Shown here: positions 1-64,000 of the stretch, piece by piece
Position numbering within the stretch: the stretch's first letter is position 1
How the letters are laid out: each line of letters opens with the position of its first letter
Assembly (NCBI RefSeq): GCF_009911265.1
Contig: NZ_QXXA01000004.1
Span: forward strand, 124,001-188,000
Direction: 5' to 3'
Length of the DNA: 64,000 bases
Origin: Senegalia massiliensis
GTDB taxonomy: Bacteria > Bacillota > Clostridia > Tissierellales > SIT17
Notes under the pieces: model-generated
What the model was told of the DNA's origin: nothing
The model's input: the letters and a program-made list of their open reading frames with translations, nothing else
The model's database searches: none
Position numbers and translations under genes: made by a program

Positions 1-43
1 TATCTTTAGTTTCTGGTGGTGTCACAGTTATATTTGTTTTCAT
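1..43 (-). CDS. N-terminus of an unknown prophage gene (partial)
   Basis: Only the first 14 codons are visible (begins MKTNITVTPPETK) before the gene runs off the left edge. The ATG is preceded on the minus strand by GGGAGGAG at a normal distance, so translation start is well supported. It lies 15 bases downstream of the antirepressor gene on the same strand and is probably the next gene of the early prophage operon. Function cannot be judged. Confidence 0.55.
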   Translation of the reverse strand, partial: MKTNITVTPPETKD

Positions 44-58
44 TTGTATCTCCTCCCT

Positions 59-712
59 TTAATTTTCAAAAAAGCTTATTTGTTTTTTAGTTCTAAACTG
101 TTTTACACTCCTTATACTTTCATCAATAATTCTCATGTTTTCTATCAATTTTTTATAAGGTATATCTTGCCATGCTTCACCATCTAATATCATCAATACT
201 CTTTGTTTAACTAAATCTACTTCTCCATCTTCTCTGTCTATTCCTAATCCACTTTTTATATAGTTATTAAGATTAATTTTGTTTGCATGAGTAGGTCTAT
301 AATTTTCTTCATATTTTGAAAGGCTTTCATCTATTTGATTTGCCACAGTTTCTTTTAATACATTTACTACATTATTAGTAAGTGCAGTTTCTGACACGTG
401 ATAAATCTCTTTTAAAGCTTTTTCACACCTAATGAAGTAGTTTCTATACATATGAGATTTTTCAGTTCTTGACATCATAGCGATATGTTTAGCAAATTCT
501 AAATTAATTACAAAATCCATTGTTTCATTACCTTCGACATTATGTCGAACCCCTACCCAGTCAAGGTTCTTTTTAAAAAATTCATTATTTATAATGTTGC
601 TCTTATACCATCTTGCCCATTGAGTCTTGTCCAAACCTAGTCCTAAATACAATTCTTTTGCAGATACTGCTTGATTTCCATTTTCATTCGTTATATTTAT
701 TAACTCTTTCAT
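59..712 (-). CDS. AntA/AntB-type phage antirepressor
   Basis: 217 residues. Residues about 15-90 look like the AntA/AntB antirepressor domain: an AKELYLGLGLDKTQWARWY start, then DFVINLEFAKHIAMMSRTEK and a conserved Tyr/Arg-rich helix. In phages such proteins relieve CI-type repression and are often early lytic genes. The C-terminal 120 residues are lysine-rich and not recognised. The start codon directly follows the stop of the cro-like gene (TAA then ATG), and its ribosome site AAGGAGATG lies inside that gene, so the two are translationally linked. The assignment rests on the N-terminal pattern; the exact repressor target is inferred from position only. Confidence 0.72.
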   Translation of the reverse strand: MKELINITNENGNQAVSAKELYLGLGLDKTQWARWYKSNIINNEFFKKNLDWVGVRHNVEGNETMDFVINLEFAKHIAMMSRTEKSHMYRNYFIRCEKALKEIYHVSETALTNNVVNVLKETVANQIDESLSKYEENYRPTHANKINLNNYIKSGLGIDREDGEVDLVKQRVLMILDGEAWQDIPYKKLIENMRIIDESIRSVKQFRTKKQISFFEN

Positions 713-982
713 TTATTTTTTCATCTCCTTTTTCTTTTCTTCATAAAAATCTTTTTGATTACTTTTGTAATCATGTTTTATAAAAAAAATATCGTCAAAA
801 TCTATCTTAAGAGCCTGACATATATCTTTGGCTACTTTACCACTTGGATTTCTTTCTCCATTAATAATTTGATTAATGTAACCTGCTGATATACTTATTT
901 TTCTTCCTAAAGAACGTTGTGAAAAACCTGATTTTAATAATATTTCTTTTATTTGGCTAGAATCTCTCAAAAAAATTTTCAT
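713..982 (-). CDS. Cro-like XRE-family DNA-binding protein
   Basis: 89 residues with a helix-turn-helix over residues about 9-62 (SGFSQRSLGRKISISAGYINQIINGERNPS), typical of the XRE/Cro fold, then a short charged lysine-rich tail. It is divergent from the CI-like repressor at 1144 and shares the operator-bearing intergenic region with it, the classic lysis/lysogeny switch layout. The ATG is preceded by AAGGAGGTGAAAAT. A copy of the operator-like palindrome lies inside this gene near its 3' end (757-772). Role as the lytic-side repressor is inferred from gene order. Confidence 0.75.
   Translation of the reverse strand: MKIFLRDSSQIKEILLKSGFSQRSLGRKISISAGYINQIINGERNPSGKVAKDICQALKIDFDDIFFIKHDYKSNQKDFYEEKKKEMKK
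757..772. promoter_or_regulatory. Intragenic operator-like palindrome in the cro-like gene
   Basis: GATTACTTTTGTAATC, a 6-bp inverted repeat with a 4-base spacer, identical over all 16 bases to the site at 1016-1031 in the switch region. It lies in the coding sequence of the cro-like gene. Exact duplication of a palindrome within 260 bases suggests a further binding site for the phage repressor, possibly for looping or roadblock repression. Confidence 0.55.
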
Positions 983-1015
983 ATTTTCACCTCCTTATGG
1001 ATATAATATTATAAT

Positions 1016-1107
1016 GATTACTTTTGTAATCTTACTATTGTAATCATTATACATTGTATATTTTACTTTTGCAAGCACTTTTATTAATTTTATTTATTTT
1101 TGTAAGC
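1016..1107. promoter_or_regulatory. Prophage switch operator array (four related sites)
   Basis: Four copies of a degenerate element occur between the divergent regulators: 1016-1031 (GATTACTTTTGTAATC, perfect), 1030-1045 (TCTTACTATTGTAATC), 1061-1076 (TTTTACTTTTGCAAGC) and 1092-1107 (ATTTATTTTTGTAAGC). Starts are spaced 14, 31 and 31 bases. The third overlaps the -35 of the leftward promoter, and the fourth lies just upstream of the -10-like TATAAT (1118-1123) of the repressor gene. Such an array is expected for CI/Cro binding. Binding itself is inferred. Confidence 0.65.
1046..1074 (-). promoter_or_regulatory. Leftward (cro-side) prophage promoter
   Basis: On the minus strand TTGCAA (1074-1069), a 17-base spacer and TATAAT (1051-1046) form a good sigma-A promoter reading into the cro-like gene. 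Two operator-like sites lie at and just past the expected start and one overlaps the -35, so repressor binding should block it. Confidence 0.6.
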
Positions 1108-1143
1108 AAAAATGTATTATAATTATATAAGGAGGTGATATAA

Positions 1144-1509
1144 ATGGATCAAAAAGAATTCGGACAATATCTTAAGTCATTAAGAAAAGATAAAAAACTT
1201 ACAATAAGACAAGTTGAGCTTTATGCTAATGTAAGTAATTCATATTTATCAATGATAGAAAATGGTAAGAGAGATATCCCTTCTCCTGAAATATTACAAA
1301 AGTTATCTAAAGTATATGATATAGATTATAATACTTTAATGAAAAAAGCTGGATATGTTGATTCTGATACTTCTAAATATGAGGATGACTTAGAACAAGA
1401 ATTTCCAGAAGGTGTTCAAGTTTTAAGACGAGCAAGTAAAGAACTATCTCCTAAAGCTAAGAAAAAAATGCTTAAAATGATGGAATTATTTTTAGAAGAA
1501 GATGAATAA
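1144..1509 (+). CDS. CI-like XRE-family prophage repressor
   Basis: 121 residues. The N-terminal helix-turn-helix (residues about 7-65: LKSLRKDKKLTIRQVELYANVSNSYLS motif region) is a clear XRE domain; the remainder is a short acidic and lysine-rich tail without a LexA-type peptidase domain. It is preceded by AAGGAGGTGATATAAATG. A small repressor followed by an ImmA-type metallopeptidase matches ICEBs1/phi105-style switches, where ImmA cleaves the repressor after DNA damage or cell signals. Repressor identity is supported by the divergent cro-like gene and the operator array upstream. Confidence 0.8.
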   Translation: MDQKEFGQYLKSLRKDKKLTIRQVELYANVSNSYLSMIENGKRDIPSPEILQKLSKVYDIDYNTLMKKAGYVDSDTSKYEDDLEQEFPEGVQVLRRASKELSPKAKKKMLKMMELFLEEDE

Positions 1510-1618
1510 ATAGAGAATTTTTTAAAAAAAAGGGGGGATTACTATAGAAGTATTAAATAGTTCTTTTTTACTAAAAAAACCTCGATTTTCATGGGCTCAA
1601 AACAATGCTAGAATCTTC

Positions 1619-2461
1619 ATGAAAAATTTAGATAATAAATTGAAAAAACCTCCTATTAATCCTTTAAGCATTATTGAAACTATGGATAACTGCAAATATA
1701 AACTGGATGATTTGTGTGGTGAAGAAGGTTATACTTTATATAGAGCCGATAAAAATTTTTATCTAATTTGTATTAATGATACTTTATATAAGCCTAGAAT
1801 GTCATTTACTACTGCTCATGAAATAGGTCATGTGGTACTTGGTCATTTTAGAGACTATAAGAATAAAGAATTAAGTGAAGAAGAAGAACAAATATTAGAT
1901 AAAGAAGCTGATGTATTTGCTGGCGAAATACTTATGCCCGAAAATCAAATACATAGCTGCAATCTTAATAATATACATGAATTAAAAGATTATTTTAAAG
2001 TGTCTAAAGAAGCTATGGAAGTCAGATTAAAATTTTTGAATTATGATTCTATATTAGATAATACTAAATTAAATAAGTCACAATTAAAAATGAAGAGCAA
2101 ATTAATATTGCTTAATGAAATAAAAAATACTGTAAAAAAATTTCATAACAAAACTAAGGAGGAGAAAACTATGGCTGATCAGATAATAGAACAATATAAA
2201 GGGTATCCTGTTGATAAGGATAAACAATTATATAATTGCCCTAAGTGTGAATTTTATGATATATCTAAGGATGATAATTACTGCCCTATATGTGGGACTT
2301 ATTTATATAATAAATGTGAGAATCAAGATTGTTCAAAAATACAAGAGGGATATGCTCGTTTTTGTACTAGCTGTGGTTCTTCCACTTATTTATATAAAAA
2401 TGGATTTCTAAACAAATATAAAAATGATAGTTATATTGATGATGAAGATCTTCCTTTTTAA
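1619..2461 (+). CDS. ImmA/IrrE-type metallopeptidase with C-terminal zinc ribbons
   Basis: 280 residues from the first ATG. HEIGH near residues 63-67 (in TTAHEIGHVVLGHF) followed by DKEADVFAGEILMP gives the zinc ligands and catalytic glutamate of the ImmA/IrrE (DUF955) family, which cleaves phage or mobile-element repressors. The last 100 residues add three or four CxxC-type pairs (CPKCEF, CPICG, CENQDC, CTSCG), zinc-ribbon style, not usual in plain ImmA. No ribosome site precedes the ATG at 1619. The frame is open back to 1526 and AGGGGGG at 1531-1537 would suit a rare ATA start at 1544, so the true N-terminus may be about 25 residues longer. Confidence 0.78.
   Translation: MKNLDNKLKKPPINPLSIIETMDNCKYKLDDLCGEEGYTLYRADKNFYLICINDTLYKPRMSFTTAHEIGHVVLGHFRDYKNKELSEEEEQILDKEADVFAGEILMPENQIHSCNLNNIHELKDYFKVSKEAMEVRLKFLNYDSILDNTKLNKSQLKMKSKLILLNEIKNTVKKFHNKTKEEKTMADQIIEQYKGYPVDKDKQLYNCPKCEFYDISKDDNYCPICGTYLYNKCENQDCSKIQEGYARFCTSCGSSTYLYKNGFLNKYKNDSYIDDEDLPF
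2157..2173 (+). promoter_or_regulatory. Strong internal ribosome site and in-frame ATG within the ImmA gene
   Basis: AAGGAGGAG followed eight to nine bases later by ATG (2171) lies inside the ImmA frame and is in phase with it. It would yield a separate 96-residue protein consisting only of the zinc-ribbon part (2171-2461). This is the best ribosome site anywhere in the gene. Confidence 0.55.
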
Positions 2462-2521
2462 TTTTACATATGATGCAAACTATCATATGAAATATATTTA
2501 GAAATCTGGGAGTGATAAAAA

Positions 2522-3706
2522 TTGCCAAAGACAAGAACAAAAGCTAATGGAGAAGGTACTATATATACTCAAACAAGGAATAATAAAAAATATTATAGAG
2601 GCCAAATTGCTATAGGATATGATGAAAAAGGAAATTTAATAAGAAAATCCTTCTCTGGATATGACAAAAAAGATGTTCTCAAAAGAATGAATGAATATCA
2701 ATACAAAATGAATACAGGATTAATATCAGAAGATGATAAAATAACTCTTCAGGAATGGTTTTATACCTGGTTATTTGAATTTAGAAAAATAGATTTAAAA
2801 CCTTCAAGCTTTGAAAGGTATGAAGGAATATATAGAAACTATATAGAAAATTCTCCTATAGCAAAAAAGAAACTTGCTGATATTAGACCAGCTCATATAC
2901 AAAAATATATGAATACTCTTTTGGAAACTAAACCTATATCTACAGTTCATACAGTAAGCAAATTTTTAAGTACTTGTTTAAATGAAGCAGTAAAGCAAAA
3001 CTATATACAAAAGAATCACTGTAAGAGTATTAAGTTACCAAAAAGAGTTAAAGAAGAATCATTTACTGTTTTTACACTTGACGAACAAAAACAATTCATA
3101 GAATCTATTAAAAACCATAAATATCAAATGGCATTTTTATTAAATTTAGGTACTGGATTAAGATTAGGTGAGTTATTAGCACTCAAATGGGATGATATAG
3201 ATTTTGATAACAATACAGTAAATATAAATAAAGCTTTAAAAAGAGTAACCTTTGTAGATAAAGAAGGAAAAAGAAATAATAAGATAATAGAACAAACTCC
3301 TAAAACAGAATCAAGTAATAGAACTGTACCTATACCAGATAATATAATAAATAAACTTAAAAAATACAAAGTAAAACAACTAGAAACAAAATTAAAAAAC
3401 AAGGAATTTTATGAAGAGAAAAATTATATTTTCTGTGATAAATATGGTCATCCTTTAGATCCTAAGAATATACCTAGAAACTTTAAATCTATACTTAAAA
3501 AAGCAGGCATTAGAGAGATTAAATATCATTCACTAAGGCATACATATGCCACAAGACTTTTTGAGGCTGACGTGCCAATTAAAACTGTTCAGTCTTTACT
3601 TGGTCATAGTGATATAACTACTACTATGAATATCTATACTCATGTAACTAAAGAGAAAAAATCTGAAGCTGCAGATAAAATAAATAATTTATTTAGTGTG
3701 CAGTAG
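2522..3706 (+). CDS. int: Tyrosine-recombinase integrase of the element
   Basis: 394 residues. Order: N-terminal arm-binding region (residues about 1-50, GEGTIYTQTRNNKKYYRGQ type), SAM-like core-binding domain (about 70-155), catalytic domain (about 180-390). Catalytic residues are visible: Arg in GTGLRLGELLAL (about 214), HSLRHTYATRLF (about 335-346), LLGHSDITTTMNIYTH with the nucleophile Tyr near 371. It would integrate and excise the element. Start is TTG, preceded by GGGAGTG at a good distance; no nearby ATG competes. The gene ends about 130 bases from a tRNA-Leu 3' fragment, the expected position of an integrase next to its attachment site. Confidence 0.93.
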   Translation: MPKTRTKANGEGTIYTQTRNNKKYYRGQIAIGYDEKGNLIRKSFSGYDKKDVLKRMNEYQYKMNTGLISEDDKITLQEWFYTWLFEFRKIDLKPSSFERYEGIYRNYIENSPIAKKKLADIRPAHIQKYMNTLLETKPISTVHTVSKFLSTCLNEAVKQNYIQKNHCKSIKLPKRVKEESFTVFTLDEQKQFIESIKNHKYQMAFLLNLGTGLRLGELLALKWDDIDFDNNTVNINKALKRVTFVDKEGKRNNKIIEQTPKTESSNRTVPIPDNIINKLKKYKVKQLETKLKNKEFYEEKNYIFCDKYGHPLDPKNIPRNFKSILKKAGIREIKYHSLRHTYATRLFEADVPIKTVQSLLGHSDITTTMNIYTHVTKEKKSEAADKINNLFSVQ

Positions 3707-3835
3707 TGTGCAACGAGTGTGCAGTAGGATAAATTTTTTTGACTTATTTTTTATAAAAATCAAAATATCAACCAATATATATGTTGATATTACTACATTT
3801 CATAAAATTTCATTTAAAATGAGAATCTTAGAAAA

Positions 3836-3856
3836 CGAGTCCCACCTTCGGCACCA
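3836..3856 (+). other. Attachment site: 3' end of a tRNA-Leu gene
   Basis: CGAGTCCCACCTTCGGCACCA has the form of the T-arm 3' strand, the acceptor 3' strand CTTCGGC and an encoded CCA end. It fits a clostridial tRNA-Leu starting GCCGAAG. No 5' part of the tRNA is present upstream, so this is a fragment, as left at one end of an element integrated into a tRNA 3' end. The intact tRNA should lie at the opposite end, off the left of the window. Confidence 0.75.
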
Positions 3857-3859
3857 TAG

Positions 3860-3911
3860 AAAAAACCTCTAAACTATTGAATTTACAAATTTCTTAGTTT
3901 AGAGGTTTTTT
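3860..3911. terminator. Bidirectional terminator at the element/chromosome junction
   Basis: A 17-bp perfect inverted repeat (AAAAAACCTCTAAACTA and its complement) with an 18-base loop and T-runs on both strands. It can stop the original tRNA transcript from the left and the transporter transcript from the right. Confidence 0.8.
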
Positions 3912-3914
3912 ATT

Positions 3915-5330
3915 TTATATGATAAACATTGCTACTATAGTTGTAGCCACAAGTCCTATTATAACAGGTATCAAATTTCTTCTAGCAAGTTCAAATGGAT
4001 TTACTCCACATATAGCTGCTGCAGGTATTACTGCCCATGGTACAATTGTACCTCCACCTACCCAAATTGCAGCTACTTGACCAAGAGCTGTTAACGTAGC
4101 AGCTCCACTACCTATAGCTGTAGAAAATAACCTTGCAATTGGTCCAACTAAAGAAATCCCTGAAAAACCTGAACCATCAAGACCTGTAATACTACCAACA
4201 CCAGTTAAAGTAATAGCACCAACCATATCATTTAAAGGTACTGCATGAGCTAAGGCAACACCTAAATCATTTACTATTCCTTGTGACATTTTAGGTAATA
4301 CTTCTCCAAATACAGTCACAAAACCCATATCTCCCATATAGAAAAATGCAGCTATAGGTATTACAGGACCAAAAATTTTAAATCCAAATTGGAATCCTTT
4401 AATTAAAAATTGTGTTATCTCTTCTAGACCTTTATTTTTATAAGTACACATAGAAATAAGAGTAAGTATAAATATTGCAGTTCCTCCAACTAAAGCTGTT
4501 GCATCTCCTCCTTGTAAATTAGCTTTTATCATAATAAATACATCCAAAGCAAATAATATAGGTATTATTATAGAAAATATCTTTTTTGACCTACTAGATA
4601 GCATTGTCTTTACAATATCTCCTTCTGTGCCTTTTTCATTAGAATAAAGAGATATATTTATATTGTTTTCTTCTACTCTTATCTTGTTACTTTTCATATC
4701 TCTTTTAAGTATTATAAATGCTACTATAGTCGTAACCAGTCCCATAGTAATTACAAGAGGTATACTGGCATTTATTACATCTCCTACAGGTAACCCTGCT
4801 GCTTCAGATGTTAATTTAGGAGCACCTTGTATTATAAAGTCACTTGACAAGGCTATACCATGACCAAATAAATTCATTGCTACAGCTACACCTATTGCAG
4901 GAAGACCTACTTTTACTGCTACTGGAAGTAATACAGCTCCCATTAAAGCTACAGCAGGTGAAGGCCAGAAAAACCAAGATATTATCATCATAAGTATACC
5001 GATTATCCAATATGCTAAAGTAGGAGTTTTTATAAATTTAGTAAATGGTGATACCATAACTTCATTTATTCCTGTAGCTTCTAAAACCTTACTCATTCCA
5101 TAAATTATAGATATTATAAGTATAGTACCTAATAATTCCGTTATAGCATATATGAGACTATTAAATACTCCTGAAATTGCAAGTGGTAAAGATTTAGTGG
5201 CAACTATACCAAGTATAAATATTCCTATAATACATACTAAAGTCGTATCTCTCTTTCTCACCATTATTCCTATTATTAAAAATATGAATATAAGGTATAT
5301 CCAGTGAAGTGAGTTTAATGTTATAGACAT
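3915..5330 (-). CDS. Multi-span membrane transporter, substrate unknown
   Basis: 471 residues and strongly hydrophobic, with about 11-12 predicted membrane segments and a short cytoplasmic loop in the middle (about 215-240, lysine- and glutamate-rich). Glycine/proline-rich re-entrant-like stretches (WPSPAVALMGAVLLP, GAATLTALGQVAAIWVGGG) resemble the ion-transporter superfamily (GntP/citrate/C4-dicarboxylate type carriers), but I cannot name the family securely. It is divergent from a LysR regulator, which commonly controls such a neighbour in response to the transported acid or a metabolite. It ends at the bidirectional terminator beside the prophage junction. Confidence 0.65.
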   Translation of the reverse strand: MSITLNSLHWIYLIFIFLIIGIMVRKRDTTLVCIIGIFILGIVATKSLPLAISGVFNSLIYAITELLGTILIISIIYGMSKVLEATGINEVMVSPFTKFIKTPTLAYWIIGILMMIISWFFWPSPAVALMGAVLLPVAVKVGLPAIGVAVAMNLFGHGIALSSDFIIQGAPKLTSEAAGLPVGDVINASIPLVITMGLVTTIVAFIILKRDMKSNKIRVEENNINISLYSNEKGTEGDIVKTMLSSRSKKIFSIIIPILFALDVFIMIKANLQGGDATALVGGTAIFILTLISMCTYKNKGLEEITQFLIKGFQFGFKIFGPVIPIAAFFYMGDMGFVTVFGEVLPKMSQGIVNDLGVALAHAVPLNDMVGAITLTGVGSITGLDGSGFSGISLVGPIARLFSTAIGSGAATLTALGQVAAIWVGGGTIVPWAVIPAAAICGVNPFELARRNLIPVIIGLVATTIVAMFII

Positions 5331-5401
5331 AAAAATTCCTCCTATAAAAATTTATTTGTTAATAGTTTATGCCTATATATAAACTTTGTGAGCATTTAGA
5401 A

Positions 5402-5430
5402 TTGACAAATAAACAAGCCTAGCATACTAT
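5402..5430 (+). promoter_or_regulatory. Promoter of the LysR gene
   Basis: TTGACA (5402-5407), 17-base spacer, TACTAT (5425-5430), about 35 bases upstream of the TTG start of the LysR gene. It sits in the divergent intergenic region shared with the transporter, where the LysR protein is expected to bind. Confidence 0.6.
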
Positions 5431-5464
5431 TAATATATATTCATAAATAGAGAGTGGTGATTTT

Positions 5465-6376
5465 TTGGACTTTAGACAACTAGAGACTTTTGTTCAAGTA
5501 ATTGATTCTAAGAGTTTTTCTAAGGCAGCAACTAATTTATATTTAACACAACCTACTGTAACAAGTCATATTCAAAATCTAGAAAAAGAAGTAGGAACAG
5601 CTTTACTAAATAGGTCAAACAAAAATATAACTTATACTAAAGCTGGAAGTATCCTTTATGATTATGCAAAAGAGATTATTAATTTAAAAGATACTGTTCA
5701 TTTTAAGCTTGGAGAATATAAAGGTAAAATTGAAGGTAATCTATTAGTAGAATCAAGTACTATCCCTAAATTATATATATTGCCTTACCTTTTAAAAGAT
5801 TTTATTGAAATATACCCCAATGTTACAATTGATATGAAGCGTAATAATTCAAAAGATGTAATCAAAGATATTTTAAACAACAATATGAATTTTGGAATTG
5901 TAGGAGCAAAATTAGATAATAAAAATTTAGAATATATTGAACTAATAGAAGATGAATTAGTTTTAATTTCATCAAAATGTTTAAATTCAAAAAAAGATCA
6001 AAAATTAAACTTAGATGATATCAAAGGTGAAAAATTGATTATGAGAAAAGTAGGTTCTGGTTCACGTCTATTATTAGAAACTGCTTTAAAACAAGTAAAT
6101 CAGAATATAAATAAATTTAATGTTGTTGCAACAAGCGAAAGTAATGAAGCAATAAAAAAACTTGTGGAGCTTAATGTAGGTGTAAGTTTTATTTCTAAAC
6201 TAGCTATAAAAGAAGAAATTAAAAGGGGTATATTAAAATCTTATACAATTAACAATCTAAATTTAAACAGAAAATTTTATTTTGTATATCATAAAAAACG
6301 AAATTTATCTCCTCTTGCAAACACTTTTAAGAACTTCGTATTAGATTGGATTAAAAAAACAAAAAATGCGGACTAA
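5465..6376 (+). CDS. LysR-family transcriptional regulator
   Basis: 303 residues, normal for the family. N-terminal winged helix-turn-helix at residues 1-60 (MDFRQLETFVQVIDSKSFSK then AATNLYLTQPTVTSHIQNLE), followed by a periplasmic-binding-like effector domain (about 90-295). The start is TTG with GAGAGTGGTG upstream. Divergent placement against the transporter at 3915-5330 suggests it regulates that gene, probably in response to a small organic acid; the effector cannot be read from sequence. The stop codon lies within a strong hairpin. Confidence 0.9.
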   Translation: MDFRQLETFVQVIDSKSFSKAATNLYLTQPTVTSHIQNLEKEVGTALLNRSNKNITYTKAGSILYDYAKEIINLKDTVHFKLGEYKGKIEGNLLVESSTIPKLYILPYLLKDFIEIYPNVTIDMKRNNSKDVIKDILNNNMNFGIVGAKLDNKNLEYIELIEDELVLISSKCLNSKKDQKLNLDDIKGEKLIMRKVGSGSRLLLETALKQVNQNINKFNVVATSESNEAIKKLVELNVGVSFISKLAIKEEIKRGILKSYTINNLNLNRKFYFVYHKKRNLSPLANTFKNFVLDWIKKTKNAD

Positions 6377-6395
6377 TTAAATAGTCCGCATTTTT
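6362..6395. terminator. Bidirectional terminator between LysR and aminopeptidase genes
   Basis: AAAAATGCGGACTA, a six-base loop, then TAGTCCGCATTTTT. It serves the convergent LysR (+) and aminopeptidase (-) transcripts and includes the LysR stop codon. Confidence 0.85.
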
Positions 6396-6396
6396 A

Positions 6397-7824
6397 TTAC
6401 GCTTTATAAAAAGCATAATATCCTTTATATGTCATATATACATCTGCCTTACTTACTACTTCATAAGGAGCATGCATACTTAGTACTGGAACACCGCAAT
6501 CTACTACCTCCATACCATATTTTGATAACATATATGCTATGGTGCCTCCACCACCTTGATCTACTTTTCCTAATTCACCCATTTGCCACACAATATTATT
6601 TTCATTAAATATTCTTCTTATATCAGAAATGTATTCTGCATTAGCATCATTACTTCCACCTTTGCCACGAGCACCAGTATACTTTACAAGAGTTATACCT
6701 TTGCCAATAAAAGGTGCATTTCTTTTATCTAATACTTCTGGATAATTGGGATCAAATCCTGCTGATACATCAGCAGATAATACTCTAGAATTAAGTAATG
6801 TTCTTTTTAATAATAATTCATTATAGTTATCTTTTACTAAAGATACTACTTCTGCTGTTATATTTTCAAAAAATAAAGAATTCATACCAGTATTTCCTAC
6901 ACTACCTATCTCTTCCTTATCTGCAAATAATGCAACTGCAGTTTTAGTAGGATTATCTATATCTAAAATAGCACGAAGAGATGTATATGCACAAACTCTA
7001 TCATCATGAGCATAAGCGGCTATAAGGCTTCTGTCTAAACCTAAATCTCTAGCCTTACCAGCAGGAACAGCTTGAAATTCTGCTGTTGTAAAGTCTTGTT
7101 CTGTAATATCATATTTTTCATTTAATGTACTTAAAATATTTAATTTGATTTTTTCAGTTAAATCTTTTTCACTATATGGAATACTTCCTATAACTATATT
7201 AAGGCCTTCACCAGTTATACCTTCACTTAACTTTTTAGCCATTTGATCTTTAGCTAAATGTGGTAATAAATCTGTTATCATGAATATTGGATCATTCTCA
7301 TCTTCACCTATAGAAATATTTACTTTTTCTCCATTATTTTTTACTATAACACCATGAAGAGCAAGAGGTAATGATACCCATTGATATTTTTTTATCCCTC
7401 CATAATAATGAGTTTTAAGTAATGCTAGTTCTGAATCTTCGTATAATGGAAATTGTTTTAAGTCTATTCTTGGTGCATCCACATGAGAACCGATAATATT
7501 CATACCTTCTGTAATATCTTCAGTTCCTATAATATACATAACTACTGATTTACCTTTATTGTTAGCATAAATTTTTTGACCAGGTTTTAATTTTGAGCCA
7601 TTTTTTATAAGATTATCTAAATTTTCATATCCATTTTCTTCAGCTATTCTTATAATTTCATCTGTTGCCAATCTTTCTGTCTTAGATACATTTAAAAATT
7701 CTTTATAATCATCTCCAAATTCAAATATCTGTTGATTTTCATTTTGGTCAATTTTTTCCCATACATTTTCCCACTTATGAGTTAAAGTTTTCTGTAGCTT
7801 TTTTCCCTTTGTTTCTTCTGACAT
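6397..7824 (-). CDS. M18-family zinc aminopeptidase
   Basis: 475 residues, typical of M18 aminopeptidases (aminopeptidase I / aspartyl aminopeptidase family), which remove N-terminal residues from peptides in the cytoplasm. Metal-site motifs are present: GSHVDAPRIDLK (HxD), ADKEEIGSVGNTGMNS with the Glu-Glu pair, SADVSAGFDPNYP, and a C-terminal DQGGGGTIAYMLSKYG plus HAPYEV. It is a single gene behind its own ribosome site (GGAGGGG) and ends at the shared terminator. Substrate preference is not determinable here. Confidence 0.9.
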   Translation of the reverse strand: MSEETKGKKLQKTLTHKWENVWEKIDQNENQQIFEFGDDYKEFLNVSKTERLATDEIIRIAEENGYENLDNLIKNGSKLKPGQKIYANNKGKSVVMYIIGTEDITEGMNIIGSHVDAPRIDLKQFPLYEDSELALLKTHYYGGIKKYQWVSLPLALHGVIVKNNGEKVNISIGEDENDPIFMITDLLPHLAKDQMAKKLSEGITGEGLNIVIGSIPYSEKDLTEKIKLNILSTLNEKYDITEQDFTTAEFQAVPAGKARDLGLDRSLIAAYAHDDRVCAYTSLRAILDIDNPTKTAVALFADKEEIGSVGNTGMNSLFFENITAEVVSLVKDNYNELLLKRTLLNSRVLSADVSAGFDPNYPEVLDKRNAPFIGKGITLVKYTGARGKGGSNDANAEYISDIRRIFNENNIVWQMGELGKVDQGGGGTIAYMLSKYGMEVVDCGVPVLSMHAPYEVVSKADVYMTYKGYYAFYKA

Positions 7825-7898
7825 TAAAACCCCTCCATTTTTAAATTATATTTTAATACATATACCCAACTGAATTAAATATACCCAATTCAAAATAT

Positions 7899-8549
7899 TT
7901 ATATTTTTTTTATGTTATTTTTAAATGCAAAAATAGCAGCTTGAATTCTATCAGTTACATCAATTTTTTTAAATATATTAGAAACATGATTTTTAACTGT
8001 TTTTTCACTTATACATAATCTTTCGCCTATTTCTTTGTTATTTAACCCTTCTGCAATAAGTGTTATCACATCATATTCTCTTTTAGTTAGTGAATCTCTT
8101 TTTAACTTTTGTTGATATTCATTTTCATCTTTATATCCCTTAACAAGTAATGTTGTTAAGCTTTGTTGGATATAAGTTTTACCATTATTTACATCCCTTA
8201 TTGCATCCATCAATGTATCTGAATCAGCATCTTTCAATACATATCCATCTGCCCCAATTTTTATAGTTTGTTCCAAGTACTCTCTATCATCATGTATAGT
8301 TAAAATTATTATTTTAGATTTTATACCAGATTCCTTTAAACGTCTTAATGCTTCTATCCCATTTATTTTTGGCATATTAATATCTAATAATATCACATCA
8401 GGACATTTTTCTATACCTTTGTTTATTGCTTCCCTACCGTTAGACGCTTCAGAAATAACTACAAATTCATTATCTAACTCTAATATTTTCTTTAATCCTT
8501 GCCTCATTAATGAATGGTCATCTGCTATCATTAGTGAAATCTTACTCAT
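7899..8549 (-). CDS. degU: NarL/DegU-type response regulator
   Basis: 216 residues. Receiver domain (1-120) with the phosphoacceptor Asp in PDVILLDINMPKINGIEAL, conserved Thr in ILTIHDD and Lys in VLKDAD; then a LuxR-type helix-turn-helix (150-212, LTKREYDVITLIAEGLNNKEI). The start overlaps the end of the degS-like kinase by 8 bases, so the pair is translationally coupled as in Bacillus degSU. In Bacillus DegU governs exoenzymes, motility and competence; the regulon here is unknown. It is the last gene of the cheW-degS-degU operon. Confidence 0.85.
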   Translation of the reverse strand: MSKISLMIADDHSLMRQGLKKILELDNEFVVISEASNGREAINKGIEKCPDVILLDINMPKINGIEALRRLKESGIKSKIIILTIHDDREYLEQTIKIGADGYVLKDADSDTLMDAIRDVNNGKTYIQQSLTTLLVKGYKDENEYQQKLKRDSLTKREYDVITLIAEGLNNKEIGERLCISEKTVKNHVSNIFKKIDVTDRIQAAIFAFKNNIKKI

Positions 8550-9720
8550 AAGACTCCCCCTCTCTATTCATTGGTATTGTAAGTGTTATTTTAGTTCCTT
8601 TGTCTTTTTCTGATTTTATATCTAAAATAGCATCTAATAATATTGCTCTTTCTTTTATTCCCATAATTCCATAACCACAATTTATATCATTACTTGTAGT
8701 ATCAACCTTATCTAAATCAAAACCTTTACCGTTATCTTTTATTACTAAATTAAAACTCTTTGTATTAGATTCTATCAAAATTAGAACTTGAGTAGCTTCA
8801 GAGTGTTTTTTAACATTATTTAAAGCTTCTTGAACTATTCTAAAAATTGTAAGATTTCTATATACATCCAATTCTTCCTCCATTGCTAATACCTTTATAT
8901 TTACTTCAATTTGTGTTTCTTCATAAAAAAATTCAGAATATCTCTTTATTGTTGGTATTAGTCCCAAATCATCCAAACTCATAGGTCTTAAATCATAGAT
9001 AATTTTTCTTACATCTTTTAAACTTGTTCTTACAATAGATTTTAAATCTCTTAATTCTTCTACAGCTTTTTCATTATCAATATTTATCATTTTTTCAGTT
9101 ATTTCTGTTTTCAAAATTAAATTTGCAAGCATTTGAGCTGGGCCATCATGGACATCCCTTGCAACTCTCTGTCTTTCTTCCTCTTGAGCTTTTATTATTT
9201 TAATCCCCAATAATTGTTTTTTATTTAAATTATCAACTGTTTTTGACACTTTATTAGCATTTTCATTTAAATATTTTAAGGCAACACCTATTTGAGCTGT
9301 TACCTTTTCAGCTCTTTTTAAATTATTATAATTTGTTTTTAATTTCATTTCTAAACTATTTCTCTGGTGAATTAAATCCTTTTCTTCTTTTCTTGTTATC
9401 ATAAGTTTGATTCTATAATTATTTGCAATTTCATATGAATTTTTTATATCTTTTTCACTATAAGTTATAAAATTTTTACTTACCTCAGCAAGTTTATTTC
9501 TACTCTTCATTTCTTCTATCTCTATTTTATTAATTTCTTTTATTTTATCTTTTATTTTTTCCTTTAATTCCTTTATCTCATTGTTAAGTTTTTGACATTC
9601 ATCTCTTATAGTTTCAGATATTTCAAAAATTTCTCTCTTTCCAGCTTCTATTGAATCTATTGTTCTGTCAAGTACTTGACTTATTTTTTTACCTGTTAGT
9701 ATATCATCCAGTACAATCAC
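8542..9720 (-). CDS. degS: DegS-type cytoplasmic sensor histidine kinase
   Basis: 392 residues, close to Bacillus DegS (about 385), and like it lacks transmembrane segments. The first 180 residues form a long coiled coil. HisKA_3 dimer/phosphoacceptor motif follows: AQEEERQRVARDVHDGPAQ with the phosphorylated His in DVHDGP; then an HATPase domain with NNVKKHS (N box) and DNGKGFD (G1), GYGIMGIKERA (G2). The start is GTG directly behind GGGG, somewhat close, so a downstream start is possible. It phosphorylates the adjacent response regulator, by family knowledge. Confidence 0.88.
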   Translation of the reverse strand: MIVLDDILTGKKISQVLDRTIDSIEAGKREIFEISETIRDECQKLNNEIKELKEKIKDKIKEINKIEIEEMKSRNKLAEVSKNFITYSEKDIKNSYEIANNYRIKLMITRKEEKDLIHQRNSLEMKLKTNYNNLKRAEKVTAQIGVALKYLNENANKVSKTVDNLNKKQLLGIKIIKAQEEERQRVARDVHDGPAQMLANLILKTEITEKMINIDNEKAVEELRDLKSIVRTSLKDVRKIIYDLRPMSLDDLGLIPTIKRYSEFFYEETQIEVNIKVLAMEEELDVYRNLTIFRIVQEALNNVKKHSEATQVLILIESNTKSFNLVIKDNGKGFDLDKVDTTSNDINCGYGIMGIKERAILLDAILDIKSEKDKGTKITLTIPMNREGESYE

Positions 9721-9752
9721 CCCAAATAAAGCTAAATTAATTAGCTCATGCT

Positions 9753-10214
9753 TTAGTCAACCTCAAGACTTTCTATTTTTTGTTTCTCACTATCAGTTAA
9801 TACTTTTTCTAAATCAATTATTAAAATTAATCTATCTTCAACTTTTCCTACACCTGTTATATATTCTGAATCTATTCTAGTTACCATTTCAGGTGTATTT
9901 TCAATATGTTCTTCATCTATCCTTATTGTTTGTGATGCTTCATCTACCACAAATCCTACTTGTTTATCATTTATATTTATAATTATTACACGTGTATTAT
10001 TACTTATTATTAAATCATTTAAATTAAACCTTTTTTTCAAATTAACTATTGGAATAACTTCCCCCCTATAGTTAATTATGCCTTCTATAAATTCTGGAGA
10101 ATTTGGTATTTTTACAGGTTCTTTATATATACCAATTTCTTTTACATTTATTATATTTATTCCATATTCCTCTCCATCTAATTTAAATACTACAAACTGT
10201 TTTTCTGCCACCAT
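9753..10214 (-). CDS. cheW: CheW-like coupling protein
   Basis: 153 residues, a single CheW domain: QFVVFKLDGEEYGINIINVKEI at the N-terminus, NYRGEVIPIVNLKKRF in the middle and GVGKVEDRLILIIDLEK near the end. CheW links chemoreceptors to CheA. No other chemotaxis gene is visible; instead it lies 32 bases upstream of degS on the same strand. A CheW-fold protein in a DegS/DegU operon suggests either a scaffold for this kinase or a stray chemotaxis part. It could equally be a CheV-less orphan used by receptors elsewhere. Confidence 0.85.
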   Translation of the reverse strand: MVAEKQFVVFKLDGEEYGINIINVKEIGIYKEPVKIPNSPEFIEGIINYRGEVIPIVNLKKRFNLNDLIISNNTRVIIININDKQVGFVVDEASQTIRIDEEHIENTPEMVTRIDSEYITGVGKVEDRLILIIDLEKVLTDSEKQKIESLEVD

Positions 10215-10268
10215 TTACTCCCCCTTTTAAATTTTATAGCATATAATATCTAAATATGTAAAATAAAG

Positions 10269-10290
10269 AGACTAAGAGTATTCTTAGTCT
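10269..10290 (-). terminator. Terminator after the DUF896 gene
   Basis: AGACTAAGA, GTAT loop, TCTTAGTCT, followed on the minus strand by CTTTATTTTA. The hairpin overlaps the DUF896 stop codon and ends the run of genes from the lipid kinase onward. Confidence 0.75.
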
Positions 10291-10478
10291 ACTATTTCTA
10301 TAGAATCTAACTGATTTTTAAAGTTTTTTCTAAAAGATTTCAAATATTCTTCTCTTAGTTTTTTCTGTTCCTTTTTTTCATCATCAGAAAGATTACCTAT
10401 CTTTGATTTTTTTGCTAATTCATTTATTCTTGAAATTTTTTCTTTTGATAACATTGTGTTACACTCCTTTAAACTCAT
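10284..10478 (-). CDS. DUF896 (YnzC-like) small protein
   Basis: 64 residues. The central block [20 protein letters not shown] and [20 protein letters not shown] is characteristic of the DUF896 family (Bacillus YnzC/YlaC-neighbour type), a small helical hairpin protein of unknown role that in Bacillus is associated with the SOS/cell-division locus. The annotated start gives nine extra residues; a TTG/ATG at MLSKEKIS (10454) is an alternative. It is 37 bases downstream of the LacI-type regulator and likely co-transcribed. Confidence 0.8.
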
Positions 10479-10515
10479 ATCTATAGTTTAAAGTATATTT
10501 GAATTTTTTTCAAGT

Positions 10516-11514
10516 CTATAGTTTTCTTGAACTATCTCTTTTTTGTATTTGATATGGCAATTTAATATGTTTTTCTTCACTAGGTTCCTTAGATAATTCT
10601 TTAATTATTTTTCTTATAGCAACTGCACCTATATCATAAAAAGGCTCTTTCACAGTTGTAAGTTTTGGTCTTATTAAAGAAGCTATTTGTATGTCACCAA
10701 ATCCTACAATTGATATATCTTCAGGAGTTTTAATATTATTATCATAACAATAATTTAATGCTCCTATAGCTATTTTATCACTACTACAAAGAAGTGCTGT
10801 AACTCCATTTTCAGTCAATGAATTATTTAATGCGCTATATCCTTCTCGTATATTTAGTCCTTTTGTTTTAAATATATGTGAAGAATCTAACTCCATTTCA
10901 TTCATTGCCCTTTTATAGCCATTTATTTTTTCATATTGTGTTGAATTTTCATCTTCTAAATACCCTACATATCCAATTTTTTCATGTCCTAAACTTATAA
11001 GATATTTTGTCATTTCATAAGCAGCAAAATGATAATCAATACTTACAGTTGGATACTTCTCAGACTTAGAGTATCTACTTAAATATACAAATGGTATATC
11101 ATATTCACTAACTTTTTTATCAACTTCGTCATCAAGTGTAGAAGATATTAATATCATTCCCTCTACTTGTTTTCTGTTTAGCAGTTGAATATATTTAAGC
11201 TCAGCTTCTTTATCTCCATAGCTGCTACAAAGTAAAATATCATAATTATACATTTTTCCTATTTCTTCAATTCCTCTTACCATATCTGCAACGTATGAAT
11301 CTGCTAAATCTGTAACTATAACTCCTATCAAATAAGATTTCTTAGTAACTAATGTTCTTGCTATTTCATTAGGCTTATAACCAATCTCTTCTATTACCTC
11401 TAATACCTTTCGTTTAACTTCTGGACTTACAGGTTTTGAATCATTTATGACTCTTGAAACCGTTGATATTGATACTCCTGATAATTTTGCTACATCTTTA
11501 ATTGTTACTGCCAA
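10516..11514 (-). CDS. LacI/CcpA-family transcriptional regulator
   Basis: 332 residues. N-terminal LacI helix-turn-helix (VTIKDVAKLSGVSISTVSRV) with hinge YKPNEIARTL, then a two-lobe periplasmic-binding-like domain (about 60-330). I place the start at TTG 11514, because GGAGGTGAAG lies just upstream; an in-frame TTG at 11529 would put that ribosome site inside the gene. Sugar or CcpA-like corepressor cannot be told. It sits 22 bases after the giant GGDEF gene and before DUF896, with no sugar genes nearby, so its targets are probably elsewhere. Confidence 0.9.
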   Translation of the reverse strand: MAVTIKDVAKLSGVSISTVSRVINDSKPVSPEVKRKVLEVIEEIGYKPNEIARTLVTKKSYLIGVIVTDLADSYVADMVRGIEEIGKMYNYDILLCSSYGDKEAELKYIQLLNRKQVEGMILISSTLDDEVDKKVSEYDIPFVYLSRYSKSEKYPTVSIDYHFAAYEMTKYLISLGHEKIGYVGYLEDENSTQYEKINGYKRAMNEMELDSSHIFKTKGLNIREGYSALNNSLTENGVTALLCSSDKIAIGALNYCYDNNIKTPEDISIVGFGDIQIASLIRPKLTTVKEPFYDIGAVAIRKIIKELSKEPSEEKHIKLPYQIQKRDSSRKL

Positions 11515-11536
11515 AATCTTCACCTCCAAAATTTAT

Positions 11537-14500
11537 TTAAATAATAGCTGAAATTATATTTGATATTATATTTACATAGTTGTATGTGTTGTAATCAAAT
11601 TCTTTTTCTTTTATTGGAACTGATAATTTAATTAAAGCCTTAATATCACCATTTAAAATTGCAGGTGTTATTACAATAGACTTCCAATTAGGGCTTAATG
11701 TTATGTTATCAATATCATCAGTTTGCTCCCAATCTATTAAATATTCTCCAGCCTTATTTTCTATAACTCTATTAATTATATCTTCATTTATTTTACTATT
11801 ATCTATCCATTTATCTATAAATCTCTCACGTGTATATGTTCTACTTATTTGTTTTTGGTCATTCAATAATATTAGTGAACCTTTTTTTGATTCAGTTATT
11901 TCTATCAATCTACCAAGCAATAAAAAGTATTTATTTTGCTTTGAAATATTTTTTTTAATTAATTCTATTATTTCAACTATTGCTAATACCATTCTATGAT
12001 CATGTACAATGTTCCCTGTGATTATTCCTGCTAGTTTGTCTAATGTTTGAGAAAAATCTTCTAGAGACTTATCCCATTTAACAGACATATTTCTATTTCT
12101 ATTTTTAGCATTATACAATGCTTTATCTGCATTTTCAATTATCTCTTCTCGAAACTGCCCATCTTCAGGATATTGTGATATCCCTATACTCACAGTTATA
12201 TCTCCTGACTTATTTAACAATTTACTACTTGCAATACTCTTTCTTAATTTCTCAGCTACTAAATAAGCATTCTCTTTATTTGTTGAAGGAAGTATTATAA
12301 TAAATTCTTCTCCACCATATCTAGCTATAATATCAGTATTTCTTAATTGTTTTCTAAGAATATTACCTATTTTTTCTAATATCATATCTCCAGTTGGATG
12401 TCCATAAGTATCATTGACTTGTTTAAATTTATCAATATCAAGCATTAAAACAGAAAATATTAAATTTTCTTTTCTACATTTATTGTATAATTCACTATAA
12501 ATATTCTCCATATACTTTCTAGTATATACATTAGTCAATTTATCTATAGAAGATAGTACTTTAAAATTATAATTATCAATATTTAAGGATATTAAATTAA
12601 TTAATTTTTTAATTTTAATATAATTAACTTCATTAAATTTATTAAATAATTTATCCGTGTCTAAATAAATATAACCTTTAATCTTTTTTAAATCATTATT
12701 TTTATTTCTCCTATCATTTGTAATAAAAGTTGATGAATTTATTTTACTATAAATAGGTAAAAATAATATAGCTGTAATATTCTGCGACAAATTATTCTCT
12801 CTATTTTCCCAAGGTTCTTTAGAATATTGTATATATCCATTTGAATTAGAATGTAATAGTCGATCTATAATATTTTTAACCTTATCTAGATCTTCAATTC
12901 CTCTATTCATTATAGTATTAAATTCATCTTTCTTTTCATCATATAAGGATACCATTGCTCTACTAGCCAATACCTCTCTCATTGCATATCTAACTATTAA
13001 ATTGATATTTTTAAGATAATCAGAACCTAGATTACTTAATAAATCATCAATATCTATTATGTCCATAATACAAGAATCAGCATATTGATTTGATACTAAT
13101 GTTAGAAAATTTTCATCTGAAAATAATTCTTGATATTTATCAATATCAAAATAAGAATTAAATGTCAATTTATTTTCATTTTTAAAGTCATTATTCATTA
13201 GATTTTTTATTATATATAATTTTTTAATAACCTCATTTACATGAAAACTTTTAGCAATATTAATCTTTATTTTTTGTTCTTTAAACTTTGATGAAATTTT
13301 ATAAAAAGATTCTATAAAGATTAAATAGTAATTAGCTGAATCATAATGTATTCCATTTTCAAAATATTTTTTAGCAATTATTTTACTTGTGATTAATTTC
13401 AAAAGTGATATATTGAGATCTTCAAATTTTATATATGTTGATTTTAATTCTTCTAAATTATTTTCTATAGAATTTTCAATTAAATTTTTCATGTTTTTAA
13501 TTAAATCATTACAATCTTTACATGAGTTTTCACTATCAATATCAAATAATATTTCTGCTAAATTATAATCATCTTTTAAAACTGCCACTAGACCAAATAA
13601 TAATATAAAGAAACGATCATTCCATTTAATATTTATAGAGTTATACATATCAATTAAATTATTAAATTCTATTTTATCATAGCTTTTATTATTAATATAC
13701 TTAATAATAAACTTAATAGCAGTAGCTTTAAAATAATTAATATCATTATAATTTGGATGCATAGCTATTATATCATTTGCTATATTTTCAGCTTTTTTAT
13801 AATCTGCTAATATAAAGTAATATAATAAACTTAATTCTAAATAATCATCTATTTCTTCAATAAAAATTAAATTTTTATTATGAAAGACCTTTAACTCCTC
13901 TATATAAGGTTTTACTTTCATTAATTCTCCTGTTTCTAAATAAATTCTTGCAAATTTTATATAAGAAGAAGCTATTAAAGTTTTTTCATCTATATCAAAT
14001 GCAATATCCATCATGGATTGTATATAATTTTTTGCTAAATCATATTTGTTTTTCCTAATATATATTTCAGAAATATTTATATAAAAATGAGACATATCAT
14101 ATCCAGAATTAAATTTCTTAGAAATCTGTAGTCCTTTTTCAAAATAACTCATTGCTTTATTCATATCTTCATAATTTTCACTATAAATCAATCCTAAGTT
14201 ATTTATAGGTTTGGTTATTTGTAAGACCTTTTTTGATTTTTCATAATAAAATATGCTCTTTTTATAATATAACTTTGACTCTTCTAACTCTCCTAATATA
14301 AAACTTATAATTCCCAATTGATTAAATAATTCAGCAGTATTATGATGACTATTATTTTCTAATGAAATTTTTAAATATTTTAAACTAGTTGCTAGTATAT
14401 CTTTATTTACACCAATGGAAAAATTAATCTTATTTATCAAAATTATTGATTTTAGTAATCCTTCTATATAATTAATCTTATATGCTACTTCTTTTGAATT

Positions 14501-16852
14501 TTTTATTATATTAATTGCTTTATCATATTCTGATAACCTATAATATATATCGCTTAATAAGTTTTTTATATCTACAACAACTTTAAATTTGTTTAAATCA
14601 TATGATATTTCAAGAGCTTTTTCATAATAAGCTATAGCCTTATTTTTTTTGCCTTGTTTATCATATAATTTAGCCAAATTAATATATATTTCGATGTTAT
14701 ATTCACAAGGCTCAATATTTTTTAAAATATCTTTAGCAATTTTCCATATCTCCATGGATTGACTATTTATATTTAACTGTTGCATAGACTTTGCAAAATT
14801 TATACTATAATATATAGACTTTTTATATTGTTTAGACATTTTCAAATGATATATTAGTTCTTCTATATTATTCCTATCCTCTTTTTCATATATTTCTTCT
14901 AATATATCTGATGCTTTTTCATGTAAAGCTATTCTATCTTCTTCAGATAAGTTGTAATAAATATAATTTTTTATTTGGGTATTATATATATCATAAGTAT
15001 ATCCCCAATCCTCCAATTTTTCTTCTAATAATTTTATAGATACTAACTTTTCAATATTTTCATCTATTCCTTCACTTTTAACTTCATAATGCATTTTATT
15101 AATTATATTTTTAGAAATAGAAGTATTAAATATGGCTATTTTTTCTATAGTCTTATATAGTTTTTCTGGAAGTAAAGTTAATTGATTTTCTATTGCTTCA
15201 GTTATATTAGTAGGTATATATAATTTAGAATATTTGCTTGCCTTATAATCCCAAACACCATCTTGATTTATAAAAAGCTCCTTTCTAACAAATAGACTTT
15301 TTATAATTTCTTCTATATATCTAGGATTGCCATCAGTTTCTTTATACAAAAAAGTAGCAAAGCTCATAGGTTTTCTATTCATACCTAAAATGTTTTTTAT
15401 AGATAGTGATGTCTCTTCTAAATTAAATTTGAGCAATTTAAAATTCACTATCTTTTTATTAAATTGCCACTTTTCTATTTGTTTCACCTTAGTTTCATCC
15501 CTAGTTAAAATATTAGAATTATAGGAAATTACTATTATAACAGATTTATTTTCAATATTATTAATCATGTAATTTATAATATTAAATGTATCATCATCTG
15601 CATAATGAAGATCATCGAAAATTATGTATTTAGGTTCATCTGATATATCAAATATATAATTAGATATTCTATCATATAAGCGTAATCTTTCCTTTTCCTC
15701 ACTCAAATATTCAGAGGGTAAAATATTATATCTATCTTTTAGTTTAGGTATTATTTTAACTAATTCCGAGCCATATTTATCTAATGATTTATCTTCATGT
15801 TCTCTAATTATAGAATTTAATATACTTTTCATAGAATTTAAATTATTTTTATTATCTTTTAACATTTTTACTTTATAAACTTCTCTACTTTTTAGCTTAA
15901 GCCTATATTCAATTTCTGATAATAAACTTGTTCTCCCTAAACCTTCTTCACCATCTATTAATATAACTTTTTTCGAATTATTATTTTGTATTTTTTTATC
16001 ATTTTCCATGATAAGATTGATTTCATCATCTCGAGCTATCAATGGTGTTTTAAAATTTAAGACCTCTCTTGTATCTTTTAATTTATTTTCATAGTCTACT
16101 ATATCAAGCATATTTAAATCTTTTAAAATACTTTTAAAATCTTTATATACTACTTTAATATTATGACTTAAAAGTCTATTTTTAATTATATTTAATCTAT
16201 TAAATATATTATCTTCATCAATATTATTATAATTTTCATTACTTAACATATACTCTAAGACTCTCCCTAAAGAATAAATGTATTCATAATTAGATGAGAA
16301 ATTAGAGCTTTTAATCATTTCAGGTGTTCTTGAAAACTCAAAATAGGAATTATATTTATTAGTAACTATTTCAAAAGTAACAGATGCTATATCTTTAATC
16401 TTTAGACAAGTAATATCTTTATCACTAATTAATATATTGTTAGGGTGAATATATTCTTTACTTATACCTCTAAAAAACAAATAGTCTGATATAATACATA
16501 GTTTTGAAAATATGATTAAGATATCTTTAGAACTAAATTTTTTGCTATAATTTACTATAGGTGTACCTTCAAAAAATTCTGTAGTATAAAAATACTTATT
16601 TTTTTTAACTTTTTTATTATCTATGGAATTAATTATAGAAAAAGTATAATTTCTTAATATTAAACTATTATTTATAGTACAAAAATATATAAAGTTTTTT
16701 GTGAAATGATCTTTTATTCTAGAAATATTGTTTATTATATTAAGAAATATAGTTCTATTTGAATCAATTAAATCTATAGCTTTATATGTGACTTCCTTAT
16801 TATCTTCTTTATAAAGATCTAGAATTTTATATCTATTATTTATAATCTCCAC
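11537..16852 (-). CDS. Giant pseudokinase-NTPase-TPR-GAF-GGDEF signalling protein
   Basis: 1771 residues from a GTG at 16852 that follows AGGGGG by six bases; the frame continues upstream to 16894 without a ribosome site. Order: protein-kinase-like domain (1-250) with YIHPNNILI where HRDxKPxN is expected and no DFG, so a pseudokinase; STAND/AAA-type NTPase (about 265-560) with GEEGLGRTS, an Arg replacing the Walker A Lys, and Walker B IIFDDLH; TPR-like helical repeats (about 690-1150); GAF-like region (about 1210-1390); GGDEF domain with intact GGEEF near 1510 and an RNTD inhibitory site five residues before it; a 200-residue C-terminal region. It probably makes c-di-GMP, which the HD-GYP protein at 48194 may degrade. 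Confidence 0.85.
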   Translation of the reverse strand: MEIINNRYKILDLYKEDNKEVTYKAIDLIDSNRTIFLNIINNISRIKDHFTKNFIYFCTINNSLILRNYTFSIINSIDNKKVKKNKYFYTTEFFEGTPIVNYSKKFSSKDILIIFSKLCIISDYLFFRGISKEYIHPNNILISDKDITCLKIKDIASVTFEIVTNKYNSYFEFSRTPEMIKSSNFSSNYEYIYSLGRVLEYMLSNENYNNIDEDNIFNRLNIIKNRLLSHNIKVVYKDFKSILKDLNMLDIVDYENKLKDTREVLNFKTPLIARDDEINLIMENDKKIQNNNSKKVILIDGEEGLGRTSLLSEIEYRLKLKSREVYKVKMLKDNKNNLNSMKSILNSIIREHEDKSLDKYGSELVKIIPKLKDRYNILPSEYLSEEKERLRLYDRISNYIFDISDEPKYIIFDDLHYADDDTFNIINYMINNIENKSVIIVISYNSNILTRDETKVKQIEKWQFNKKIVNFKLLKFNLEETSLSIKNILGMNRKPMSFATFLYKETDGNPRYIEEIIKSLFVRKELFINQDGVWDYKASKYSKLYIPTNITEAIENQLTLLPEKLYKTIEKIAIFNTSISKNIINKMHYEVKSEGIDENIEKLVSIKLLEEKLEDWGYTYDIYNTQIKNYIYYNLSEEDRIALHEKASDILEEIYEKEDRNNIEELIYHLKMSKQYKKSIYYSINFAKSMQQLNINSQSMEIWKIAKDILKNIEPCEYNIEIYINLAKLYDKQGKKNKAIAYYEKALEISYDLNKFKVVVDIKNLLSDIYYRLSEYDKAINIIKNSKEVAYKINYIEGLLKSIILINKINFSIGVNKDILATSLKYLKISLENNSHHNTAELFNQLGIISFILGELEESKLYYKKSIFYYEKSKKVLQITKPINNLGLIYSENYEDMNKAMSYFEKGLQISKKFNSGYDMSHFYINISEIYIRKNKYDLAKNYIQSMMDIAFDIDEKTLIASSYIKFARIYLETGELMKVKPYIEELKVFHNKNLIFIEEIDDYLELSLLYYFILADYKKAENIANDIIAMHPNYNDINYFKATAIKFIIKYINNKSYDKIEFNNLIDMYNSINIKWNDRFFILLFGLVAVLKDDYNLAEILFDIDSENSCKDCNDLIKNMKNLIENSIENNLEELKSTYIKFEDLNISLLKLITSKIIAKKYFENGIHYDSANYYLIFIESFYKISSKFKEQKIKINIAKSFHVNEVIKKLYIIKNLMNNDFKNENKLTFNSYFDIDKYQELFSDENFLTLVSNQYADSCIMDIIDIDDLLSNLGSDYLKNINLIVRYAMREVLASRAMVSLYDEKKDEFNTIMNRGIEDLDKVKNIIDRLLHSNSNGYIQYSKEPWENRENNLSQNITAILFLPIYSKINSSTFITNDRRNKNNDLKKIKGYIYLDTDKLFNKFNEVNYIKIKKLINLISLNIDNYNFKVLSSIDKLTNVYTRKYMENIYSELYNKCRKENLIFSVLMLDIDKFKQVNDTYGHPTGDMILEKIGNILRKQLRNTDIIARYGGEEFIIILPSTNKENAYLVAEKLRKSIASSKLLNKSGDITVSIGISQYPEDGQFREEIIENADKALYNAKNRNRNMSVKWDKSLEDFSQTLDKLAGIITGNIVHDHRMVLAIVEIIELIKKNISKQNKYFLLLGRLIEITESKKGSLILLNDQKQISRTYTRERFIDKWIDNSKINEDIINRVIENKAGEYLIDWEQTDDIDNITLSPNWKSIVITPAILNGDIKALIKLSVPIKEKEFDYNTYNYVNIISNIISAII

Positions 16853-16896
16853 ATATATCCCCCTTTGAAATATACCTATATTGCCACTAATCAATA

Positions 16897-17316
16897 TTAT
16901 TTCATGACATTATATAATTTCATTAAATTTCTAGCCAATATCTCTTTTTCTTCAACACTAAAATCTTCTAATATTTTTGAAAGATAATCCTTTCTTCTAT
17001 TTAATACATCTTCTACAACTTTATTTCCTTTATTCTTTACTTTAATTCTAACTATCCTTCTATCATTTTCATCCTTAAACCTGGAAACTAAATCATTCCT
17101 TTCCATTCTATCTACAAGATCAGTTATAGTACTACATGCAAGTGACATTTCATTACTTAACTCTCCTATAGTTAAATTTCCTTTTGATGCTATCCTTTGT
17201 AATGCTATAAATTGAGGAGCTGTTATAAAATGATCTTTTAAAATCTCTCTTCCTTTTTTTCTAATTATATAATCTATTTGTCTTAAGCTATTCTCTATAT
17301 CAGTAACTGTATCCAT
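16897..17316 (-). CDS. MarR-family transcriptional regulator
   Basis: 139 residues, the usual MarR size. The winged helix region GNLTIGELSNEMSLACSTIT followed by DLVDRMERNDLVSRFKDEND and RRIVRIKVKNKG (the wing) is diagnostic. Such dimers usually repress neighbouring stress or efflux genes and are relieved by small molecules. It lies 38 bases after the lipid kinase and 44 bases before the giant GGDEF gene, so it is probably in the same transcript. Ligand unknown. Confidence 0.9.
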   Translation of the reverse strand: MDTVTDIENSLRQIDYIIRKKGREILKDHFITAPQFIALQRIASKGNLTIGELSNEMSLACSTITDLVDRMERNDLVSRFKDENDRRIVRIKVKNKGNKVVEDVLNRRKDYLSKILEDFSVEEKEILARNLMKLYNVMK

Positions 17317-17354
17317 TACTTCACTCTCCTTTAGAAGAATTTTTAGAACACCAT

Positions 17355-18251
17355 TTACTCTTTTACAAATATAGGTAAAATATTACGTTTTACCCTTACA
17401 TTTATAGGTAACTCTCCTGCATACTCTCCATCTATATCTACATGTATTTCTTTTAAGGATAAGTTTTCAATAGTAATATCTTTAGTTTTAAAATATTCTA
17501 CTTTAGGATGATTTACATGTTCTCCAGTGTATATTTTCAAAAATATTGAAACTATATCTTGAAAATCTGCTTTCTTTATTATCACACAGTCAAGTAATCC
17601 ATCTTGTACTTCAGCAGTTGGAGATAGCTTTTTAAACCCTCCAACTGATTTTCCATTTGATATAATAAATAAGAGAATATCTTCTTCGCTAGTATATTCT
17701 TCGCTAGTAATTTTAACTTTTATTGTTTCAAACTTTTGTCTTGGAATTTCTTTCATACCTTCAAGATAATAAGCCATTCTACCTAAAACAGTTTTAATTT
17801 CTGAGGGAACTGTATGTGCTACATTTGTAAGAAGACCACCTGTTGCAACATTTATAAAATAACTATCATTACAAATCCCCATATCTACATATTCAATATT
17901 CCACGCTTCAATCATCTTTATAAAATCGGTCGTAGCTTTTGGTATTTCCATATATGTTGCAAAATCATTAACAGTACCTCCTGCAAGTATTGCAAGGGGT
18001 AACTTCTTATCACTACGAGCTATACCAGATGCAACTTCATTTATAGTACCATCTCCACCACATGCAATAATTGCATCCCAATCTTCTTTACAAGTTTTAA
18101 TCGCTTCATTTTGAGCGTCATCTTTCTTTTTTGTAGCATATTTTCCAACAATATATCCACGATCTAATAGATTGATTATTATTTCATCTATTCTCCTTTG
18201 AACTATTTGCCTTCCAGAAGATGGATTATATATTACCTTGATTTTTTTCAT
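17355..18251 (-). CDS. Diacylglycerol kinase-family lipid kinase (YegS/DgkB/BmrU type)
   Basis: 298 residues. DAGK catalytic domain: KVIYNPSSGRQ at the start, IACGGDGTINEVASGI (GGDGT nucleotide loop), LAILAGGTVNDFA, then the C-terminal beta-sandwich ending HVDIDGEYAGELPINVRV. These enzymes phosphorylate diacylglycerol or related lipids at the inner membrane face to recycle lipid. The ribosome site GGAGGAAATAAATTAA precedes ATG. It heads a same-strand run (kinase, MarR, giant GGDEF, LacI, DUF896). Whether it is the essential DgkB or a BmrU-like paralogue is not clear. Confidence 0.88.
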   Translation of the reverse strand: MKKIKVIYNPSSGRQIVQRRIDEIIINLLDRGYIVGKYATKKKDDAQNEAIKTCKEDWDAIIACGGDGTINEVASGIARSDKKLPLAILAGGTVNDFATYMEIPKATTDFIKMIEAWNIEYVDMGICNDSYFINVATGGLLTNVAHTVPSEIKTVLGRMAYYLEGMKEIPRQKFETIKVKITSEEYTSEEDILLFIISNGKSVGGFKKLSPTAEVQDGLLDCVIIKKADFQDIVSIFLKIYTGEHVNHPKVEYFKTKDITIENLSLKEIHVDIDGEYAGELPINVRVKRNILPIFVKE

Positions 18252-18358
18252 TTAATTTATTTCCTCCTGCAACTGATATTCTTATTTCTATAAATATATA
18301 TGATATTATACTTTTTAACTAAAATAGTCAACCTTATTATACCATTAATAAAGATATT

Positions 18359-18390
18359 AAAAAAGCGGACATATATATATCCGCTTTTTC
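18359..18390 (-). terminator. Terminator between the small unknown gene and lipid kinase
   Basis: AAAAAGCGGA, ATATATATATGT loop region, TCCGCTTTTTT on the minus strand; strong GC stem with T-run. It ends the 18409-18600 transcript. Confidence 0.75.
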
Positions 18391-18408
18391 TAAAAAATTT
18401 ATATAATT

Positions 18409-18600
18409 TTATTTTTCATCCATTTTTTCTAATATTGCTTGTAACCTTTTAGCTTGTACTCCACTTTCTTCTGCAAACATTTTTAAGGTTTCTCCTATTT
18501 CTGTATCTCTAATATTTTTAGAAAAGGATTCATAGTCTCTTACCATTTCTTGTGCATCTAATAACTTCTTTTTTATAATATCTTTTTCACTCATTTTCAT
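18409..18600 (-). CDS. Small helical protein, unknown function
   Basis: 63 residues, begins MKMSEKDIIKKKLLDAQEMV, almost entirely predicted helix, with two heptad-like halves (LLDAQEMVRDYESFSKNI and LKMFAEESGVQAKRLQAILE). The pattern recalls short ferritin-like or CotF-like helical hairpins in clostridia, but I cannot assign a family. The start is the ATG at 18600, since AGGAGGTGAG lies just upstream; an in-frame GTG at 18609 is part of that site. It is a monocistron ending at a strong hairpin and is divergent from the ABC exporter genes. Confidence 0.7.
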   Translation of the reverse strand: MKMSEKDIIKKKLLDAQEMVRDYESFSKNIRDTEIGETLKMFAEESGVQAKRLQAILEKMDEK

Positions 18601-18664
18601 AATTCTCACCTCCTAGATATATATTTACCTATGTATATTATTATTATGTATAGAGTGTTTTTAT

Positions 18665-18700
18665 AAAAAGTATATTAATAAATTTATTAATATACTTTTT
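18665..18700. repeat. Perfect 36-bp palindrome upstream of the ABC exporter
   Basis: An uninterrupted palindrome of 18-base halves (first half AAAAAGTATATTAATAAA). It lies between divergent genes, 18 bases upstream of TATAAT (18718-18723), the likely -10 of the exporter operon, and it abuts the expected -35. A terminator has no clear client here, so an operator or an attenuator is more plausible. Confidence 0.6.
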
Positions 18701-18760
18701 ATTTATAATGTAAAGGGTATAATACTTAGTAATGCGAAATTATAAAAACGGAGGTAAATT

Positions 18761-20515
18761 ATGAAGCATTTTAAGACTTTAAAAAATTTTCTTTTAGAAC
18801 ATAAAAAAAGATATATCTTAGGAATAATATGGTTAGTTATAGTAGATATTTTACAGTTAATATTTCCACAAATATTAAAAAAGATAACTGATTTATTGCA
18901 ATCAAATCAACTTTCTTTAGATGAATTATTAAATTATGCAATGTTAATAATGTTATTAGGACTAGGTACAGGTCTTGGTCGATATTTTTGGAGAATTTAT
19001 ATTCAAACTACTGCAAGAAAAGCTGAATATTATCTAAGAAATAGATTATTTTCACATTTACAATCTCTTTCTACAAATTATTTTAATACACATAAAACAG
19101 GAGATTTAATGGCTCATGCTACAAACGATATAAATGCAGTAAGAACTGCCCTAGGACCTGGAGTAGTTATGATTATTGACTCTGTATTTATAACTATTAC
19201 TACATTAATAATGATGATTAAAACTACTAATCTATTATTAGTAATACTTGCCTTATTTCCATTACCTTTCTTAGCATTTAGTGTTCAAAAAATGGGTAAA
19301 GTCATACATAAACGTTTTAGAAATGTGCAAGAAACATTTTCTGATCTTTCTGATAGAGCACAAGAAAATTTTGCTGGTGTAAGAGTAGTAAAGTCTTTTG
19401 TCCAAGAAGAAGAAGAAATAAAAAAATTTTCTAAAGTTAATAAAAATAACTTTGATAAAAATATGAAGTTAATAAAAGTATCTGGTTTACTAAGGCCACT
19501 TATCCAATTTATATCAGGAATTAGTTTTTTAATTGTTATATGGTATGGTGGAATTTTAGTAATAGAAGGTCAAATATCATTAGGAGACTTTGTAGCATTT
19601 AATAGTTATCTATCATTATTAGTATGGCCAATGATGGCTATAGGATGGGTTATTAATATTCTTCAACGTGGTTCTGCTTCTATGGAACGTATAAATAATA
19701 TTTTATTTGAAAAACCTGATATTACAGATTCAGATAATACATTAGATACCATTAATAATATTGATGGTCATATTACTTTTCAGAATGTATGGTTTAAATA
19801 CCCTAATTCTAATGGCTATGCCCTTAAAAATATAAATATTGATATTAAAGAAGGAACTACATTAGGTGTTGTTGGTAGAACTGGAAGTGGCAAAACTACA
19901 TTAGTTAACCTTATTTTAAGACTTTATGATATAGATAAAGGAAATATTTTTATTGATAATATTCCTATAAGGAATTTTTTAATAAAAAATTTAAGAGAAA
20001 ATATTGGTTATGTTTCTCAAGATAATTTTTTATTTTCAACAACAGTAAAACAAAATATATCTTTTGCATTTGAAAAAGATATTGATGATAACAAAATATA
20101 TAATGCTGCCAAAAAGGCTGAAGTTTATGATAATATAATTGACTTTCCAAATGGTTTTAATACCTCATTAGGAGAAAGAGGTGTAACAATGTCAGGAGGA
20201 CAAAGACAAAGAACCGCCATTGCAAGAGCCATTATTAAAGACCCTAGCATTTTAATATTAGATGATAGTTTATCTTCTGTTGATACTCAAACTGAAGAAC
20301 GCATACTTAAAAACCTTAAAGATGTTATGGAAGATAAAACTAATATTATTATTGCCCATAGAATATCTACAGTTAAAAATGCTGATCATATCATAGTCTT
20401 AGATGAAGGTGAAATAGTAGAAAGAGGTACTCATGAAGAATTAGTTAATAATAATAAAATTTATAATGATATATATGTAAAACAAATGTTAGAAGAAAAA
20501 ATTGAGAATATATAA
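18761..20515 (+). CDS. Heterodimeric ABC multidrug exporter subunit (BmrC/YheI-like)
   Basis: 584 residues, the length of Bacillus BmrC (585). Six-helix membrane domain (1-320) then ATPase domain: Walker A GRTGSGKTT (about 371), signature MSGGQRQR (about 476), Walker B ending LILDDSLSSVD (about 500). Asp replaces the catalytic Glu after Walker B, the hallmark of the degenerate-site subunit in BmrCD, LmrCD and TM287/288. It forms one exporter with the next gene, 12 bases downstream. Start ATG follows GGAGGTAAATT. Substrates are probably lipophilic drugs or peptides, inferred from family. Confidence 0.92.
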   Translation: MKHFKTLKNFLLEHKKRYILGIIWLVIVDILQLIFPQILKKITDLLQSNQLSLDELLNYAMLIMLLGLGTGLGRYFWRIYIQTTARKAEYYLRNRLFSHLQSLSTNYFNTHKTGDLMAHATNDINAVRTALGPGVVMIIDSVFITITTLIMMIKTTNLLLVILALFPLPFLAFSVQKMGKVIHKRFRNVQETFSDLSDRAQENFAGVRVVKSFVQEEEEIKKFSKVNKNNFDKNMKLIKVSGLLRPLIQFISGISFLIVIWYGGILVIEGQISLGDFVAFNSYLSLLVWPMMAIGWVINILQRGSASMERINNILFEKPDITDSDNTLDTINNIDGHITFQNVWFKYPNSNGYALKNINIDIKEGTTLGVVGRTGSGKTTLVNLILRLYDIDKGNIFIDNIPIRNFLIKNLRENIGYVSQDNFLFSTTVKQNISFAFEKDIDDNKIYNAAKKAEVYDNIIDFPNGFNTSLGERGVTMSGGQRQRTAIARAIIKDPSILILDDSLSSVDTQTEERILKNLKDVMEDKTNIIIAHRISTVKNADHIIVLDEGEIVERGTHEELVNNNKIYNDIYVKQMLEEKIENI

Positions 20516-20527
20516 GGTGGGGATATT

Positions 20528-22621
20528 ATGGAAAATATACATGAAGAAGAACAATTAAATAAAGCTTATGATTCTAAATTAATGAAAAGACTCTTGTCTT
20601 ATGCCAAGCCTTATTGGAAACTGCTAACTATTTCAATAATTCTCTTGATATTTGTTACATTAACAGATTTAGCTCGTCCTTATATAATTAAAATTGCTAT
20701 TGACAATCATATCTCTGCTATAAATGAACCTATGTATGTATACGATTTAAATGAATCACCTGTTGATGGTATTGAATTTGATGGAAAAGAGTATGTAAGA
20801 AAATCAAGACTTGAAGATATTGATAATTCATTTAATAACATACAATTATCTACATTAATAAAATATAAAAATAAATATTATTTAGTAAATGGCAATATAA
20901 CAGATGATTTTAATGATATAAGTATTACTAACAATGATATAAATACAAATATTATAATTAATAACAATACATATTCTGCAACTAGATTAACAGATGAAGA
21001 ATATAGTCAATTTAGAGAAGAAGATGTTTCTAATTTAAATAAGCTAGCTTTGATATATTTATCAATTATTTTTATAGGTTTTGTTTTTAACTATACGCAA
21101 ACTTATATATTAAATTATGCTGGCAAAAAAATAATTTATAATATTAGAGAAGAAGTATTTACTCATATACAGAAAATGTCACTCACTTTTTTTGATAATA
21201 ATCCTGTAGGACGATTAGTTACAAGAGTTGCTAATGACACAGAGAAATTAAATGAAATGTATACAGAAGTATTAATAAGCTTTTTTAAAGATGTTTTTAT
21301 GCTTATTGGTATAATAATAATAATGCTTCAAATGAATTTAAAATTAGCACTTATGAGTTTTACCGTTATTCCGTTTATAGTTATAGCATCTATAATATTT
21401 AGAATACAAATTAGAAAGGTATATAGACTTATAAGAGTAAAGCTTGCCAAAATAAACTCAACATTAAATGAAAATATAACAGGAATGCAAACTGTTCATA
21501 TTTTTGCAAAAGAAAATAAAAAATTTAGAGAATTTGACAATATAAATAAAAGCTATTTTAATACTACAAAAAAAGAAGTTAAAATATTTGCTTTGTTTAG
21601 ACCTTCCATAGAAATTATACGATCACTCGGTATAGCACTTATAATATACTATGGAGGTGGACGTACTATTTCTGGTGCTATAGAATTTGGAGTATTGTAT
21701 GCCTTTATAAATTATCTACAGCGATTTTTCCAACCAATTATGGAGCTTACGCAAAAATTCAATATATTGCAATCTGCTATGGCATCTTCTGAAAGGATAT
21801 TTCAAATTCTAGATAAAACTGAAGATATAAAAAATATTAAAAATGCTAAAAATCTAAAAAAATTTAATGGTAAAATTGAATTTAAAAATGTATGGTTTGC
21901 CTATGATAATAAAAATTGGGTTTTAAAAAATGTTAGTTTTACAATTAATCCTGGAGAATCCATTGCATTTGTAGGAGCTACAGGTGCAGGTAAATCTTCC
22001 ATTATAAATTTAATTAATCGTTTTTATGATATTCAAAAAGGTAAAATATTAATAGATGGAATTGATATAAAAACTATCGATAAATACTCATTAAGAAAAA
22101 GAATAGGTATTGTTCTTCAAGATGTATTTTTATTTACAGGAGATATAAAAGAAAATATAAGACTAAATAAAGAAAACATATCGCTAAATGATATTAAGTA
22201 TGCTGCAAAACATGTTAATGCTGATAATTTCATTGAAAAACTACCTAAAAAATATGATGAACCAGTCATGGAAAGAGGTTCTACCCTTTCATCTGGGCAA
22301 AGACAATTACTTGCATTTGCAAGAGCACTTGTTTATGATCCAGACATACTGGTATTAGATGAAGCTACTTCAAATATAGATACAGAAACTGAGGTTTTAA
22401 TCCAAGATGCTTTATTAAAATTAATAAAAGGAAGAACTTCTATTGCAGTAGCTCATAGACTATCTACAATACAACATTCTGACAAAATAATTGTACTTCA
22501 TAAAGGTGAAGTTAAAGAAATAGGTACACATCAAGAATTACTAGACAAAGAAGGCATTTACTATGATCTATATAGATTACAATATAAGGAAAACTTTGAT
22601 ATAGAAAATAGCAAACTATAA
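20528..22621 (+). CDS. Heterodimeric ABC multidrug exporter subunit (BmrD/YheH-like)
   Basis: 697 residues. Between membrane helices 1 and 2 there is a large insert of about 110 hydrophilic residues (about 60-170), expected outside the cell and also found in the longer partner of Bacillus BmrCD. ATPase motifs: Walker A GATGAGKSS (about 482), signature LSSGQRQLL with Ser in place of Gly, Walker B LVLDEATSNID with the catalytic Glu. It therefore supplies the Walker motifs of the active ATP site and, with its altered signature, half of the degenerate one. Operon partner of the preceding gene. Confidence 0.92.
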   Translation: MENIHEEEQLNKAYDSKLMKRLLSYAKPYWKLLTISIILLIFVTLTDLARPYIIKIAIDNHISAINEPMYVYDLNESPVDGIEFDGKEYVRKSRLEDIDNSFNNIQLSTLIKYKNKYYLVNGNITDDFNDISITNNDINTNIIINNNTYSATRLTDEEYSQFREEDVSNLNKLALIYLSIIFIGFVFNYTQTYILNYAGKKIIYNIREEVFTHIQKMSLTFFDNNPVGRLVTRVANDTEKLNEMYTEVLISFFKDVFMLIGIIIIMLQMNLKLALMSFTVIPFIVIASIIFRIQIRKVYRLIRVKLAKINSTLNENITGMQTVHIFAKENKKFREFDNINKSYFNTTKKEVKIFALFRPSIEIIRSLGIALIIYYGGGRTISGAIEFGVLYAFINYLQRFFQPIMELTQKFNILQSAMASSERIFQILDKTEDIKNIKNAKNLKKFNGKIEFKNVWFAYDNKNWVLKNVSFTINPGESIAFVGATGAGKSSIINLINRFYDIQKGKILIDGIDIKTIDKYSLRKRIGIVLQDVFLFTGDIKENIRLNKENISLNDIKYAAKHVNADNFIEKLPKKYDEPVMERGSTLSSGQRQLLAFARALVYDPDILVLDEATSNIDTETEVLIQDALLKLIKGRTSIAVAHRLSTIQHSDKIIVLHKGEVKEIGTHQELLDKEGIYYDLYRLQYKENFDIENSKL

Positions 22622-22623
22622 AT

Positions 22624-22650
22624 AAGGGTGGAGTTAAATCTCCACCCTTT
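22624..22650. terminator. Bidirectional terminator after the ABC exporter operon
   Basis: AAGGGTGGAG, TTAAA loop, TCTCCACCCTTT. It contains the stop codon of the convergent zinc-ribbon gene and serves both strands. Confidence 0.8.
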
Positions 22651-22876
22651 GTATACTTATCCTCTTATCATGATTACATTCTTTACATTTAAATAAATGG
22701 GTACATTCATTTTTGCTTACTCCATCAACTAATTGTGTTATATCATTGGATAAATAAGGACTATAATTATCTAGATAATCTACTATTGGTCCCTGATCAA
22801 TCATATCTCCTCCACATCTCTTACAATTTTTAATTATTTCTTGTATTCCATTACATAAAGGACATACTTCTTTCAA
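22634..22876 (-). CDS. Small cysteine-rich zinc-ribbon-like protein
   Basis: 80 residues with four CxxC-type pairs: CPLC, CKRC, then a later Cys-His (ECTHLFKC) and CKEC. This arrangement can bind one or two zinc or iron atoms. I do not recognise a named family, although short proteins of this form are common in clostridial genomes. It is preceded by AGAGGTGATAAT and lies alone between the exporter operon and spoVB, divergent from the latter. Confidence 0.75.
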   Translation of the reverse strand: MKEVCPLCNGIQEIIKNCKRCGGDMIDQGPIVDYLDNYSPYLSNDITQLVDGVSKNECTHLFKCKECNHDKRISIQRVEI

Positions 22877-22987
22877 ATATTATCACCTCTTTAATGTTTA
22901 TAATATCGAATTTATCATTTTATTATACATTTTATATAAATGATTTGAATATTTATTAAATATATAATTTTTCTAAGAGGTGATATA

Positions 22988-24538
22988 TTGAATAAAATCA
23001 AATTCATATATGGTGCTATAATTTTAGCTTTAGTAAATTTTTTAGTTAGAGCTATGGGATTTGGATATAAGATTATTTTATCAAAAATAATAGGAGCAAA
23101 AGGAATAGGTCTTTTCCAATTAATAAATCCTATTCTAATGCTATTTTTAACCATAACTACTGCTGGATTACCTATAGCTGTTACTAAACTTGTTGCTAAG
23201 CAAGAGGCCAAAAATAATAGTTTAGCAAGTAAACAAATATTGAAAGTTTCGATCTATATTACAATTTTATTTTCACTGATTTTAAGTTTAATATTATTTT
23301 TACTATCCCCATTTATAAGTTCTAATATATTAAAAAATAAAAATACATTATATTTCTTATACTTTTTAATTCCAGCAATCTTACTAATTTCTTTATCTTC
23401 TGTAACTAGAGGATATTTCTATGGATTAAAGAAAATGGCTATCTCAGGATCATCACAAATCATTGAACAAATAACAAGAATAATATTTGTTTTACTCTAT
23501 TTATATTTTTCTTACCCTATAGATTCTACCTGGGGAGCTTTTATAGCACTTTTAGGAATTAGTATAGGAGAATTTTTTGGACTACTATGGCTATTTTTAA
23601 ATTATAATATTATAAATTTTAAATCTAAAAAAAATATTGTAAATAAGAAATTATCATCCAAAGAAATAATAACTTCATTATTTTTTATTGCTATGCCAAT
23701 AACAATATCACAATTTTTTCACGTTTTATTACAGATATCAAATACAATATTAATACCTAGAAGATTGATATTAGCAGGTTATACAATGGAACAATCATTA
23801 GAAATATTTGGAAGAGTAGCAGGTATGGCCATGCCTTTTGTATTTTTACCATTCATTTTTACTGGAGCTTTAGTAATGAATATAATACCAAATATATCAG
23901 AGCAAATTAGTAAAAATAATTTATCTGATGTTGAAAAAAGTTCAAGTTTATGTTTAAGAGTGACATTCATTTTAACAATTCCTATAACTTTAATATATAT
24001 TTTTTATTCTATACCAATAACTGATTTTGTTTATAATGATGTTTTAGTTGGAAAATATTTATATGTCCTATCATATAGCACTATATTCTTATCACTTCAT
24101 CACACGGCCTCTGGTATATTACATGGATTAGGAAAACAAATACAAGCAAGTATAAATCATTTTATAGGTATGAGTATACAACTACTTGCAACTTTCTTTT
24201 TAGTCTCAAACCCTAACTATGGAATATATGGATTTCTTATTGGTTTCTTAGTATGTTCTATTGTGATGTTTAGTCTTGATTTTATAACTCTTAAAAAATA
24301 TATTAAAATAAAATGGGATATTACAAATTTCATATTAAAACCTGTTATTTCAGGAGGTATAATGCTACAGTCTATTAAATTAGGTTATTATTTTATAAAT
24401 CATTTTCAATTAAATCAATTTTATATAATAATTAATTATTTAATATCAATATTTATATATTTCATTCTTTTGATTATAACTAATGCATTACCTATTAATA
24501 TAATATTAAAATTATTATCTAAAAAAAGACATAAATAA
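22988..24538 (+). CDS. spoVB: Stage V sporulation protein B / MurJ-family flippase
   Basis: 516 residues, about 14 membrane segments, no large soluble domain. The N-terminus IYGAIILALVNFLVRAMGFGYKIILSK and the GAKGIGLFQLINPI motif are typical of SpoVB in the MOP/MVF flippase group; SpoVB is needed for spore cortex synthesis, probably by moving lipid-linked wall precursors. The start is TTG with AAGAGGTGATATA upstream. Related YkvU or general polysaccharide flippases are alternatives, but length and N-terminus favour SpoVB. It ends at the hairpin that also terminates the 6S RNA gene on the opposite strand. Confidence 0.85.
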   Translation: MNKIKFIYGAIILALVNFLVRAMGFGYKIILSKIIGAKGIGLFQLINPILMLFLTITTAGLPIAVTKLVAKQEAKNNSLASKQILKVSIYITILFSLILSLILFLLSPFISSNILKNKNTLYFLYFLIPAILLISLSSVTRGYFYGLKKMAISGSSQIIEQITRIIFVLLYLYFSYPIDSTWGAFIALLGISIGEFFGLLWLFLNYNIINFKSKKNIVNKKLSSKEIITSLFFIAMPITISQFFHVLLQISNTILIPRRLILAGYTMEQSLEIFGRVAGMAMPFVFLPFIFTGALVMNIIPNISEQISKNNLSDVEKSSSLCLRVTFILTIPITLIYIFYSIPITDFVYNDVLVGKYLYVLSYSTIFLSLHHTASGILHGLGKQIQASINHFIGMSIQLLATFFLVSNPNYGIYGFLIGFLVCSIVMFSLDFITLKKYIKIKWDITNFILKPVISGGIMLQSIKLGYYFINHFQLNQFYIIINYLISIFIYFILLIITNALPINIILKLLSKKRHK

Positions 24539-24566
24539 ACCCTTAAGCTGTGCTTAAGGGTTTACC
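24537..24566. terminator. Terminator shared by spoVB and 6S RNA
   Basis: AAACCCTTAAGC, loop TGTG, then CTTAAGGGTTT. The stem is followed by TTTATTTATG on the minus strand, where it ends the 6S RNA transcript, and by a short T-run on the plus strand after spoVB. Confidence 0.75.
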
Positions 24567-24741
24567 CGACATGCCGTCATGCTCATTAATTCATACCCGC
24601 TACTCTCGCAGGTGGGTGCTCTGCTAATAAGTTCTGATGTCCTTTAAAAGGCATACCATACATTATCAGACTCCAAACTCCCATATTATATATGTCGGTT
24701 GAATTAAAGAGAATCTAACGAACATATCAGGAAATTATCTT
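24560..24741 (-). ncRNA. ssrS: 6S RNA
   Basis: The minus-strand transcript starts like 6S RNA: UUUCCUGAUAUGUUCGUUAG closely matches the E. coli 6S 5' end, and the 3' end GACGGCAUGUCGGG parallels GGCGGCAUCUCGG. The 5' CCUGAUAU and 3' AUGUCGGG pair to close the rod. Internal hairpins (UCUGAU/AUCAGA around CCUUUUAAAGG; ACCC/GGGU) flank a weakly paired centre, as needed to mimic an open promoter. A -10 TATAAT lies at 24754-24749, and a weak -35 TTTATT 17 bases further up. 6S RNA binds sigma-A RNA polymerase in stationary phase. Ends are estimates. Confidence 0.82.
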
Positions 24742-24813
24742 TAAATACATTATACTACAAAATTCATAATAAATAAACTGTTAATTTATACTACTAACTT
24801 TAATACTCCATAA

Positions 24814-25116
24814 TTATTCTGATTCATTGTTTAATACTTCTAATAATTTATCAAGTTTTTTATTTTGGCTTTCATTTAACATAGGTCTTAATCTTTCTAG
24901 TTTTTTTATTTTTTTCATAAATTCCTCTTTATTATTTTCTTGAGATAATTTTTTATTTAAATTTATTATCTCAAAATATAATTCATCTTCAGACTTATCA
25001 GAATATTTACTAGCTAAATCCTTTAACTTCTCCATATCTTTATCTTTAGGATTAACAGTTGATTTTAACTTATCAACTAATTCTGATATATCTTTCTTTC
25101 CTTTTTTATCATCCAT
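24814..25116 (-). CDS. Small charged coiled-coil protein, unknown
   Basis: 100 residues starting MDDKKGKKDISELVDKL. The ATG at 25116 follows AAGGAGGAATTAAA, so the longer in-frame start at 25182 is unlikely. The protein is highly charged and helical, with repeated leucines spaced for coiled coils (LKDLASKYSDKSEDELYF; FMKKIKKLERLRPMLNESQ). No family recognised. It is divergent from the unknown gene at 25270, and both have weakly similar repeated lysine/leucine character, so they could share regulation. Confidence 0.68.
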   Translation of the reverse strand: MDDKKGKKDISELVDKLKSTVNPKDKDMEKLKDLASKYSDKSEDELYFEIINLNKKLSQENNKEEFMKKIKKLERLRPMLNESQNKKLDKLLEVLNNESE

Positions 25117-25269
25117 TTTAATTCCTCCTTTATAATATCTATTTAAAAGATATGTATTATAAAGTTTCATTATTACAAACAAAATAAAGATATTAATTTT
25201 ATCACAAATTATATGTTAATCTCATATAATATTATACAGAATTTTAATCTATAGCAAGGAGGTAAAAAT

Positions 25270-25977
25270 GTGAATGATCTCTCTACAACTTTCAAAGAAA
25301 AATATGAAAACATACTAGAAAATCCAATAATATTAATTTTTCTTATCCCAATTATTAAAAAATTTTTATCACAAGAAAATCGTAATATTTTAAATTTAAA
25401 CTTTGATCATTTATCAAAGAATAATTTCTCTAAAATATTTGAAAAAATTGATATTTTAGTTAAAGTAGCTCCTTATCTTCCTAAAGATTTTATAAATATC
25501 ATAAATAAATATCTTCCTATTTATGATAGAATTAGCAAAGCATTTATTGTTATGGAGTTTTTCCAAAGAACAAGTACTGTGTCCCCTGTTGTTGTTGCTA
25601 ATGACTTAAATTCAAAAGAAAAAACAAACAGAGTTACTTACATATTAAAAGAAGAATTACCCCAAACAGAGTACCAGAAAATAAGTCCTTTTATTTCCAT
25701 GGCAACTAATTTAGACATGTATAAAGGAATTCTTAAAATATTAACTAATATAAATACATCTAATAATAATTCTGATTCTAATAATATTGATAACTTAATT
25801 GATGTTATAGGGCCTATACTAGCTAACAATAACCAGAAAACCGAAACTTCAGAAGGTAAATCTCCAGATATTAATAAACTACTAGGTTTGTTAGATTTAT
25901 TTAATAATGATGATGAAAGTAATAGTGAAAATCAAAAGGAAGAAGATAATAAAAGTAAAGATAAAAATATAGGTTAA
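25270..25977 (+). CDS. Unknown protein with acidic disordered tail
   Basis: 235 residues from a GTG at 25270, after AAGGAGGTAAAAAT. An overlapping ATG (25268) hits a stop at once, so it is not the start. Residues 1-175 are predicted mostly helical, with hydrophobic stretches (IILIFLIPIIKKFL near the N-terminus) that could form one membrane or amphipathic helix. The last 50 residues are Asn/Ser/Glu/Lys-rich and look disordered. No family recognised. It resembles clostridial spore or envelope-associated unknowns only in composition. Confidence 0.68.
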   Translation: MNDLSTTFKEKYENILENPIILIFLIPIIKKFLSQENRNILNLNFDHLSKNNFSKIFEKIDILVKVAPYLPKDFINIINKYLPIYDRISKAFIVMEFFQRTSTVSPVVVANDLNSKEKTNRVTYILKEELPQTEYQKISPFISMATNLDMYKGILKILTNINTSNNNSDSNNIDNLIDVIGPILANNNQKTETSEGKSPDINKLLGLLDLFNNDDESNSENQKEEDNKSKDKNIG

Positions 25978-26050
25978 TTTCAAATATCACAATTATCTAA
26001 TTTTTACATATTATATAGTGTAACAAATATTACTGTTCGGAGGGATTTTA

Positions 26051-26167
26051 ATGTCAAATAAAATTTTAGGCGGATTTTTTGATGGGGAAAATGATTCTAC
26101 TTTATTATTTTTCTTTTTATTATTAGTTGTTCTATTTACTAATTGCTATGGTGGATATAAATACTAA
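26051..26167 (+). CDS. 38-residue single-span membrane miniprotein
   Basis: Reads MSNKILGGFFDGENDSTLLF, then a 15-residue run of Phe/Leu/Val (a membrane segment) and ends TNCYGGYKY. The ATG is preceded by GGAGGGATTTTA at ideal distance, and the gene is followed by a strong hairpin. Short proteins with a Leu/Phe-rich span and a Gly/Tyr-rich end are typical of small sporulation membrane proteins such as the YjcZ group in Firmicutes. Family membership is a guess; coding status is well supported by the ribosome site and position. Confidence 0.68.
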   Translation: MSNKILGGFFDGENDSTLLFFFLLLVVLFTNCYGGYKY

Positions 26168-26191
26168 TACATTGATTTTAAGTCAATAATT

Positions 26192-26238
26192 AAAGTGAAA
26201 TGATTAGTTGTTTTAAAACAACTAATCATTTCACTTTT
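26192..26238. terminator. Long bidirectional terminator
   Basis: A near-perfect inverted repeat of over 20 bp (AAAGTGAAATGATTAGTTGT with its complement) flanked by an A-run and a T-run, between the convergent miniprotein and RluA-family genes. Confidence 0.85.
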
Positions 26239-27119
26239 TCTATTAATGCTTTTATATCGTAAGGTAAATCTGATTTTAATTCTATTTCTTTTTTATCTCT
26301 AACCCTATTGAATTTTAAATAATATGAATGTAAAGCTTGTCTAGATATGAAATCACTTTCTTCACCATATAAACTATCCCCTATAATAGGATGACCTAAG
26401 TATGATAAATGTACTCTTATTTGATGAGTTCTTCCTGTAAGAATCTTGAGGCTTAAAATAGTAATATCTTTAAACCTTTCCACAACTTCAAACTCTGTTA
26501 TAGATTCTTTTCCACTCTTATCTACTACTTGTTTAATACCTTCTCTAGATTTCATAATCGGAAGATTAATTATTCCCTTATTTTCTTTTACTACGCCTTT
26601 AACAACTGCAATATATTTTTTTATTATATTATTTCTAAATTGTTCTGCCATTTGTCCGTGGGCATAAGAATTTTTTGCAACAATCAATATTCCTGAAGTA
26701 TCCATATCTAACCTATTTACTAGTCTTACCTTTTTATCTATATTATTCTTTTTAAAATAATAAACTATACCATTTGTAATAGTATCTTGTGGATGATTTT
26801 TAGTTGGATGAACTAAGATATTAGGCTCTTTATTTATAGCTATAACATCAACATCTTCATATATTATATTTAAATCCATTTCCTGTGGTTTATACACATT
26901 TTGTTCTTTTTCAAACTTTATAGTAATGATATCATTACTATAAACATAAAATTCATTACTTAAAGGTTTATTATTTATAAATATATTTTTTTGTCTAATA
27001 AGTTTTTTAAATAATCTTGATGATAGATTCATTTTATTGTTTAAAAAAACTTTTAATTTTATTTCTTTTTCTTCAACTTTTAAATTTATAATATTATGGC
27101 TTTCTTTGGGTATAATCAT
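26226..27119 (-). CDS. RluA-family 23S rRNA pseudouridine synthase
   Basis: 297 residues. S4-like RNA-binding region at the N-terminus (LSSRLFKKLIRQKNIFINNK), then the catalytic domain with HPTKNHPQDTITNGIVYYF and RLVNRLDMDTSGILIVAKN, where Asp in RLD is the catalytic residue, and LLTGRTHQIRVHLSYLGHPI-type motif near the end (LTGRTHQIRVHLS). RluA/RluD-type enzymes isomerise specific uridines in 23S rRNA. Which of the several paralogues this is cannot be told. It is divergent from NAD kinase; ends inside the shared terminator. Confidence 0.92.
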   Translation of the reverse strand: MIIPKESHNIINLKVEEKEIKLKVFLNNKMNLSSRLFKKLIRQKNIFINNKPLSNEFYVYSNDIITIKFEKEQNVYKPQEMDLNIIYEDVDVIAINKEPNILVHPTKNHPQDTITNGIVYYFKKNNIDKKVRLVNRLDMDTSGILIVAKNSYAHGQMAEQFRNNIIKKYIAVVKGVVKENKGIINLPIMKSREGIKQVVDKSGKESITEFEVVERFKDITILSLKILTGRTHQIRVHLSYLGHPIIGDSLYGEESDFISRQALHSYYLKFNRVRDKKEIELKSDLPYDIKALIEKVK

Positions 27120-27207
27120 ATTATCATTCCTTTTAGTTTTTTTATATAATTTATTGTATAATGTAATTAAAAGCTTTATTTCTGTATTATTTAAGGAGGT
27201 TTTTTAA

Positions 27208-28026
27208 ATGAATAATTCTACATATAAAAATAAAAAGATAAATGTAATATATAATAAAGATGAAGAGTCGTCAAATACAGCTGCATTATTAAAACAAAAA
27301 TTAAATATTAGAGGATATACAGTCACTAAAAATTATGATACAGAAGCAATACTAAATATATGTGTTGGTGGTGATGGTTCATTCTTAACAGCAGTACATC
27401 ATTATGGATTCCCTGATATTCCATTTGTAGGGATAAATACTGGACATTTAGGTTTTTTTCAAGAAATATCCCCTACAAATTTAGAAGAATTTTTAGATAA
27501 ATTAGACTCTAATGACTATATAGTTGATTCTTTATATTTAGTTGAAGCATTAGTATGTACAAGAACAAGTTGCATTGATCTTATAGGAATTAATGAAATT
27601 GTCGTAAAGGGAATAGAATCTAAAGTTATACATCTAAATATTTCAATAGATAATACATATCTTGAAAGATTTAGTGGTGACGGGGTAATTATATCTACTC
27701 CTATGGGAAGTTCTGCTTACAATTTTTCTTCTGGTGGAAGTATAGTATATACTACTTTAGATGTACTGCAATTAACACCACTAGCCCCTATAAATTCAAA
27801 AGTATATCGTTCTCTTACTACTAGTGCAATAGTTCCAAGTGATATGGAAATAAAAATAGCTCCAGAATATAGAGATGAAAATTCAATACTTATAACAGTC
27901 GATGGAAATCAACATAAATATGAAAATATAACTGAAATTAGTTTTAAACTTTCTAAAATGACTATAAACCTACTCAATATGGGTAAAAAAGATTTTTGGA
28001 GTAATGTCAGAGATAAATTCTTATAA
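27208..28026 (+). CDS. nadK: NAD kinase
   Basis: 272 residues, usual for bacterial NAD kinase, which makes NADP from NAD with ATP or polyphosphate. Motifs: NICVGGDGSFLTAVHHYG (GGDG nucleotide loop), INTGHLGFFQE, SGDGVIISTPMGSSAYNFSSGG, and LAPINSKVYRSLTTSAIVP. The ATG has AAGGAGGTTTTTTAA upstream. It stands alone, divergent from the RluA-type gene, and ends at a long hairpin. Confidence 0.93.
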   Translation: MNNSTYKNKKINVIYNKDEESSNTAALLKQKLNIRGYTVTKNYDTEAILNICVGGDGSFLTAVHHYGFPDIPFVGINTGHLGFFQEISPTNLEEFLDKLDSNDYIVDSLYLVEALVCTRTSCIDLIGINEIVVKGIESKVIHLNISIDNTYLERFSGDGVIISTPMGSSAYNFSSGGSIVYTTLDVLQLTPLAPINSKVYRSLTTSAIVPSDMEIKIAPEYRDENSILITVDGNQHKYENITEISFKLSKMTINLLNMGKKDFWSNVRDKFL

Positions 28027-28031
28027 AATCT

Positions 28032-28071
28032 TATATAAATAAACTCCCTTTTAAGGGAGTTTATTTATATA
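28032..28071. terminator. Bidirectional terminator between nadK and pepF
   Basis: A 19-bp stem (core AAACTCCCTT / AAGGGAGTTT) with a two-base loop, extended by AT pairs; includes the pepF stop codon. Confidence 0.85.
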
Positions 28072-29858
28072 AGTCTTTCCATTTTATCTACTAATTCACC
28101 AAAAAGTTTTAATGCATCATCTACAGGTTTCTTTGTAGTCATGTCTACCCCAGCCTTTTTCAATACTTCTATAGGATAGTCTGAACTTCCACTTTTTAAA
28201 AATTCTAAGTATTTTTCTACTGCTCCCTCTTCATTATTAAGTATCTTCTGAGACAAATAAACTGCTGCTGAAAAACCTGTTGCATATTGATATACATAAA
28301 AATTATAGTAAAAGTGTGGAATTCTTGCCCATTCCATTGCTATTTCTTCATCAATAACTATTTCTTCTCCATAATACTTTCTATTTAAATTCTTATATAT
28401 ATTACTAAAAGCTTCTGCTGTTAATGATTCTCCCTTTTCTGTTTTTTCATGTATTATCTTTTCAAATTCCGCAAACATTGTTTGTCTGTATATAGTACCT
28501 CTAAATTGTTCTAAAAAATGATTTAAAAAATATAATTTCTTTCTTGGATCAACTTCATTTTCTAACATATAATTTATAAGAAGAGCTTCATTTACAGTAG
28601 AAGCTACTTCAGCTACAAATATACTATATCCTGAATATATATAAGGTTGATTATTCTTTGAAAAATAACTATGCATTGAATGGCCCATTTCATGTGCAAT
28701 AGTAAACATATTATCCAATGTATTTTGATAATTTAATAATATAAATGGCTTTGAATCATATGTTCCCCATGAATATGCTACACTTCGTTTTCCTTTATTT
28801 TCATATACATCTATCCATCCAGAATCAAACCCTTTTTTAGCTATTTCTAAATACTCTCTTTTTAAAGGACTTAATCCTTTTAATACAATTTCTTTAGCTT
28901 CTTCATATTCTATATCCATATCTATTTCTTTTACTATTGGAGTATATAAATCATAAAAATGAATATCTCCTAAGTCAAGAGCTCTTTTTCTTATTTCTAT
29001 ATATTTATGCATCTTATCTAAATTATCATTTACCGATTCTAATAAATTATCATATACTTTTACAGAAATATTATCTTCATCCAATGCTGCATTTAGTGAT
29101 GAATTATATCTCCTAACTTTAGAGTAAAATATATTTTTCTTTATATTAGTGTTTAAAATACTTGCAAATGTATTTTTATAATTCCCATAAGTCTCATATA
29201 ATGCTTTAAATGCATCTTCTCTTACTCTTCTATCTTTATTCTCCATTAGAGGTATAAATCTGCCATGAGTAATCTGTATTTCTTCGCCATTTTCATCCTT
29301 TATAACAGGAAATTCTAAATCTGCATTATTAAGCATAGAAAAAGTATTTTCAGGACCATTTGCAATATCTCCTACTCCTGCTATTATAGCCTCTTCTTTT
29401 TCACTTAATATATGTTCTTTTTGTCTGAAAATTTCATCTAAGTAATGAGAATATTCATTTAAGCCAGGATTTTTCTTCTTAAATAGCAAAATATCTTCTT
29501 TATTTAATTCTAAAATCTCAGGTACTATAAAAGAAGAAACTTCACCTATATTTACCATTAAAGTTGTTGCTCTGTCAGTAAATTCTTGATATTTGGCATT
29601 ATTGGTATCTTCATCTTGTTTCATTTTAGCAAATGTGTATACATTACTTACTGTTCTAGAAATTTCATCTTTTAATCTTAATAACCCCAATAAATTATCT
29701 GGATTTTTAATTACATTTCCTTTAAATAATTTTAATTCTCCTATTAATGATTTAACTTTTTTAAAATCTTTTTCCCAATCTTCATCATTTTTATACATAG
29801 ATTCAATATCCCATTTAAAATTAGAATCTATTTCATCTCTTAATTTTACCTTACTCAT
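28065..29858 (-). CDS. pepF: Oligoendopeptidase F (M3B)
   Basis: 597 residues, the normal size. The zinc site HEMGHSMHSYFS (HExxH) is followed 25-30 residues later by EVASTVNEALLINYML, where Glu is the third ligand. An Arg/Tyr-rich region (FYYNFYVYQYATGFSAA) near the C-terminus belongs to the family as well. This cytoplasmic peptidase cuts short peptides of about 7-17 residues. ATG start with GGATGTGTGTAA upstream, a modest ribosome site. It lies 12 bases after the phospholipase C-like gene on the same strand. Confidence 0.93.
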   Translation of the reverse strand: MSKVKLRDEIDSNFKWDIESMYKNDEDWEKDFKKVKSLIGELKLFKGNVIKNPDNLLGLLRLKDEISRTVSNVYTFAKMKQDEDTNNAKYQEFTDRATTLMVNIGEVSSFIVPEILELNKEDILLFKKKNPGLNEYSHYLDEIFRQKEHILSEKEEAIIAGVGDIANGPENTFSMLNNADLEFPVIKDENGEEIQITHGRFIPLMENKDRRVREDAFKALYETYGNYKNTFASILNTNIKKNIFYSKVRRYNSSLNAALDEDNISVKVYDNLLESVNDNLDKMHKYIEIRKRALDLGDIHFYDLYTPIVKEIDMDIEYEEAKEIVLKGLSPLKREYLEIAKKGFDSGWIDVYENKGKRSVAYSWGTYDSKPFILLNYQNTLDNMFTIAHEMGHSMHSYFSKNNQPYIYSGYSIFVAEVASTVNEALLINYMLENEVDPRKKLYFLNHFLEQFRGTIYRQTMFAEFEKIIHEKTEKGESLTAEAFSNIYKNLNRKYYGEEIVIDEEIAMEWARIPHFYYNFYVYQYATGFSAAVYLSQKILNNEEGAVEKYLEFLKSGSSDYPIEVLKKAGVDMTTKKPVDDALKLFGELVDKMERLI

Positions 29859-29870
29859 TTACACACATCC

Positions 29871-30593
29871 TTAATTTATATTGTTTTTATTATCATAATA
29901 CTTTACATCTTTTAAAAATTTTATCATACATCCTGCAGTAGTTCTCTGTGCAAGTGGAAGTGAACATTTTGTTATTTTATAATATCTTTCTCTTGAATTT
30001 TCCAAATCCTTATACTTTTTATATTGTTTTAATGCGGTTTTAGCATTAAAAACTATATAACTATTTAATTTTTTAAATTCTATTGGGCTTTTACTTGTTC
30101 TAAACTCCTTTACTATATCATATGTTGTCTTTACAAAATTTTCATATTGTCTATGATTATCTAAAAGGCGTATATTTACATGTTGAGGTATTGTCATATC
30201 TTGTATTATATGAAGTGATGCTCCTAAATAAAACATAGACCTACTTTTATAACCTTTTTTCCAATATGAAATTGCTTTTTTATAATAATTATTTGTCAAA
30301 TTCTTTGCATTAGAATGGCCAAACATCCCCCTACGTTTAGTCGGACTATAAAAATGACTTGTACTTTTGAAATCTTGATCAGCCCAAACTGCTCCTCTAT
30401 TTACTTCTTCTAAATAATGATTATATACTTCAAATTCTTCTATATAATTATTATCAGCTAAGAGCTTCATTGACTGATAGTTAATAAATCTATGAACTTT
30501 GCATTCTGTAGTTATTATTTTCTTTTTAAATGGATTTAAAGCCCATAAGACAGATTTAAAAGCCATTCCATAATATTTTTCAAATCTATTCAT
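29871..30593 (-). CDS. Zinc-dependent phospholipase C-like protein
   Basis: 240 residues. Ligand pattern of the zinc phospholipase C / alpha-toxin catalytic domain: an early Trp (SVLWALNPF), CKVHRFIN, GAVWADQDF, STSHFYSP, FGHSNAKNL, and LGASLHIIQDMTIPQHVNI, which supplies His and Asp ligands. The domain spans nearly the whole protein; there is no C2-like C-terminal domain and no signal peptide, so secretion is doubtful. It could act on membrane lipids during sporulation or lysis. Activity is inferred from the metal ligands only. Confidence 0.78.
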   Translation of the reverse strand: MNRFEKYYGMAFKSVLWALNPFKKKIITTECKVHRFINYQSMKLLADNNYIEEFEVYNHYLEEVNRGAVWADQDFKSTSHFYSPTKRRGMFGHSNAKNLTNNYYKKAISYWKKGYKSRSMFYLGASLHIIQDMTIPQHVNIRLLDNHRQYENFVKTTYDIVKEFRTSKSPIEFKKLNSYIVFNAKTALKQYKKYKDLENSRERYYKITKCSLPLAQRTTAGCMIKFLKDVKYYDNKNNIN

Positions 30594-30652
30594 ATTATAT
30601 CATTCCTTTATGAATATTTATTCTATAATATATATATTACCCAAAAAAGCAT

Positions 30653-30683
30653 AAAAAAAAAGGTGACAAGTCACCTTTTTTTT
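30653..30683 (-). terminator. Terminator after gerQ
   Basis: AAAGGTGAC, AA loop, GTCACCTTT with eight or more T residues following on the minus strand. Confidence 0.85.
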
Positions 30684-30686
30684 GTT

Positions 30687-31040
30687 TTATCTTAATACTT
30701 TTACAAATTTAATTGAATATAAATCTCCAATTATATAATCATCAGTTTCTGCTTCTTGTAAAACTACATAATCTACTCCCACATCTAGTAACCTACCTTC
30801 TTTATCTAAAAAGGTATTTGTTCCTATTAAGAAATCTATTCTTACATATTCTCCTATTAAATTCATTAAATACCCTTGTAAGTATTCTTGATCTTTAAAT
30901 ACTGGAAGTGGCTCTCTGTCTTCCATATCTGGCTTTGGAATATTAGGGTTTACTGGCCTATTAGGATAGTTATAATTAGGCATATTTGGATTATTTGGCA
31001 TAGGGTTATAATTAGGCACGTTATAATTCTTTGGATACAT
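30687..31040 (-). CDS. gerQ: GerQ-like spore coat protein
   Basis: 117 residues. The first 45 are Asn/Pro/Tyr-rich low-complexity sequence (YNPMPNNPNMPNYNYPNRP), the rest a small beta-rich domain (LIGEYVRIDFLIGTN, LDVGVDYVVLQEAE, DLYSIKFVKVL) arranged as in Bacillus GerQ (YwdL). GerQ is a coat protein needed to hold the cortex hydrolase CwlJ in the spore. Here the gene lies 22 bases after a cwlJ homologue, the same order as Bacillus cwlJ-gerQ. Ribosome site AAGGAGG. Sequence similarity is modest; the neighbour makes the call. Confidence 0.7.
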   Translation of the reverse strand: MYPKNYNVPNYNPMPNNPNMPNYNYPNRPVNPNIPKPDMEDREPLPVFKDQEYLQGYLMNLIGEYVRIDFLIGTNTFLDKEGRLLDVGVDYVVLQEAETDDYIIGDLYSIKFVKVLR

Positions 31041-31062
31041 TTATGAAAACCTCCTTGATATT

Positions 31063-31506
31063 TTAAGTTTCTTTATAAAGTTCAGTTGGATCAAAAAAAC
31101 AATGTTTTCTTATTCTGGTATTTATCACCCCACTTCTATTCCGTGGAAAATAAGTAGGACATTCAGGGACAAAAGGATTCATATACCATAAAGAGTTTAC
31201 AATATTCCATTGCTTATTACCTGACAAGGCCCAATCTGCTATTTCATAATGAATCTGTTCCGGAGGACTAGCCCAAATTGTTTGAGGGTTTCTTCTTCCT
31301 CCTATAACATTTCTTACACAATCAAATTGTCCTTCTTGAAATATTACATTTCTTAAATTCCCCATATTCACTCTTTGGTATTCTCCATAGGGAATATGAA
31401 CTCTATTCATAACTACAGTAGCAACTGCCTTCATTCCAGTGTCTCCCTCTCCCCCTGCCTCACATTTGATAATTCTAGCTAATAATTCTCTTGCTGACAT
31501 TGGCAT
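31063..31506 (-). CDS. cwlJ: CwlJ-type spore cortex-lytic hydrolase
   Basis: 147 residues, the size of Bacillus CwlJ (142) and lacking the signal peptide and peptidoglycan-binding domain of SleB. Hydrolase_2 motifs: ARIIKCEAGGEGDTGMKAVATVV with the catalytic Glu, NRVHIPYG, and the C-terminal NSLWYMNPF...CP...RIRKHCFFDPTELY. CwlJ degrades spore cortex during germination, especially in response to calcium-dipicolinate. Operon with gerQ. ATG with GGAGGGATTTCC upstream. Confidence 0.83.
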   Translation of the reverse strand: MPMSARELLARIIKCEAGGEGDTGMKAVATVVMNRVHIPYGEYQRVNMGNLRNVIFQEGQFDCVRNVIGGRRNPQTIWASPPEQIHYEIADWALSGNKQWNIVNSLWYMNPFVPECPTYFPRNRSGVINTRIRKHCFFDPTELYKET

Positions 31507-31572
31507 GGAAATCCCTCCTATCTAGCTACTATTAGTATATTTATAATCTTTGATTTTTGATACACTTAATTA

Positions 31573-31613
31573 AAAAGACTTGTTAATAACTTTTGTTATC
31601 AACAAGTCTTTTA
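31573..31613 (-). terminator. trpS terminator
   Basis: AAAGACTTGTTGATAAC, short loop, GTTATTAACAAGTCTTT with following T residues on the minus strand; one mismatch in the stem. Confidence 0.75.
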
Positions 31614-31615
31614 TT

Positions 31616-32611
31616 TTATCTAGGAATAAATCCAGTTTTTTTATAAACTTTTCTAAGAGTTTTACGAGCAACTCTACTAGCTTTTTCACTTCCTTCTTTA
31701 TATACCTTTTCTAAATAAGCTTTATCGTTCATATATTCTAAATATTTTTCTCTTATGGGTTTTAAAGTATCAATTATAATTTCTGAAATATCCTCTTTAA
31801 ATTCTCCATATCCTTTTCCAATATATTTATTTTCAATATCTGAAATCTTTTCTCCAGTTAATTTAGAGTAAATTGTAAGAAGATTTTTAATTCCAAGTTG
31901 TTCATCTGAGTATCTAACTTGATTTATTGAATCAGTTATACTTCTCTTTACCTTTCTTCTAATAGTATCTGGGTCATCTTTTAATAATATATATCCATTT
32001 TCATTTTCAGCTGATTTTGACATCTTTTGAGAAGGATTTTGCAAATCCATTATCCTAGCTCCAACAGTAGATATAAGTGGATCTGGTACTTTAAATGTTT
32101 CGCTATATCTATTGTTAAACCTAGAAGCTAAATCACGTGCAAGTTCTAAGTGTTGCTTTTGATCTTCCCCTACTGGAACTGAATCCGTACTGTATAATAA
32201 AATATCTGATGCCATTAGCACAGGATAAGTTAATAATCCAGCATTTAAGTTCTTTTCATTTTTCTTGATTTTATCTTTAAACTGAGTCATTCGATTTAAT
32301 TCACCTAAATAAGTCATTGAAGATAAAACCCAGGATAGTTGAGTATGTTCTGGAACATGTGATTGAATAAATATTGTAGATTTTGAAGGATCTATTCCAC
32401 AAGCCATATATAATGACATAACTTCTAATGTTCTTCTCCTTAAGTCTTTAGCTATTTGTGGTACTGTTATAGAATGTAAATCTACAACACAATAATAACA
32501 ATCATATTTTTCTTGCAAATCTACCCAATTTCTTATAGCTCCTAAGTAATTACCTAATGTTAATTCACCTGAAGGCTGTACTCCACTAAATATAACTTTT
32601 TTTTCACTCAT
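31616..32611 (-). CDS. trpS: Tryptophanyl-tRNA synthetase
   Basis: 331 residues, as in Bacillus (330). Class I signature GNYLGAI (HIGH equivalent, near residue 17) and KMSKS (in NPSQKMSKSAENENG), plus VGEDQKQHLELARDLA for tryptophan/tRNA recognition. I take the ATG at 32611 (MSEKKVIFSGVQPSG), the one correctly spaced from AAAGGAAG. Expression should be controlled by the Trp T-box leader immediately upstream. Charges tRNA-Trp in the cytoplasm. Confidence 0.95.
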   Translation of the reverse strand: MSEKKVIFSGVQPSGELTLGNYLGAIRNWVDLQEKYDCYYCVVDLHSITVPQIAKDLRRRTLEVMSLYMACGIDPSKSTIFIQSHVPEHTQLSWVLSSMTYLGELNRMTQFKDKIKKNEKNLNAGLLTYPVLMASDILLYSTDSVPVGEDQKQHLELARDLASRFNNRYSETFKVPDPLISTVGARIMDLQNPSQKMSKSAENENGYILLKDDPDTIRRKVKRSITDSINQVRYSDEQLGIKNLLTIYSKLTGEKISDIENKYIGKGYGEFKEDISEIIIDTLKPIREKYLEYMNDKAYLEKVYKEGSEKASRVARKTLRKVYKKTGFIPR

Positions 32612-32639
32612 ATTCATTCTTCCTTTCACAAAATAATAA

Positions 32640-32870
32640 AACCCATTGTCTCTATATATAGAGACGATGGGTTAAGTCGCGGTACCACTCTAATTGACAT
32701 TTAGTCATCTTTTATCCTATAACGGGGAAAGCCGTCAAATTCTACTATTTTTCAAATTTGAACTCCTAAGTCCATTCAGCAAATACTTAACACTGATCTT
32801 CCACCATCACCAGTTCGCTATAGAAAGATTTTTGCTTACTACTCTTAATCAACGCTTTTCATTTATTTAA
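32640..32870 (-). promoter_or_regulatory. T-box leader, tryptophan-specific
   Basis: The minus strand has the T-box AGTGGTACCGCG (32689-32678) just before an intrinsic terminator (AACCCATCGTCTC / GAGACAATGGGTT plus T-run, 32673-32640). Stem I features precede it: AGUA loop-E sequence, GAACUGGUGAUGG region, and GAA-UGG-A at 32777-32771, where UGG (32774-32772) is the tryptophan specifier. Uncharged tRNA-Trp should pair with UGG and with the T-box UGGU-type bulge and permit read-through into trpS. Confidence 0.93.
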
Positions 32871-32876
32871 TTTCAT

Positions 32877-32905
32877 ATTATATATTATAATGTTAAATTT
32901 GTAAA
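32877..32905 (-). promoter_or_regulatory. trpS promoter
   Basis: TTTACA (32905-32900), 17-base spacer and TATAAT (32882-32877) on the minus strand; transcription would begin near 32870, directly ahead of the T-box leader. Confidence 0.7.
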
Positions 32906-32910
32906 TAAAA

Positions 32911-33423
32911 CTATATCAATTTTTTAATTTCTTCTAATGCTTTATCATAATTAGGATGATTAGTTACTTCATCTAGATATTCTACATATTCTATTTTATT
33001 GTCTTTATTTATAACTAAAACGCCTCTTGATAGCAATCTAAATTCTTCTATAGTAAACCCATACTTATCACCAAAGTCTAAATCTTTATGATCTGATACT
33101 ACTTTTATATTTTCTATACCTTCTGCCCCACAGAACCTCTTTTGAGCAAAGGGTAAATCTACAGATATTGTTACAATAAACACATCATCAGACAATTTTG
33201 TTGATTCTTCATTGAATCTTTGTGTTTGTAATGAACATACACCAGTGTCTATTGAAGGTACTACAGATATAACTTTTATCTTTCCCTCTGTTTCATTATA
33301 GAAATCAAATTCAGATAAATCTTGTTTTAAGGCTTTAAAATTTTCAGCTTTATCACCTATTTTTACTTGAGTCCCTTTTAATGTAACTGGTTTTCCACCA
33401 AATGTTATATTTTTATTTGTCAT
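32911..33423 (-). CDS. tpx: Thiol peroxidase (Tpx)
   Basis: 170 residues, standard for the atypical 2-Cys peroxiredoxin Tpx. The peroxidatic Cys lies in SIDTGVCSLQTQRFNEE and the resolving Cys in AQKRFCGAEGI, the Tpx spacing. It reduces hydrogen peroxide and alkyl peroxides with thioredoxin. ATG preceded by GGAGGGATTTCA. It is a single gene; no peroxide-responsive operator was recognised by eye. Useful for an anaerobe meeting oxygen. Confidence 0.93.
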   Translation of the reverse strand: MTNKNITFGGKPVTLKGTQVKIGDKAENFKALKQDLSEFDFYNETEGKIKVISVVPSIDTGVCSLQTQRFNEESTKLSDDVFIVTISVDLPFAQKRFCGAEGIENIKVVSDHKDLDFGDKYGFTIEEFRLLSRGVLVINKDNKIEYVEYLDEVTNHPNYDKALEEIKKLI

Positions 33424-33501
33424 TGAAATCCCTCCAAAACTTTATTAATAATTCATCTATAACATATATTACCCAAATAAAAATTATTTAAAATTAAATC
33501 C

Positions 33502-34338
33502 TTAAAAAGCTATTATTATTCCACCTTCATTTGCATATACTGTACTAATTCCTCTAGCTTCAACTATAATTATATCTTTAAATTTATATTTTTTCAGAAT
33601 ATCCTCTTTTAATTTCTTGGCTCTCTCATATGCATTAACATGTGAAATTCCTAATATCTTTTCACTAAATTTAGTGTGCTCTCCTTCTTCTTCTATTACA
33701 TCTACAAGCTTAGATAGTGCTTTATTTGTACCTCTTGCTTTCTTTACTAACCTTATATTACCATCATCTGTAGAACCCATTATAGGCTTTATAGAAAGAG
33801 CAGATGCAATACGTCCTTTTAGTTTGCTCATTCTTCCAGCCTTTATTAAATTATCTAATGATTCCAAAACAAAAAAAGTTTTCATTTCTTTTATATATTG
33901 ATTTGTCTTTATAACAATATCATTTTCAGAAAAATTTTTATTAATTAACTCATCTATCTTAATACAAGTTAGAGTTTCCCCAACTGAAGCACTTAATGAA
34001 TCAAATACATGAATAAATTTATCATTTGCTTCTTCTAATATCATATTTTTTGCCATCATTGCACTGTTATAAGTACTACTTAATGCTGAAGATAAAGTTA
34101 CAACAAAACTTTTATCATCTTGTTTATATTTCTCAGCAAAATTCATAGGAGATGGACTAGCTGTTTTAGGATAATCATTACTATCTTTCATTTTATTTAT
34201 AAGTTCATCTTTATCTAAACTCTCATCATCTATAAATTCCTCATCATCTATTCTTATAGTTAAAGGAACTAAATCTATATCTATATTATTCTCTAGTTCA
34301 TCATTTAAATCACAACAACTATCTGCTATTATCTTCAT
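33502..34338 (-). CDS. DegV-family fatty-acid-binding protein (1)
   Basis: 278 residues, a full DegV fold. N-terminal KIIADSCCDLNDELENNIDI, PKTASPSP motif, VVTLSSALSSTYNSAMMA, and FVLESLDNLIKAGRMSKLKG are all family marks. DegV/FakB proteins hold a fatty acid for phosphorylation by FakA. No fakA gene is visible here. It is divergent from the second DegV gene with only about 140 bases between, probably an old duplication. Overall sequences differ substantially, so the paralogues may prefer different acyl chains. Confidence 0.9.
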   Translation of the reverse strand: MKIIADSCCDLNDELENNIDIDLVPLTIRIDDEEFIDDESLDKDELINKMKDSNDYPKTASPSPMNFAEKYKQDDKSFVVTLSSALSSTYNSAMMAKNMILEEANDKFIHVFDSLSASVGETLTCIKIDELINKNFSENDIVIKTNQYIKEMKTFFVLESLDNLIKAGRMSKLKGRIASALSIKPIMGSTDDGNIRLVKKARGTNKALSKLVDVIEEEGEHTKFSEKILGISHVNAYERAKKLKEDILKKYKFKDIIIVEARGISTVYANEGGIIIAF

Positions 34339-34482
34339 ACTTGTTTCTCCTTTACATTTTTAATTTAATATTATAATATCATATTATCAATATATTGAAT
34401 AGAATTATAAATATTTATCATATTATTATATGTATTTAGATAAATCTATTATATATATTTATAGTTTTGAAAGGGGAAAATA

Positions 34483-35331
34483 ATGAATAATATTAAACTT
34501 TTTTCTGATAGTACATGTGATTTACCCAAAAAATTATTAGACAAATTAAATATCTCTATAATACCATTATATGTTGTGTTTAGAGATAAAACATTTAAGG
34601 ATGGAAATGATATAAATGTTGAAGGATTATATGAAAAAGTCGATGAGTTAGATATTTTACCTAAGACTTCAGCGCCCTCTCCTATTGATTTTTATAATGC
34701 TTTTAAACCTTATATAGATAAGGGAGATTCTATTATATATATCGGCCTTTCTTCAAAATTATCATCTACAATTTTGAATGCTAAAATAATTGAAGATGAA
34801 TTTCAAGATTCTGATATAACAATTATAGACTCTAAAAATTTATCCGCTGGAATAGGATTATTATTACTTAAAGCATATGAGCTTATAGAGTCAGGTATGG
34901 ACAAAGAAAATATAGTAGAAGAAATTAAAAGTCTTGTTTCAAAAGTAAAAACATCATTTATTGTAGATGATTTTGATTTTTTACATAAAGGGGGTAGATG
35001 TAGTAGTATACAATCTTTAATGGGAGGACTTCTTAAAATTAAACCTATATTAAAAGTTAATGATGGTAATATAATACTGGGTCAAAAACCTAGAGGTAAA
35101 AAAAGAAAAGCAATTGATTTAACTTTGCAAAATATTTATAAAAATAAAGATTCTATTGATTTAAATAGAATAATAGTTGGTGAGTCAATGGCTATAGAAG
35201 ACTCATTATATATTAAGGAACAATTAGAAAAAAATATGAACTTTAAAGAAATATTATTAATAGAAGCAGGATGTGTTATATCTAGCCATTGTGGCAAAAA
35301 CACTACTGGAATATATTATATAGAAAAATAA
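34483..35331 (+). CDS. DegV-family fatty-acid-binding protein (2)
   Basis: 282 residues. Same family marks as its divergent neighbour: IKLFSDSTCDLPKKLLDKLN, PKTSAPSPIDFYNAF, YIGLSSKLSSTILNA, and FIVDDFDFLHKGGRCSSIQS, where the HKGGR segment is typical. Predicted to present a bound fatty acid to the FakA kinase for incorporation into phospholipid, by family knowledge. ATG after AAAGGGGAAAATA. Ends at a strong hairpin. Confidence 0.9.
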   Translation: MNNIKLFSDSTCDLPKKLLDKLNISIIPLYVVFRDKTFKDGNDINVEGLYEKVDELDILPKTSAPSPIDFYNAFKPYIDKGDSIIYIGLSSKLSSTILNAKIIEDEFQDSDITIIDSKNLSAGIGLLLLKAYELIESGMDKENIVEEIKSLVSKVKTSFIVDDFDFLHKGGRCSSIQSLMGGLLKIKPILKVNDGNIILGQKPRGKKRKAIDLTLQNIYKNKDSIDLNRIIVGESMAIEDSLYIKEQLEKNMNFKEILLIEAGCVISSHCGKNTTGIYYIEK

Positions 35332-35358
35332 AATAGCGGCTTATATAAGCCGCTATTT
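35331..35358. terminator. Bidirectional terminator between degV-2 and threonine dehydrogenase
   Basis: AAATAGCGGCTTAT and complement, ending in ATTTTA; convergent genes on each side. Confidence 0.85.
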
Positions 35359-36314
35359 TATTTTTCTATATTTAATTTCTCTCTTAATTTTTCTAGCATA
35401 TCTTTGGTCATGGATTCTAAATCATATTTAGGATTCCATCCCCATTCTTCTTTTGCAGCACTATCATCTAAAGAATTTGGCCATGAATTTGCAATTTTTT
35501 GCAAGTCACCATCTACATCGTAATCCATTGTAAATTCAGGAATATGTTTTTTAATTTCATTAAAAATCATTTCAGGATTAAAACTCATAGCTGTTACATT
35601 AAATGCATTTCTATGTTTTAGTTTGGTACCGTCTGCTTCTAGTAAATCAATTATAGCATTTATTGCATCTGGCATATACATCATATCCATATAAGTATCT
35701 TCATCTAGAGGACAAGTGAATTTTCCTTTTTGTAACGCATCATAATATATATGAACTGCATAATCAGTAGTTCCTCCACCTGGAAGTGCAGCATAAGATA
35801 TTAAACCTGGAAATCTAACTCCTCTTGTATCAACTCCAAATTTTTCATAATAATAATCACATAAAAGTTCTCCAGATACTTTTGTAACCCCATACATTGT
35901 ATTAGGTCTTTGTATCGTGTCTTGAGGAGTATCATCTTTTGGTGTGTTTGGACCAAAAGCTGCTATAGAACTAGGTGTAAATACACCACAATTATTTTCA
36001 CGAGCAACTTCTAATATATTAAACAATCCATTCATATTAACTTCCCATGCCATAGTTGGTTTCTTTTCTCCAACTGCAGATAATATAGCTGCTAAATTTA
36101 TTATCCAATCAACATCATATTTTTTTACTACTTCATTTAACCTATCATAATCAGTTATATCTACAACTTCAAAAGGACCAGATTCTACTACCATAGTGTC
36201 TCGTTTGCTACGTCCACTAGCTATTACATTTTCATTTCCATAACGTTTTCTCAATTCCATAGTTAACTCAGAACCTATTTGTCCTAAAGCTCCTGTAATC
36301 AAAAACTTTTTCAC
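35358..36314 (-). CDS. tdh: L-threonine 3-dehydrogenase, SDR (GalE-like) type
   Basis: 318 residues. Extended SDR fold: GALGQIGSEL (GxxGxxG NAD site), NLAAILSAVGEKKP, SSIAAFG, and YGVTKVSGE with catalytic Tyr-x3-Lys. VRFPGLISYAALPGGGTTDYAV and WPNSLDDSAAKEEWGW are typical of the non-zinc, epimerase-like threonine dehydrogenases, which oxidise threonine to 2-amino-3-ketobutyrate using NAD. No kbl partner gene is present in the window; it may be elsewhere. ATG preceded by GGAGGTGTTGTAAG. Confidence 0.85.
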   Translation of the reverse strand: MKKFLITGALGQIGSELTMELRKRYGNENVIASGRSKRDTMVVESGPFEVVDITDYDRLNEVVKKYDVDWIINLAAILSAVGEKKPTMAWEVNMNGLFNILEVARENNCGVFTPSSIAAFGPNTPKDDTPQDTIQRPNTMYGVTKVSGELLCDYYYEKFGVDTRGVRFPGLISYAALPGGGTTDYAVHIYYDALQKGKFTCPLDEDTYMDMMYMPDAINAIIDLLEADGTKLKHRNAFNVTAMSFNPEMIFNEIKKHIPEFTMDYDVDGDLQKIANSWPNSLDDSAAKEEWGWNPKYDLESMTKDMLEKLREKLNIEK

Positions 36315-36455
36315 TTACAACACCTCCAAATAATTTTTATATTTACAAATAAAGAATAACCTAAAAAAGGATAAAAATCAAGTTACACTTATTATTATTT
36401 TGATTAAAGTATCATTTCTATCTGTACTACATATGATTTATAGTGGTAACAACTA

Positions 36456-36499
36456 TAAAGTGATATAACTTAACTTTAAAGTTAAGTTATATCACTTTA
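36456..36499. terminator. 44-bp perfect palindrome at the end of the unknown gene
   Basis: Two 22-base halves (TAAAGTGATATAACTTAACTTT and complement) meet without a loop, overlapping the last codons of the gene at 36492. Probably a terminator for that gene on the minus strand, although its length and perfection are unusual. Confidence 0.6.
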
Positions 36500-37145
36500 T
36501 TAGATCTTTTCTTTGTCTATATCTATCTATTATTAAATTTTCTTCGTCTTTTAAATTTAGGTTTTTAATTTTATTTAGCTCTTCATCTAATTTTTTTTCT
36601 ATAATTTTTCTAGCTAACTCTTTATCTTTCTTTTTTATAAATTCCGGTTCATTTAGTGCTAAATATTTTATTGCATCTCTTATTTCACTATTTATAAATC
36701 CATTTATTGATTTATATTTTTTAACTTTAGGTTCTATTTCTTTCTTATAAATATTTCTAATTATATCTCTATGATAATATTTAAGTAACTTTACAGATCC
36801 TTCAGTTAAGGCATATATGGAAATTGAATCATCACATCGTCTATTTTGAAATTTATTTTTTAACTTTTGTGGTATTTTTTCCTTATTGTTGGTTCTCTCT
36901 ATTACATATTTTTTACCTCTATAATTATATATTTCAATAATTACCATTGGGTTTATATTTCTTTTAATTTTAGGATCTAAATTAAATTCTTTATCATTGA
37001 ATATAATACCATCATAATCTTTACAATGATAGTAAATAACTCCGTTTGTTATTATATGCTTTTCTAGTAGCTCTCCCCACATCTGTACTGCCAAATCATT
37101 ACTTATAGTTTCTAAATTAAAGTTTTTCTTCATATCCTTGTCCAA
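36492..37145 (-). CDS. Unknown 217-residue protein
   Basis: No family recognised. The N-terminal half is mixed alpha/beta (NGVIYYHCKDYDGIIFNDKEF, MVIIEIYNYRGKKYVIERT); the C-terminal 100 residues are lysine/glutamate-rich and helical (DKELARKIIEKKLDEELNKI). No signal peptide or membrane segment. It stands alone between threonine dehydrogenase (same strand, 177 bases away) and a divergent small gene. ATG at 37145 with AAGAGGAGTTGGACA upstream; an ATG four codons later is an alternative start. Confidence 0.68.
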   Translation of the reverse strand: MDKDMKKNFNLETISNDLAVQMWGELLEKHIITNGVIYYHCKDYDGIIFNDKEFNLDPKIKRNINPMVIIEIYNYRGKKYVIERTNNKEKIPQKLKNKFQNRRCDDSISIYALTEGSVKLLKYYHRDIIRNIYKKEIEPKVKKYKSINGFINSEIRDAIKYLALNEPEFIKKKDKELARKIIEKKLDEELNKIKNLNLKDEENLIIDRYRQRKDLIK

Positions 37146-37269
37146 CTCCTCTTAATAAAAGAATAGAACATGTATTCGTAATTGTCAAGAATTTATTTTA
37201 ATATTTAATATAATATATTGATTATTTTAATTTTTTATTGTAAAGTAAGTTTTATAAGGTGGTGAATAT

Positions 37270-37578
37270 ATGAATACAATAAATCAATTTGTAAAATATG
37301 TTAAATTAGATGAAGAAAAAAGAATTCTTTTAGCTGTTCAAAATAGCTATCAAACTTTTTTACATGAAGAAGAGAGTAAAAAAATGATATTAGAAGGTTT
37401 AAAATCTATTTTAAATGATGATTTTAAAAAATTAGAAATAGGTAAAAATGTTTGTAGAATAACAGTTCAAGAAGGAAAAGAAGAAGAATGTAAAGAGAAA
37501 ATATATGAAGAACTTGTAAAAAGTCTAGAAATGGCAATGGCTTTTATGTCACAAATGCAAAATAAGGATAATCAGTAA
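37270..37578 (+). CDS. Unknown small protein, 102 residues
   Basis: Alpha/beta pattern: helix, helix, then two strands (FKKLEIGKNVCRITVQEGKE) and a C-terminal helix ending MAMAFMSQMQNKDNQ. The fold outline (helix-helix-strand-strand-helix with a basic face) loosely resembles C-terminal domains of clamp-loader tau subunits, but similarity is too weak for an assignment. ATG follows AAGGTGGTGAATAT. Single gene with its own hairpin terminator; cytoplasmic. Confidence 0.65.
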   Translation: MNTINQFVKYVKLDEEKRILLAVQNSYQTFLHEEESKKMILEGLKSILNDDFKKLEIGKNVCRITVQEGKEEECKEKIYEELVKSLEMAMAFMSQMQNKDNQ

Positions 37579-37592
37579 TTGATTATCCTTAT
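37561..37592. terminator. Terminator between the unknown gene and the DUF4397 gene
   Basis: AATAAGGATAATCA, short loop, TGATTATCCTTATT then TTATAT; includes the stop of the plus-strand gene. Confidence 0.8.
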
Positions 37593-37599
37593 TTTATAT

Positions 37600-38229
37600 T
37601 TAATATGATGCTTTATCTAAAGCTATAATAGCTTGTAATGGCTTATTACCTTTTACAGTTCCTACAGCATATACAGTATAATATTGACTTGGATTTAAAA
37701 CTACATTTGGAACTGTTAAAACTACATCATCTGTTCCAGCTATTCTGACTTGTAATGTATATCTACCAGGATCAACTAATATTTTTTTACTAACTTCTCT
37801 AAAACCAATATTTTCAAATAATTTTTTTCCATCTGATAGAGTTACATCTACTTTAGGTGCATCCGGTACTAAATGAACAAATTTTACTTGTGACATATTA
37901 GGAGGAATAGTATAAGAAGTATCATTTATAACTAATGGTTGTATATCATTTAAAAAACCAGTGGCTGCAATAGTATAATCAGAATTAGGCATTATATTTA
38001 TAACTGTATCTATAACTGGATTTGACCTAGTTCCTGTAGCAAAAACTTGAACATTATATCTACCATTCATTAATGGCAAATATTCAGTGAAATTTTCATA
38101 AGTTAAATTTTGTGCAATTAATGTGTTATTTAAATATACATCAACACCTGGAGCATCTGGAGATGCATGTAATATCCTTGCATAAGAAGTATTATATCCA
38201 TATCCATAATTTTTTGTATTATAATACAT
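37600..38229 (-). CDS. DUF4397-domain protein with two repeats
   Basis: 209 residues from an ATG at 38229 behind AAAGGTGATAAAT. Two tandem DUF4397 units: RILHASPDAPGVDVYLNNTL (about 13-100) and KFVHLVPDAPKVDVTLSDGK (about 105-205), each an immunoglobulin-like beta sandwich. The short Tyr/Gly/Asn-rich N-terminus is not a signal peptide. DUF4397 proteins are usually surface-associated; without a leader this copy may sit on the spore surface, as several clostridial coat proteins do. That location is an inference from composition. Confidence 0.82.
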   Translation of the reverse strand: MYYNTKNYGYGYNTSYARILHASPDAPGVDVYLNNTLIAQNLTYENFTEYLPLMNGRYNVQVFATGTRSNPVIDTVINIMPNSDYTIAATGFLNDIQPLVINDTSYTIPPNMSQVKFVHLVPDAPKVDVTLSDGKKLFENIGFREVSKKILVDPGRYTLQVRIAGTDDVVLTVPNVVLNPSQYYTVYAVGTVKGNKPLQAIIALDKASY

Positions 38230-38390
38230 ATTTATCACCTTTTATTAATTTTTTTATTCTCTATTTTATAATATTCAAATTAACTTATTTAGTTACATTC
38301 CCGAAAAATAAAATTCAACTAAATGTATAATATTTGAAAAGCTAGTAATACTATTCATATACAAATTTAGTTTATTAGGAGGTTTTAAAT

Positions 38391-38591
38391 ATGGATAGAT
38401 TGGCTTTAATTTTAGTTATTGTTGGAGCACTTAATTGGGGACTGATTGCATTATTTCAATTTGATTTAGTTGCCTCATTATTTGGTGGTCAATCAGCTTT
38501 TTTAAGTAGAGTAGTATATGGATTAGTAGGACTTGCAGGTTTATACTGTATCTCACTTTTATTTAGAGAAAGAAATGGAACTGAAAAATAA
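38391..38591 (+). CDS. DUF378 (YuzA-like) small membrane protein
   Basis: 66 residues with two membrane segments: LALILVIVGALNWGLIALFQF and VYGLVGLAGLYCISLLF. The motif GALNWGLIALFQFDLVASLFGG is diagnostic of DUF378. Function unknown; common in Firmicutes. ATG after AGGAGGTTTTAAAT. Monocistronic, ending at a hairpin. Confidence 0.88.
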   Translation: MDRLALILVIVGALNWGLIALFQFDLVASLFGGQSAFLSRVVYGLVGLAGLYCISLLFRERNGTEK

Positions 38592-38592
38592 G

Positions 38593-38625
38593 AAATAGGA
38601 TCAAGTATCTACTTGATCCTATTTT
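38593..38625. terminator. Bidirectional terminator at the end of the yhaO-to-amidase operon
   Basis: AATAGGATCAAGTA, TC loop, TACTTGATCCTATTTTT. Shared by the convergent DUF378 gene; overlaps the stop of the amidase gene. Confidence 0.85.
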
Positions 38626-39437
38626 TCAAATATGTTATATAAATCTTTTCTTCTATGTTTCAATAGAGGTAGTTCTATTCTAATATTTTTAATTTTATTT
38701 AAATCTATTTGCCCAACAATAATTCCTTCTTCAAATTCTAAAGTATCTACTATATCACCCCAAGGGTCTACAATTAATGAATGTCCATAAGAATCATATG
38801 AAAGTTCATCATTTAATGCACCACTACATCCAATAGTATAAACTTGATTATCAAGAGCTCTTACTTTGAATAAATCTTTCCAATGTGCCGGCCCTGTAGT
38901 CATATTAAATGCAGCTGGAGTAATTATTATCTTAGCCCCTTTATCTACCATTATCCTTGATAATTCTGGAAAGCGAATATCATAACAAATTTGAAGTCCT
39001 ATCTTACAATATTCAGTATCAAATACAGTAAATTTATCACCTCTACTTAATACATCTGATTCTTTAAATTTAGCTCCATTTTTAATGTCAATATCAAATA
39101 AGTGTATTTTTCTATGTTTTGCTATAATTTGTCCCTTTCTATCAAATACATAACTAGTATTATATATCTTTCCATTAGCATTTTCAGGAATAGAACCTGC
39201 CACTATGTACTTTTTTAATTGAATGGCAAGACTAGAAATAATTTTTAATGTTCTACTATTTTTCTCTTCTTCACTATATTCTTTAAAATATCTTATATCA
39301 TAGGGACAATTAAACATCTCTGGCAAAACTATTATATCAGCACCTAATTCTGATGCTTTTTTTATCATACTTTGTGCTTTAACTAAGTTAATACCTTTAT
39401 TTTCTTCTACTCTCATTTGACACAAACCAATTTTCAA
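38619..39437 (-). CDS. Carbon-nitrogen hydrolase (omega-amidase/nitrilase family)
   Basis: 272 residues. Catalytic triad of the nitrilase superfamily: Glu in IIVLPEMFNCPY, Lys in KHRKIHLFDID, Cys in GLQICYDIRFPEL. The sequence around these, and the AFNMTTGPAHWKDLFKVRAL stretch, resembles omega-amidase and NIT2-type enzymes, which hydrolyse alpha-ketoglutaramate or damaged metabolites. It is the last gene of a compact minus-strand operon starting at yhaO, 4 bases after the preceding gene. Substrate is an inference from family. Confidence 0.88.
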   Translation of the reverse strand: MKIGLCQMRVEENKGINLVKAQSMIKKASELGADIIVLPEMFNCPYDIRYFKEYSEEEKNSRTLKIISSLAIQLKKYIVAGSIPENANGKIYNTSYVFDRKGQIIAKHRKIHLFDIDIKNGAKFKESDVLSRGDKFTVFDTEYCKIGLQICYDIRFPELSRIMVDKGAKIIITPAAFNMTTGPAHWKDLFKVRALDNQVYTIGCSGALNDELSYDSYGHSLIVDPWGDIVDTLEFEEGIIVGQIDLNKIKNIRIELPLLKHRRKDLYNIFEK

Positions 39438-39441
39438 AGTA

Positions 39442-39900
39442 TCACTCCTTAGATGTAGTTAATAGATTTATAACTTTTTCTATTTTTATAATTTTATTGT
39501 TCATATCTTCCTTAAGAATAGGTTTAAAGCAATTCATAAAAGATATAGCTGATTCTAATTTGTCACTATTTTGATCTCTAAATGAATTATTATGAGCTTT
39601 TATATTATCTTTAGTTTTATAAATATTCTTTTTAGTATTTACTAATTTTGAAACTAGTTCTTTGCTTTTTCCTCCACTATATTCACCAATTTCTATTAAT
39701 ATCATTTCTATTCTATCAATACTAGGTAAATCTACTTTGGCCTCTATTAAGCCATCGTATTTATTTAATCTAACTCTATTTATTTTATCTAAAATGTCAA
39801 ATACATCTTCTACTTTTGATAAAGTTAACTGTTGGTTTTCTGGAAAATATCTTTTAATGTTTCTTATCATTTTTACTTCATTTCTATAATTTTTGTTCAA
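39442..39900 (-). CDS. Unknown 152-residue helical protein
   Basis: Starts at TTG 39900 behind AGAGGTGTGTATT; in-frame GTG at 39909 would lie within that site. Mostly helical: LTLSKVEDVFDILDKINRV, then a Lys/Asn-rich part, ending MNNKIIKIEKVINLLTTS. No membrane segment or metal motif and no family recognised. It is embedded between the CYTH protein and the amidase in a six-gene operon, so a role in that set is likely but undefined. Confidence 0.68.
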   Translation of the reverse strand: MNKNYRNEVKMIRNIKRYFPENQQLTLSKVEDVFDILDKINRVRLNKYDGLIEAKVDLPSIDRIEMILIEIGEYSGGKSKELVSKLVNTKKNIYKTKDNIKAHNNSFRDQNSDKLESAISFMNCFKPILKEDMNNKIIKIEKVINLLTTSKE

Positions 39901-39972
39901 AATACACACCTCTATCCTTATATGAATTTCATATAATTATGATATGCATTTTGTAAAATAAAAGTGAGAAAC

Positions 39973-40518
39973 TTACTCTAACCCTGCATCACGTCGTAAT
40001 TCTGTAATTGACTTAGTAGTTATTTGACTTTTATCTAATTCTAATAATTCTATTGCTCTATCTAAATCCTTCTTGTTTTTTATTTCTATTTCCATATAAG
40101 TTTCTGGATAAGTATCTTTATCCCAAGTATCAATTTCAAATAAAATACCTTTAAACTCATATGAAATCCTTTCTTTATACCCAATATAACTTGTTACAAG
40201 GCCTAACATTTCAAATATCTTAAACATATTTTCACTATTATCTATTCTTACTTCTATTTCTTTATTCTCCCTATATTCTTTATCAGATAATATTGTTTTT
40301 AAGGTTACCTTTTCTACACAATTATTATTAATGTTTTGTTTTGTTGTTCTTATTCTTAGGTAGCCATTATAGTCATTTTCTACTCTCTTATCTTTAGTAT
40401 CTAGTATTATATTTTTTTGTTTTTCATCCTTTATTTTTTTTGCACCTATTTTTTCTAATTTATTTATTATTTTTTCTTTGTCTATCCCTAAAACTTTTAC
40501 TTCAAGCTCCTTAGTCAA
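39973..40518 (-). CDS. CYTH-domain protein (class IV adenylate cyclase / thiamine triphosphatase type)
   Basis: 181 residues. The N-terminal ELEVKVLGID contains the ExExK metal/phosphate motif; GYLRIRTTK, KVTLKTI, REYRENKEIEVRI, and YIGYKERISYEF line the tunnel, and ETYMEIEIKN near the C-terminus completes it. CYTH enzymes act on triphosphate substrates: inorganic triphosphate, thiamine triphosphate, or ATP to cAMP. Specificity cannot be told. It begins 10 bases after the metallophosphoesterase gene. Confidence 0.85.
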   Translation of the reverse strand: MTKELEVKVLGIDKEKIINKLEKIGAKKIKDEKQKNIILDTKDKRVENDYNGYLRIRTTKQNINNNCVEKVTLKTILSDKEYRENKEIEVRIDNSENMFKIFEMLGLVTSYIGYKERISYEFKGILFEIDTWDKDTYPETYMEIEIKNKKDLDRAIELLELDKSQITTKSITELRRDAGLE

Positions 40519-40528
40519 AAAATCACCT

Positions 40529-41215
40529 CTAATCTACTATTTTTATAGGAATAAAGTTTATATAGTCACTTGCTATACATCTAAATTCTATTCCATCAAT
40601 TATTCCTTCTTTTACAAATTTATGTCCTTCTCCATGAAGATGACCATAAACACATATATTTACATTATATTTTCTCATAATTTCTACAAATTCATTAGTT
40701 TTACCAGATACATTAAACGGCGGATAATGAATCATAACTATCTTTACTGGCATATCTTTAATACTTTCTAATGATAATATAAGTCTATTAATTTCTCTAT
40801 CAAATATTTTTTTATCTTTATCTTGAAACTCATCACTATCTTTAGCAATCCAACCTCTTGTTCCAGCAACCCCTATGTTATTATATTTATACCCATCATT
40901 GAATAAAAAATGAATATTATCAAGTTCTAATTTATTTAATTTTGACTTAGTTTCCCACCAATAATCATGATTTCCTTTAGAAATTATTTTATAACCTGGA
41001 AGTTTAACAATCTTTTTTAAGTCAATTTCTGCTTCTTTTAATTTTAGCCCCCAGCTTATATCTCCAGCTAAAAGTACTATATCATTATCTTTTATTTTTT
41101 TATTCCAATTATAAAATATTTTTCTTTCATGATTTTCCCACTTAGAACTAAAAACATCCATTGGCTTATCACCAATAGGGTCCAAGTGTAAATCTGCAAT
41201 TGCATATATAGCCAT
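40529..41215 (-). CDS. Metallophosphoesterase
   Basis: 228 residues from ATG 41215 (MAIYAIADLHLDP) behind AGAGGTGAAAAA; an upstream in-frame ATG at 41239 lacks a site. Calcineurin-like motifs: ADLHLD, LLAGDISWG, KGNHDYWW, MIHYPPF and YGHLHGEGH, giving a complete dimetal centre. The substrate is unknown. Third gene of the operon, right after the YhaN-like ATPase and before the CYTH protein. Confidence 0.88.
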   Translation of the reverse strand: MAIYAIADLHLDPIGDKPMDVFSSKWENHERKIFYNWNKKIKDNDIVLLAGDISWGLKLKEAEIDLKKIVKLPGYKIISKGNHDYWWETKSKLNKLELDNIHFLFNDGYKYNNIGVAGTRGWIAKDSDEFQDKDKKIFDREINRLILSLESIKDMPVKIVMIHYPPFNVSGKTNEFVEIMRKYNVNICVYGHLHGEGHKFVKEGIIDGIEFRCIASDYINFIPIKIVD

Positions 41216-41228
41216 TTTTTCACCTCTG

Positions 41229-43469
41229 TTAAATTTCAATATAATTAAAATTATATCCTTTATTTTTTAATATATTTTGCTCTCGTGTTTGACAAGTAAA
41301 CAGTATAACTTGTCTTTGTTTTGATTGTTCATAAATAAAATCTAATATAGAATCAAGCCTTATATCATCATATTGTATAAAGCAATCATCTAATATTAAT
41401 GGTATTTTTTTATCTTTTTTTATTATATCTATAATGCCAAATCTAAGAGAAAAATATATCTGATCTATAGTTCCATAACTTAAATTCTCTATATCAATCA
41501 AAACATCATCTTTAGAAACAATTTTGGTCTCTAAGTTTTCTGTTATCTTTATATCTTTATATTTACCTTTTGTAATTGTAGATATAATATCAGATACTTC
41601 TTTGTTAAGTTTAGGAGCAAACTCTCTATGAATACTTTTAGATATCTTTTCAATTGTTTCTTTAGCAATTTCTATAGATTTAATTTCATTTTCACATTTT
41701 AATATTTGTTGTTTTTTTGTATAGATTTGTTCTTCAATTTCTTGAATTGGACGAAATAAGGAATGCATAGTTTTTATTTTTTCTTCTAGATTAGAAATTT
41801 CTTTATCTCTTTCTATAATAACATTATTCAATTCAGATAATTTTTCCAGTAAAGAATTATCTTCTAAATAAAATTTACTTATATCAATATCAGAACACTT
41901 TTTTACTTCTTCTTCTAATTCTTCAAAAGTTTTATTAGATAATATACCACTTAATATCTCTCTTTTGTAATTTATTTCGTGTATTATATTTTCAAATTTT
42001 CTCTTCTTGTCTATGCCTTTCTTTAATTCTTCAGGAGTTTCAAATTTGTTTTTATCTAATATAAATTTAATACCCATCTTTTCATTATTTAATTTTGCCT
42101 TAAGTCTTTCTAGTTCAACATTTTTTTCTACTAGCTGATTTTGTAAAAATCTTTCATCTTCTCTTAATTCTTCTCTTTTTAAATCTTTTTCTCTATTATA
42201 TATATTAATTAAATTATTATTATCATTAATAACACTTTGTTTGTTCTTAATTTTAATATTAAGATAAAAATTTATTATTATAAATATAAATGACATAATA
42301 AAAAATTTATTATCTAATAAAAATCCTAGAGTTAAAGAAACAATCAAACAAACTAAAAATATTATAAAAAATGTTTTAGTAAGCATAAGAGATTTTTTAA
42401 AATTCTTGTTTTCTTTTAGTTTTTCTGTATTAGTATTTAAATTACTATTTAATTCATATTCTTTAATTTGATCATTTATAGAATTTAACTTTTCTTTTAT
42501 ATCTAAGATATTTTTATTTATTCTTTCTATATTTTCTTTTATTGTATCTATAGTATTTTCATATTTTATTATTTCGCCATAATCTTCTATTTTAATATCT
42601 TTATATTTTTTAATCTTATAAGAGTTTTTATGAAGAATATCTATTTCTTCTAATAATTTATTTGCTTTTTCATATTTTACATTTAATTCTTTACAATTAT
42701 GTTTATAAATATCATCTTCTAACTTTTCTTTTTTCTTATATAATTCATCTAATATATTCTTTTTTTCTTTTAATTCTAGTTGAAATTCTTTAGTATCAGA
42801 AAATAATTTATAGGCCTTTTCTTTTTCTATATCTAAATCATTAACCTCTCTAATTAAATTCCCATAAGGAGAAGTCCTAAGCCTATTTTTAGTCCCTATA
42901 TCATTTAATCTTTTTTCTAATCTTTCTATTACTTTTTTTATTGATATTTCGTTATCTAAACTGCCTCCTAGATTTATTAAGTTATCTTTTACTTCTTTAG
43001 AAAATCTATCTTCAGTCTTACTTTTAAGCTGTGAAATACTTATAGTATTTTTATATATAATTTTATTTATCCCAAAATGAAGACTACTAGGTTCTATTGT
43101 TCTGGAAATAGGATTATATTCAAACATTCCACTTATATTTTCGCCTGTTCTTTCATCAAAGATTTTTACATCATCATTACCTTTTATAAAATTACGTTCT
43201 ACTCTAAATAAATCATTATTATAATAGTATTTTAATATTCCTTGATATTTACTATCATTCCACGGAAAATACTTTTCATAATCCTTAGTATATCTTTTTG
43301 TTTTTGTATATGACTTAACAAATCCAAAAAGCATTGATTCAATAAATTTATGTATAGTACTCTTCCCAGCTTCATTTTCACCATAAATTATATTTAAACC
43401 TGGTTTCAATATAATTTTTTTATTGTTAAACTTCCCAAAAGAAAGAATATTTAATTCACTTATATTCAT
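41229..43469 (-). CDS. yhaN: YhaN-like SMC/SbcC-type ATPase
   Basis: 746 residues. RecF/SMC head: Walker A IYGENEAGKSTIHKFIE near the N-terminus, and Walker B near the C-terminus in KIPLILDDCFIQYDD, with the signature-like ENLSYGTIDQIYFSLRF. Between them lie long coiled coils, interrupted near residues 370-410 by two adjacent hydrophobic segments (TKTFFIIFLVCLIVSLTLGF and FFIMSFIFIIINFYL) that look like a membrane hairpin. In Bacillus yhaN follows yhaO; the pair resembles SbcC/SbcD or Mre11/Rad50 nucleases, though YhaN is less studied. Its ATG overlaps the yhaO stop (TAATG). Confidence 0.87.
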   Translation of the reverse strand: MNISELNILSFGKFNNKKIILKPGLNIIYGENEAGKSTIHKFIESMLFGFVKSYTKTKRYTKDYEKYFPWNDSKYQGILKYYYNNDLFRVERNFIKGNDDVKIFDERTGENISGMFEYNPISRTIEPSSLHFGINKIIYKNTISISQLKSKTEDRFSKEVKDNLINLGGSLDNEISIKKVIERLEKRLNDIGTKNRLRTSPYGNLIREVNDLDIEKEKAYKLFSDTKEFQLELKEKKNILDELYKKKEKLEDDIYKHNCKELNVKYEKANKLLEEIDILHKNSYKIKKYKDIKIEDYGEIIKYENTIDTIKENIERINKNILDIKEKLNSINDQIKEYELNSNLNTNTEKLKENKNFKKSLMLTKTFFIIFLVCLIVSLTLGFLLDNKFFIMSFIFIIINFYLNIKIKNKQSVINDNNNLINIYNREKDLKREELREDERFLQNQLVEKNVELERLKAKLNNEKMGIKFILDKNKFETPEELKKGIDKKRKFENIIHEINYKREILSGILSNKTFEELEEEVKKCSDIDISKFYLEDNSLLEKLSELNNVIIERDKEISNLEEKIKTMHSLFRPIQEIEEQIYTKKQQILKCENEIKSIEIAKETIEKISKSIHREFAPKLNKEVSDIISTITKGKYKDIKITENLETKIVSKDDVLIDIENLSYGTIDQIYFSLRFGIIDIIKKDKKIPLILDDCFIQYDDIRLDSILDFIYEQSKQRQVILFTCQTREQNILKNKGYNFNYIEI

Positions 43470-44566
43470 TATATACCCTTCTCTCTTAATAATTCTTCTA
43501 ACCCTATAGTTAAAGCATTGGTTATAGTTTCATCTTCTAAACCTTTATCTTTCATTTCCATTATATATCTGCCAATGATATTTTCTTCATTATTTTTTAA
43601 TAAACCTTCTAAATCATAATTTTCTTTTGTATTATCTGTTATTTTTATAAAATAAAATTTATCTTTTAATTTATATTCTAATTCTTTTATTTTAGGCTTT
43701 ATGTCTTTGTCTATAAAACCATTTAAAATTATCCTAAAGAAATCCTTTTGTAATCTTTCATTATTATCTACATTAATTACATTATCTAATATATCATTAT
43801 AAGTCATATCTTCATTTATATTTAATCTTTTTATATGATATCTTCTATTAGCTAATGATATAAACTTTGTTTCTAAGCCATTTTTATCTATTATCCCTTC
43901 AATAATACCATGATCACCTGTTTCACCAAAGTCTAAAGGTTCTGGACTTCCACAATAACAAATATTATTAGATATATATTGATGCTTATGTATATGTCCT
44001 AGGCCTATATAATCAAATTCTAAATCCTTTAAATGATTTTTATCTATTGGCATATATTTTGATTTTTTATCTATTATATCTCCATGAAGTAATAATATAT
44101 TATTTCTATCTTTATTTAATTTAATATCTTTAAATCTTTGTGCTGATTTTTCTTTTTCATACCAACTGAGGCCCCAAACATCAGTATTATATTTTTCAAA
44201 TGATAATTTACTCAAATTCTTCTCTTTGATTATATATACATTTTTATTCCAATCAATTAAGTTATATAAAGATTTTTCATTCAAATAATCATGGTTTCCA
44301 GTTATCATAATTATATTTGTATTTTTTATATCCTTAAAACTATCATTTATAATTTTCAAATCAGCTATAGTACATAATTCATCTTCAAACAAATCTCCTG
44401 CTATAAGTAAAAAATCTATTTTTTCACTTTTACATCTTTTAACTATATTTAAAAAAGTATCTATTATTTCAATTCTTTTATTTTTACTTGTATCTTGATC
44501 TAATTTACTTGTCGTAAATTTCATGCCAATATGTACATCTCCTGTATGAATAAAACTAATACTCAT
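43469..44566 (-). CDS. yhaO: YhaO-like DNA repair exonuclease (SbcD/Mre11 family)
   Basis: 365 residues. Metallophosphoesterase motifs of Mre11: HTGDVHIGMKF, LLIAGDLFED, MITGNHDYLN, LLHGDII, and YIGLGHIHKHQYI, then CYCGSPEPLDFGE. The C-terminal 120 residues would contact the ATPase. By analogy with SbcCD it should cut DNA ends or hairpins with YhaN. First gene of a six-gene minus-strand operon; ATG with AAAGGAAGGTGGAAAA upstream. Confidence 0.88.
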   Translation of the reverse strand: MSISFIHTGDVHIGMKFTTSKLDQDTSKNKRIEIIDTFLNIVKRCKSEKIDFLLIAGDLFEDELCTIADLKIINDSFKDIKNTNIIMITGNHDYLNEKSLYNLIDWNKNVYIIKEKNLSKLSFEKYNTDVWGLSWYEKEKSAQRFKDIKLNKDRNNILLLHGDIIDKKSKYMPIDKNHLKDLEFDYIGLGHIHKHQYISNNICYCGSPEPLDFGETGDHGIIEGIIDKNGLETKFISLANRRYHIKRLNINEDMTYNDILDNVINVDNNERLQKDFFRIILNGFIDKDIKPKIKELEYKLKDKFYFIKITDNTKENYDLEGLLKNNEENIIGRYIMEMKDKGLEDETITNALTIGLEELLREKGI

Positions 44567-44737
44567 TTTTCCACCTTCCTTTAGAACATATATTCGATAT
44601 TTTTTATAAGAATCCTTTATTTAAATTTAATTTTATTTATAATTGAAATACTACCATTATTATAACAGTATGATAATAATAATCTCGACAAAGTTCATGA
44701 ATTAATAATAAATTAAATTTTAATGCTATATTTGTGA

Positions 44738-44845
44738 TGCTTTTGCTATTCTTCACTTTCATATATATTACCTTTATGTGACTTAAAATATGGTATATGG
44801 GCTGGCAATTCTATTAGAGGAGTAGCTCCTGTAGCAACTTTTTAG
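44738..44845 (+). pseudogene. Possible short coding remnant in a gene-free stretch
   Basis: The 44567-44923 interval has no intact gene. Within it one plus-strand frame, open for 35 codons and ending in TAG, encodes CDLKYGIWAGNSIRGVAPVA near its end. This composition (Gly/Trp/Arg/Pro) is unlike the surrounding AT-rich noncoding DNA. There is no start codon with a ribosome site. It may be the tail of a decayed gene; I do not recognise the family. The remainder of the interval shows only AT-rich sequence. Confidence 0.25.
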
Positions 44846-44900
44846 GTATTGTATTTAATAATTCTAAATCTGGAGAGAGAAAATCAGTTTAATGTTAACA

Positions 44901-44930
44901 AAAATAATAAGCTAAAAAGCTTATTATTTT
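44901..44930 (-). terminator. Terminator of the YjjG-like gene
   Basis: AAAATAATAAGCT, AAAA loop, AGCTTATTATTTT; the stem overlaps the 3' end of the phosphatase gene and is AT-rich but perfect. Confidence 0.7.
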
Positions 44931-45619
44931 TGTTTGTATATTATTTTTTTTATTTCTGAAAAATCATGAGCTTCATATTTGGGTTTTATTTCTGTATTAT
45001 TTTTATTATTATTTGGATTATACCAAAGAGTATCAATGCCGAAATTTAAACCGCCTTTAATATCTGATTTTAAGCTATCTCCAATTATTATTAAATCTTC
45101 TTTTTCAGTGTGGTTTATTCTATCTAAAGTCAATTTAAATATTTCTGAATCGGGTTTTTTAAATCCTACCTCTTCAGATATTATTATATCTTCAAAATAA
45201 TTGGCTATTTCTGAATTTCTTATTCTCACATTTTGAACTTTTGATAAGCCATTTGTGATTATTACTAATCTAAAATCACTATGTATTTCTTCTATTAATT
45301 CCTTTGCTCCTTTTAAAAGAAATGAACTTTCTTTTAAAAAATCCATATATTTAAAACTAAATTCACTAGGATCAATTTTTATCTTAGTTTCTTTAAAAAA
45401 CCTTCTAAATCTTTCCGATTTAAGATCTTGTGCTGATATTTTACCATCTTCAAATTCATTCCATACGGCTTTATTATGTGTTTTATACATAGATAAATGT
45501 TCTTTTTCACTATATTCATAATTAAAATAACTAATTGAATTTTCAAGCGCATATTTTTCTGCTTTTTCAAAGTCAAAAAGTGTCATATCTGCATCAAATA
45601 TTATTATATTATATTTCAA
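44924..45619 (-). CDS. YjjG-type HAD nucleotidase
   Basis: 231 residues from TTG 45619, chosen because GAGAGGAGAG lies just upstream; an in-frame ATG at 45637 would place that site inside the gene. HAD motifs: IIIFDADMTLFDF (nucleophile and acid Asp pair), VIITNGLSKVQNVRI, GFKKPDSEIF with Lys, and IIGDSLKSDIKGGLNFG. Cap sequence and length match the YjjG family, which removes phosphate from noncanonical pyrimidine nucleotides (dUMP and oxidised analogues). Monocistronic. Confidence 0.85.
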   Translation of the reverse strand: MKYNIIIFDADMTLFDFEKAEKYALENSISYFNYEYSEKEHLSMYKTHNKAVWNEFEDGKISAQDLKSERFRRFFKETKIKIDPSEFSFKYMDFLKESSFLLKGAKELIEEIHSDFRLVIITNGLSKVQNVRIRNSEIANYFEDIIISEEVGFKKPDSEIFKLTLDRINHTEKEDLIIIGDSLKSDIKGGLNFGIDTLWYNPNNNKNNTEIKPKYEAHDFSEIKKIIYKQK

Positions 45620-45693
45620 TATTAACTCTCCTCTCATTCGTTTTTTAATTGTATCACATTATATATGTTTATTTAAGTGTTATATATTATGAA

Positions 45694-45709
45694 TGTGATA
45701 CAAATCACT
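45694..45709. promoter_or_regulatory. CRP/FNR-family site upstream of the unknown gene at 45765
   Basis: TGTGATACAAATCACT: two TGTGAT-like half sites separated by four bases. A -10 TATAAT follows at 45731-45736, leaving 21 bases between site and -10, so the centre lies about 41.5 bases before the predicted start. That is the class II activator position. The same design precedes hcp. Confidence 0.65.
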
Positions 45710-45764
45710 TATTTATTGCTTTTTTATGGATATAATTATACTAGATATAAAAGGAGGTATTTTT

Positions 45765-46415
45765 ATGAGTAAATTTTTAGGTCCAATCCATTATTGGTTA
45801 TTTAATAAAATAAAATTACATGAGGAATTAGAAAAAAACATTGTAGAAAGTTTAGAAGACAAATATGGTCTAGAAATAGAGCAAACACATTTATATTTTA
45901 TTGACTATCATGGAAGTTTAATAGAAGATAAACCACTAGAAGAACTTATAGACACAAGTAATATCCATGGATGGTTGCAAGAAAAAATTGATATTGCTGA
46001 AACAAGGTTTGCAGATTTCATTACTACTGTATTAGACAAATTCCCTAGTGAATCTATTGTAATTATTGAAAAAGAATATGAAAAGCAAGGAATAGAATGC
46101 GGGATAGATTCCAAAGGAAAATACCCAGTAAATAATGCTATGGAAATTTACAAATCACTAAATAATTATATATTAGATGGTATGCCTTGTGATAATACCA
46201 ATAATATAATAAATTCAACTGAAAAAGAAATAGAGTGGAAGATTACAAATTGCCTTCATAAAAAATATTGGGAAAAAGTTGATGGTAATACTGAAGTATT
46301 TTACAATTTAAGATCCCTTTGGAATAGTAAGTTTGTAGAAAATGCTAATACTTCATTTGAATATCAATACATTAATAATGAGGGTAAATTAAATCATAAA
46401 ATTTATCAAAAATAA
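45765..46415 (+). CDS. Unknown protein sharing an activator-site promoter with hcp
   Basis: 216 residues from ATG 45765 (MSKFLGPIHYWLFNKIKLH) behind AAAGGAGG; an upstream in-frame ATG at 45726 lies in the promoter. No family recognised. Visible points: a conserved-looking GPIHYWLF start, a helical N-terminal 130 residues, later CysHis-type residues (GMPCDN, NCLHKKYW). Histidines and cysteines could bind metal or haem, but this is only a possibility. The CRP/FNR-type site and the same promoter geometry as hcp suggest that both answer to the same regulator, plausibly an HcpR-type nitrosative stress sensor. Confidence 0.72.
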   Translation: MSKFLGPIHYWLFNKIKLHEELEKNIVESLEDKYGLEIEQTHLYFIDYHGSLIEDKPLEELIDTSNIHGWLQEKIDIAETRFADFITTVLDKFPSESIVIIEKEYEKQGIECGIDSKGKYPVNNAMEIYKSLNNYILDGMPCDNTNNIINSTEKEIEWKITNCLHKKYWEKVDGNTEVFYNLRSLWNSKFVENANTSFEYQYINNEGKLNHKIYQK

Positions 46416-46419
46416 CATA

Positions 46420-46455
46420 AAAAATAAAGAGTGAAATTTCACTCTTTATTTTTTA
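46420..46455. terminator. Bidirectional terminator between the unknown gene and hcp
   Basis: AAAAATAAAGAGTGAAA and complement, palindromic without a loop, flanked by A and T runs; convergent genes meet here. Confidence 0.8.
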
Positions 46456-46463
46456 TATTTATA

Positions 46464-48110
46464 TTATGCAGTTTGTCCTTCACTCATGAACATTTCAATA
46501 TCACTTTCAACTTCTCCATTTGGAGCTATACCAAATTTTTCAACTAATACATTAGCTACATTTGGTGAAAGGAATGCTGGTAATGTTGGTCCTAAATGAA
46601 TATCTTTTACTCCTAAAGCAAGTAATGCTAATAATACTATTACTGCTTTTTGCTCATACCATGCAATATTATATGATATTGGTAATTCATTTATATCTTC
46701 TAATTCAAATACTTCTTTAAGCTTCATTGCTATAACAGCTAATGAATATGAATCATTACATTGTCCTGCATCAAGTACTCTAGGAATTCCTCCTATATCA
46801 CCAAGTGGTAATTTATTATATCTGTATTTTGCACATCCAGCTGTAAGAATAACTGTATCCTTTGGAAGTTTATCTGCAAATTCTGTATAATAATCTCTTG
46901 ATTTCATTCTTCCGTCACAACCTGCCATTACAAAGAATCTTTTAATAGCACCTGATTTAACAGCATCTACTACTTTATCAGCAAGTTCCATAACTTGATT
47001 ATGTGCAAACCCACCTACTATTGATCCAGTCTCAATCTCTGTTGGAGGATCTAACTTTTTAGCCATTTCTATTATTTCTGAAAAGTCTTTTTTACCATTT
47101 TCATCTGATTCTATATGAGTACATCCTGGATATCCTGAAGCTCCTGTTGTAAATATTCTATTTCTTATTTCTTCTTTTCTAGGTGGCACTATACAGTTTG
47201 TTGTAAATAATATAGGACCATTAAAGCTTTCAAATTCAGTTAATTGTTTCCACCATGAGTTTCCATAATTGCCTACAAAATGATCATACTTCTTAAATGC
47301 TGGGTAATAATTTGCTGGTAACATTTCACTGTGTGTATAAATATCTACACCAGAATCTTTTGTTTGCTCAAGTAATTGTTCAAAATCTTTTAGATCATGT
47401 CCTGATACTAATATAGCAGGATTATTTCTTGTTCCAATATTCACCTCTGTTATTTCAGGGTTTCCATAAGTTGAAGTATTAGCTTCATCAAGTAATGCCA
47501 TTGCTTTCACTCCAAAATTCCCTGTTTCCATTGTTAAAGCTACTAATTCATCAGCTGATAAACTATCATCTAATGTAGCTTGAAGTGCCTTATACATAAA
47601 TTCACATATTTCATCATCTGATTTCCCTAAATTAACAGCATGATCAGTATATGCTGCCATACCTTTTAAGCCATAAGTAATTAATTCTCTTAAAGATCTT
47701 ACATCTTCATTTTCTGTATTAAGAACCCCTACATTTTCACCTTTTTTAACCATATCCTCTTTTCCATTAACTTTAAAAGTAGCTGAATCATGCAACTCAC
47801 TTACTCCTACTTTTTTTCTTAACTCATCTCTTATTTCAATCATTTTATCTATTTCTTTAACTATTGAATCTTCATCAAAATTAGCATTAGTTATTGTTAT
47901 AAATAAACCATTTAGCATCTTATTATTAACATCACCTAATTCACTTGCAGATAAATCTCCTTTTACTACTATTTCAGATATCCCTTTTAACGTATATATT
48001 AAAAGGTCTTGTAAATTTGCTACTGTGCTGGTTTTACCACAAACCCCTCTTACAGTACATCCTACATTTTTTGCTGCCTCTTGACATTGATAACAAAACA
48101 TTGACATCAT
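46464..48110 (-). CDS. hcp: Hybrid-cluster protein / hydroxylamine reductase
   Basis: 548 residues, the size of class I Hcp from strict anaerobes. N-terminal Cys pattern CYQC-x8-C-x5-C ([20 protein letters not shown]) binds a [4Fe-4S] cluster. Hybrid-cluster ligands lie in [49 protein letters not shown], and [14 protein letters not shown]. Hcp reduces nitric oxide or hydroxylamine and protects against nitrosative stress. No hcr reductase is next to it. A TGTGAT-N4-ATCACA site and -10 TATTAT precede it. GGGAGG lies four bases before the first ATG; the second, one codon later, is also possible. Confidence 0.95.
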
Positions 48111-48165
48111 AAAACCTCCCTGTTTTCTCTTTATCTATATAATAATACATACAATAAACTCTATC

Positions 48166-48181
48166 TGTGATTCATATCACA
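48166..48181. promoter_or_regulatory. CRP/FNR-family (HcpR-like) site upstream of hcp
   Basis: TGTGATTCATATCACA, a perfect palindrome apart from the N4 spacer. On the minus strand a -10 TATTAT (48144-48139) follows after 21 bases, placing the centre near -41.5. HcpR, a CRP/FNR-family protein, is known to control hcp in many anaerobes through TGTGA-N6-TCACA sites. No such regulator gene is in the window. Confidence 0.72.
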
Positions 48182-48193
48182 ATAAAGGTTATT

Positions 48194-49231
48194 TTAATCT
48201 ATGATGTCTATAATTTCATATTCTTTATCTTTAAGAAGATCTACAAAATTACCATTTATATTTACTACAGGTCGTGTGGGAATTGCTTTGTTTGTATATA
48301 TTATTTCTCCAATTGACCCATCATTTAATCTTACAATATTTCCTATATAAAACTTAGAAATATTGTTTAAAAAAGTAGTGGTAATCTCTCCATCTAATAT
48401 ACCAAAGCTATTATATAGCATTTCTTCTGCAGCAATAAAAGGAGATTTTCTTTTCCTATATACTTTATCAGTTGTCATAGCATGAAATACATCTGCAATT
48501 GCTATAATTTTACCAAATTCATGTATCTGATTAGATTTAAGACCTAATGGATAACCACTACCATCTTCTCTTTCATGATGCTCAAGTGCTCCATATAATA
48601 TATCTGAATTTATATTATTAATCTCCTTTAGTATCTTATAACTATTTATTGTATGATTAATTATTACAATAAATTCTTCTTCACTTAAAGGCCCTGGCTT
48701 ATTCATTATTTTTTCTGGAACTTTTAACATACCTATATCATGAAAAAGACCTGTTATTAATAGATCTTTTAATCTATTACTTGAATATCCAAGTAATTTA
48801 CCAATTGTCGTTGCTAATAAACTGACATGAGCAGAGTGATTAATTAAATAACTACCGCTATCGTCTAACTGCCTTAATCTTGAAAGTATATTATTATTAG
48901 TTGATATAGATTTTATCATTTCATCTACTTCATGATCTATATCACTATTTAAAACTTTATTTCCTATTTTTATTTGATTAAATAGTAGCTCTAATTTAGA
49001 TTTCAAATTATTATAATTCTCAAAGAATCTATCTCTTTTAATTTTATTATCTAGATGTTTATTTTCTATTAATACATTTATTCTATTTATATTTAATTTT
49101 TTAAATCTATTTATATGTGCTTTTGATAATATTGCCCCTGCTGATAAAGCTATAGTATTTTTTTCAGGTATATATACATCTTTATTTAATATCATTCCAG
49201 GTACAACTTCAGTAATTTTTATAATCGCCAA
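48194..49231 (-). CDS. HD-GYP-domain protein (c-di-GMP phosphodiesterase type)
   Basis: 345 residues from TTG 49231, preceded by AAGAGGGGATTATA; an ATG at 49276 would be 15 codons further up without a site. N-terminal 120 residues form an unrecognised sensing region. The HD-GYP domain (about 120-300) has NHSAHVSLLATTIG, GLFHDIGMLKVPEKI (HD), and HHEREDGSGYP with an intact GYP motif, then IAIADVFHAMTTDKVYRK. The C-terminal 60 residues add a small beta domain. It should hydrolyse c-di-GMP, the presumed product of the GGDEF protein at 11537-16852. Confidence 0.9.
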   Translation of the reverse strand: MAIIKITEVVPGMILNKDVYIPEKNTIALSAGAILSKAHINRFKKLNINRINVLIENKHLDNKIKRDRFFENYNNLKSKLELLFNQIKIGNKVLNSDIDHEVDEMIKSISTNNNILSRLRQLDDSGSYLINHSAHVSLLATTIGKLLGYSSNRLKDLLITGLFHDIGMLKVPEKIMNKPGPLSEEEFIVIINHTINSYKILKEINNINSDILYGALEHHEREDGSGYPLGLKSNQIHEFGKIIAIADVFHAMTTDKVYRKRKSPFIAAEEMLYNSFGILDGEITTTFLNNISKFYIGNIVRLNDGSIGEIIYTNKAIPTRPVVNINGNFVDLLKDKEYEIIDIID

Positions 49232-49284
49232 TATAATCCCCTCTTTTAAATAATATAATTCTATAAATAAATCCATTTTCCTCC

Positions 49285-49881
49285 TTAAAAAATAATAAAA
49301 TTAAAATATTTTAAAATACTGTAAAAAGAATATATTAATAAAATAAATGATACAATATTCTCTATAGTTCCACCGGTTTTAATTGATAAAGGAAATGAAA
49401 AATTTTCACTAAAAGGATAAAGTAATTCTATTCCTCCCTTAGTAAAAAGGTCTGCTATAAGATGAAATAAATATCCAATATAAAAACCTAAGTATAATTC
49501 TTTATACCCAAATTCTAGGGTTAAATCTTTTCCTAATTTAATAAAAAGAAATATTCCCAATAAACTATGTGTAAAACCCCTATGTTTAGATACTCCAATT
49601 AAAATAGTTATAGTTCCAGACAATAAGAACAAAGAATTATTATTTAAACTATAAATATATAATAAACCTAGTCCTATCAAAGTATAAAATAAAATTTTAT
49701 ATGATTTGTTTTTGTGTTGAAGTAATTTCTGATTAATTTTGCTCTTTGGATGATCAATATCAGGCATTAATGAACCTATTGATGTTCCAAGTATAACTAA
49801 AGAAATACTTTCTATTTCTCTATATAAGGCAATTGTAACCCCAGCTGCTAGTCCTACTATTAAATGTGTCTTGCCTTTCAT
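49285..49881 (-). CDS. YdjM/DUF457-type membrane metal-dependent hydrolase
   Basis: 198 residues with about four to five membrane segments. Motifs MKGKTHLIVGLAAG at the N-terminus, GSLMPDIDHPKSKI (Asp/His), SKHRGFTHSLLGIFLF (HRGxTHS) and GYLFHLIADLFTKGGI match the DUF457 / YdjM family, called membrane-bound metal-dependent hydrolases; E. coli YdjM is LexA-controlled. Activity unknown. ATG after GGAGGTTTGAA. Confidence 0.87.
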   Translation of the reverse strand: MKGKTHLIVGLAAGVTIALYREIESISLVILGTSIGSLMPDIDHPKSKINQKLLQHKNKSYKILFYTLIGLGLLYIYSLNNNSLFLLSGTITILIGVSKHRGFTHSLLGIFLFIKLGKDLTLEFGYKELYLGFYIGYLFHLIADLFTKGGIELLYPFSENFSFPLSIKTGGTIENIVSFILLIYSFYSILKYFNFIIF

Positions 49882-49930
49882 TTCAAACCTCCATATTCAA
49901 AGATAAAGAACGTTAGTTCTATTATACCAT

Positions 49931-49973
49931 ATAATAAAAGACTTGTTAGTAAGAAAAACAAGTCTTTTATTAT
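49931..49973. terminator. Terminator after the APH-like gene
   Basis: ATAATAAAAGACTTGTT, 9-base loop, AACAAGTCTTTTATTAT; ends just before the gene stop on the minus strand, and is separate from the DUF457 promoter. Confidence 0.8.
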
Positions 49974-49975
49974 AT

Positions 49976-50722
49976 CTAATTTATTAATTTATCTATATGA
50001 GAATAATATTCTAATCTTTCATAATCTACATTTACAAGTCCATATTCTTCTAAAAATAATTTTAACATATCATAATTTCTATAATTTAATACTATACTTT
50101 TAATTATGACCGAAAGGTCCACATACCTATCACCTATTCCAGACCTTCCTAAATCAATAAAACCAGATATATCATTGTTGTTTATAATTATATTTGGAAA
50201 ACAATAATCCCCATGGGTAAATACTAAATCTTCCTTTTTAGGTTTAGATTGCAACAGAAATCTATAAATTTTTGGAATTCTATTTTCATTATACATATTT
50301 TTAATTAATTTTAATTTATCTTCTATAGTTTCATTAAAACTACAATCAGATATATCTATATTATGTATTGTTCTTAATCCATTAGCCACTTTTTTCACTA
50401 AAAAATATGGTTTTTTTAATATCTCTTGAGTTAATGCATCTTTACCAGGTATCTGAGTTAAAAGTAAATATTCATATCCATCTACCTTTTCATAATAGTG
50501 TACTTCTGGAACTGATAACTTTCCTTTTAACCAATTAAGCTTTACGCTCTCTGATTTAAGATAAGAAAATTTGTTATCCAAAGCAATTTTCAAAAAATAG
50601 TCTTGTTCATCATTCTTATCTTTCAATAGGAAGACTTGAGAACCAGAGCATCCTTTGTTATTTCTTATAAATATCTTATCTTTAATAATTTTTCTTAATT
50701 TTATTGGCATATCATATTTCAA
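49976..50722 (-). CDS. APH(3')-like aminoglycoside/sugar phosphotransferase
   Basis: 248 residues, slightly shorter than APH(3') enzymes (about 264). The N-terminal lobe has GCSGSQVFLL and YFLKIALDNK, with the ATP-binding Lys. The catalytic loop reads FTHGDYCFPNIIINNNDISG followed by FIDLGRSGIGDRYVDLS, matching the APH(3') motif HGDxCxPN and the DLGR metal segment. Start TTG, preceded by GGGGTGTGAATC. Such enzymes phosphorylate kanamycin-type drugs; strict anaerobes do not take these up well, so an endogenous sugar may be the real substrate. Not near any mobile element. Confidence 0.8.
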   Translation of the reverse strand: MKYDMPIKLRKIIKDKIFIRNNKGCSGSQVFLLKDKNDEQDYFLKIALDNKFSYLKSESVKLNWLKGKLSVPEVHYYEKVDGYEYLLLTQIPGKDALTQEILKKPYFLVKKVANGLRTIHNIDISDCSFNETIEDKLKLIKNMYNENRIPKIYRFLLQSKPKKEDLVFTHGDYCFPNIIINNNDISGFIDLGRSGIGDRYVDLSVIIKSIVLNYRNYDMLKLFLEEYGLVNVDYERLEYYSHIDKLIN

Positions 50723-50773
50723 GATTCACACCCCATTTTAACTCTTTACTTTATGATATGATTAAAAATAAAT

Positions 50774-51736
50774 TTATATTAGTCTTCCTTTTACTTCAAA
50801 TCCTGAATTTTTTCCTGTATCCTTAAAAATAACATTATTATTTTTATCTTTTAATTCTACATCTATATAAGATGTTAGGCTTTCTTCAACTGTTCCATTC
50901 ATATTACCGTTTTTAGGTGATATAAGCCTAGTAGTATTATTTTTAATTATATTTACATTTAAAATGTATTCAGATTCACTTACTGAAATTTCTATATTTC
51001 TATCATAATATTTTAATTTATCAATCTTTGCACCTGTGTAAGTAGTAAATCTATATAATTTTTTATCATATAGTAATCCAATCAAAAACCCATTAAATTC
51101 TCTGCTTAAAAAAGGAATATTTGCAACAGATATGAATATAGAATTGTTTTCTTGTGAAAAGTGATTAGATTGAGCCCATATCCAAGATTTAGGAAATGAA
51201 GTACCCCAATCTTTTTCTATATATCCCTTACCTTTATAAAAATCAATATTTCTTGAATCTATAGTCAGATTACCTATAATATCATGATTCATACTAACTA
51301 CTCCATGATAACATTCCATAAAAGGTAAAAATCTATACCATCCCATTGCACCTGGAGAAAAAAAATTAACTGGCCATTCAAACAGATTATTAAACTCTAA
51401 TGTCCCTTTTAACTTTAACCCTTTATGATCTATATCTAATATAATTTTTTCTTTGCTAAAAACATTATTTCCTATTTTGACATAAAATTTATCCTCTTCA
51501 TAAATAAAGTCATCATAGGAATACTTTATATAATAAGCTTTATTACTATTTCCATCATTTATTTGAATGAAACTATGTCTTTTATCTTTAGATTCAATTG
51601 AAATTCCAGGTATTAGTGCAAGGCTATTTTCTCCATTTTTATCTACTATTTTAAAATACCAGCCTTCAAAATATTCTTTTCCTTTATATCTTCCTTGAAA
51701 ATTTTCTGGTTTCCATATGTTTTTTATACTTTTCAT
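50774..51736 (-). CDS. Tocopherol cyclase-family protein
   Basis: 320 residues. N-terminal WKPENFQGRYKGKEYFEGWY, then NFFSPGAMGWYRFLPFMECYHGVVSMNH and GYIEKDWGTSFPKSWIWAQSNHF are the strongly conserved blocks of the tocopherol cyclase (VTE1/TTC1) family. In plants this cyclises tocopherol; bacterial members without tocopherol pathways have unknown roles, perhaps binding a lipid or quinone. No signal peptide or membrane segment. ATG behind GAGGGATATAA; last gene of a run with the hemolysin III gene upstream on the same strand. Confidence 0.85.
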   Translation of the reverse strand: MKSIKNIWKPENFQGRYKGKEYFEGWYFKIVDKNGENSLALIPGISIESKDKRHSFIQINDGNSNKAYYIKYSYDDFIYEEDKFYVKIGNNVFSKEKIILDIDHKGLKLKGTLEFNNLFEWPVNFFSPGAMGWYRFLPFMECYHGVVSMNHDIIGNLTIDSRNIDFYKGKGYIEKDWGTSFPKSWIWAQSNHFSQENNSIFISVANIPFLSREFNGFLIGLLYDKKLYRFTTYTGAKIDKLKYYDRNIEISVSESEYILNVNIIKNNTTRLISPKNGNMNGTVEESLTSYIDVELKDKNNNVIFKDTGKNSGFEVKGRLI

Positions 51737-51755
51737 TTATATCCCTCATTTGTTT

Positions 51756-52412
51756 TTATGCATTTAAACTTGGTAATAAAAATAATATAGTGAAAAAATG
51801 ACATACACTTCCCCCTAGAACGAATAAATGCCATATAGCATGATTAAACTTTATTTTTTTATTTGCAAAAAATATTGTTCCAATAGTATATGATAATCCA
51901 CCTGCAATCAAAAATATTATACTTTTTAAGCTTATTGTATCAATAAGAGGTCTAATTGCTATAACAACTAACCATCCCATTCCCAAATATAATAGTAAAG
52001 ATAGTATCATAAATCTCTTTACAAAAAATATTTTAAATATTATTCCTACAATAGCTATACCCCAAACTATACCAAACAAAGTCCATCCTAGTTTTCCTCT
52101 TAGTGGAATAAGAGTAAGTGGTGTATATGTACCTGCTATAAGTAAATATATAGATGCATGATCAAATATTTGAAAAATATTTTTTACACTTCCTGCTGGA
52201 AAACTATGATAAAGAGTTGATGATAAGTATAATATTACAAGTGTAGAACCATATATAGCAAAGCTTACTACATGCCATACCTCACCATATATTGAAGCTA
52301 ATACTACTAGAAGAGTAAGTGCTGCTATTGAAAATCCTAGTCCTATTCCATGTAGTATAGCATTAGTTATTTCTTCACTTTTTGAATATAATGATTTTGT
52401 ATCCATTTTCAT
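51756..52412 (-). CDS. Hemolysin III / TrhA family membrane protein
   Basis: 218 residues with seven membrane segments. Family marks: EEITNAILHGIGLGFSIAAL at the start (conserved Glu/His), YLSSTLYHSFP, FDHASIYLLIAGTYTP (Asp-His), and HAIWHLFVLGGSVCHFF near the C-terminus. These form the PAQR/CREST histidine-aspartate metal site. Despite the name, it is best seen as an inner-membrane enzyme-like protein of uncertain role (TrhA affects membrane homeostasis in E. coli). Followed after 19 bases by the tocopherol cyclase-family gene. Confidence 0.9.
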   Translation of the reverse strand: MKMDTKSLYSKSEEITNAILHGIGLGFSIAALTLLVVLASIYGEVWHVVSFAIYGSTLVILYLSSTLYHSFPAGSVKNIFQIFDHASIYLLIAGTYTPLTLIPLRGKLGWTLFGIVWGIAIVGIIFKIFFVKRFMILSLLLYLGMGWLVVIAIRPLIDTISLKSIIFLIAGGLSYTIGTIFFANKKIKFNHAIWHLFVLGGSVCHFFTILFLLPSLNA

Positions 52413-52522
52413 TCTCCTTTATAATCTTATATCATCATTATATAGTATTGACTATATAATTGTAAAAATATCTTATATTAATTAAAAATATTGGGTATAA
52501 ATTATTGAATTGGAGGTGTCTT

Positions 52523-53350
52523 ATGAAATATTTAAAATGGTTTTTATTTATATTACTTATACTAATTATTTTTATAATAATACTTGCTTTTTCAAATGAA
52601 GAAATAATATCTAGTGATAAGTTAGATAGAGAATTCTTAATAGATAGAGTTGTATTTCAATCAAATTTAGATATTTATGATAAAAACACTGTTAATTTTA
52701 ATGAAAAAGAAGTGAATGGATTATTAGCTAAAAGATTAGTAGAAAAGCTAAATTCAAGTATATCTAATGATCCAGAAATACAAAATATATACTTGCATTT
52801 AAAAAACGAAAAAATAGTTGCAAAAACTTCCTTTAAAAGCTTACCTGTTGTCATTACTATGGATTTAAGTATAAATTTACAGAATGATAAAATTAACTTT
52901 AAAGCTTCAAATTTTAAAATAGGTAAATTACCACTACCCAAATTTTTATTTAATAGCTTAGGACTTAAAGATATAAATAATTCTTTATATATAAATACAA
53001 ATGATTTAACAGAAATAGACATTTTAAATATTAATTTAAATAAGGAAAATATAGAAATTAGTTATAAAACCAATAATGATGAAATTATTGAAAAATATAT
53101 ACCAAGTGACCAAAAAAAGTTTATAAAAGAAATGGAAAGTATATTGGAAGAAAATGAAGTTTCTAAAAAATTAGCTAATAATATTATACGAGTGGCACTA
53201 TTATATGGTAATAATAAGGAAATTCCTCAAAATTTAATAAATGACCTAAAAAATAATTTTATAGACTTAGATAATAAAATAAAAGCAAATTTAGTTTTTA
53301 TAACTTTACAATATAATATTGATTATTTTATAGAAATATTATTAAAGTAA
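52523..53350 (+). CDS. Membrane-anchored protein of unknown function
   Basis: 275 residues from ATG 52523 behind GGAGGTGTCTT (an upstream in-frame TTG at 52505 would include that site). N-terminal anchor LKWFLFILLILIIFIIILAF (one span, no lipobox cysteine), then an extracellular domain of about 250 residues. The part with ITMDLSINLQNDKINFKASN is a beta-rich lipid-transfer-like fold reminiscent of YpmS/DUF2140 proteins, but I cannot be sure. Divergent from the hemolysin III gene. Confidence 0.72.
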   Translation: MKYLKWFLFILLILIIFIIILAFSNEEIISSDKLDREFLIDRVVFQSNLDIYDKNTVNFNEKEVNGLLAKRLVEKLNSSISNDPEIQNIYLHLKNEKIVAKTSFKSLPVVITMDLSINLQNDKINFKASNFKIGKLPLPKFLFNSLGLKDINNSLYINTNDLTEIDILNINLNKENIEISYKTNNDEIIEKYIPSDQKKFIKEMESILEENEVSKKLANNIIRVALLYGNNKEIPQNLINDLKNNFIDLDNKIKANLVFITLQYNIDYFIEILLK

Positions 53351-53371
53351 GAGCAAATTTGCTCTTACTTT
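53344..53371. terminator. Bidirectional terminator between the anchored protein and PH-domain genes
   Basis: AAAGTAAGAGCAAA joined to its complement, perfect 28-bp palindrome with T-run; convergent genes. Confidence 0.8.
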
Positions 53372-53747
53372 AATTTAATACATATCCTGCAAGTATTTTT
53401 TGTACTTTGTTAATGTTATTATTTTTACCAAACTGTTTTGAAATGGGAGCACTTGTACCTGAAATCCATATCTTAAGTTGTGAATCCATATCAAAATGAC
53501 CTGCTGTTTCTACACTAAAATGTGTAATACTTTTATATGGTATAGAATGATATTCTGTTTTCTTGCCACTTACTCCTTGCTTATCTATTAATATAAGTCT
53601 TTTATTTGTAAACACAAATAAATCTCTAAAAATATTAAATGCCCTCTCGACATGCTCTCCATTTGCAAATATGTCTATTAATTCTTCTTCAATCTTTTCT
53701 ATATTAGCTTCTGAAGCATTGCCTAATAGGTTATCAAATATGCCCAT
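53370..53747 (-). CDS. Bacterial PH-domain protein
   Basis: 125 residues. The block DLFVFTNKRLILIDKQG, then KTEYHSIPYKSITHFSVETAG and LKIWISGTSAPISKQFGKNN is the bacterial pleckstrin-homology family (bPH, as in Bacillus YozO-type proteins). No membrane segment. Role unknown, possibly lipid or protein binding. Separate from the thiamine operon by about 50 bases; could be read through from it. ATG after AAGGAGTTGTATTT. Confidence 0.85.
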   Translation of the reverse strand: MGIFDNLLGNASEANIEKIEEELIDIFANGEHVERAFNIFRDLFVFTNKRLILIDKQGVSGKKTEYHSIPYKSITHFSVETAGHFDMDSQLKIWISGTSAPISKQFGKNNNINKVQKILAGYVLN

Positions 53748-53794
53748 AAATACAACTCCTTTTATAGTTTATATTAATATGATATATTTAATAA

Positions 53795-54058
53795 TTAATT
53801 TTTACAACCACAAATATTTGAAATCTTTATATCCATAGTGAAATCACAAATATCATCTAATTCATTATATATGGAATTTATTAAATTTAATATTTCTTTT
53901 TTACTTCCTCTTATAGTAGTGGATAAGATACCAATACTATATTCTAAATCTGTCACCTTTATAATATCTAATACTTTTTCAATATGATTTAAATAACCAC
54001 TGCTACCAATAGGAGTAAAAGAAATCTCACATGCAGCTATTTTTTCCATAGGGCACAT
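53795..54058 (-). CDS. YkoF/MTH1187-type thiamine-binding domain protein (2)
   Basis: 87 residues. The ACEISFTPIGSSGYLNHIEKVLDIIK start with later GILSTTIRGSKKEILNLI is a ferredoxin-like fold of the YkoF/MTH1187 type; Bacillus YkoF binds thiamine or its pyrimidine. The C-terminus SNICGCKN adds a Cys-x-Cys. Translation is tightly coupled: its ATG lies 22 bases inside the methyltransferase gene, with AAGGAGG upstream. It is the last gene of the TPP-riboswitch operon and a second family member within it. Confidence 0.75.
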   Translation of the reverse strand: MCPMEKIAACEISFTPIGSSGYLNHIEKVLDIIKVTDLEYSIGILSTTIRGSKKEILNLINSIYNELDDICDFTMDIKISNICGCKN

Positions 54059-54708
54059 ATGAAACCTCCTTCTTTAATCTTAGATAATTCTTCTTCTTTT
54101 TCCATACTGATATTATTTTTTTCAGTACATGGAGGTATAAATAAACATTCTTTAGTTTCTACTAGATTATCAGATTGAATACCAATAAAGTCTTCTATTG
54201 TTTTAAATTCAGCATGTTTGAATACAGAATTTTTCTGAAAATCTTCTGAAAGATATAACTTACCCCAACTACTGTCTTTATTTATAGTCCCAACAAGTAT
54301 TTGTCCATTTGGTTTAACTACTCTAAATACTTCATCTATAGCTTTTTTGGTATCTTTAATGAATTCAAATGCTGCCATAGAAAATACTGCATCGAAACTT
54401 TCATTATCAAATTCTAAATTATATATATCCATATTTAAAAAATCAATATCTAAGTTCTTTTCCTTAGCTTTTTTTCTAGCTACATTTAACATTTCATCAG
54501 ATATATCTACTCCTATTACTTCACAACCTAATTCCTTTAATCTAATACTAAAGTTTCCTGTTCCACATCCAATATCTAAAACTTTCATTCCCTTAAATGG
54601 TTTAAACAAATCAAATGCACATTTAGTTTCAACCTTATCTACAAAATTTCCCATTTTGGTATCATACCATTTATCATAATTGTTAGCTTCTAAATCAAAT
54701 ACTGCCAT
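54037..54708 (-). CDS. SAM-dependent methyltransferase in the thiamine operon
   Basis: 223 residues from ATG 54708 behind AGAGGAG. Class I fold: VLDIGCGTGNFSIRLKELGC (motif I, SAM site), GVDISDEMLNVARKKA, FDAVFSMAAFEFI and RVVKPNGQILVGTI. C-terminal part has CLFIPPCTEKNN and ends ALWKK. It belongs to the UbiE/Methyltransf_11 group; substrate unknown. Placement between the ThiZ-type ATPase and the YkoF-type protein suggests a substrate related to thiamine or its pyrimidine, though operon residence does not prove it. Confidence 0.85.
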   Translation of the reverse strand: MAVFDLEANNYDKWYDTKMGNFVDKVETKCAFDLFKPFKGMKVLDIGCGTGNFSIRLKELGCEVIGVDISDEMLNVARKKAKEKNLDIDFLNMDIYNLEFDNESFDAVFSMAAFEFIKDTKKAIDEVFRVVKPNGQILVGTINKDSSWGKLYLSEDFQKNSVFKHAEFKTIEDFIGIQSDNLVETKECLFIPPCTEKNNISMEKEEELSKIKEGGFICALWKK

Positions 54709-54720
54709 CAAAACACTCCT

Positions 54721-55470
54721 CTACAATATATCAAGTATATGCTTTTTAATATCATTAAATTTATTTGTTGTAACTATATCCCTACTTCTTGGTCTTGGTA
54801 AATCTATTACTATTTCTTCTTTTACCTTTGCTGGTCTTTCAGATAATATATATATTCTATCTGATAAAAATATCGCTTCTTCTACATCATGCGTAATAAA
54901 AAATATTGAAGCCTTTAATTCTTTTAATACATCTAATAACCATATTTGCATTTTAGACTTAGTTATAGCATCAAGCCCTCCAAATGGTTCATCAAGTAGT
55001 ATTATATCTTCTGAAAACATATATGTTCTCAGAAGTGAAGCACGTTGTCTCATTCCTCCGGATAATTGATGAGGATATTTATATTCAAAACCTTCTAATC
55101 CAAATATATTAAAATATTCTTTTACTATTTCCCTAGCTTGTCTTTTACCTATACCTTTTAAGACTAAAGGAAGTGATACATTATCAATTATCTTTTTCCA
55201 AGGCATAAGTAAATCTTTTTGATACATATAGCTTACTCTACCAGTTTTTGATGTATAGTCTTCGCCTTCTATATAAATATTTCCCTCATCAGGTTTTATA
55301 AGTCCTGAAATCATATTAAATACTGTACTTTTACCACTACCACTTGGTCCTAATATGGTTACAAATTCTTGTTCTTTTAAGTTTATAGTAATATCATCTA
55401 CAATTAATAAATCTTCAAATGACTTAGAAATATGTTTTAATTCTATCTTATTTTTCTGGTAAGAACTCAT
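54721..55470 (-). CDS. thiZ: ABC transporter ATPase for thiamine precursor uptake (ThiZ-like)
   Basis: 249 residues from ATG 55470 behind AGAGGCG; the coding region overlaps the preceding gene by 23 bases. Motifs: Walker A TILGPSGSGKSTVFNMI, signature HQLSGGMRQRASLLR, Walker B EDIILLDEPFGGLDAITK, H-loop ITHDVEEA. The NitT/TauT ATPase subfamily powers uptake of small nutrients; in this operon the ligand is a thiamine pyrimidine. Partners are the permease and binding protein upstream. Confidence 0.9.
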   Translation of the reverse strand: MSSYQKNKIELKHISKSFEDLLIVDDITINLKEQEFVTILGPSGSGKSTVFNMISGLIKPDEGNIYIEGEDYTSKTGRVSYMYQKDLLMPWKKIIDNVSLPLVLKGIGKRQAREIVKEYFNIFGLEGFEYKYPHQLSGGMRQRASLLRTYMFSEDIILLDEPFGGLDAITKSKMQIWLLDVLKELKASIFFITHDVEEAIFLSDRIYILSERPAKVKEEIVIDLPRPRSRDIVTTNKFNDIKKHILDIL

Positions 55471-56455
55471 TTGTATACGCCTCTTGTACATTAAGTTCAT
55501 TTTCTATTAGTTCTCTCTCATACATCCAATTAGCATAGTTTGTCCAAATTTCAGATTTCATTTCTCCCCATCTATCTATGTCTTTTTTATATTCACCTGC
55601 CAAATATTTCTGGCTTTCTATTGCTATATTTTCATCTATTTCTGGATTGTCTTTTAACAGTTCCGTTGCTGCATCTTTTGGATTTTCTATAGCATACTCA
55701 TATCCTTTACTTGTAGCTTCTAAAAATTTTTCTGCAAGTTCTGGTTTGTCTTTTAATAATTTTTCATTTGCAATTATAACTGGAGTATAAAAGTTTAGGT
55801 TTTCATCAAAATCTTGAAGTTTAATAAAATTTAAGTCTATTTCTTTTTCTTCTGATGCTACTCCATCCCAACCATAATAGATCCAAGTAAAGTCTACATG
55901 ATCTTGTACAGCAGTGAAGAAATCTAAACTGCCTATATTAACCATTTCTACTTTTGAAAAATCTGCATTATCTTTTTCCATGAGTCCTTTTATCATAGCT
56001 TCTTCCATAGGAGCTCCAAATCCACCGTATTTTTTACCTTCAAAATCCTTCGGTGATGTTACACCATCTTCTTTAAGAGAAGCAAATCCAGAAGTGTTAT
56101 TTTGTATTATAGCTGAAATAGCTTTTACAGGAAGTGGATTTTCTGATGTTCTAGCATAAGTAACTTCTTCTTGATAGCTAATCCCAAAATCACCTTGTTC
56201 ATTTGCTATTAAATTTGCAGTACCACCTTCAGATGGTTGAATGATTTCAACATCTAATCCTTTTTCTTCATAATAGCCTTTATTTTTTGCTACATATAAC
56301 CCTGTATGATTTGTATTTGGTACCCAATCTAAAACTACAGTTACTTTTTCTAACTCTTTATTTTCTTTTGACTCTTTATTTTCTTTATTTCCACAACCTA
56401 CTAAGATTAATGATACTAATAAAAATACTATAAATATAGAAAATATTTTTTTCAT
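55448..56455 (-). CDS. thiY: Thiamine pyrimidine (ThiY/NMT1-like) substrate-binding lipoprotein
   Basis: 335 residues. Lipoprotein signal (KIFSIFIVFLLVSLILVGCG; Cys 21 lipidated) followed by an NMT1/THI5-like domain: VTVVLDWVPNTNHTGLYVAKN is the hallmark opening, GGTANLIANEQGDFGISYQE follows. Such proteins deliver FAMP or related pyrimidine precursors of thiamine to the ThiX permease. TPP-riboswitch control supports this. Attached outside the membrane. ATG behind GGAGTGATATAA. Confidence 0.93.
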   Translation of the reverse strand: MKKIFSIFIVFLLVSLILVGCGNKENKESKENKELEKVTVVLDWVPNTNHTGLYVAKNKGYYEEKGLDVEIIQPSEGGTANLIANEQGDFGISYQEEVTYARTSENPLPVKAISAIIQNNTSGFASLKEDGVTSPKDFEGKKYGGFGAPMEEAMIKGLMEKDNADFSKVEMVNIGSLDFFTAVQDHVDFTWIYYGWDGVASEEKEIDLNFIKLQDFDENLNFYTPVIIANEKLLKDKPELAEKFLEATSKGYEYAIENPKDAATELLKDNPEIDENIAIESQKYLAGEYKKDIDRWGEMKSEIWTNYANWMYERELIENELNVQEAYTNEFLPEK

Positions 56456-56471
56456 TTATATCACTCCATTT

Positions 56472-57242
56472 TTAATTTTTATTTGTTCCTTTTGCCCAAG
56501 GCATTAAATAATTCTGTAATAAATTAATAATTTTAAATAATATCATGCTAAGGATAACTATTATAATGATTACTGCAAAAAATTTATCTAATGCAAATGA
56601 ATGCTTAACTCTCAACATATATACACCAAGACCATCTTTTCCTCCAAGCCATTCTCCTATAACTGCCCCCATAATACTATATGTTGCAGCAATTCTAAGT
56701 CCTGAAAAAAAACTTACCAAAGAAGCTGGGAACTTTACCTGTTTAAATATTTGAAATTTACTCGCTCCCATAGACTTAAGTAAATTAATTAAATCTTTAT
56801 CTACTGATTCAAGCCCATGAATTAAGCTAACTAATACTGGAAAAAAACAAACAAGTATTACTACCATTATTTTAGGTAACTTTCCAAATCCAAACCATGC
56901 TGCAAAAAGTGGTGCCAAAGCTATTATTGGTACAGTTTGAGAAATTATAACTATAGGATAAATTGCTTTTTTTATAAATTTTACATTATCCATTACAATT
57001 GCTAACACTATGCCTAATATTATAGCTATAAGAAATCCAATAGCTGATTCTTGAAGGGTAGTAGAAATATGTGGCCATATTTCTGAGTTTATCTCTGAAA
57101 ATACTTTTATTATATCTATAGGAGAAGGTAATATGTATCTTTCTACAATACCAACTCTCACTACTACCTCCCATATAAATAACAAGAAAAAAAAGAAAAT
57201 ACTTGGTATTATTTTATTTTCTATATTTGCCCACCTTTTCAT
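56472..57242 (-). CDS. thiX: Thiamine precursor ABC permease (ThiX-like)
   Basis: 256 residues, six membrane segments. The EAA loop is visible in ESVDKDLINLLKSMGASKFQIFKQVKFPASL, which docks the ATPase. Sequence and neighbours match the NitT/TauT-type permease ThiX. The ATG lies within the last 29 bases of the preceding thiamine-binding gene; a ribosome site AAGGTG is about 11 bases upstream, somewhat distant. Confidence 0.92.
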   Translation of the reverse strand: MKRWANIENKIIPSIFFFFLLFIWEVVVRVGIVERYILPSPIDIIKVFSEINSEIWPHISTTLQESAIGFLIAIILGIVLAIVMDNVKFIKKAIYPIVIISQTVPIIALAPLFAAWFGFGKLPKIMVVILVCFFPVLVSLIHGLESVDKDLINLLKSMGASKFQIFKQVKFPASLVSFFSGLRIAATYSIMGAVIGEWLGGKDGLGVYMLRVKHSFALDKFFAVIIIIVILSMILFKIINLLQNYLMPWAKGTNKN

Positions 57243-57513
57243 TCATTGTCACACCTTCTGGTTTATAATCTATTTTAACTACTGATAATATTCTAGAAGC
57301 CCCTTCTCTTACACAGATATCTTGAGCTTTTTTTACTATATTAATAAGCTCATCAAATTCTCCCTCCATTGTAGTACCCATAGGTCCTACTTCATATTTA
57401 ACTCCACAACTATCAATGTATTTTATAACTTCGTCCACTACATCATATAGTCTTTTCTCTTCAACACGTGGTAATACTTGAAGTTCCACATTTACAATTG
57501 GCACAAAAATCAT
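57214..57513 (-). CDS. MTH1187/YkoF-family thiamine-binding protein (1)
   Basis: 99 residues. VELQVLPRVEEKRLYDVVDEVIKYIDSCG, then YEVGPMGTTMEGEFDELINI and ICVREGASRILSVVKIDYKPEG are the complete MTH1187 (DUF77) family pattern. Related proteins bind thiamine-like ligands and sit in thiamine operons. It is the first gene after the TPP riboswitch and overlaps the permease gene by 29 bases. Cytoplasmic. ATG preceded by AAGGAGATGATTTTT. Confidence 0.9.
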   Translation of the reverse strand: MIFVPIVNVELQVLPRVEEKRLYDVVDEVIKYIDSCGVKYEVGPMGTTMEGEFDELINIVKKAQDICVREGASRILSVVKIDYKPEGVTMNEKVGKYRK

Positions 57514-57537
57514 CTCCTTATATTTAAATTAAATAAA

Positions 57538-57559
57538 CCCCTTCATATGCATGAAGGGG
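57538..57559 (-). terminator. Expression-platform terminator of the TPP riboswitch
   Basis: CCCCTTCAT, ATGC loop region, ATGAAGGGG followed on the minus strand by GTTTATTT. It lies between the aptamer and the first gene, so thiamine diphosphate should favour termination here. Confidence 0.8.
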
Positions 57560-57584
57560 CCAATAACCATAAACTAAAAAATTA

Positions 57585-57664
57585 TTCTCCCTTCGCTGGC
57601 ATTATCCAGTGCAGGTTCATGGGTCGAAATTCATATTTCCTCTCAGCTAATTTTAGCTCCCCAG
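57585..57664 (-). promoter_or_regulatory. TPP (THI-box) riboswitch aptamer
   Basis: Minus strand: CTGGGGAGCT, AGCTGAGAGG (CUGAGA), ACCCATGAACCTG and GCCAGCGAAGGGAG, the standard order of the TPP aptamer, with P2 and P4-P5 sequences conserved. It precedes a terminator and the thiamine-uptake operon. High thiamine diphosphate would shut the operon off. Confidence 0.95.
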
Positions 57665-57685
57665 ATTTTTATTATTTTCGTGTTA

Positions 57686-57714
57686 ATTGTAATACATTAA
57701 ATTTTAAATGTCAA
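57686..57714 (-). promoter_or_regulatory. Promoter of the thiamine operon
   Basis: TTGACA (57714-57709), 17-base spacer, TACAAT (57691-57686); starts just upstream of the TPP aptamer. Confidence 0.75.
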
Positions 57715-57778
57715 TTATATTAATTAATGATATAATTGTAAAGCAGGTTAATCACATAAAATTTTAGGAGGTTTTTTG

Positions 57779-58039
57779 ATGAGTAATAATGTTACTATAT
57801 ATACTTTTTCTACTTGTCCTTATTGTATAAGAGCAAAAAGATTAATGAATAATAAAGGTGTTAAATATGAAGAAATTGAAATAAGTAATAATAAAGAAAA
57901 ATTAGAAGAATTAAAACAAAAAACTAATAGTACTACAGTACCTCAAATTTTTATAAATGATAAATTTATAGGGGGATGCGATGATATTGTAGAACTTCAC
58001 AAAAAAGGAGAATTTGACAAGGTTTTTGGAATAAAATAA
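57779..58039 (+). CDS. Glutaredoxin (GrxC-like)
   Basis: 86 residues from ATG 57779, behind GGAGGTTTTTTG. The active site CPYC (FSTCPYCIRAKRLMNNKGV) and cis-Pro segment TVPQIFINDKFIGGCDDI are standard dithiol glutaredoxin. Reduces protein disulfides with glutathione or, in this group, perhaps another thiol such as bacillithiol or thioredoxin reductase, since many clostridia lack glutathione. Monocistronic, divergent from the thiamine operon, ending at a hairpin shared with murI. Confidence 0.92.
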   Translation: MSNNVTIYTFSTCPYCIRAKRLMNNKGVKYEEIEISNNKEKLEELKQKTNSTTVPQIFINDKFIGGCDDIVELHKKGEFDKVFGIK

Positions 58040-58062
58040 ATAGCGACTTTTAGTCGCTATTT
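58038..58062. terminator. Bidirectional terminator between grx and murI
   Basis: AAATAGCGACT, TTT loop, AGTCGCTATTT; convergent genes. Confidence 0.85.
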
Positions 58063-58815
58063 ACTTTGTAATAAATTTAAATATTTTACTAATATTTCAT
58101 TGTCTTCTTTACCAGAAATATAAAATGTTATTTTATCTTTTTTCTTATCTTCAAATCTGTCTTTTATATTCAATAAATTTTTCAAATGATTTATCGTTCC
58201 ATAATTACCATCTATTATATCAATAGTATTTGGAAGAACTTTTTTAAAAAATTCTTTGTAATAAGGAAAATGTGTACATCCTAATACTACTGTACCATAT
58301 TCATCTAAATTAAATTTTTCAAATTCTTTTCTTAAATAAGAGATTATTACATCTTCTTCAAAAATAAAATTTTCTGCATATTCTACTAACTTAGGTAATG
58401 GTAAAGAGTCTACTATGTCTCTAGAATTTAGTCTTGTAACTAAATCATTAAATTTCTTTTCCTTTAAGGTTAAAGAAGTTGCTGTAACTATAACTTTCTT
58501 ATCTTCTGAATTTTCTACTGCAGGTTTTACTGCAGGTTCCATTCCTATTATAGGAAAATTATATTTATCTCTCAAATCCTTCACTGCAATACTTGTAGCT
58601 GTATTACATGCTATTATAAGAGCATCTATATTTTTAGTACTTAAAAACTCTACTACATCAAATATATATTTTTTAACTTCTTCTTTAGGTTTTGTACCAT
58701 AAGGAACATTTAACTTGTCTGCATAATATATATATTCTTGCCCTGACAACTGTGTTAAAGCTTCTTTTAATACAGTTATTCCTCCTACTCCTGAATCAAA
58801 TATACCAATTTTCAT
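58057..58815 (-). CDS. murI: Glutamate racemase
   Basis: 252 residues. Both catalytic cysteines are in context: LIIACNTATSIAV (CNT) and VVLGCTHFPYYKEFF (CTH). The N-terminal IGIFDSGVGGITVLKEAL and ADKLNVPYGTKP match the family. MurI makes D-glutamate for peptidoglycan. Single gene, ATG after GGAGGAAAAAA. Confidence 0.95.
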   Translation of the reverse strand: MKIGIFDSGVGGITVLKEALTQLSGQEYIYYADKLNVPYGTKPKEEVKKYIFDVVEFLSTKNIDALIIACNTATSIAVKDLRDKYNFPIIGMEPAVKPAVENSEDKKVIVTATSLTLKEKKFNDLVTRLNSRDIVDSLPLPKLVEYAENFIFEEDVIISYLRKEFEKFNLDEYGTVVLGCTHFPYYKEFFKKVLPNTIDIIDGNYGTINHLKNLLNIKDRFEDKKKDKITFYISGKEDNEILVKYLNLLQSK

Positions 58816-59031
58816 AATTTTTTTCCTCCATAAAACTTTATATATTAATATTATAGAGTATACCCCTTATTTAGACAAATATAATTTTAAAATAAAAAAT
58901 ATCAACACTATTATAGTATTGATGCTCTTTGCATATTACTCATTTTATTTTTATTATTTTCTTCAAATTTATTATGAGGTCTAAAATAAAACATTTAAGA
59001 TATATTATATCCTAAATTATATTCAGCGCCA

Positions 59032-59184
59032 TTATACACATTTATATTTTTCTCTTTCCCAATCAATGCTCCTTGTATTATTTGGTACAAGGACTAGAGT
59101 ATATATAGAAGGGTCTTCTAACAGTATCTGGCTATTACCTATTTCATAACCATTATTTTCATATAATTGAATAAATATTACATA
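59032..59184 (-). pseudogene. Decayed C-terminal gene fragment upstream of the XRE-cobalamin regulator
   Basis: In the 58816-59217 gap the minus strand is open for about 50 codons up to a TAA at 59032 and reads like real protein (YEIGNSQILLEDPSIYTLV then PNNTRSIDWEREKYKCV), without any start codon or ribosome site. Composition is that of a coding region, unlike the rest of the gap. It is probably the tail of a gene whose front was lost. Family not recognised. The remaining gap (58816-59031) holds an imperfect inverted repeat at 58901-58923 and otherwise AT-rich DNA. Confidence 0.35.
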
Positions 59185-59217
59185 GTGTGTTATTATATAT
59201 AAGAGGAGCTGAATATT

Positions 59218-60114
59218 ATGAATATTTTTGGTAAAAGACTTAAAAAATTAAGAAAAGATTATTCATTAACTCAAAAAATATTAGCGTCAAAATTAGGAAT
59301 AGGTCAAACTACCATAGCAAACTATGAGAATGGTTCTAGGTTCCCTAATCAACAAATTTTAAAAAACTTTGCGGATTTTTTTAATGTTTCAATAGATTAC
59401 TTAGTAGGAAGAACAGAAAACACAAACACTTTAAGTTCAACTTCTACTAATATAAATAAAGATAATATAAATTTTTATAAGCTTTCAAATCTCTATTTCA
59501 TGAATTTAAAACAAGAAAATATTTTTAAAGCTACTAATTTATTATTAGAACTAGTTAGTAAAAATATAAAACTTGAAGATATCTATCATCAAATAATTGA
59601 ACCTTCATTAGTTAAAGTAGGTGATATGTGGGAAAAAAATGAACTAACTGTAGGTGAAGAACACTTTTTTACTGAAGCAACTAAAAGGATAATGTCAAGT
59701 ATTTATTCACAATATCCAATTATTGAAATTAAAAACTTAAATGCTTTATTTTTTTGTGCACATGGTGAAAGACATTCTATAGGAATTAGAATGGTATCTG
59801 ATATTTTAGAACAAAATGGATGGAAAGTATATTTTTTAGGTACAGATTTGCCTATTGATAGTATCTTAAGTATGATTAAAAATAAAAAAATTGATTTAAT
59901 AGCTATATCAACTACAATGGACTATAATATAAATAGTATTAAATCAATGATTAAAAATATAAAACTAAATTGTGAAAATAAAGATATTAAATTTTTAGTA
60001 GGTGGTAAACCTTTTAACCTTGATAAAACCCTAGTGAACTTTGTCGGAGCAGATGGATACGCTAAAAATTGTAAACAAGTAGTAAAAGTGGCTAACTCTC
60101 TTATTAAAAATTAA
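59218..60114 (+). CDS. XRE-type regulator fused to a CarH-like cobalamin-binding module
   Basis: 298 residues. HTH of XRE type at 1-62 (LRKDYSLTQKILASKLGIGQ region), a Ser/Thr/Asn linker (63-85), a four-helix B12-binding cap (86-165) and a Rossmann-like B12 domain (175-298). The cap has W138-x9-E148-H149, the signature of CarH/LitR adenosylcobalamin photoreceptors, and the B12 domain has GERHSIG (ExHxxG; His 186 as lower ligand), the CarH form rather than DxHxxG. The residue after Trp is Glu, whereas in Thermus CarH, as I recall, a His there forms the light-state adduct. CarH proteins carry a MerR-type HTH; the XRE head here is unusual. Likely a B12-dependent, perhaps light-dependent, repressor. 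Confidence 0.85.
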   Translation: MNIFGKRLKKLRKDYSLTQKILASKLGIGQTTIANYENGSRFPNQQILKNFADFFNVSIDYLVGRTENTNTLSSTSTNINKDNINFYKLSNLYFMNLKQENIFKATNLLLELVSKNIKLEDIYHQIIEPSLVKVGDMWEKNELTVGEEHFFTEATKRIMSSIYSQYPIIEIKNLNALFFCAHGERHSIGIRMVSDILEQNGWKVYFLGTDLPIDSILSMIKNKKIDLIAISTTMDYNINSIKSMIKNIKLNCENKDIKFLVGGKPFNLDKTLVNFVGADGYAKNCKQVVKVANSLIKN

Positions 60115-60455
60115 GCTAATAATAATGCCCCAAAAAATCCACAAATCATATATAGTGGTAAAAATGGTAATACAAATATACTCCAATTTACTACTGCAAA
60201 AAGTACTAGCCATATATCAATTACATTGAATAATGATATCCATAGCTTATTTAAAAATACTTTAGAAAGCATTCCTGACAAAATACTAGCTATTGGTAAT
60301 ATTGCAAAAATAGCTGCATAATTTATAATTAATTCTCTACCCTCTTCACCATTAAAAAAACTAAAATCTAATATTTTATATGTTATAAAAGAAAAAATAA
60401 TGCCAATAATAGTAGGACCTATTATTTTTAAACCTATAATAAAATTTTTATTCAT
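60111..60455 (-). CDS. Small polytopic membrane protein, unknown
   Basis: 114 residues, four predicted membrane segments (IIGPTIIGIIFSFITYKIL, YAAIFAILPIASILSGML, WISLFNVIDIWLVLFAVV, WSIFVLPFLPLYMICGFFGA). No motif recognised. It is convergent with the XRE-cobalamin regulator, overlapping its stop by 4 bases, and has no operon partner. ATG at 60455 after AAGGAGTTGAGATTTTA. Confidence 0.65.
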   Translation of the reverse strand: MNKNFIIGLKIIGPTIIGIIFSFITYKILDFSFFNGEEGRELIINYAAIFAILPIASILSGMLSKVFLNKLWISLFNVIDIWLVLFAVVNWSIFVLPFLPLYMICGFFGALLLA

Positions 60456-60609
60456 TAAAATCTCAACTCCTTATAATATTATTATACAATAAAATTTCTT
60501 TTCTGTAATCTATTCTTAATATGATTTAAATACAATTCTCCTTTAAGTTTACTCCTTTTTCTTATAATATGATAAAATGTAATAGAAATAAATTAAAGAA
60601 GGTGATTTT

Positions 60610-61053
60610 ATGTTTGATATCGTTTGGTCAGGTATTTCATCAGTATTTAGATATATCTATATTCTTTTAATCTATCTTTTTATGTTTTGGATTATAAGAC
60701 TTATATATTTAGATATCAAAGGTATAAAAAATAAAGAAATTAGAGGCGATACATATTTAAAGCTTATCAATAGGAAAGACTCTCTACCATTTAAAGTAGA
60801 TGAGTTTTATTCTTTAGTATCAAATGTAACTATAGGTAGATCAAATGGAAATAAAATAACAATAAAAGATCCATATATTTCTAAAGAACATGCTCAAATA
60901 ATAAAAGATAAAGATGCTTATTTTCTAGAAGACCTAAATAGTGCAAATGGTACTTATGTCAATAATATAAAAATAAATAATGCTATAAAACTTTCTAGTG
61001 GTGATACAATTACAATAGGAAGAATAAATTTCTTATTTGTAATTGAAGAATAA
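60610..61053 (+). CDS. FHA-domain membrane protein
   Basis: 147 residues. One membrane segment near the N-terminus (YIYILLIYLFMFWIIRLIYL), then a forkhead-associated domain (about 60-145): VTIGRSNGNKITIKDPYISKEHAQI, LEDLNSANGTYVNNIKI and GDTITIGRINFLFVIE, with the phosphothreonine-binding GRS, SKEH and NGTYVN residues. It binds phosphothreonine proteins, linking a Ser/Thr kinase to wall growth. First gene of an operon with SEDS and PBP genes, the same set as fhaB-rodA-pbpA in Actinobacteria. ATG behind AAGAAGGTGATTTT. Confidence 0.88.
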   Translation: MFDIVWSGISSVFRYIYILLIYLFMFWIIRLIYLDIKGIKNKEIRGDTYLKLINRKDSLPFKVDEFYSLVSNVTIGRSNGNKITIKDPYISKEHAQIIKDKDAYFLEDLNSANGTYVNNIKINNAIKLSSGDTITIGRINFLFVIEE

Positions 61054-61078
61054 GTTTATTTTTAGTGAGGTGTAATTT

Positions 61079-62308
61079 ATGTTTAATCGTTCAATTAGTT
61101 TTAAGACACCACATAATTTGTTATTGATTTTAAATCTATGTAGCTTATCTTTAGTTATGATTTATAATAAAAGTTTTGATAAGTTATCAGTAGGTGTAAT
61201 ATTTGGACTTACTATTACAATTTACTTATCTAATATAATGCTACATAAAATTTCTTCAGGTGACAATTATATATTATTGATAGTTAGTATGATGATGAGT
61301 CTAGGTATAATAATGATTTACAGAATAGATCCAGAGCTCGGTTTCAAACAAGTTATATGGTATATGTTAGGTATAGTTACTTTCTATGTTACGTATTTTA
61401 TAGTGAAAAAACTACCATATTTAAGTAGATGGATGTATTTATATATTGGTTTATCTCTTGTTCTATTTTTATCTACTTTAATATTTGGTAGCACAATAAA
61501 TGGATCAACCAATTGGATCAAAATAAAAGGGTATAGCTTTCAACCTGCAGAAATAATCAAAATACTATTTGTATTCTTTCTTGCAGCTTATTTTGTAAAT
61601 AGGGATAAATTCGAAAATAAATATATTTTATCAGGTATAGTTTATGCTAATATTGGATTCCTATTTATTCAAAGAGACTTAGGTTCCGCAATGCTCTTTT
61701 ATCTTGTATTCTTAGTAATTTTTTATGTTTATGAGAATGATAGGAAATTTATTTTATTAAATATGGGTGGAGCTTTATTTATGGCTCTTATAGGATATTT
61801 TTTATTTAGTCATGTTCAAGTGCGAGTTTCAACTTGGATAGATCCATGGAGTGATATATCCGGTAAAGGCTACCAAATAACTCAATCTTTATTTGCAATA
61901 GCAGAAGGTGGATTTTTAGGAACAGGTCTTGGTAAAGGTTACCCTAACTTTATACCTGCAGTTCAAACTGATTTCATATTTTCAGCTATTATTGAAGAGA
62001 TGGGTATCTTAACAGGTATAGCTGTTATAATGCTATTTTTAATATTAATATATAGAGGTGTAAAGATTTCACTAGAACAAAAAGATAGCTTTTTCAGAAT
62101 TATAGCTCTTGGTATCACATGTATGTTTGGATTTCAAGCATTTATAATTTTAGGAGGAGTTACAAAATTAATTCCTCTTACTGGTATAACTCTTCCATTT
62201 CTAAGTTATGGGGGAAGCTCACTTATTATGAGTTTTGCGTCCCTTGGAATTTTACAAGTGGCCTCAGAATATATTCATCCAATTGAGGAGGAAGATTCAA
62301 ATGAATAA
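61079..62308 (+). CDS. SEDS-family peptidoglycan polymerase (RodA/FtsW/SpoVE type)
   Basis: 409 residues with about ten membrane segments. Motifs: NGSTNWIKIKGYSFQPAEIIKI with catalytic-region Glu/Lys, FIQRDLGSAML, and the C-terminal GITLPFLSYGGSSLIMSF. SEDS proteins polymerise glycan strands and pair with a class B PBP, here the next gene. Which of RodA, FtsW or SpoVE it is cannot be decided; the FHA-SEDS-PBP layout suggests a dedicated pair. Overlaps the PBP start by 8 bases. ATG after TGAGGTGTAATTT. Confidence 0.92.
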   Translation: MFNRSISFKTPHNLLLILNLCSLSLVMIYNKSFDKLSVGVIFGLTITIYLSNIMLHKISSGDNYILLIVSMMMSLGIIMIYRIDPELGFKQVIWYMLGIVTFYVTYFIVKKLPYLSRWMYLYIGLSLVLFLSTLIFGSTINGSTNWIKIKGYSFQPAEIIKILFVFFLAAYFVNRDKFENKYILSGIVYANIGFLFIQRDLGSAMLFYLVFLVIFYVYENDRKFILLNMGGALFMALIGYFLFSHVQVRVSTWIDPWSDISGKGYQITQSLFAIAEGGFLGTGLGKGYPNFIPAVQTDFIFSAIIEEMGILTGIAVIMLFLILIYRGVKISLEQKDSFFRIIALGITCMFGFQAFIILGGVTKLIPLTGITLPFLSYGGSSLIMSFASLGILQVASEYIHPIEEEDSNE

Positions 62309-63734
62309 AGAACAAAAAAGAATAATTAGAGTACTACTTTTATTAAGTACACTTTTTATATCTTTAATTATATACTTAACATACTTCACAATTTTTAAAG
62401 CCGATGATATTAAAACAAGTAGCTATAATAAAAGACCCAATGAAAAGGCATATGTCTTACGCGGTTCCATATATGATAGAAATCAAAAAGTACTAGCCTA
62501 TAGTACAAAAGATGATAATAAGGATCAAACACGACATTATGAATATGGAAATTTATATAGTCATATTATTGGATATGATAATAATAGATATGGTAATACT
62601 GGTGTTGAAAGAACATTTTCTTCTAGTCTTACACAAAGCAATATAATAGATGATGTAAAAAATGTATTTTTCCAAATATTAGATAAAACTGGTATGAATA
62701 AAGATAAAGTACCAATTGATAGAGAAACTAAAGGAAATTCACTTGTTTTATCAATAGACCATGAATTGCAAGAATATACAAAGCAAAAATTAGGAAATAA
62801 AAAAGGATCTATAGTAGCCATGAATCCTAAAAATGGTGATATATTATCCATGGTAAATTTTCCTGATTTCAACCCTAACTCTATAGAAGAACTTCTTGAA
62901 AATAAAGAAAGTCAAAAAGATGGACAATTTATGAACCGAGCTACTCAAGGTTTATTTCCTCCAGGGTCAATTTTTAAAGTTATCACATCAACTTCAGCAT
63001 TAGAAAATGATGTAAATACCAATTTTTATTGTGAAGGTCAAATAAAGATTGGTGGAAAACCAATAGGTGATTATAATAATACTGCCCATGGAAATGTAGA
63101 TTTAAAAGAATCACTTACTGAATCATGTAATGTGGCATTTGCTCAAATAGGCGTAGAATTAAGTCAAGATACATTACTAAAAAAATCAGAGGATTTTATG
63201 TTTAATAAAAAAATTCCATTTGATATATCTACTAAAAAATCAAGTTTTCCAACAAAAGATATAGACAAAGCAGCTATTGCTTCTACTTCTATTGGTCAAG
63301 GAGAGTTATTAGTTACTCCTTTAAATATGGCACTTATGGCATCCTCCATAGCAAATGATGGTAAAATGATGAAGCCAAGATTAGTAAATAAAGTAATTGA
63401 TTCAGATAACAATGTAGTTAAAGAATTTGAGTCTGAAACTTTATCCACTGTTACTACTCCTGATATTGCAAATAATGTAAAAGACATGATGGTTTCAGTC
63501 GTAGATAATGGAACTGGAAAAAGAGCTAAAATTAACGGAATTAAAATAGCTGGAAAAACTGGAACTGCTGAAGCTGGCAAAAATAAAAAGGACCATTCAT
63601 GGTTTGTTGCATTTGCACCAGCTGATGATCCTCAAATTGCTGTAGTTGTATTTCTTGAAAATGATGGTGGAACAGGAGGAACTACTGCTGCTCCAATTGC
63701 TAGAGATATAATTAAAAGAGCTTTAGGTTACTAA
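62301..63734 (+). CDS. Class B penicillin-binding protein (transpeptidase)
   Basis: 477 residues from ATG 62301 behind GAGGAGGAAG; an earlier in-frame start at 62235 lies within the SEDS gene and lacks a site. N-terminal membrane anchor (IIRVLLLLSTLFISLIIYLTYF), short non-catalytic region, then transpeptidase: FPPGSIFKVITS (SxxK), ESCNVAFAQIG (SxN) and KIAGKTGTAEAG (KTG). Smaller than full PBP2/SpoVD, similar to PbpA/PbpI-like partners of SEDS. It cross-links peptidoglycan and is the beta-lactam target. Cytoplasmic tail binds the SEDS partner. Confidence 0.93.
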   Translation: MNKEQKRIIRVLLLLSTLFISLIIYLTYFTIFKADDIKTSSYNKRPNEKAYVLRGSIYDRNQKVLAYSTKDDNKDQTRHYEYGNLYSHIIGYDNNRYGNTGVERTFSSSLTQSNIIDDVKNVFFQILDKTGMNKDKVPIDRETKGNSLVLSIDHELQEYTKQKLGNKKGSIVAMNPKNGDILSMVNFPDFNPNSIEELLENKESQKDGQFMNRATQGLFPPGSIFKVITSTSALENDVNTNFYCEGQIKIGGKPIGDYNNTAHGNVDLKESLTESCNVAFAQIGVELSQDTLLKKSEDFMFNKKIPFDISTKKSSFPTKDIDKAAIASTSIGQGELLVTPLNMALMASSIANDGKMMKPRLVNKVIDSDNNVVKEFESETLSTVTTPDIANNVKDMMVSVVDNGTGKRAKINGIKIAGKTGTAEAGKNKKDHSWFVAFAPADDPQIAVVVFLENDGGTGGTTAAPIARDIIKRALGY

Positions 63735-63816
63735 ATGAATTCTATTTGACTTTTAACAACTTTTTTATTAAAATAAAATTTAATGTATGGTGTTAACATT
63801 TTCCGGAGGATAATAA

Positions 63817-64000
63817 ATGGAAAAATATAAAATATTAAAGATATTAAGTAATAATGTTGTATTAGTTGAAAAGTCTAAGCAAAATTATATCTTAGTTGGT
63901 AAAGGTATTGGTTTTTCAAGAAAAAAAGGCGATATATTTAAAGATACTAAAAATATTGAAAATACTTTTATATCACTTGAAGGAATAAATCACAGTGAAT
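63817..64000 (+). CDS. BglG/LicT-type transcription antiterminator (partial)
   Basis: Only the first 61 residues are visible before the right edge. They form the CAT RNA-binding domain: YKILKILSNNVVLVEKSKQN then LVGKGIGFSRKKGDIF, typical of LicT/GlcT/SacT. The rest, with PTS regulation domains, should follow beyond the window. Such proteins bind a RAT hairpin in mRNA and prevent termination in sugar-utilisation operons; no target is seen here. ATG after CCGGAGGATAATAA. Confidence 0.88.
   Translation, partial: MEKYKILKILSNNVVLVEKSKQNYILVGKGIGFSRKKGDIFKDTKNIENTFISLEGINHSE

Follow-up and report, generated by a model that had tools for sequence, protein, structure and literature searches.

A predicted cobalamin-dependent, light-sensing repressor with an XRE-type DNA-binding domain in Senegalia massiliensis and related bacteria

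Features and sensor residues of the regulator

The window, which is the whole 64,000-nucleotide stretch of DNA analyzed, comes from a relative of the strict anaerobe Anaeromonas. It encodes a regulator in which an XRE-type helix-turn-helix (HTH) is joined to a cobalamin-binding module, hereafter XRE-B12. The locus contains the following features:

about 58959–59177, minus strand: decayed remnant of a divergent crtI gene (phytoene desaturase family), recognized from protein matches and three DNA blocks
59167–59196, plus strand: predicted sigma-A promoter (TTGAAT - 18 bp - TATTAT) enclosing the operator, in the same register as the TTGACA promoters of four fasciclin-XRE-B12 operons
59176–59193, plus strand: predicted operator TATTACATAGTGTGTTAT in the spacer of the gene's own promoter, suggesting autoregulation; held-out score 16.4 bits, conserved in the congener G001
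59218–60114, plus strand: XRE-B12 regulator gene, 298 amino acids, stop codon included; no internal stops; dN/dS 0.195 against G001
59230–59406, plus strand: XRE (Cro/C1-type) HTH, residues 5–63; HTH_19 53.5 bits, HTH_3 49.7 bits, PDB match 7t8i
59533–59697, plus strand: four-helix cap (B12-binding_2), residues 106–160, with G135xxW138, Glu139 and E148-H149; Pfam 44.2 bits, family alignment and the TtCarH segment
59746–60066, plus strand: B12-binding Rossmann domain, residues 177–283, with G183xxH186 and G208xxxP212; Pfam 70 bits and the signature of PMC11796333

A reading of the sequence alone had proposed that an XRE HTH is fused here to a sensor resembling that of CarH, and domain models, residue alignment, fold and an alignment of 14 family members all support this architecture. 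HTH_19, HTH_3, B12-binding_2 and B12-binding each exceed their Pfam cut-offs, and no MerR family of Pfam matches the protein even at E ≤ 1. The PDB match of the HTH, 7t8i, is an XRE regulator of ICEBs1. Equivalog models of NCBIfam score far lower than their cut-offs, with 40.3 bits against 400 for CarH (NF052513) and about 64 bits against 350–370 for MtbC and MtgC. The HTH, cap and B12 domains were the only ones found in the 298 residues, which contain no bilin-binding globin domain.

The motifs W138-x9-E148-H149 in the cap and E184-R-H186-x-x-G189 in the B12 domain were located as the sequence-only reading had described them, and the residue following the Trp is indeed Glu. All elements of the four-part signature for light-responsive cobalamin-binding domains (SignatureFinder: GxxW, EH, GxxH and GxxxP; PMC11796333) are present, as G135DMW138, E148H149, G183ERH186 and G208TDLP212. 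In an alignment based on PDB entries, the regulator (VGDMWEKNELTVGEEH ... GERHSIG ... GTDLP) is in register with Thermus thermophilus CarH (TtCarH; VGEAWHRGEIGVAEEH ... GERHEIG ... GPDTP). The Trp, Glu-His and ExHxxG positions do superpose on CarH, with W138, E148-H149 and H186 matching Trp131, Glu141-His142 and His177 of its adenosylcobalamin (AdoCbl) pocket. His186 is the expected lower axial cobalt ligand. Across 14 homologues, the most distant sharing 30% identity, W138 and H186 never vary and E148/H149 vary little or not at all; the motifs are therefore not a chance occurrence.

One point in the original argument required revision. The use of ExHxxG, rather than DxHxxG, as a CarH-like photoreceptor marker was rejected: CtMerR has GDLH, two XRE-B12 family members have D, and W-x9-EH together with ExHxxG is common to many B12 sensors that carry the same WE...EH motif and have no HTH. 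Glu139 does occupy the position of the TtCarH light-state ligand His132, as had been noted, and published cases answer the doubt raised on that account. This position is Arg in CtMerR, Gln in SasPcob and Tyr in AbDPcob, all of which still photolyse, and CtMerR retains its tetramer-to-monomer transition (PMC11796333).

Searches with a profile of the 14 family members against PDB sequences gave the photocobilin 8j2x/8j2w (4.5e-28) and CtMerR 8jbs (3.5e-27) as best matches, with corrinoid proteins and TtCarH (8.4e-14) ranking behind. An AlphaFold2 model of the regulator (pLDDT 88.8) was compared with known structures, including the comparison with TtCarH suggested earlier. VIA-align yielded Z scores of 25.9 for photocobilin, 24.2 for CtMerR, 20.4 for AerR (7te2) and 18.9 for TtCarH (rmsd 2.7 over 199 residues), and the top Foldseek match was CtMerR. 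Corrinoid proteins and MetH have the same fold, with Z of about 22 (22.4 for 3ezx), so fold by itself does not decide function. In a tree of sensor domains, XRE-B12 proteins stand apart from TtCarH and two other CarH-type MerR proteins; deep support in this tree is weak, and it neither shows nor excludes a single origin of the XRE fusion.

Family distribution, gene neighbourhoods and a shared near-palindrome

Relatives were recovered by searching genome contigs with a cap-plus-B12 alignment, as a single-protein scan returned nothing. This search for the XRE-B12 architecture, which the sequence-only reading had recommended, found a family in Tissierellales, Halanaerobiales, Clostridium and Spirochaetota. 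The gene is present in two congeners, including Anaeromonas frigoriresistens, and in several members of the same order, including Thermohalobacter berrensis; 10 of the 249 Tissierellales genomes encode such proteins. Further members occur in Natroniella, Clostridium sp. DSM 17811, one Halanaerobiaceae metagenome-assembled genome (MAG), four Spirochaetota MAGs and three more Bacillota genomes, one of which has two copies. Neither the XRE-B12 gene nor the divergent crtI occurs in G002, a fourth member of the genus. The Thermohalobacteraceae, in which Anaeromonas is now included, are described as strictly anaerobic inhabitants of saline and anoxic sediments (PMC12044194). We also observed B12 sensors with a different N-terminal domain at four loci (L015, L018, L019, L021). 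GGDEF-type genes come after three of these sensors, and in some of the four, His or Tyr follows the Trp (L015, WHHNKISVAKEH).

Genes adjoining the XRE-B12 gene differ between lineages. A crtI-family gene is divergent from it in G001 and G003 (TIGR02734 466 bits, cut-off 238). The layout is the same in the Halanaerobiaceae MAG (L061, 480 bits), whose CrtI shares just 46% identity. In the four Spirochaetota MAGs, a phytoene/squalene synthase gene (crtB; PF00494 171–176 bits) is convergent. Natroniella and G347 have divergent cofG-cofH-DICT genes, Thermohalobacter has an ECF component and a DICT gene alongside, and in four genomes the gene immediately upstream encodes a secreted fasciclin. The cofG-cofH (FO synthase) and DICT-domain genes form one operon (L051 397–3018, L170 3853–6468). 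Photolyase as the reason for cofGH is unsupported, given that neither Natroniella nor G347 encodes one; the FO may serve another light-linked protein. The fasciclin (FAS1) proteins encoded immediately before XRE-B12 are of LPXTG or secreted type (L013, L014, L020, L140), and in Eleftheria terrae (L212) a fasciclin gene is likewise divergent from a MerR-type CarH homologue. We saw no B12 synthesis gene adjoining XRE-B12 genes. No light-linked neighbour was found for L052, G597, G014, G262, G163 or the second copy in G347, and a CrtI relative in G013 has neither an adjoining XRE-B12 gene nor an operator site.

A near-palindrome, TATYWCA-NNN-TGWRNTA, lies upstream of 14 XRE-B12 family members. 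The 18-bp EM motif, obtained from 11 upstream regions, has a log-likelihood ratio of 76.6, compared with at most 51.2 in eight shuffled sets. Matrix scoring was used because a simple 12-position palindrome count is too weak in AT-rich DNA. Held-out loci scored 14–20 bits, and intergenic controls from these loci stayed at ≤10.5, apart from a single piece that belongs to the L052 upstream region itself. The window site reached 16.4 bits, and none of the window's 49 intergenic controls exceeded 6.6. With a matrix made without the fasciclin group, sites of 16.3, 17.9, 18.5 and 16.9 bits were recovered ahead of all four fasciclin operons.

Wherever the promoter is readable, the near-palindrome fills the −35/−10 spacer, as in G035 (TTGACA-AA-TATTACATATAGTGATAT) and the window (TTGAAT-AAA-TATTACATAGTGTGTTAT). 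The same placement is seen in target-side promoters, namely those of cofG (L051, L170) and of ECF/DICT genes (L028). This is where a repressor would be expected to bind in order to block RNA polymerase, and from the linkage in 14 loci we infer that the XRE-B12 protein binds the near-palindrome. It was considered that the motif might merely reflect an extended −10 element (TGTGnTATAAT). This is partly possible for the right half only, and is countered by the left half TATYWCA, the occurrence of both orientations, the held-out scores and the exact spacer register.

The site is absent at XRE-B12 members without Glu-His (G262 and the second copy in G347), and was not found ahead of the divergent XRE-B12 genes L171 and L173, both of which also lack Glu-His. 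In most Spirochaete MAGs the motif was not found ahead of crtB or the operon; one 14.1-bit site precedes crtB in L059. Genome-wide scans are barely above a reversed-pattern control (18 vs 15 sites in G000, 18 vs 10 in G001, 21 vs 13 in G003), and a wider regulon is therefore not claimed. One further site was noted at L185 (G001:C1, about 101 kb; 2050–3017), where a 17.4-bit motif stands ahead of the gene for another, short B12-binding protein, after which comes an ABC permease gene; an exonuclease III-like gene lies about 140 bp away on the other side. The corresponding B12 gene in G000 has lost its start.

Decay of crtI and interpretation of the regulator

In the window, crtI remnants lie between the regulator and a glutamate racemase gene (murI, 58057–58815, minus strand). 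On the minus strand, protein matches to the G001 CrtI are 68% (59041–59199) and 65% (58977–59054) identical, and three collinear DNA blocks are 82–91% identical, with deletions in between. The regulator has evolved no faster here than in G001, and its dN/dS resembles that of murI (0.17). Hence the target has decayed in this species and the regulator has not: the latter is under purifying selection. Elsewhere in the window are a thiamine-precursor-like ABC transporter operon (54721–57673, minus strand) with a TPP riboswitch ahead (57571–57673), and, from Rfam, a 6S RNA (24559–24736, minus strand) and a T-box leader (32657–32861, minus strand).

One interpretation of this locus, compatible with the best explanation for the family as a whole, is that the regulator is a relic heading for decay after its target was lost. 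The crtI remnant, the missing start codon in G000 of the B12-sensor/ABC gene that bears the motif in G001, and the lack of both XRE-B12 and crtI in the congeneric G002 are in line with it. Set against these are an intact open reading frame with all signature residues, the low dN/dS and an intact operator-promoter, and we regard a relic as rather unlikely.

The explanation we favor, with a probability of about 0.72, is that the regulator is an AdoCbl-dependent light-sensing repressor in which an XRE HTH replaces the MerR HTH of CarH/LitR. In the dark, AdoCbl held between the Trp/Glu-His cap and the His186-bearing Rossmann domain would keep the protein oligomeric, and the oligomer would bind TATYWCA-NNN-TGWRNTA. 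With this operator in the −35/−10 spacer of its own and the neighbouring target promoter, RNA polymerase would be excluded. Light would break the Co-C bond, the adenosyl group would depart and the oligomer would change or dissociate, releasing photoprotection genes that depending on species would be crtI, crtB, cofGH-DICT or the fasciclin gene. In the window species, the regulator and a putative autoregulatory site would persist beyond their crtI target.

Some observations count against a light-released repressor. Glu139 replaces His132, and in TtCarH the H132A variant loses the ability to monomerise while still undergoing photolysis (PMC11796333, PMC10442372). The Thermohalobacteraceae are described as strict anaerobes (PMC12044194). 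The full, final light state of TtCarH requires O2. In addition, phytoene/squalene synthase was not found in Anaeromonas genomes although crtI is present, and several family members have no light-linked neighbour.

The main rival is a pure B12-status sensor, that is, a repressor that reports AdoCbl sufficiency, releases its operator when AdoCbl is lost and has no physiological role in light. OraE, an AdoCbl enzyme, is encoded in the genome (1407 bits, cut-off 800); AdoCbl is thus expected in the cell and would be a metabolite worth sensing. The anoxic sediment habitat and the Glu at the light-state ligand position also fit this proposal. However, no gene for B12 synthesis, uptake or a B12 enzyme is among the family neighbours examined, which are instead crtI, crtB, cofGH, DICT and fasciclin genes, and the Trp/Glu-His adenosyl pocket is best matched by photoreceptors. 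The sequence-only reading had left light and B12 status undecided; the gene neighbourhoods favor light, and a role confined to B12 status appears unlikely. Alternatively, the protein could be an MtaC/MtbC-related corrinoid-binding protein with an added HTH that regulates methyl transfer or one-carbon metabolism. The shared fold (3ezx) and weak matches to MtbC and MtgC speak for this reading, but it is highly improbable given how far those scores fall under the cut-offs, the absence of Trp and Glu-His at the aligned positions of the Desulfitobacterium corrinoid protein 4jgi where the XRE-B12 family retains them, and the lack of a linked methyltransferase gene at any full-length XRE-B12 gene.

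If the light-released repressor is correct, the family might represent a separately assembled class of B12-photoreceptor repressor, XRE-based, found in anaerobic Bacillota and Spirochaetota, with Glu for His132, perhaps independent of O2, and acting on genes for carotenoids, deazaflavin (FO) and fasciclin by way of a single conserved in-promoter operator. We advance this broader claim tentatively, at slightly worse than even odds. An XRE-based family with a near-palindromic operator of its own would mean that evolution has combined the B12 light sensor with more than one kind of DNA-binding domain, and would be a source of new green-light optogenetic switches. As the hosts are anaerobic and the His132 ligand is absent, signalling without bis-His ligation and without O2 would be directly testable. 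The family further suggests that strict anaerobes living in saline sediments protect themselves against light, and would associate fasciclin, FO-synthase and DICT genes with control by light.

Relationship to known cobalamin sensors and XRE repressors

Literature searches turned up no description of an XRE-type B12 photoreceptor. HTH fusions are mentioned in general terms in PMC11796333, and the XRE-B12 architecture may already be in the network of that paper, unnamed. What is new here is the family, its neighbours, the shared near-palindrome and the decay of crtI beside a conserved regulator.

The regulator probably works like CarH, yet its HTH type and its score with the NCBIfam CarH model place it outside CarH/LitR. 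With class I CarH/LitR proteins such as TtCarH, it shares an N-terminal HTH, a cap and B12 Rossmann sensor in which the Trp, Glu-His and axial His line up, and a predicted role as repressor at a promoter. Carotenoid-gene linkage, a trait of that group, is seen through crtI or crtB in the regulator's relatives, the window having only a remnant. CarH/LitR regulators in the literature examined have a MerR HTH, and TtCarH has His132, whereas the regulator has an XRE HTH and Glu139; TtCarH and the two other CarH-type proteins separate from it in the tree, and XRE-B12 hosts are anaerobes. CtMerR (Chloracidobacterium thermophilum, PDB 8JBS/8JBT) is among the best sequence matches and likewise has no His132 equivalent, but its HTH is of MerR type. 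The photocobilins (SasPcob, AbPcob; 8J2W-8J2Y) have the B12 light-sensor domain and are the best structural match of the sensor half; theirs is accompanied by a bilin-binding globin domain, in place of which the regulator has an HTH. AerR/PpaA and stand-alone B12 sensors share the sensor fold. AerR works via CrtJ (PMC5362033), whereas the regulator bears its own DNA-binding domain. Finally, XRE phage-type repressors such as ICEBs1 ImmR (7t8i) share the HTH family and a near-palindromic operator within the promoter, the difference being that the regulator's sensor is a cobalamin domain.
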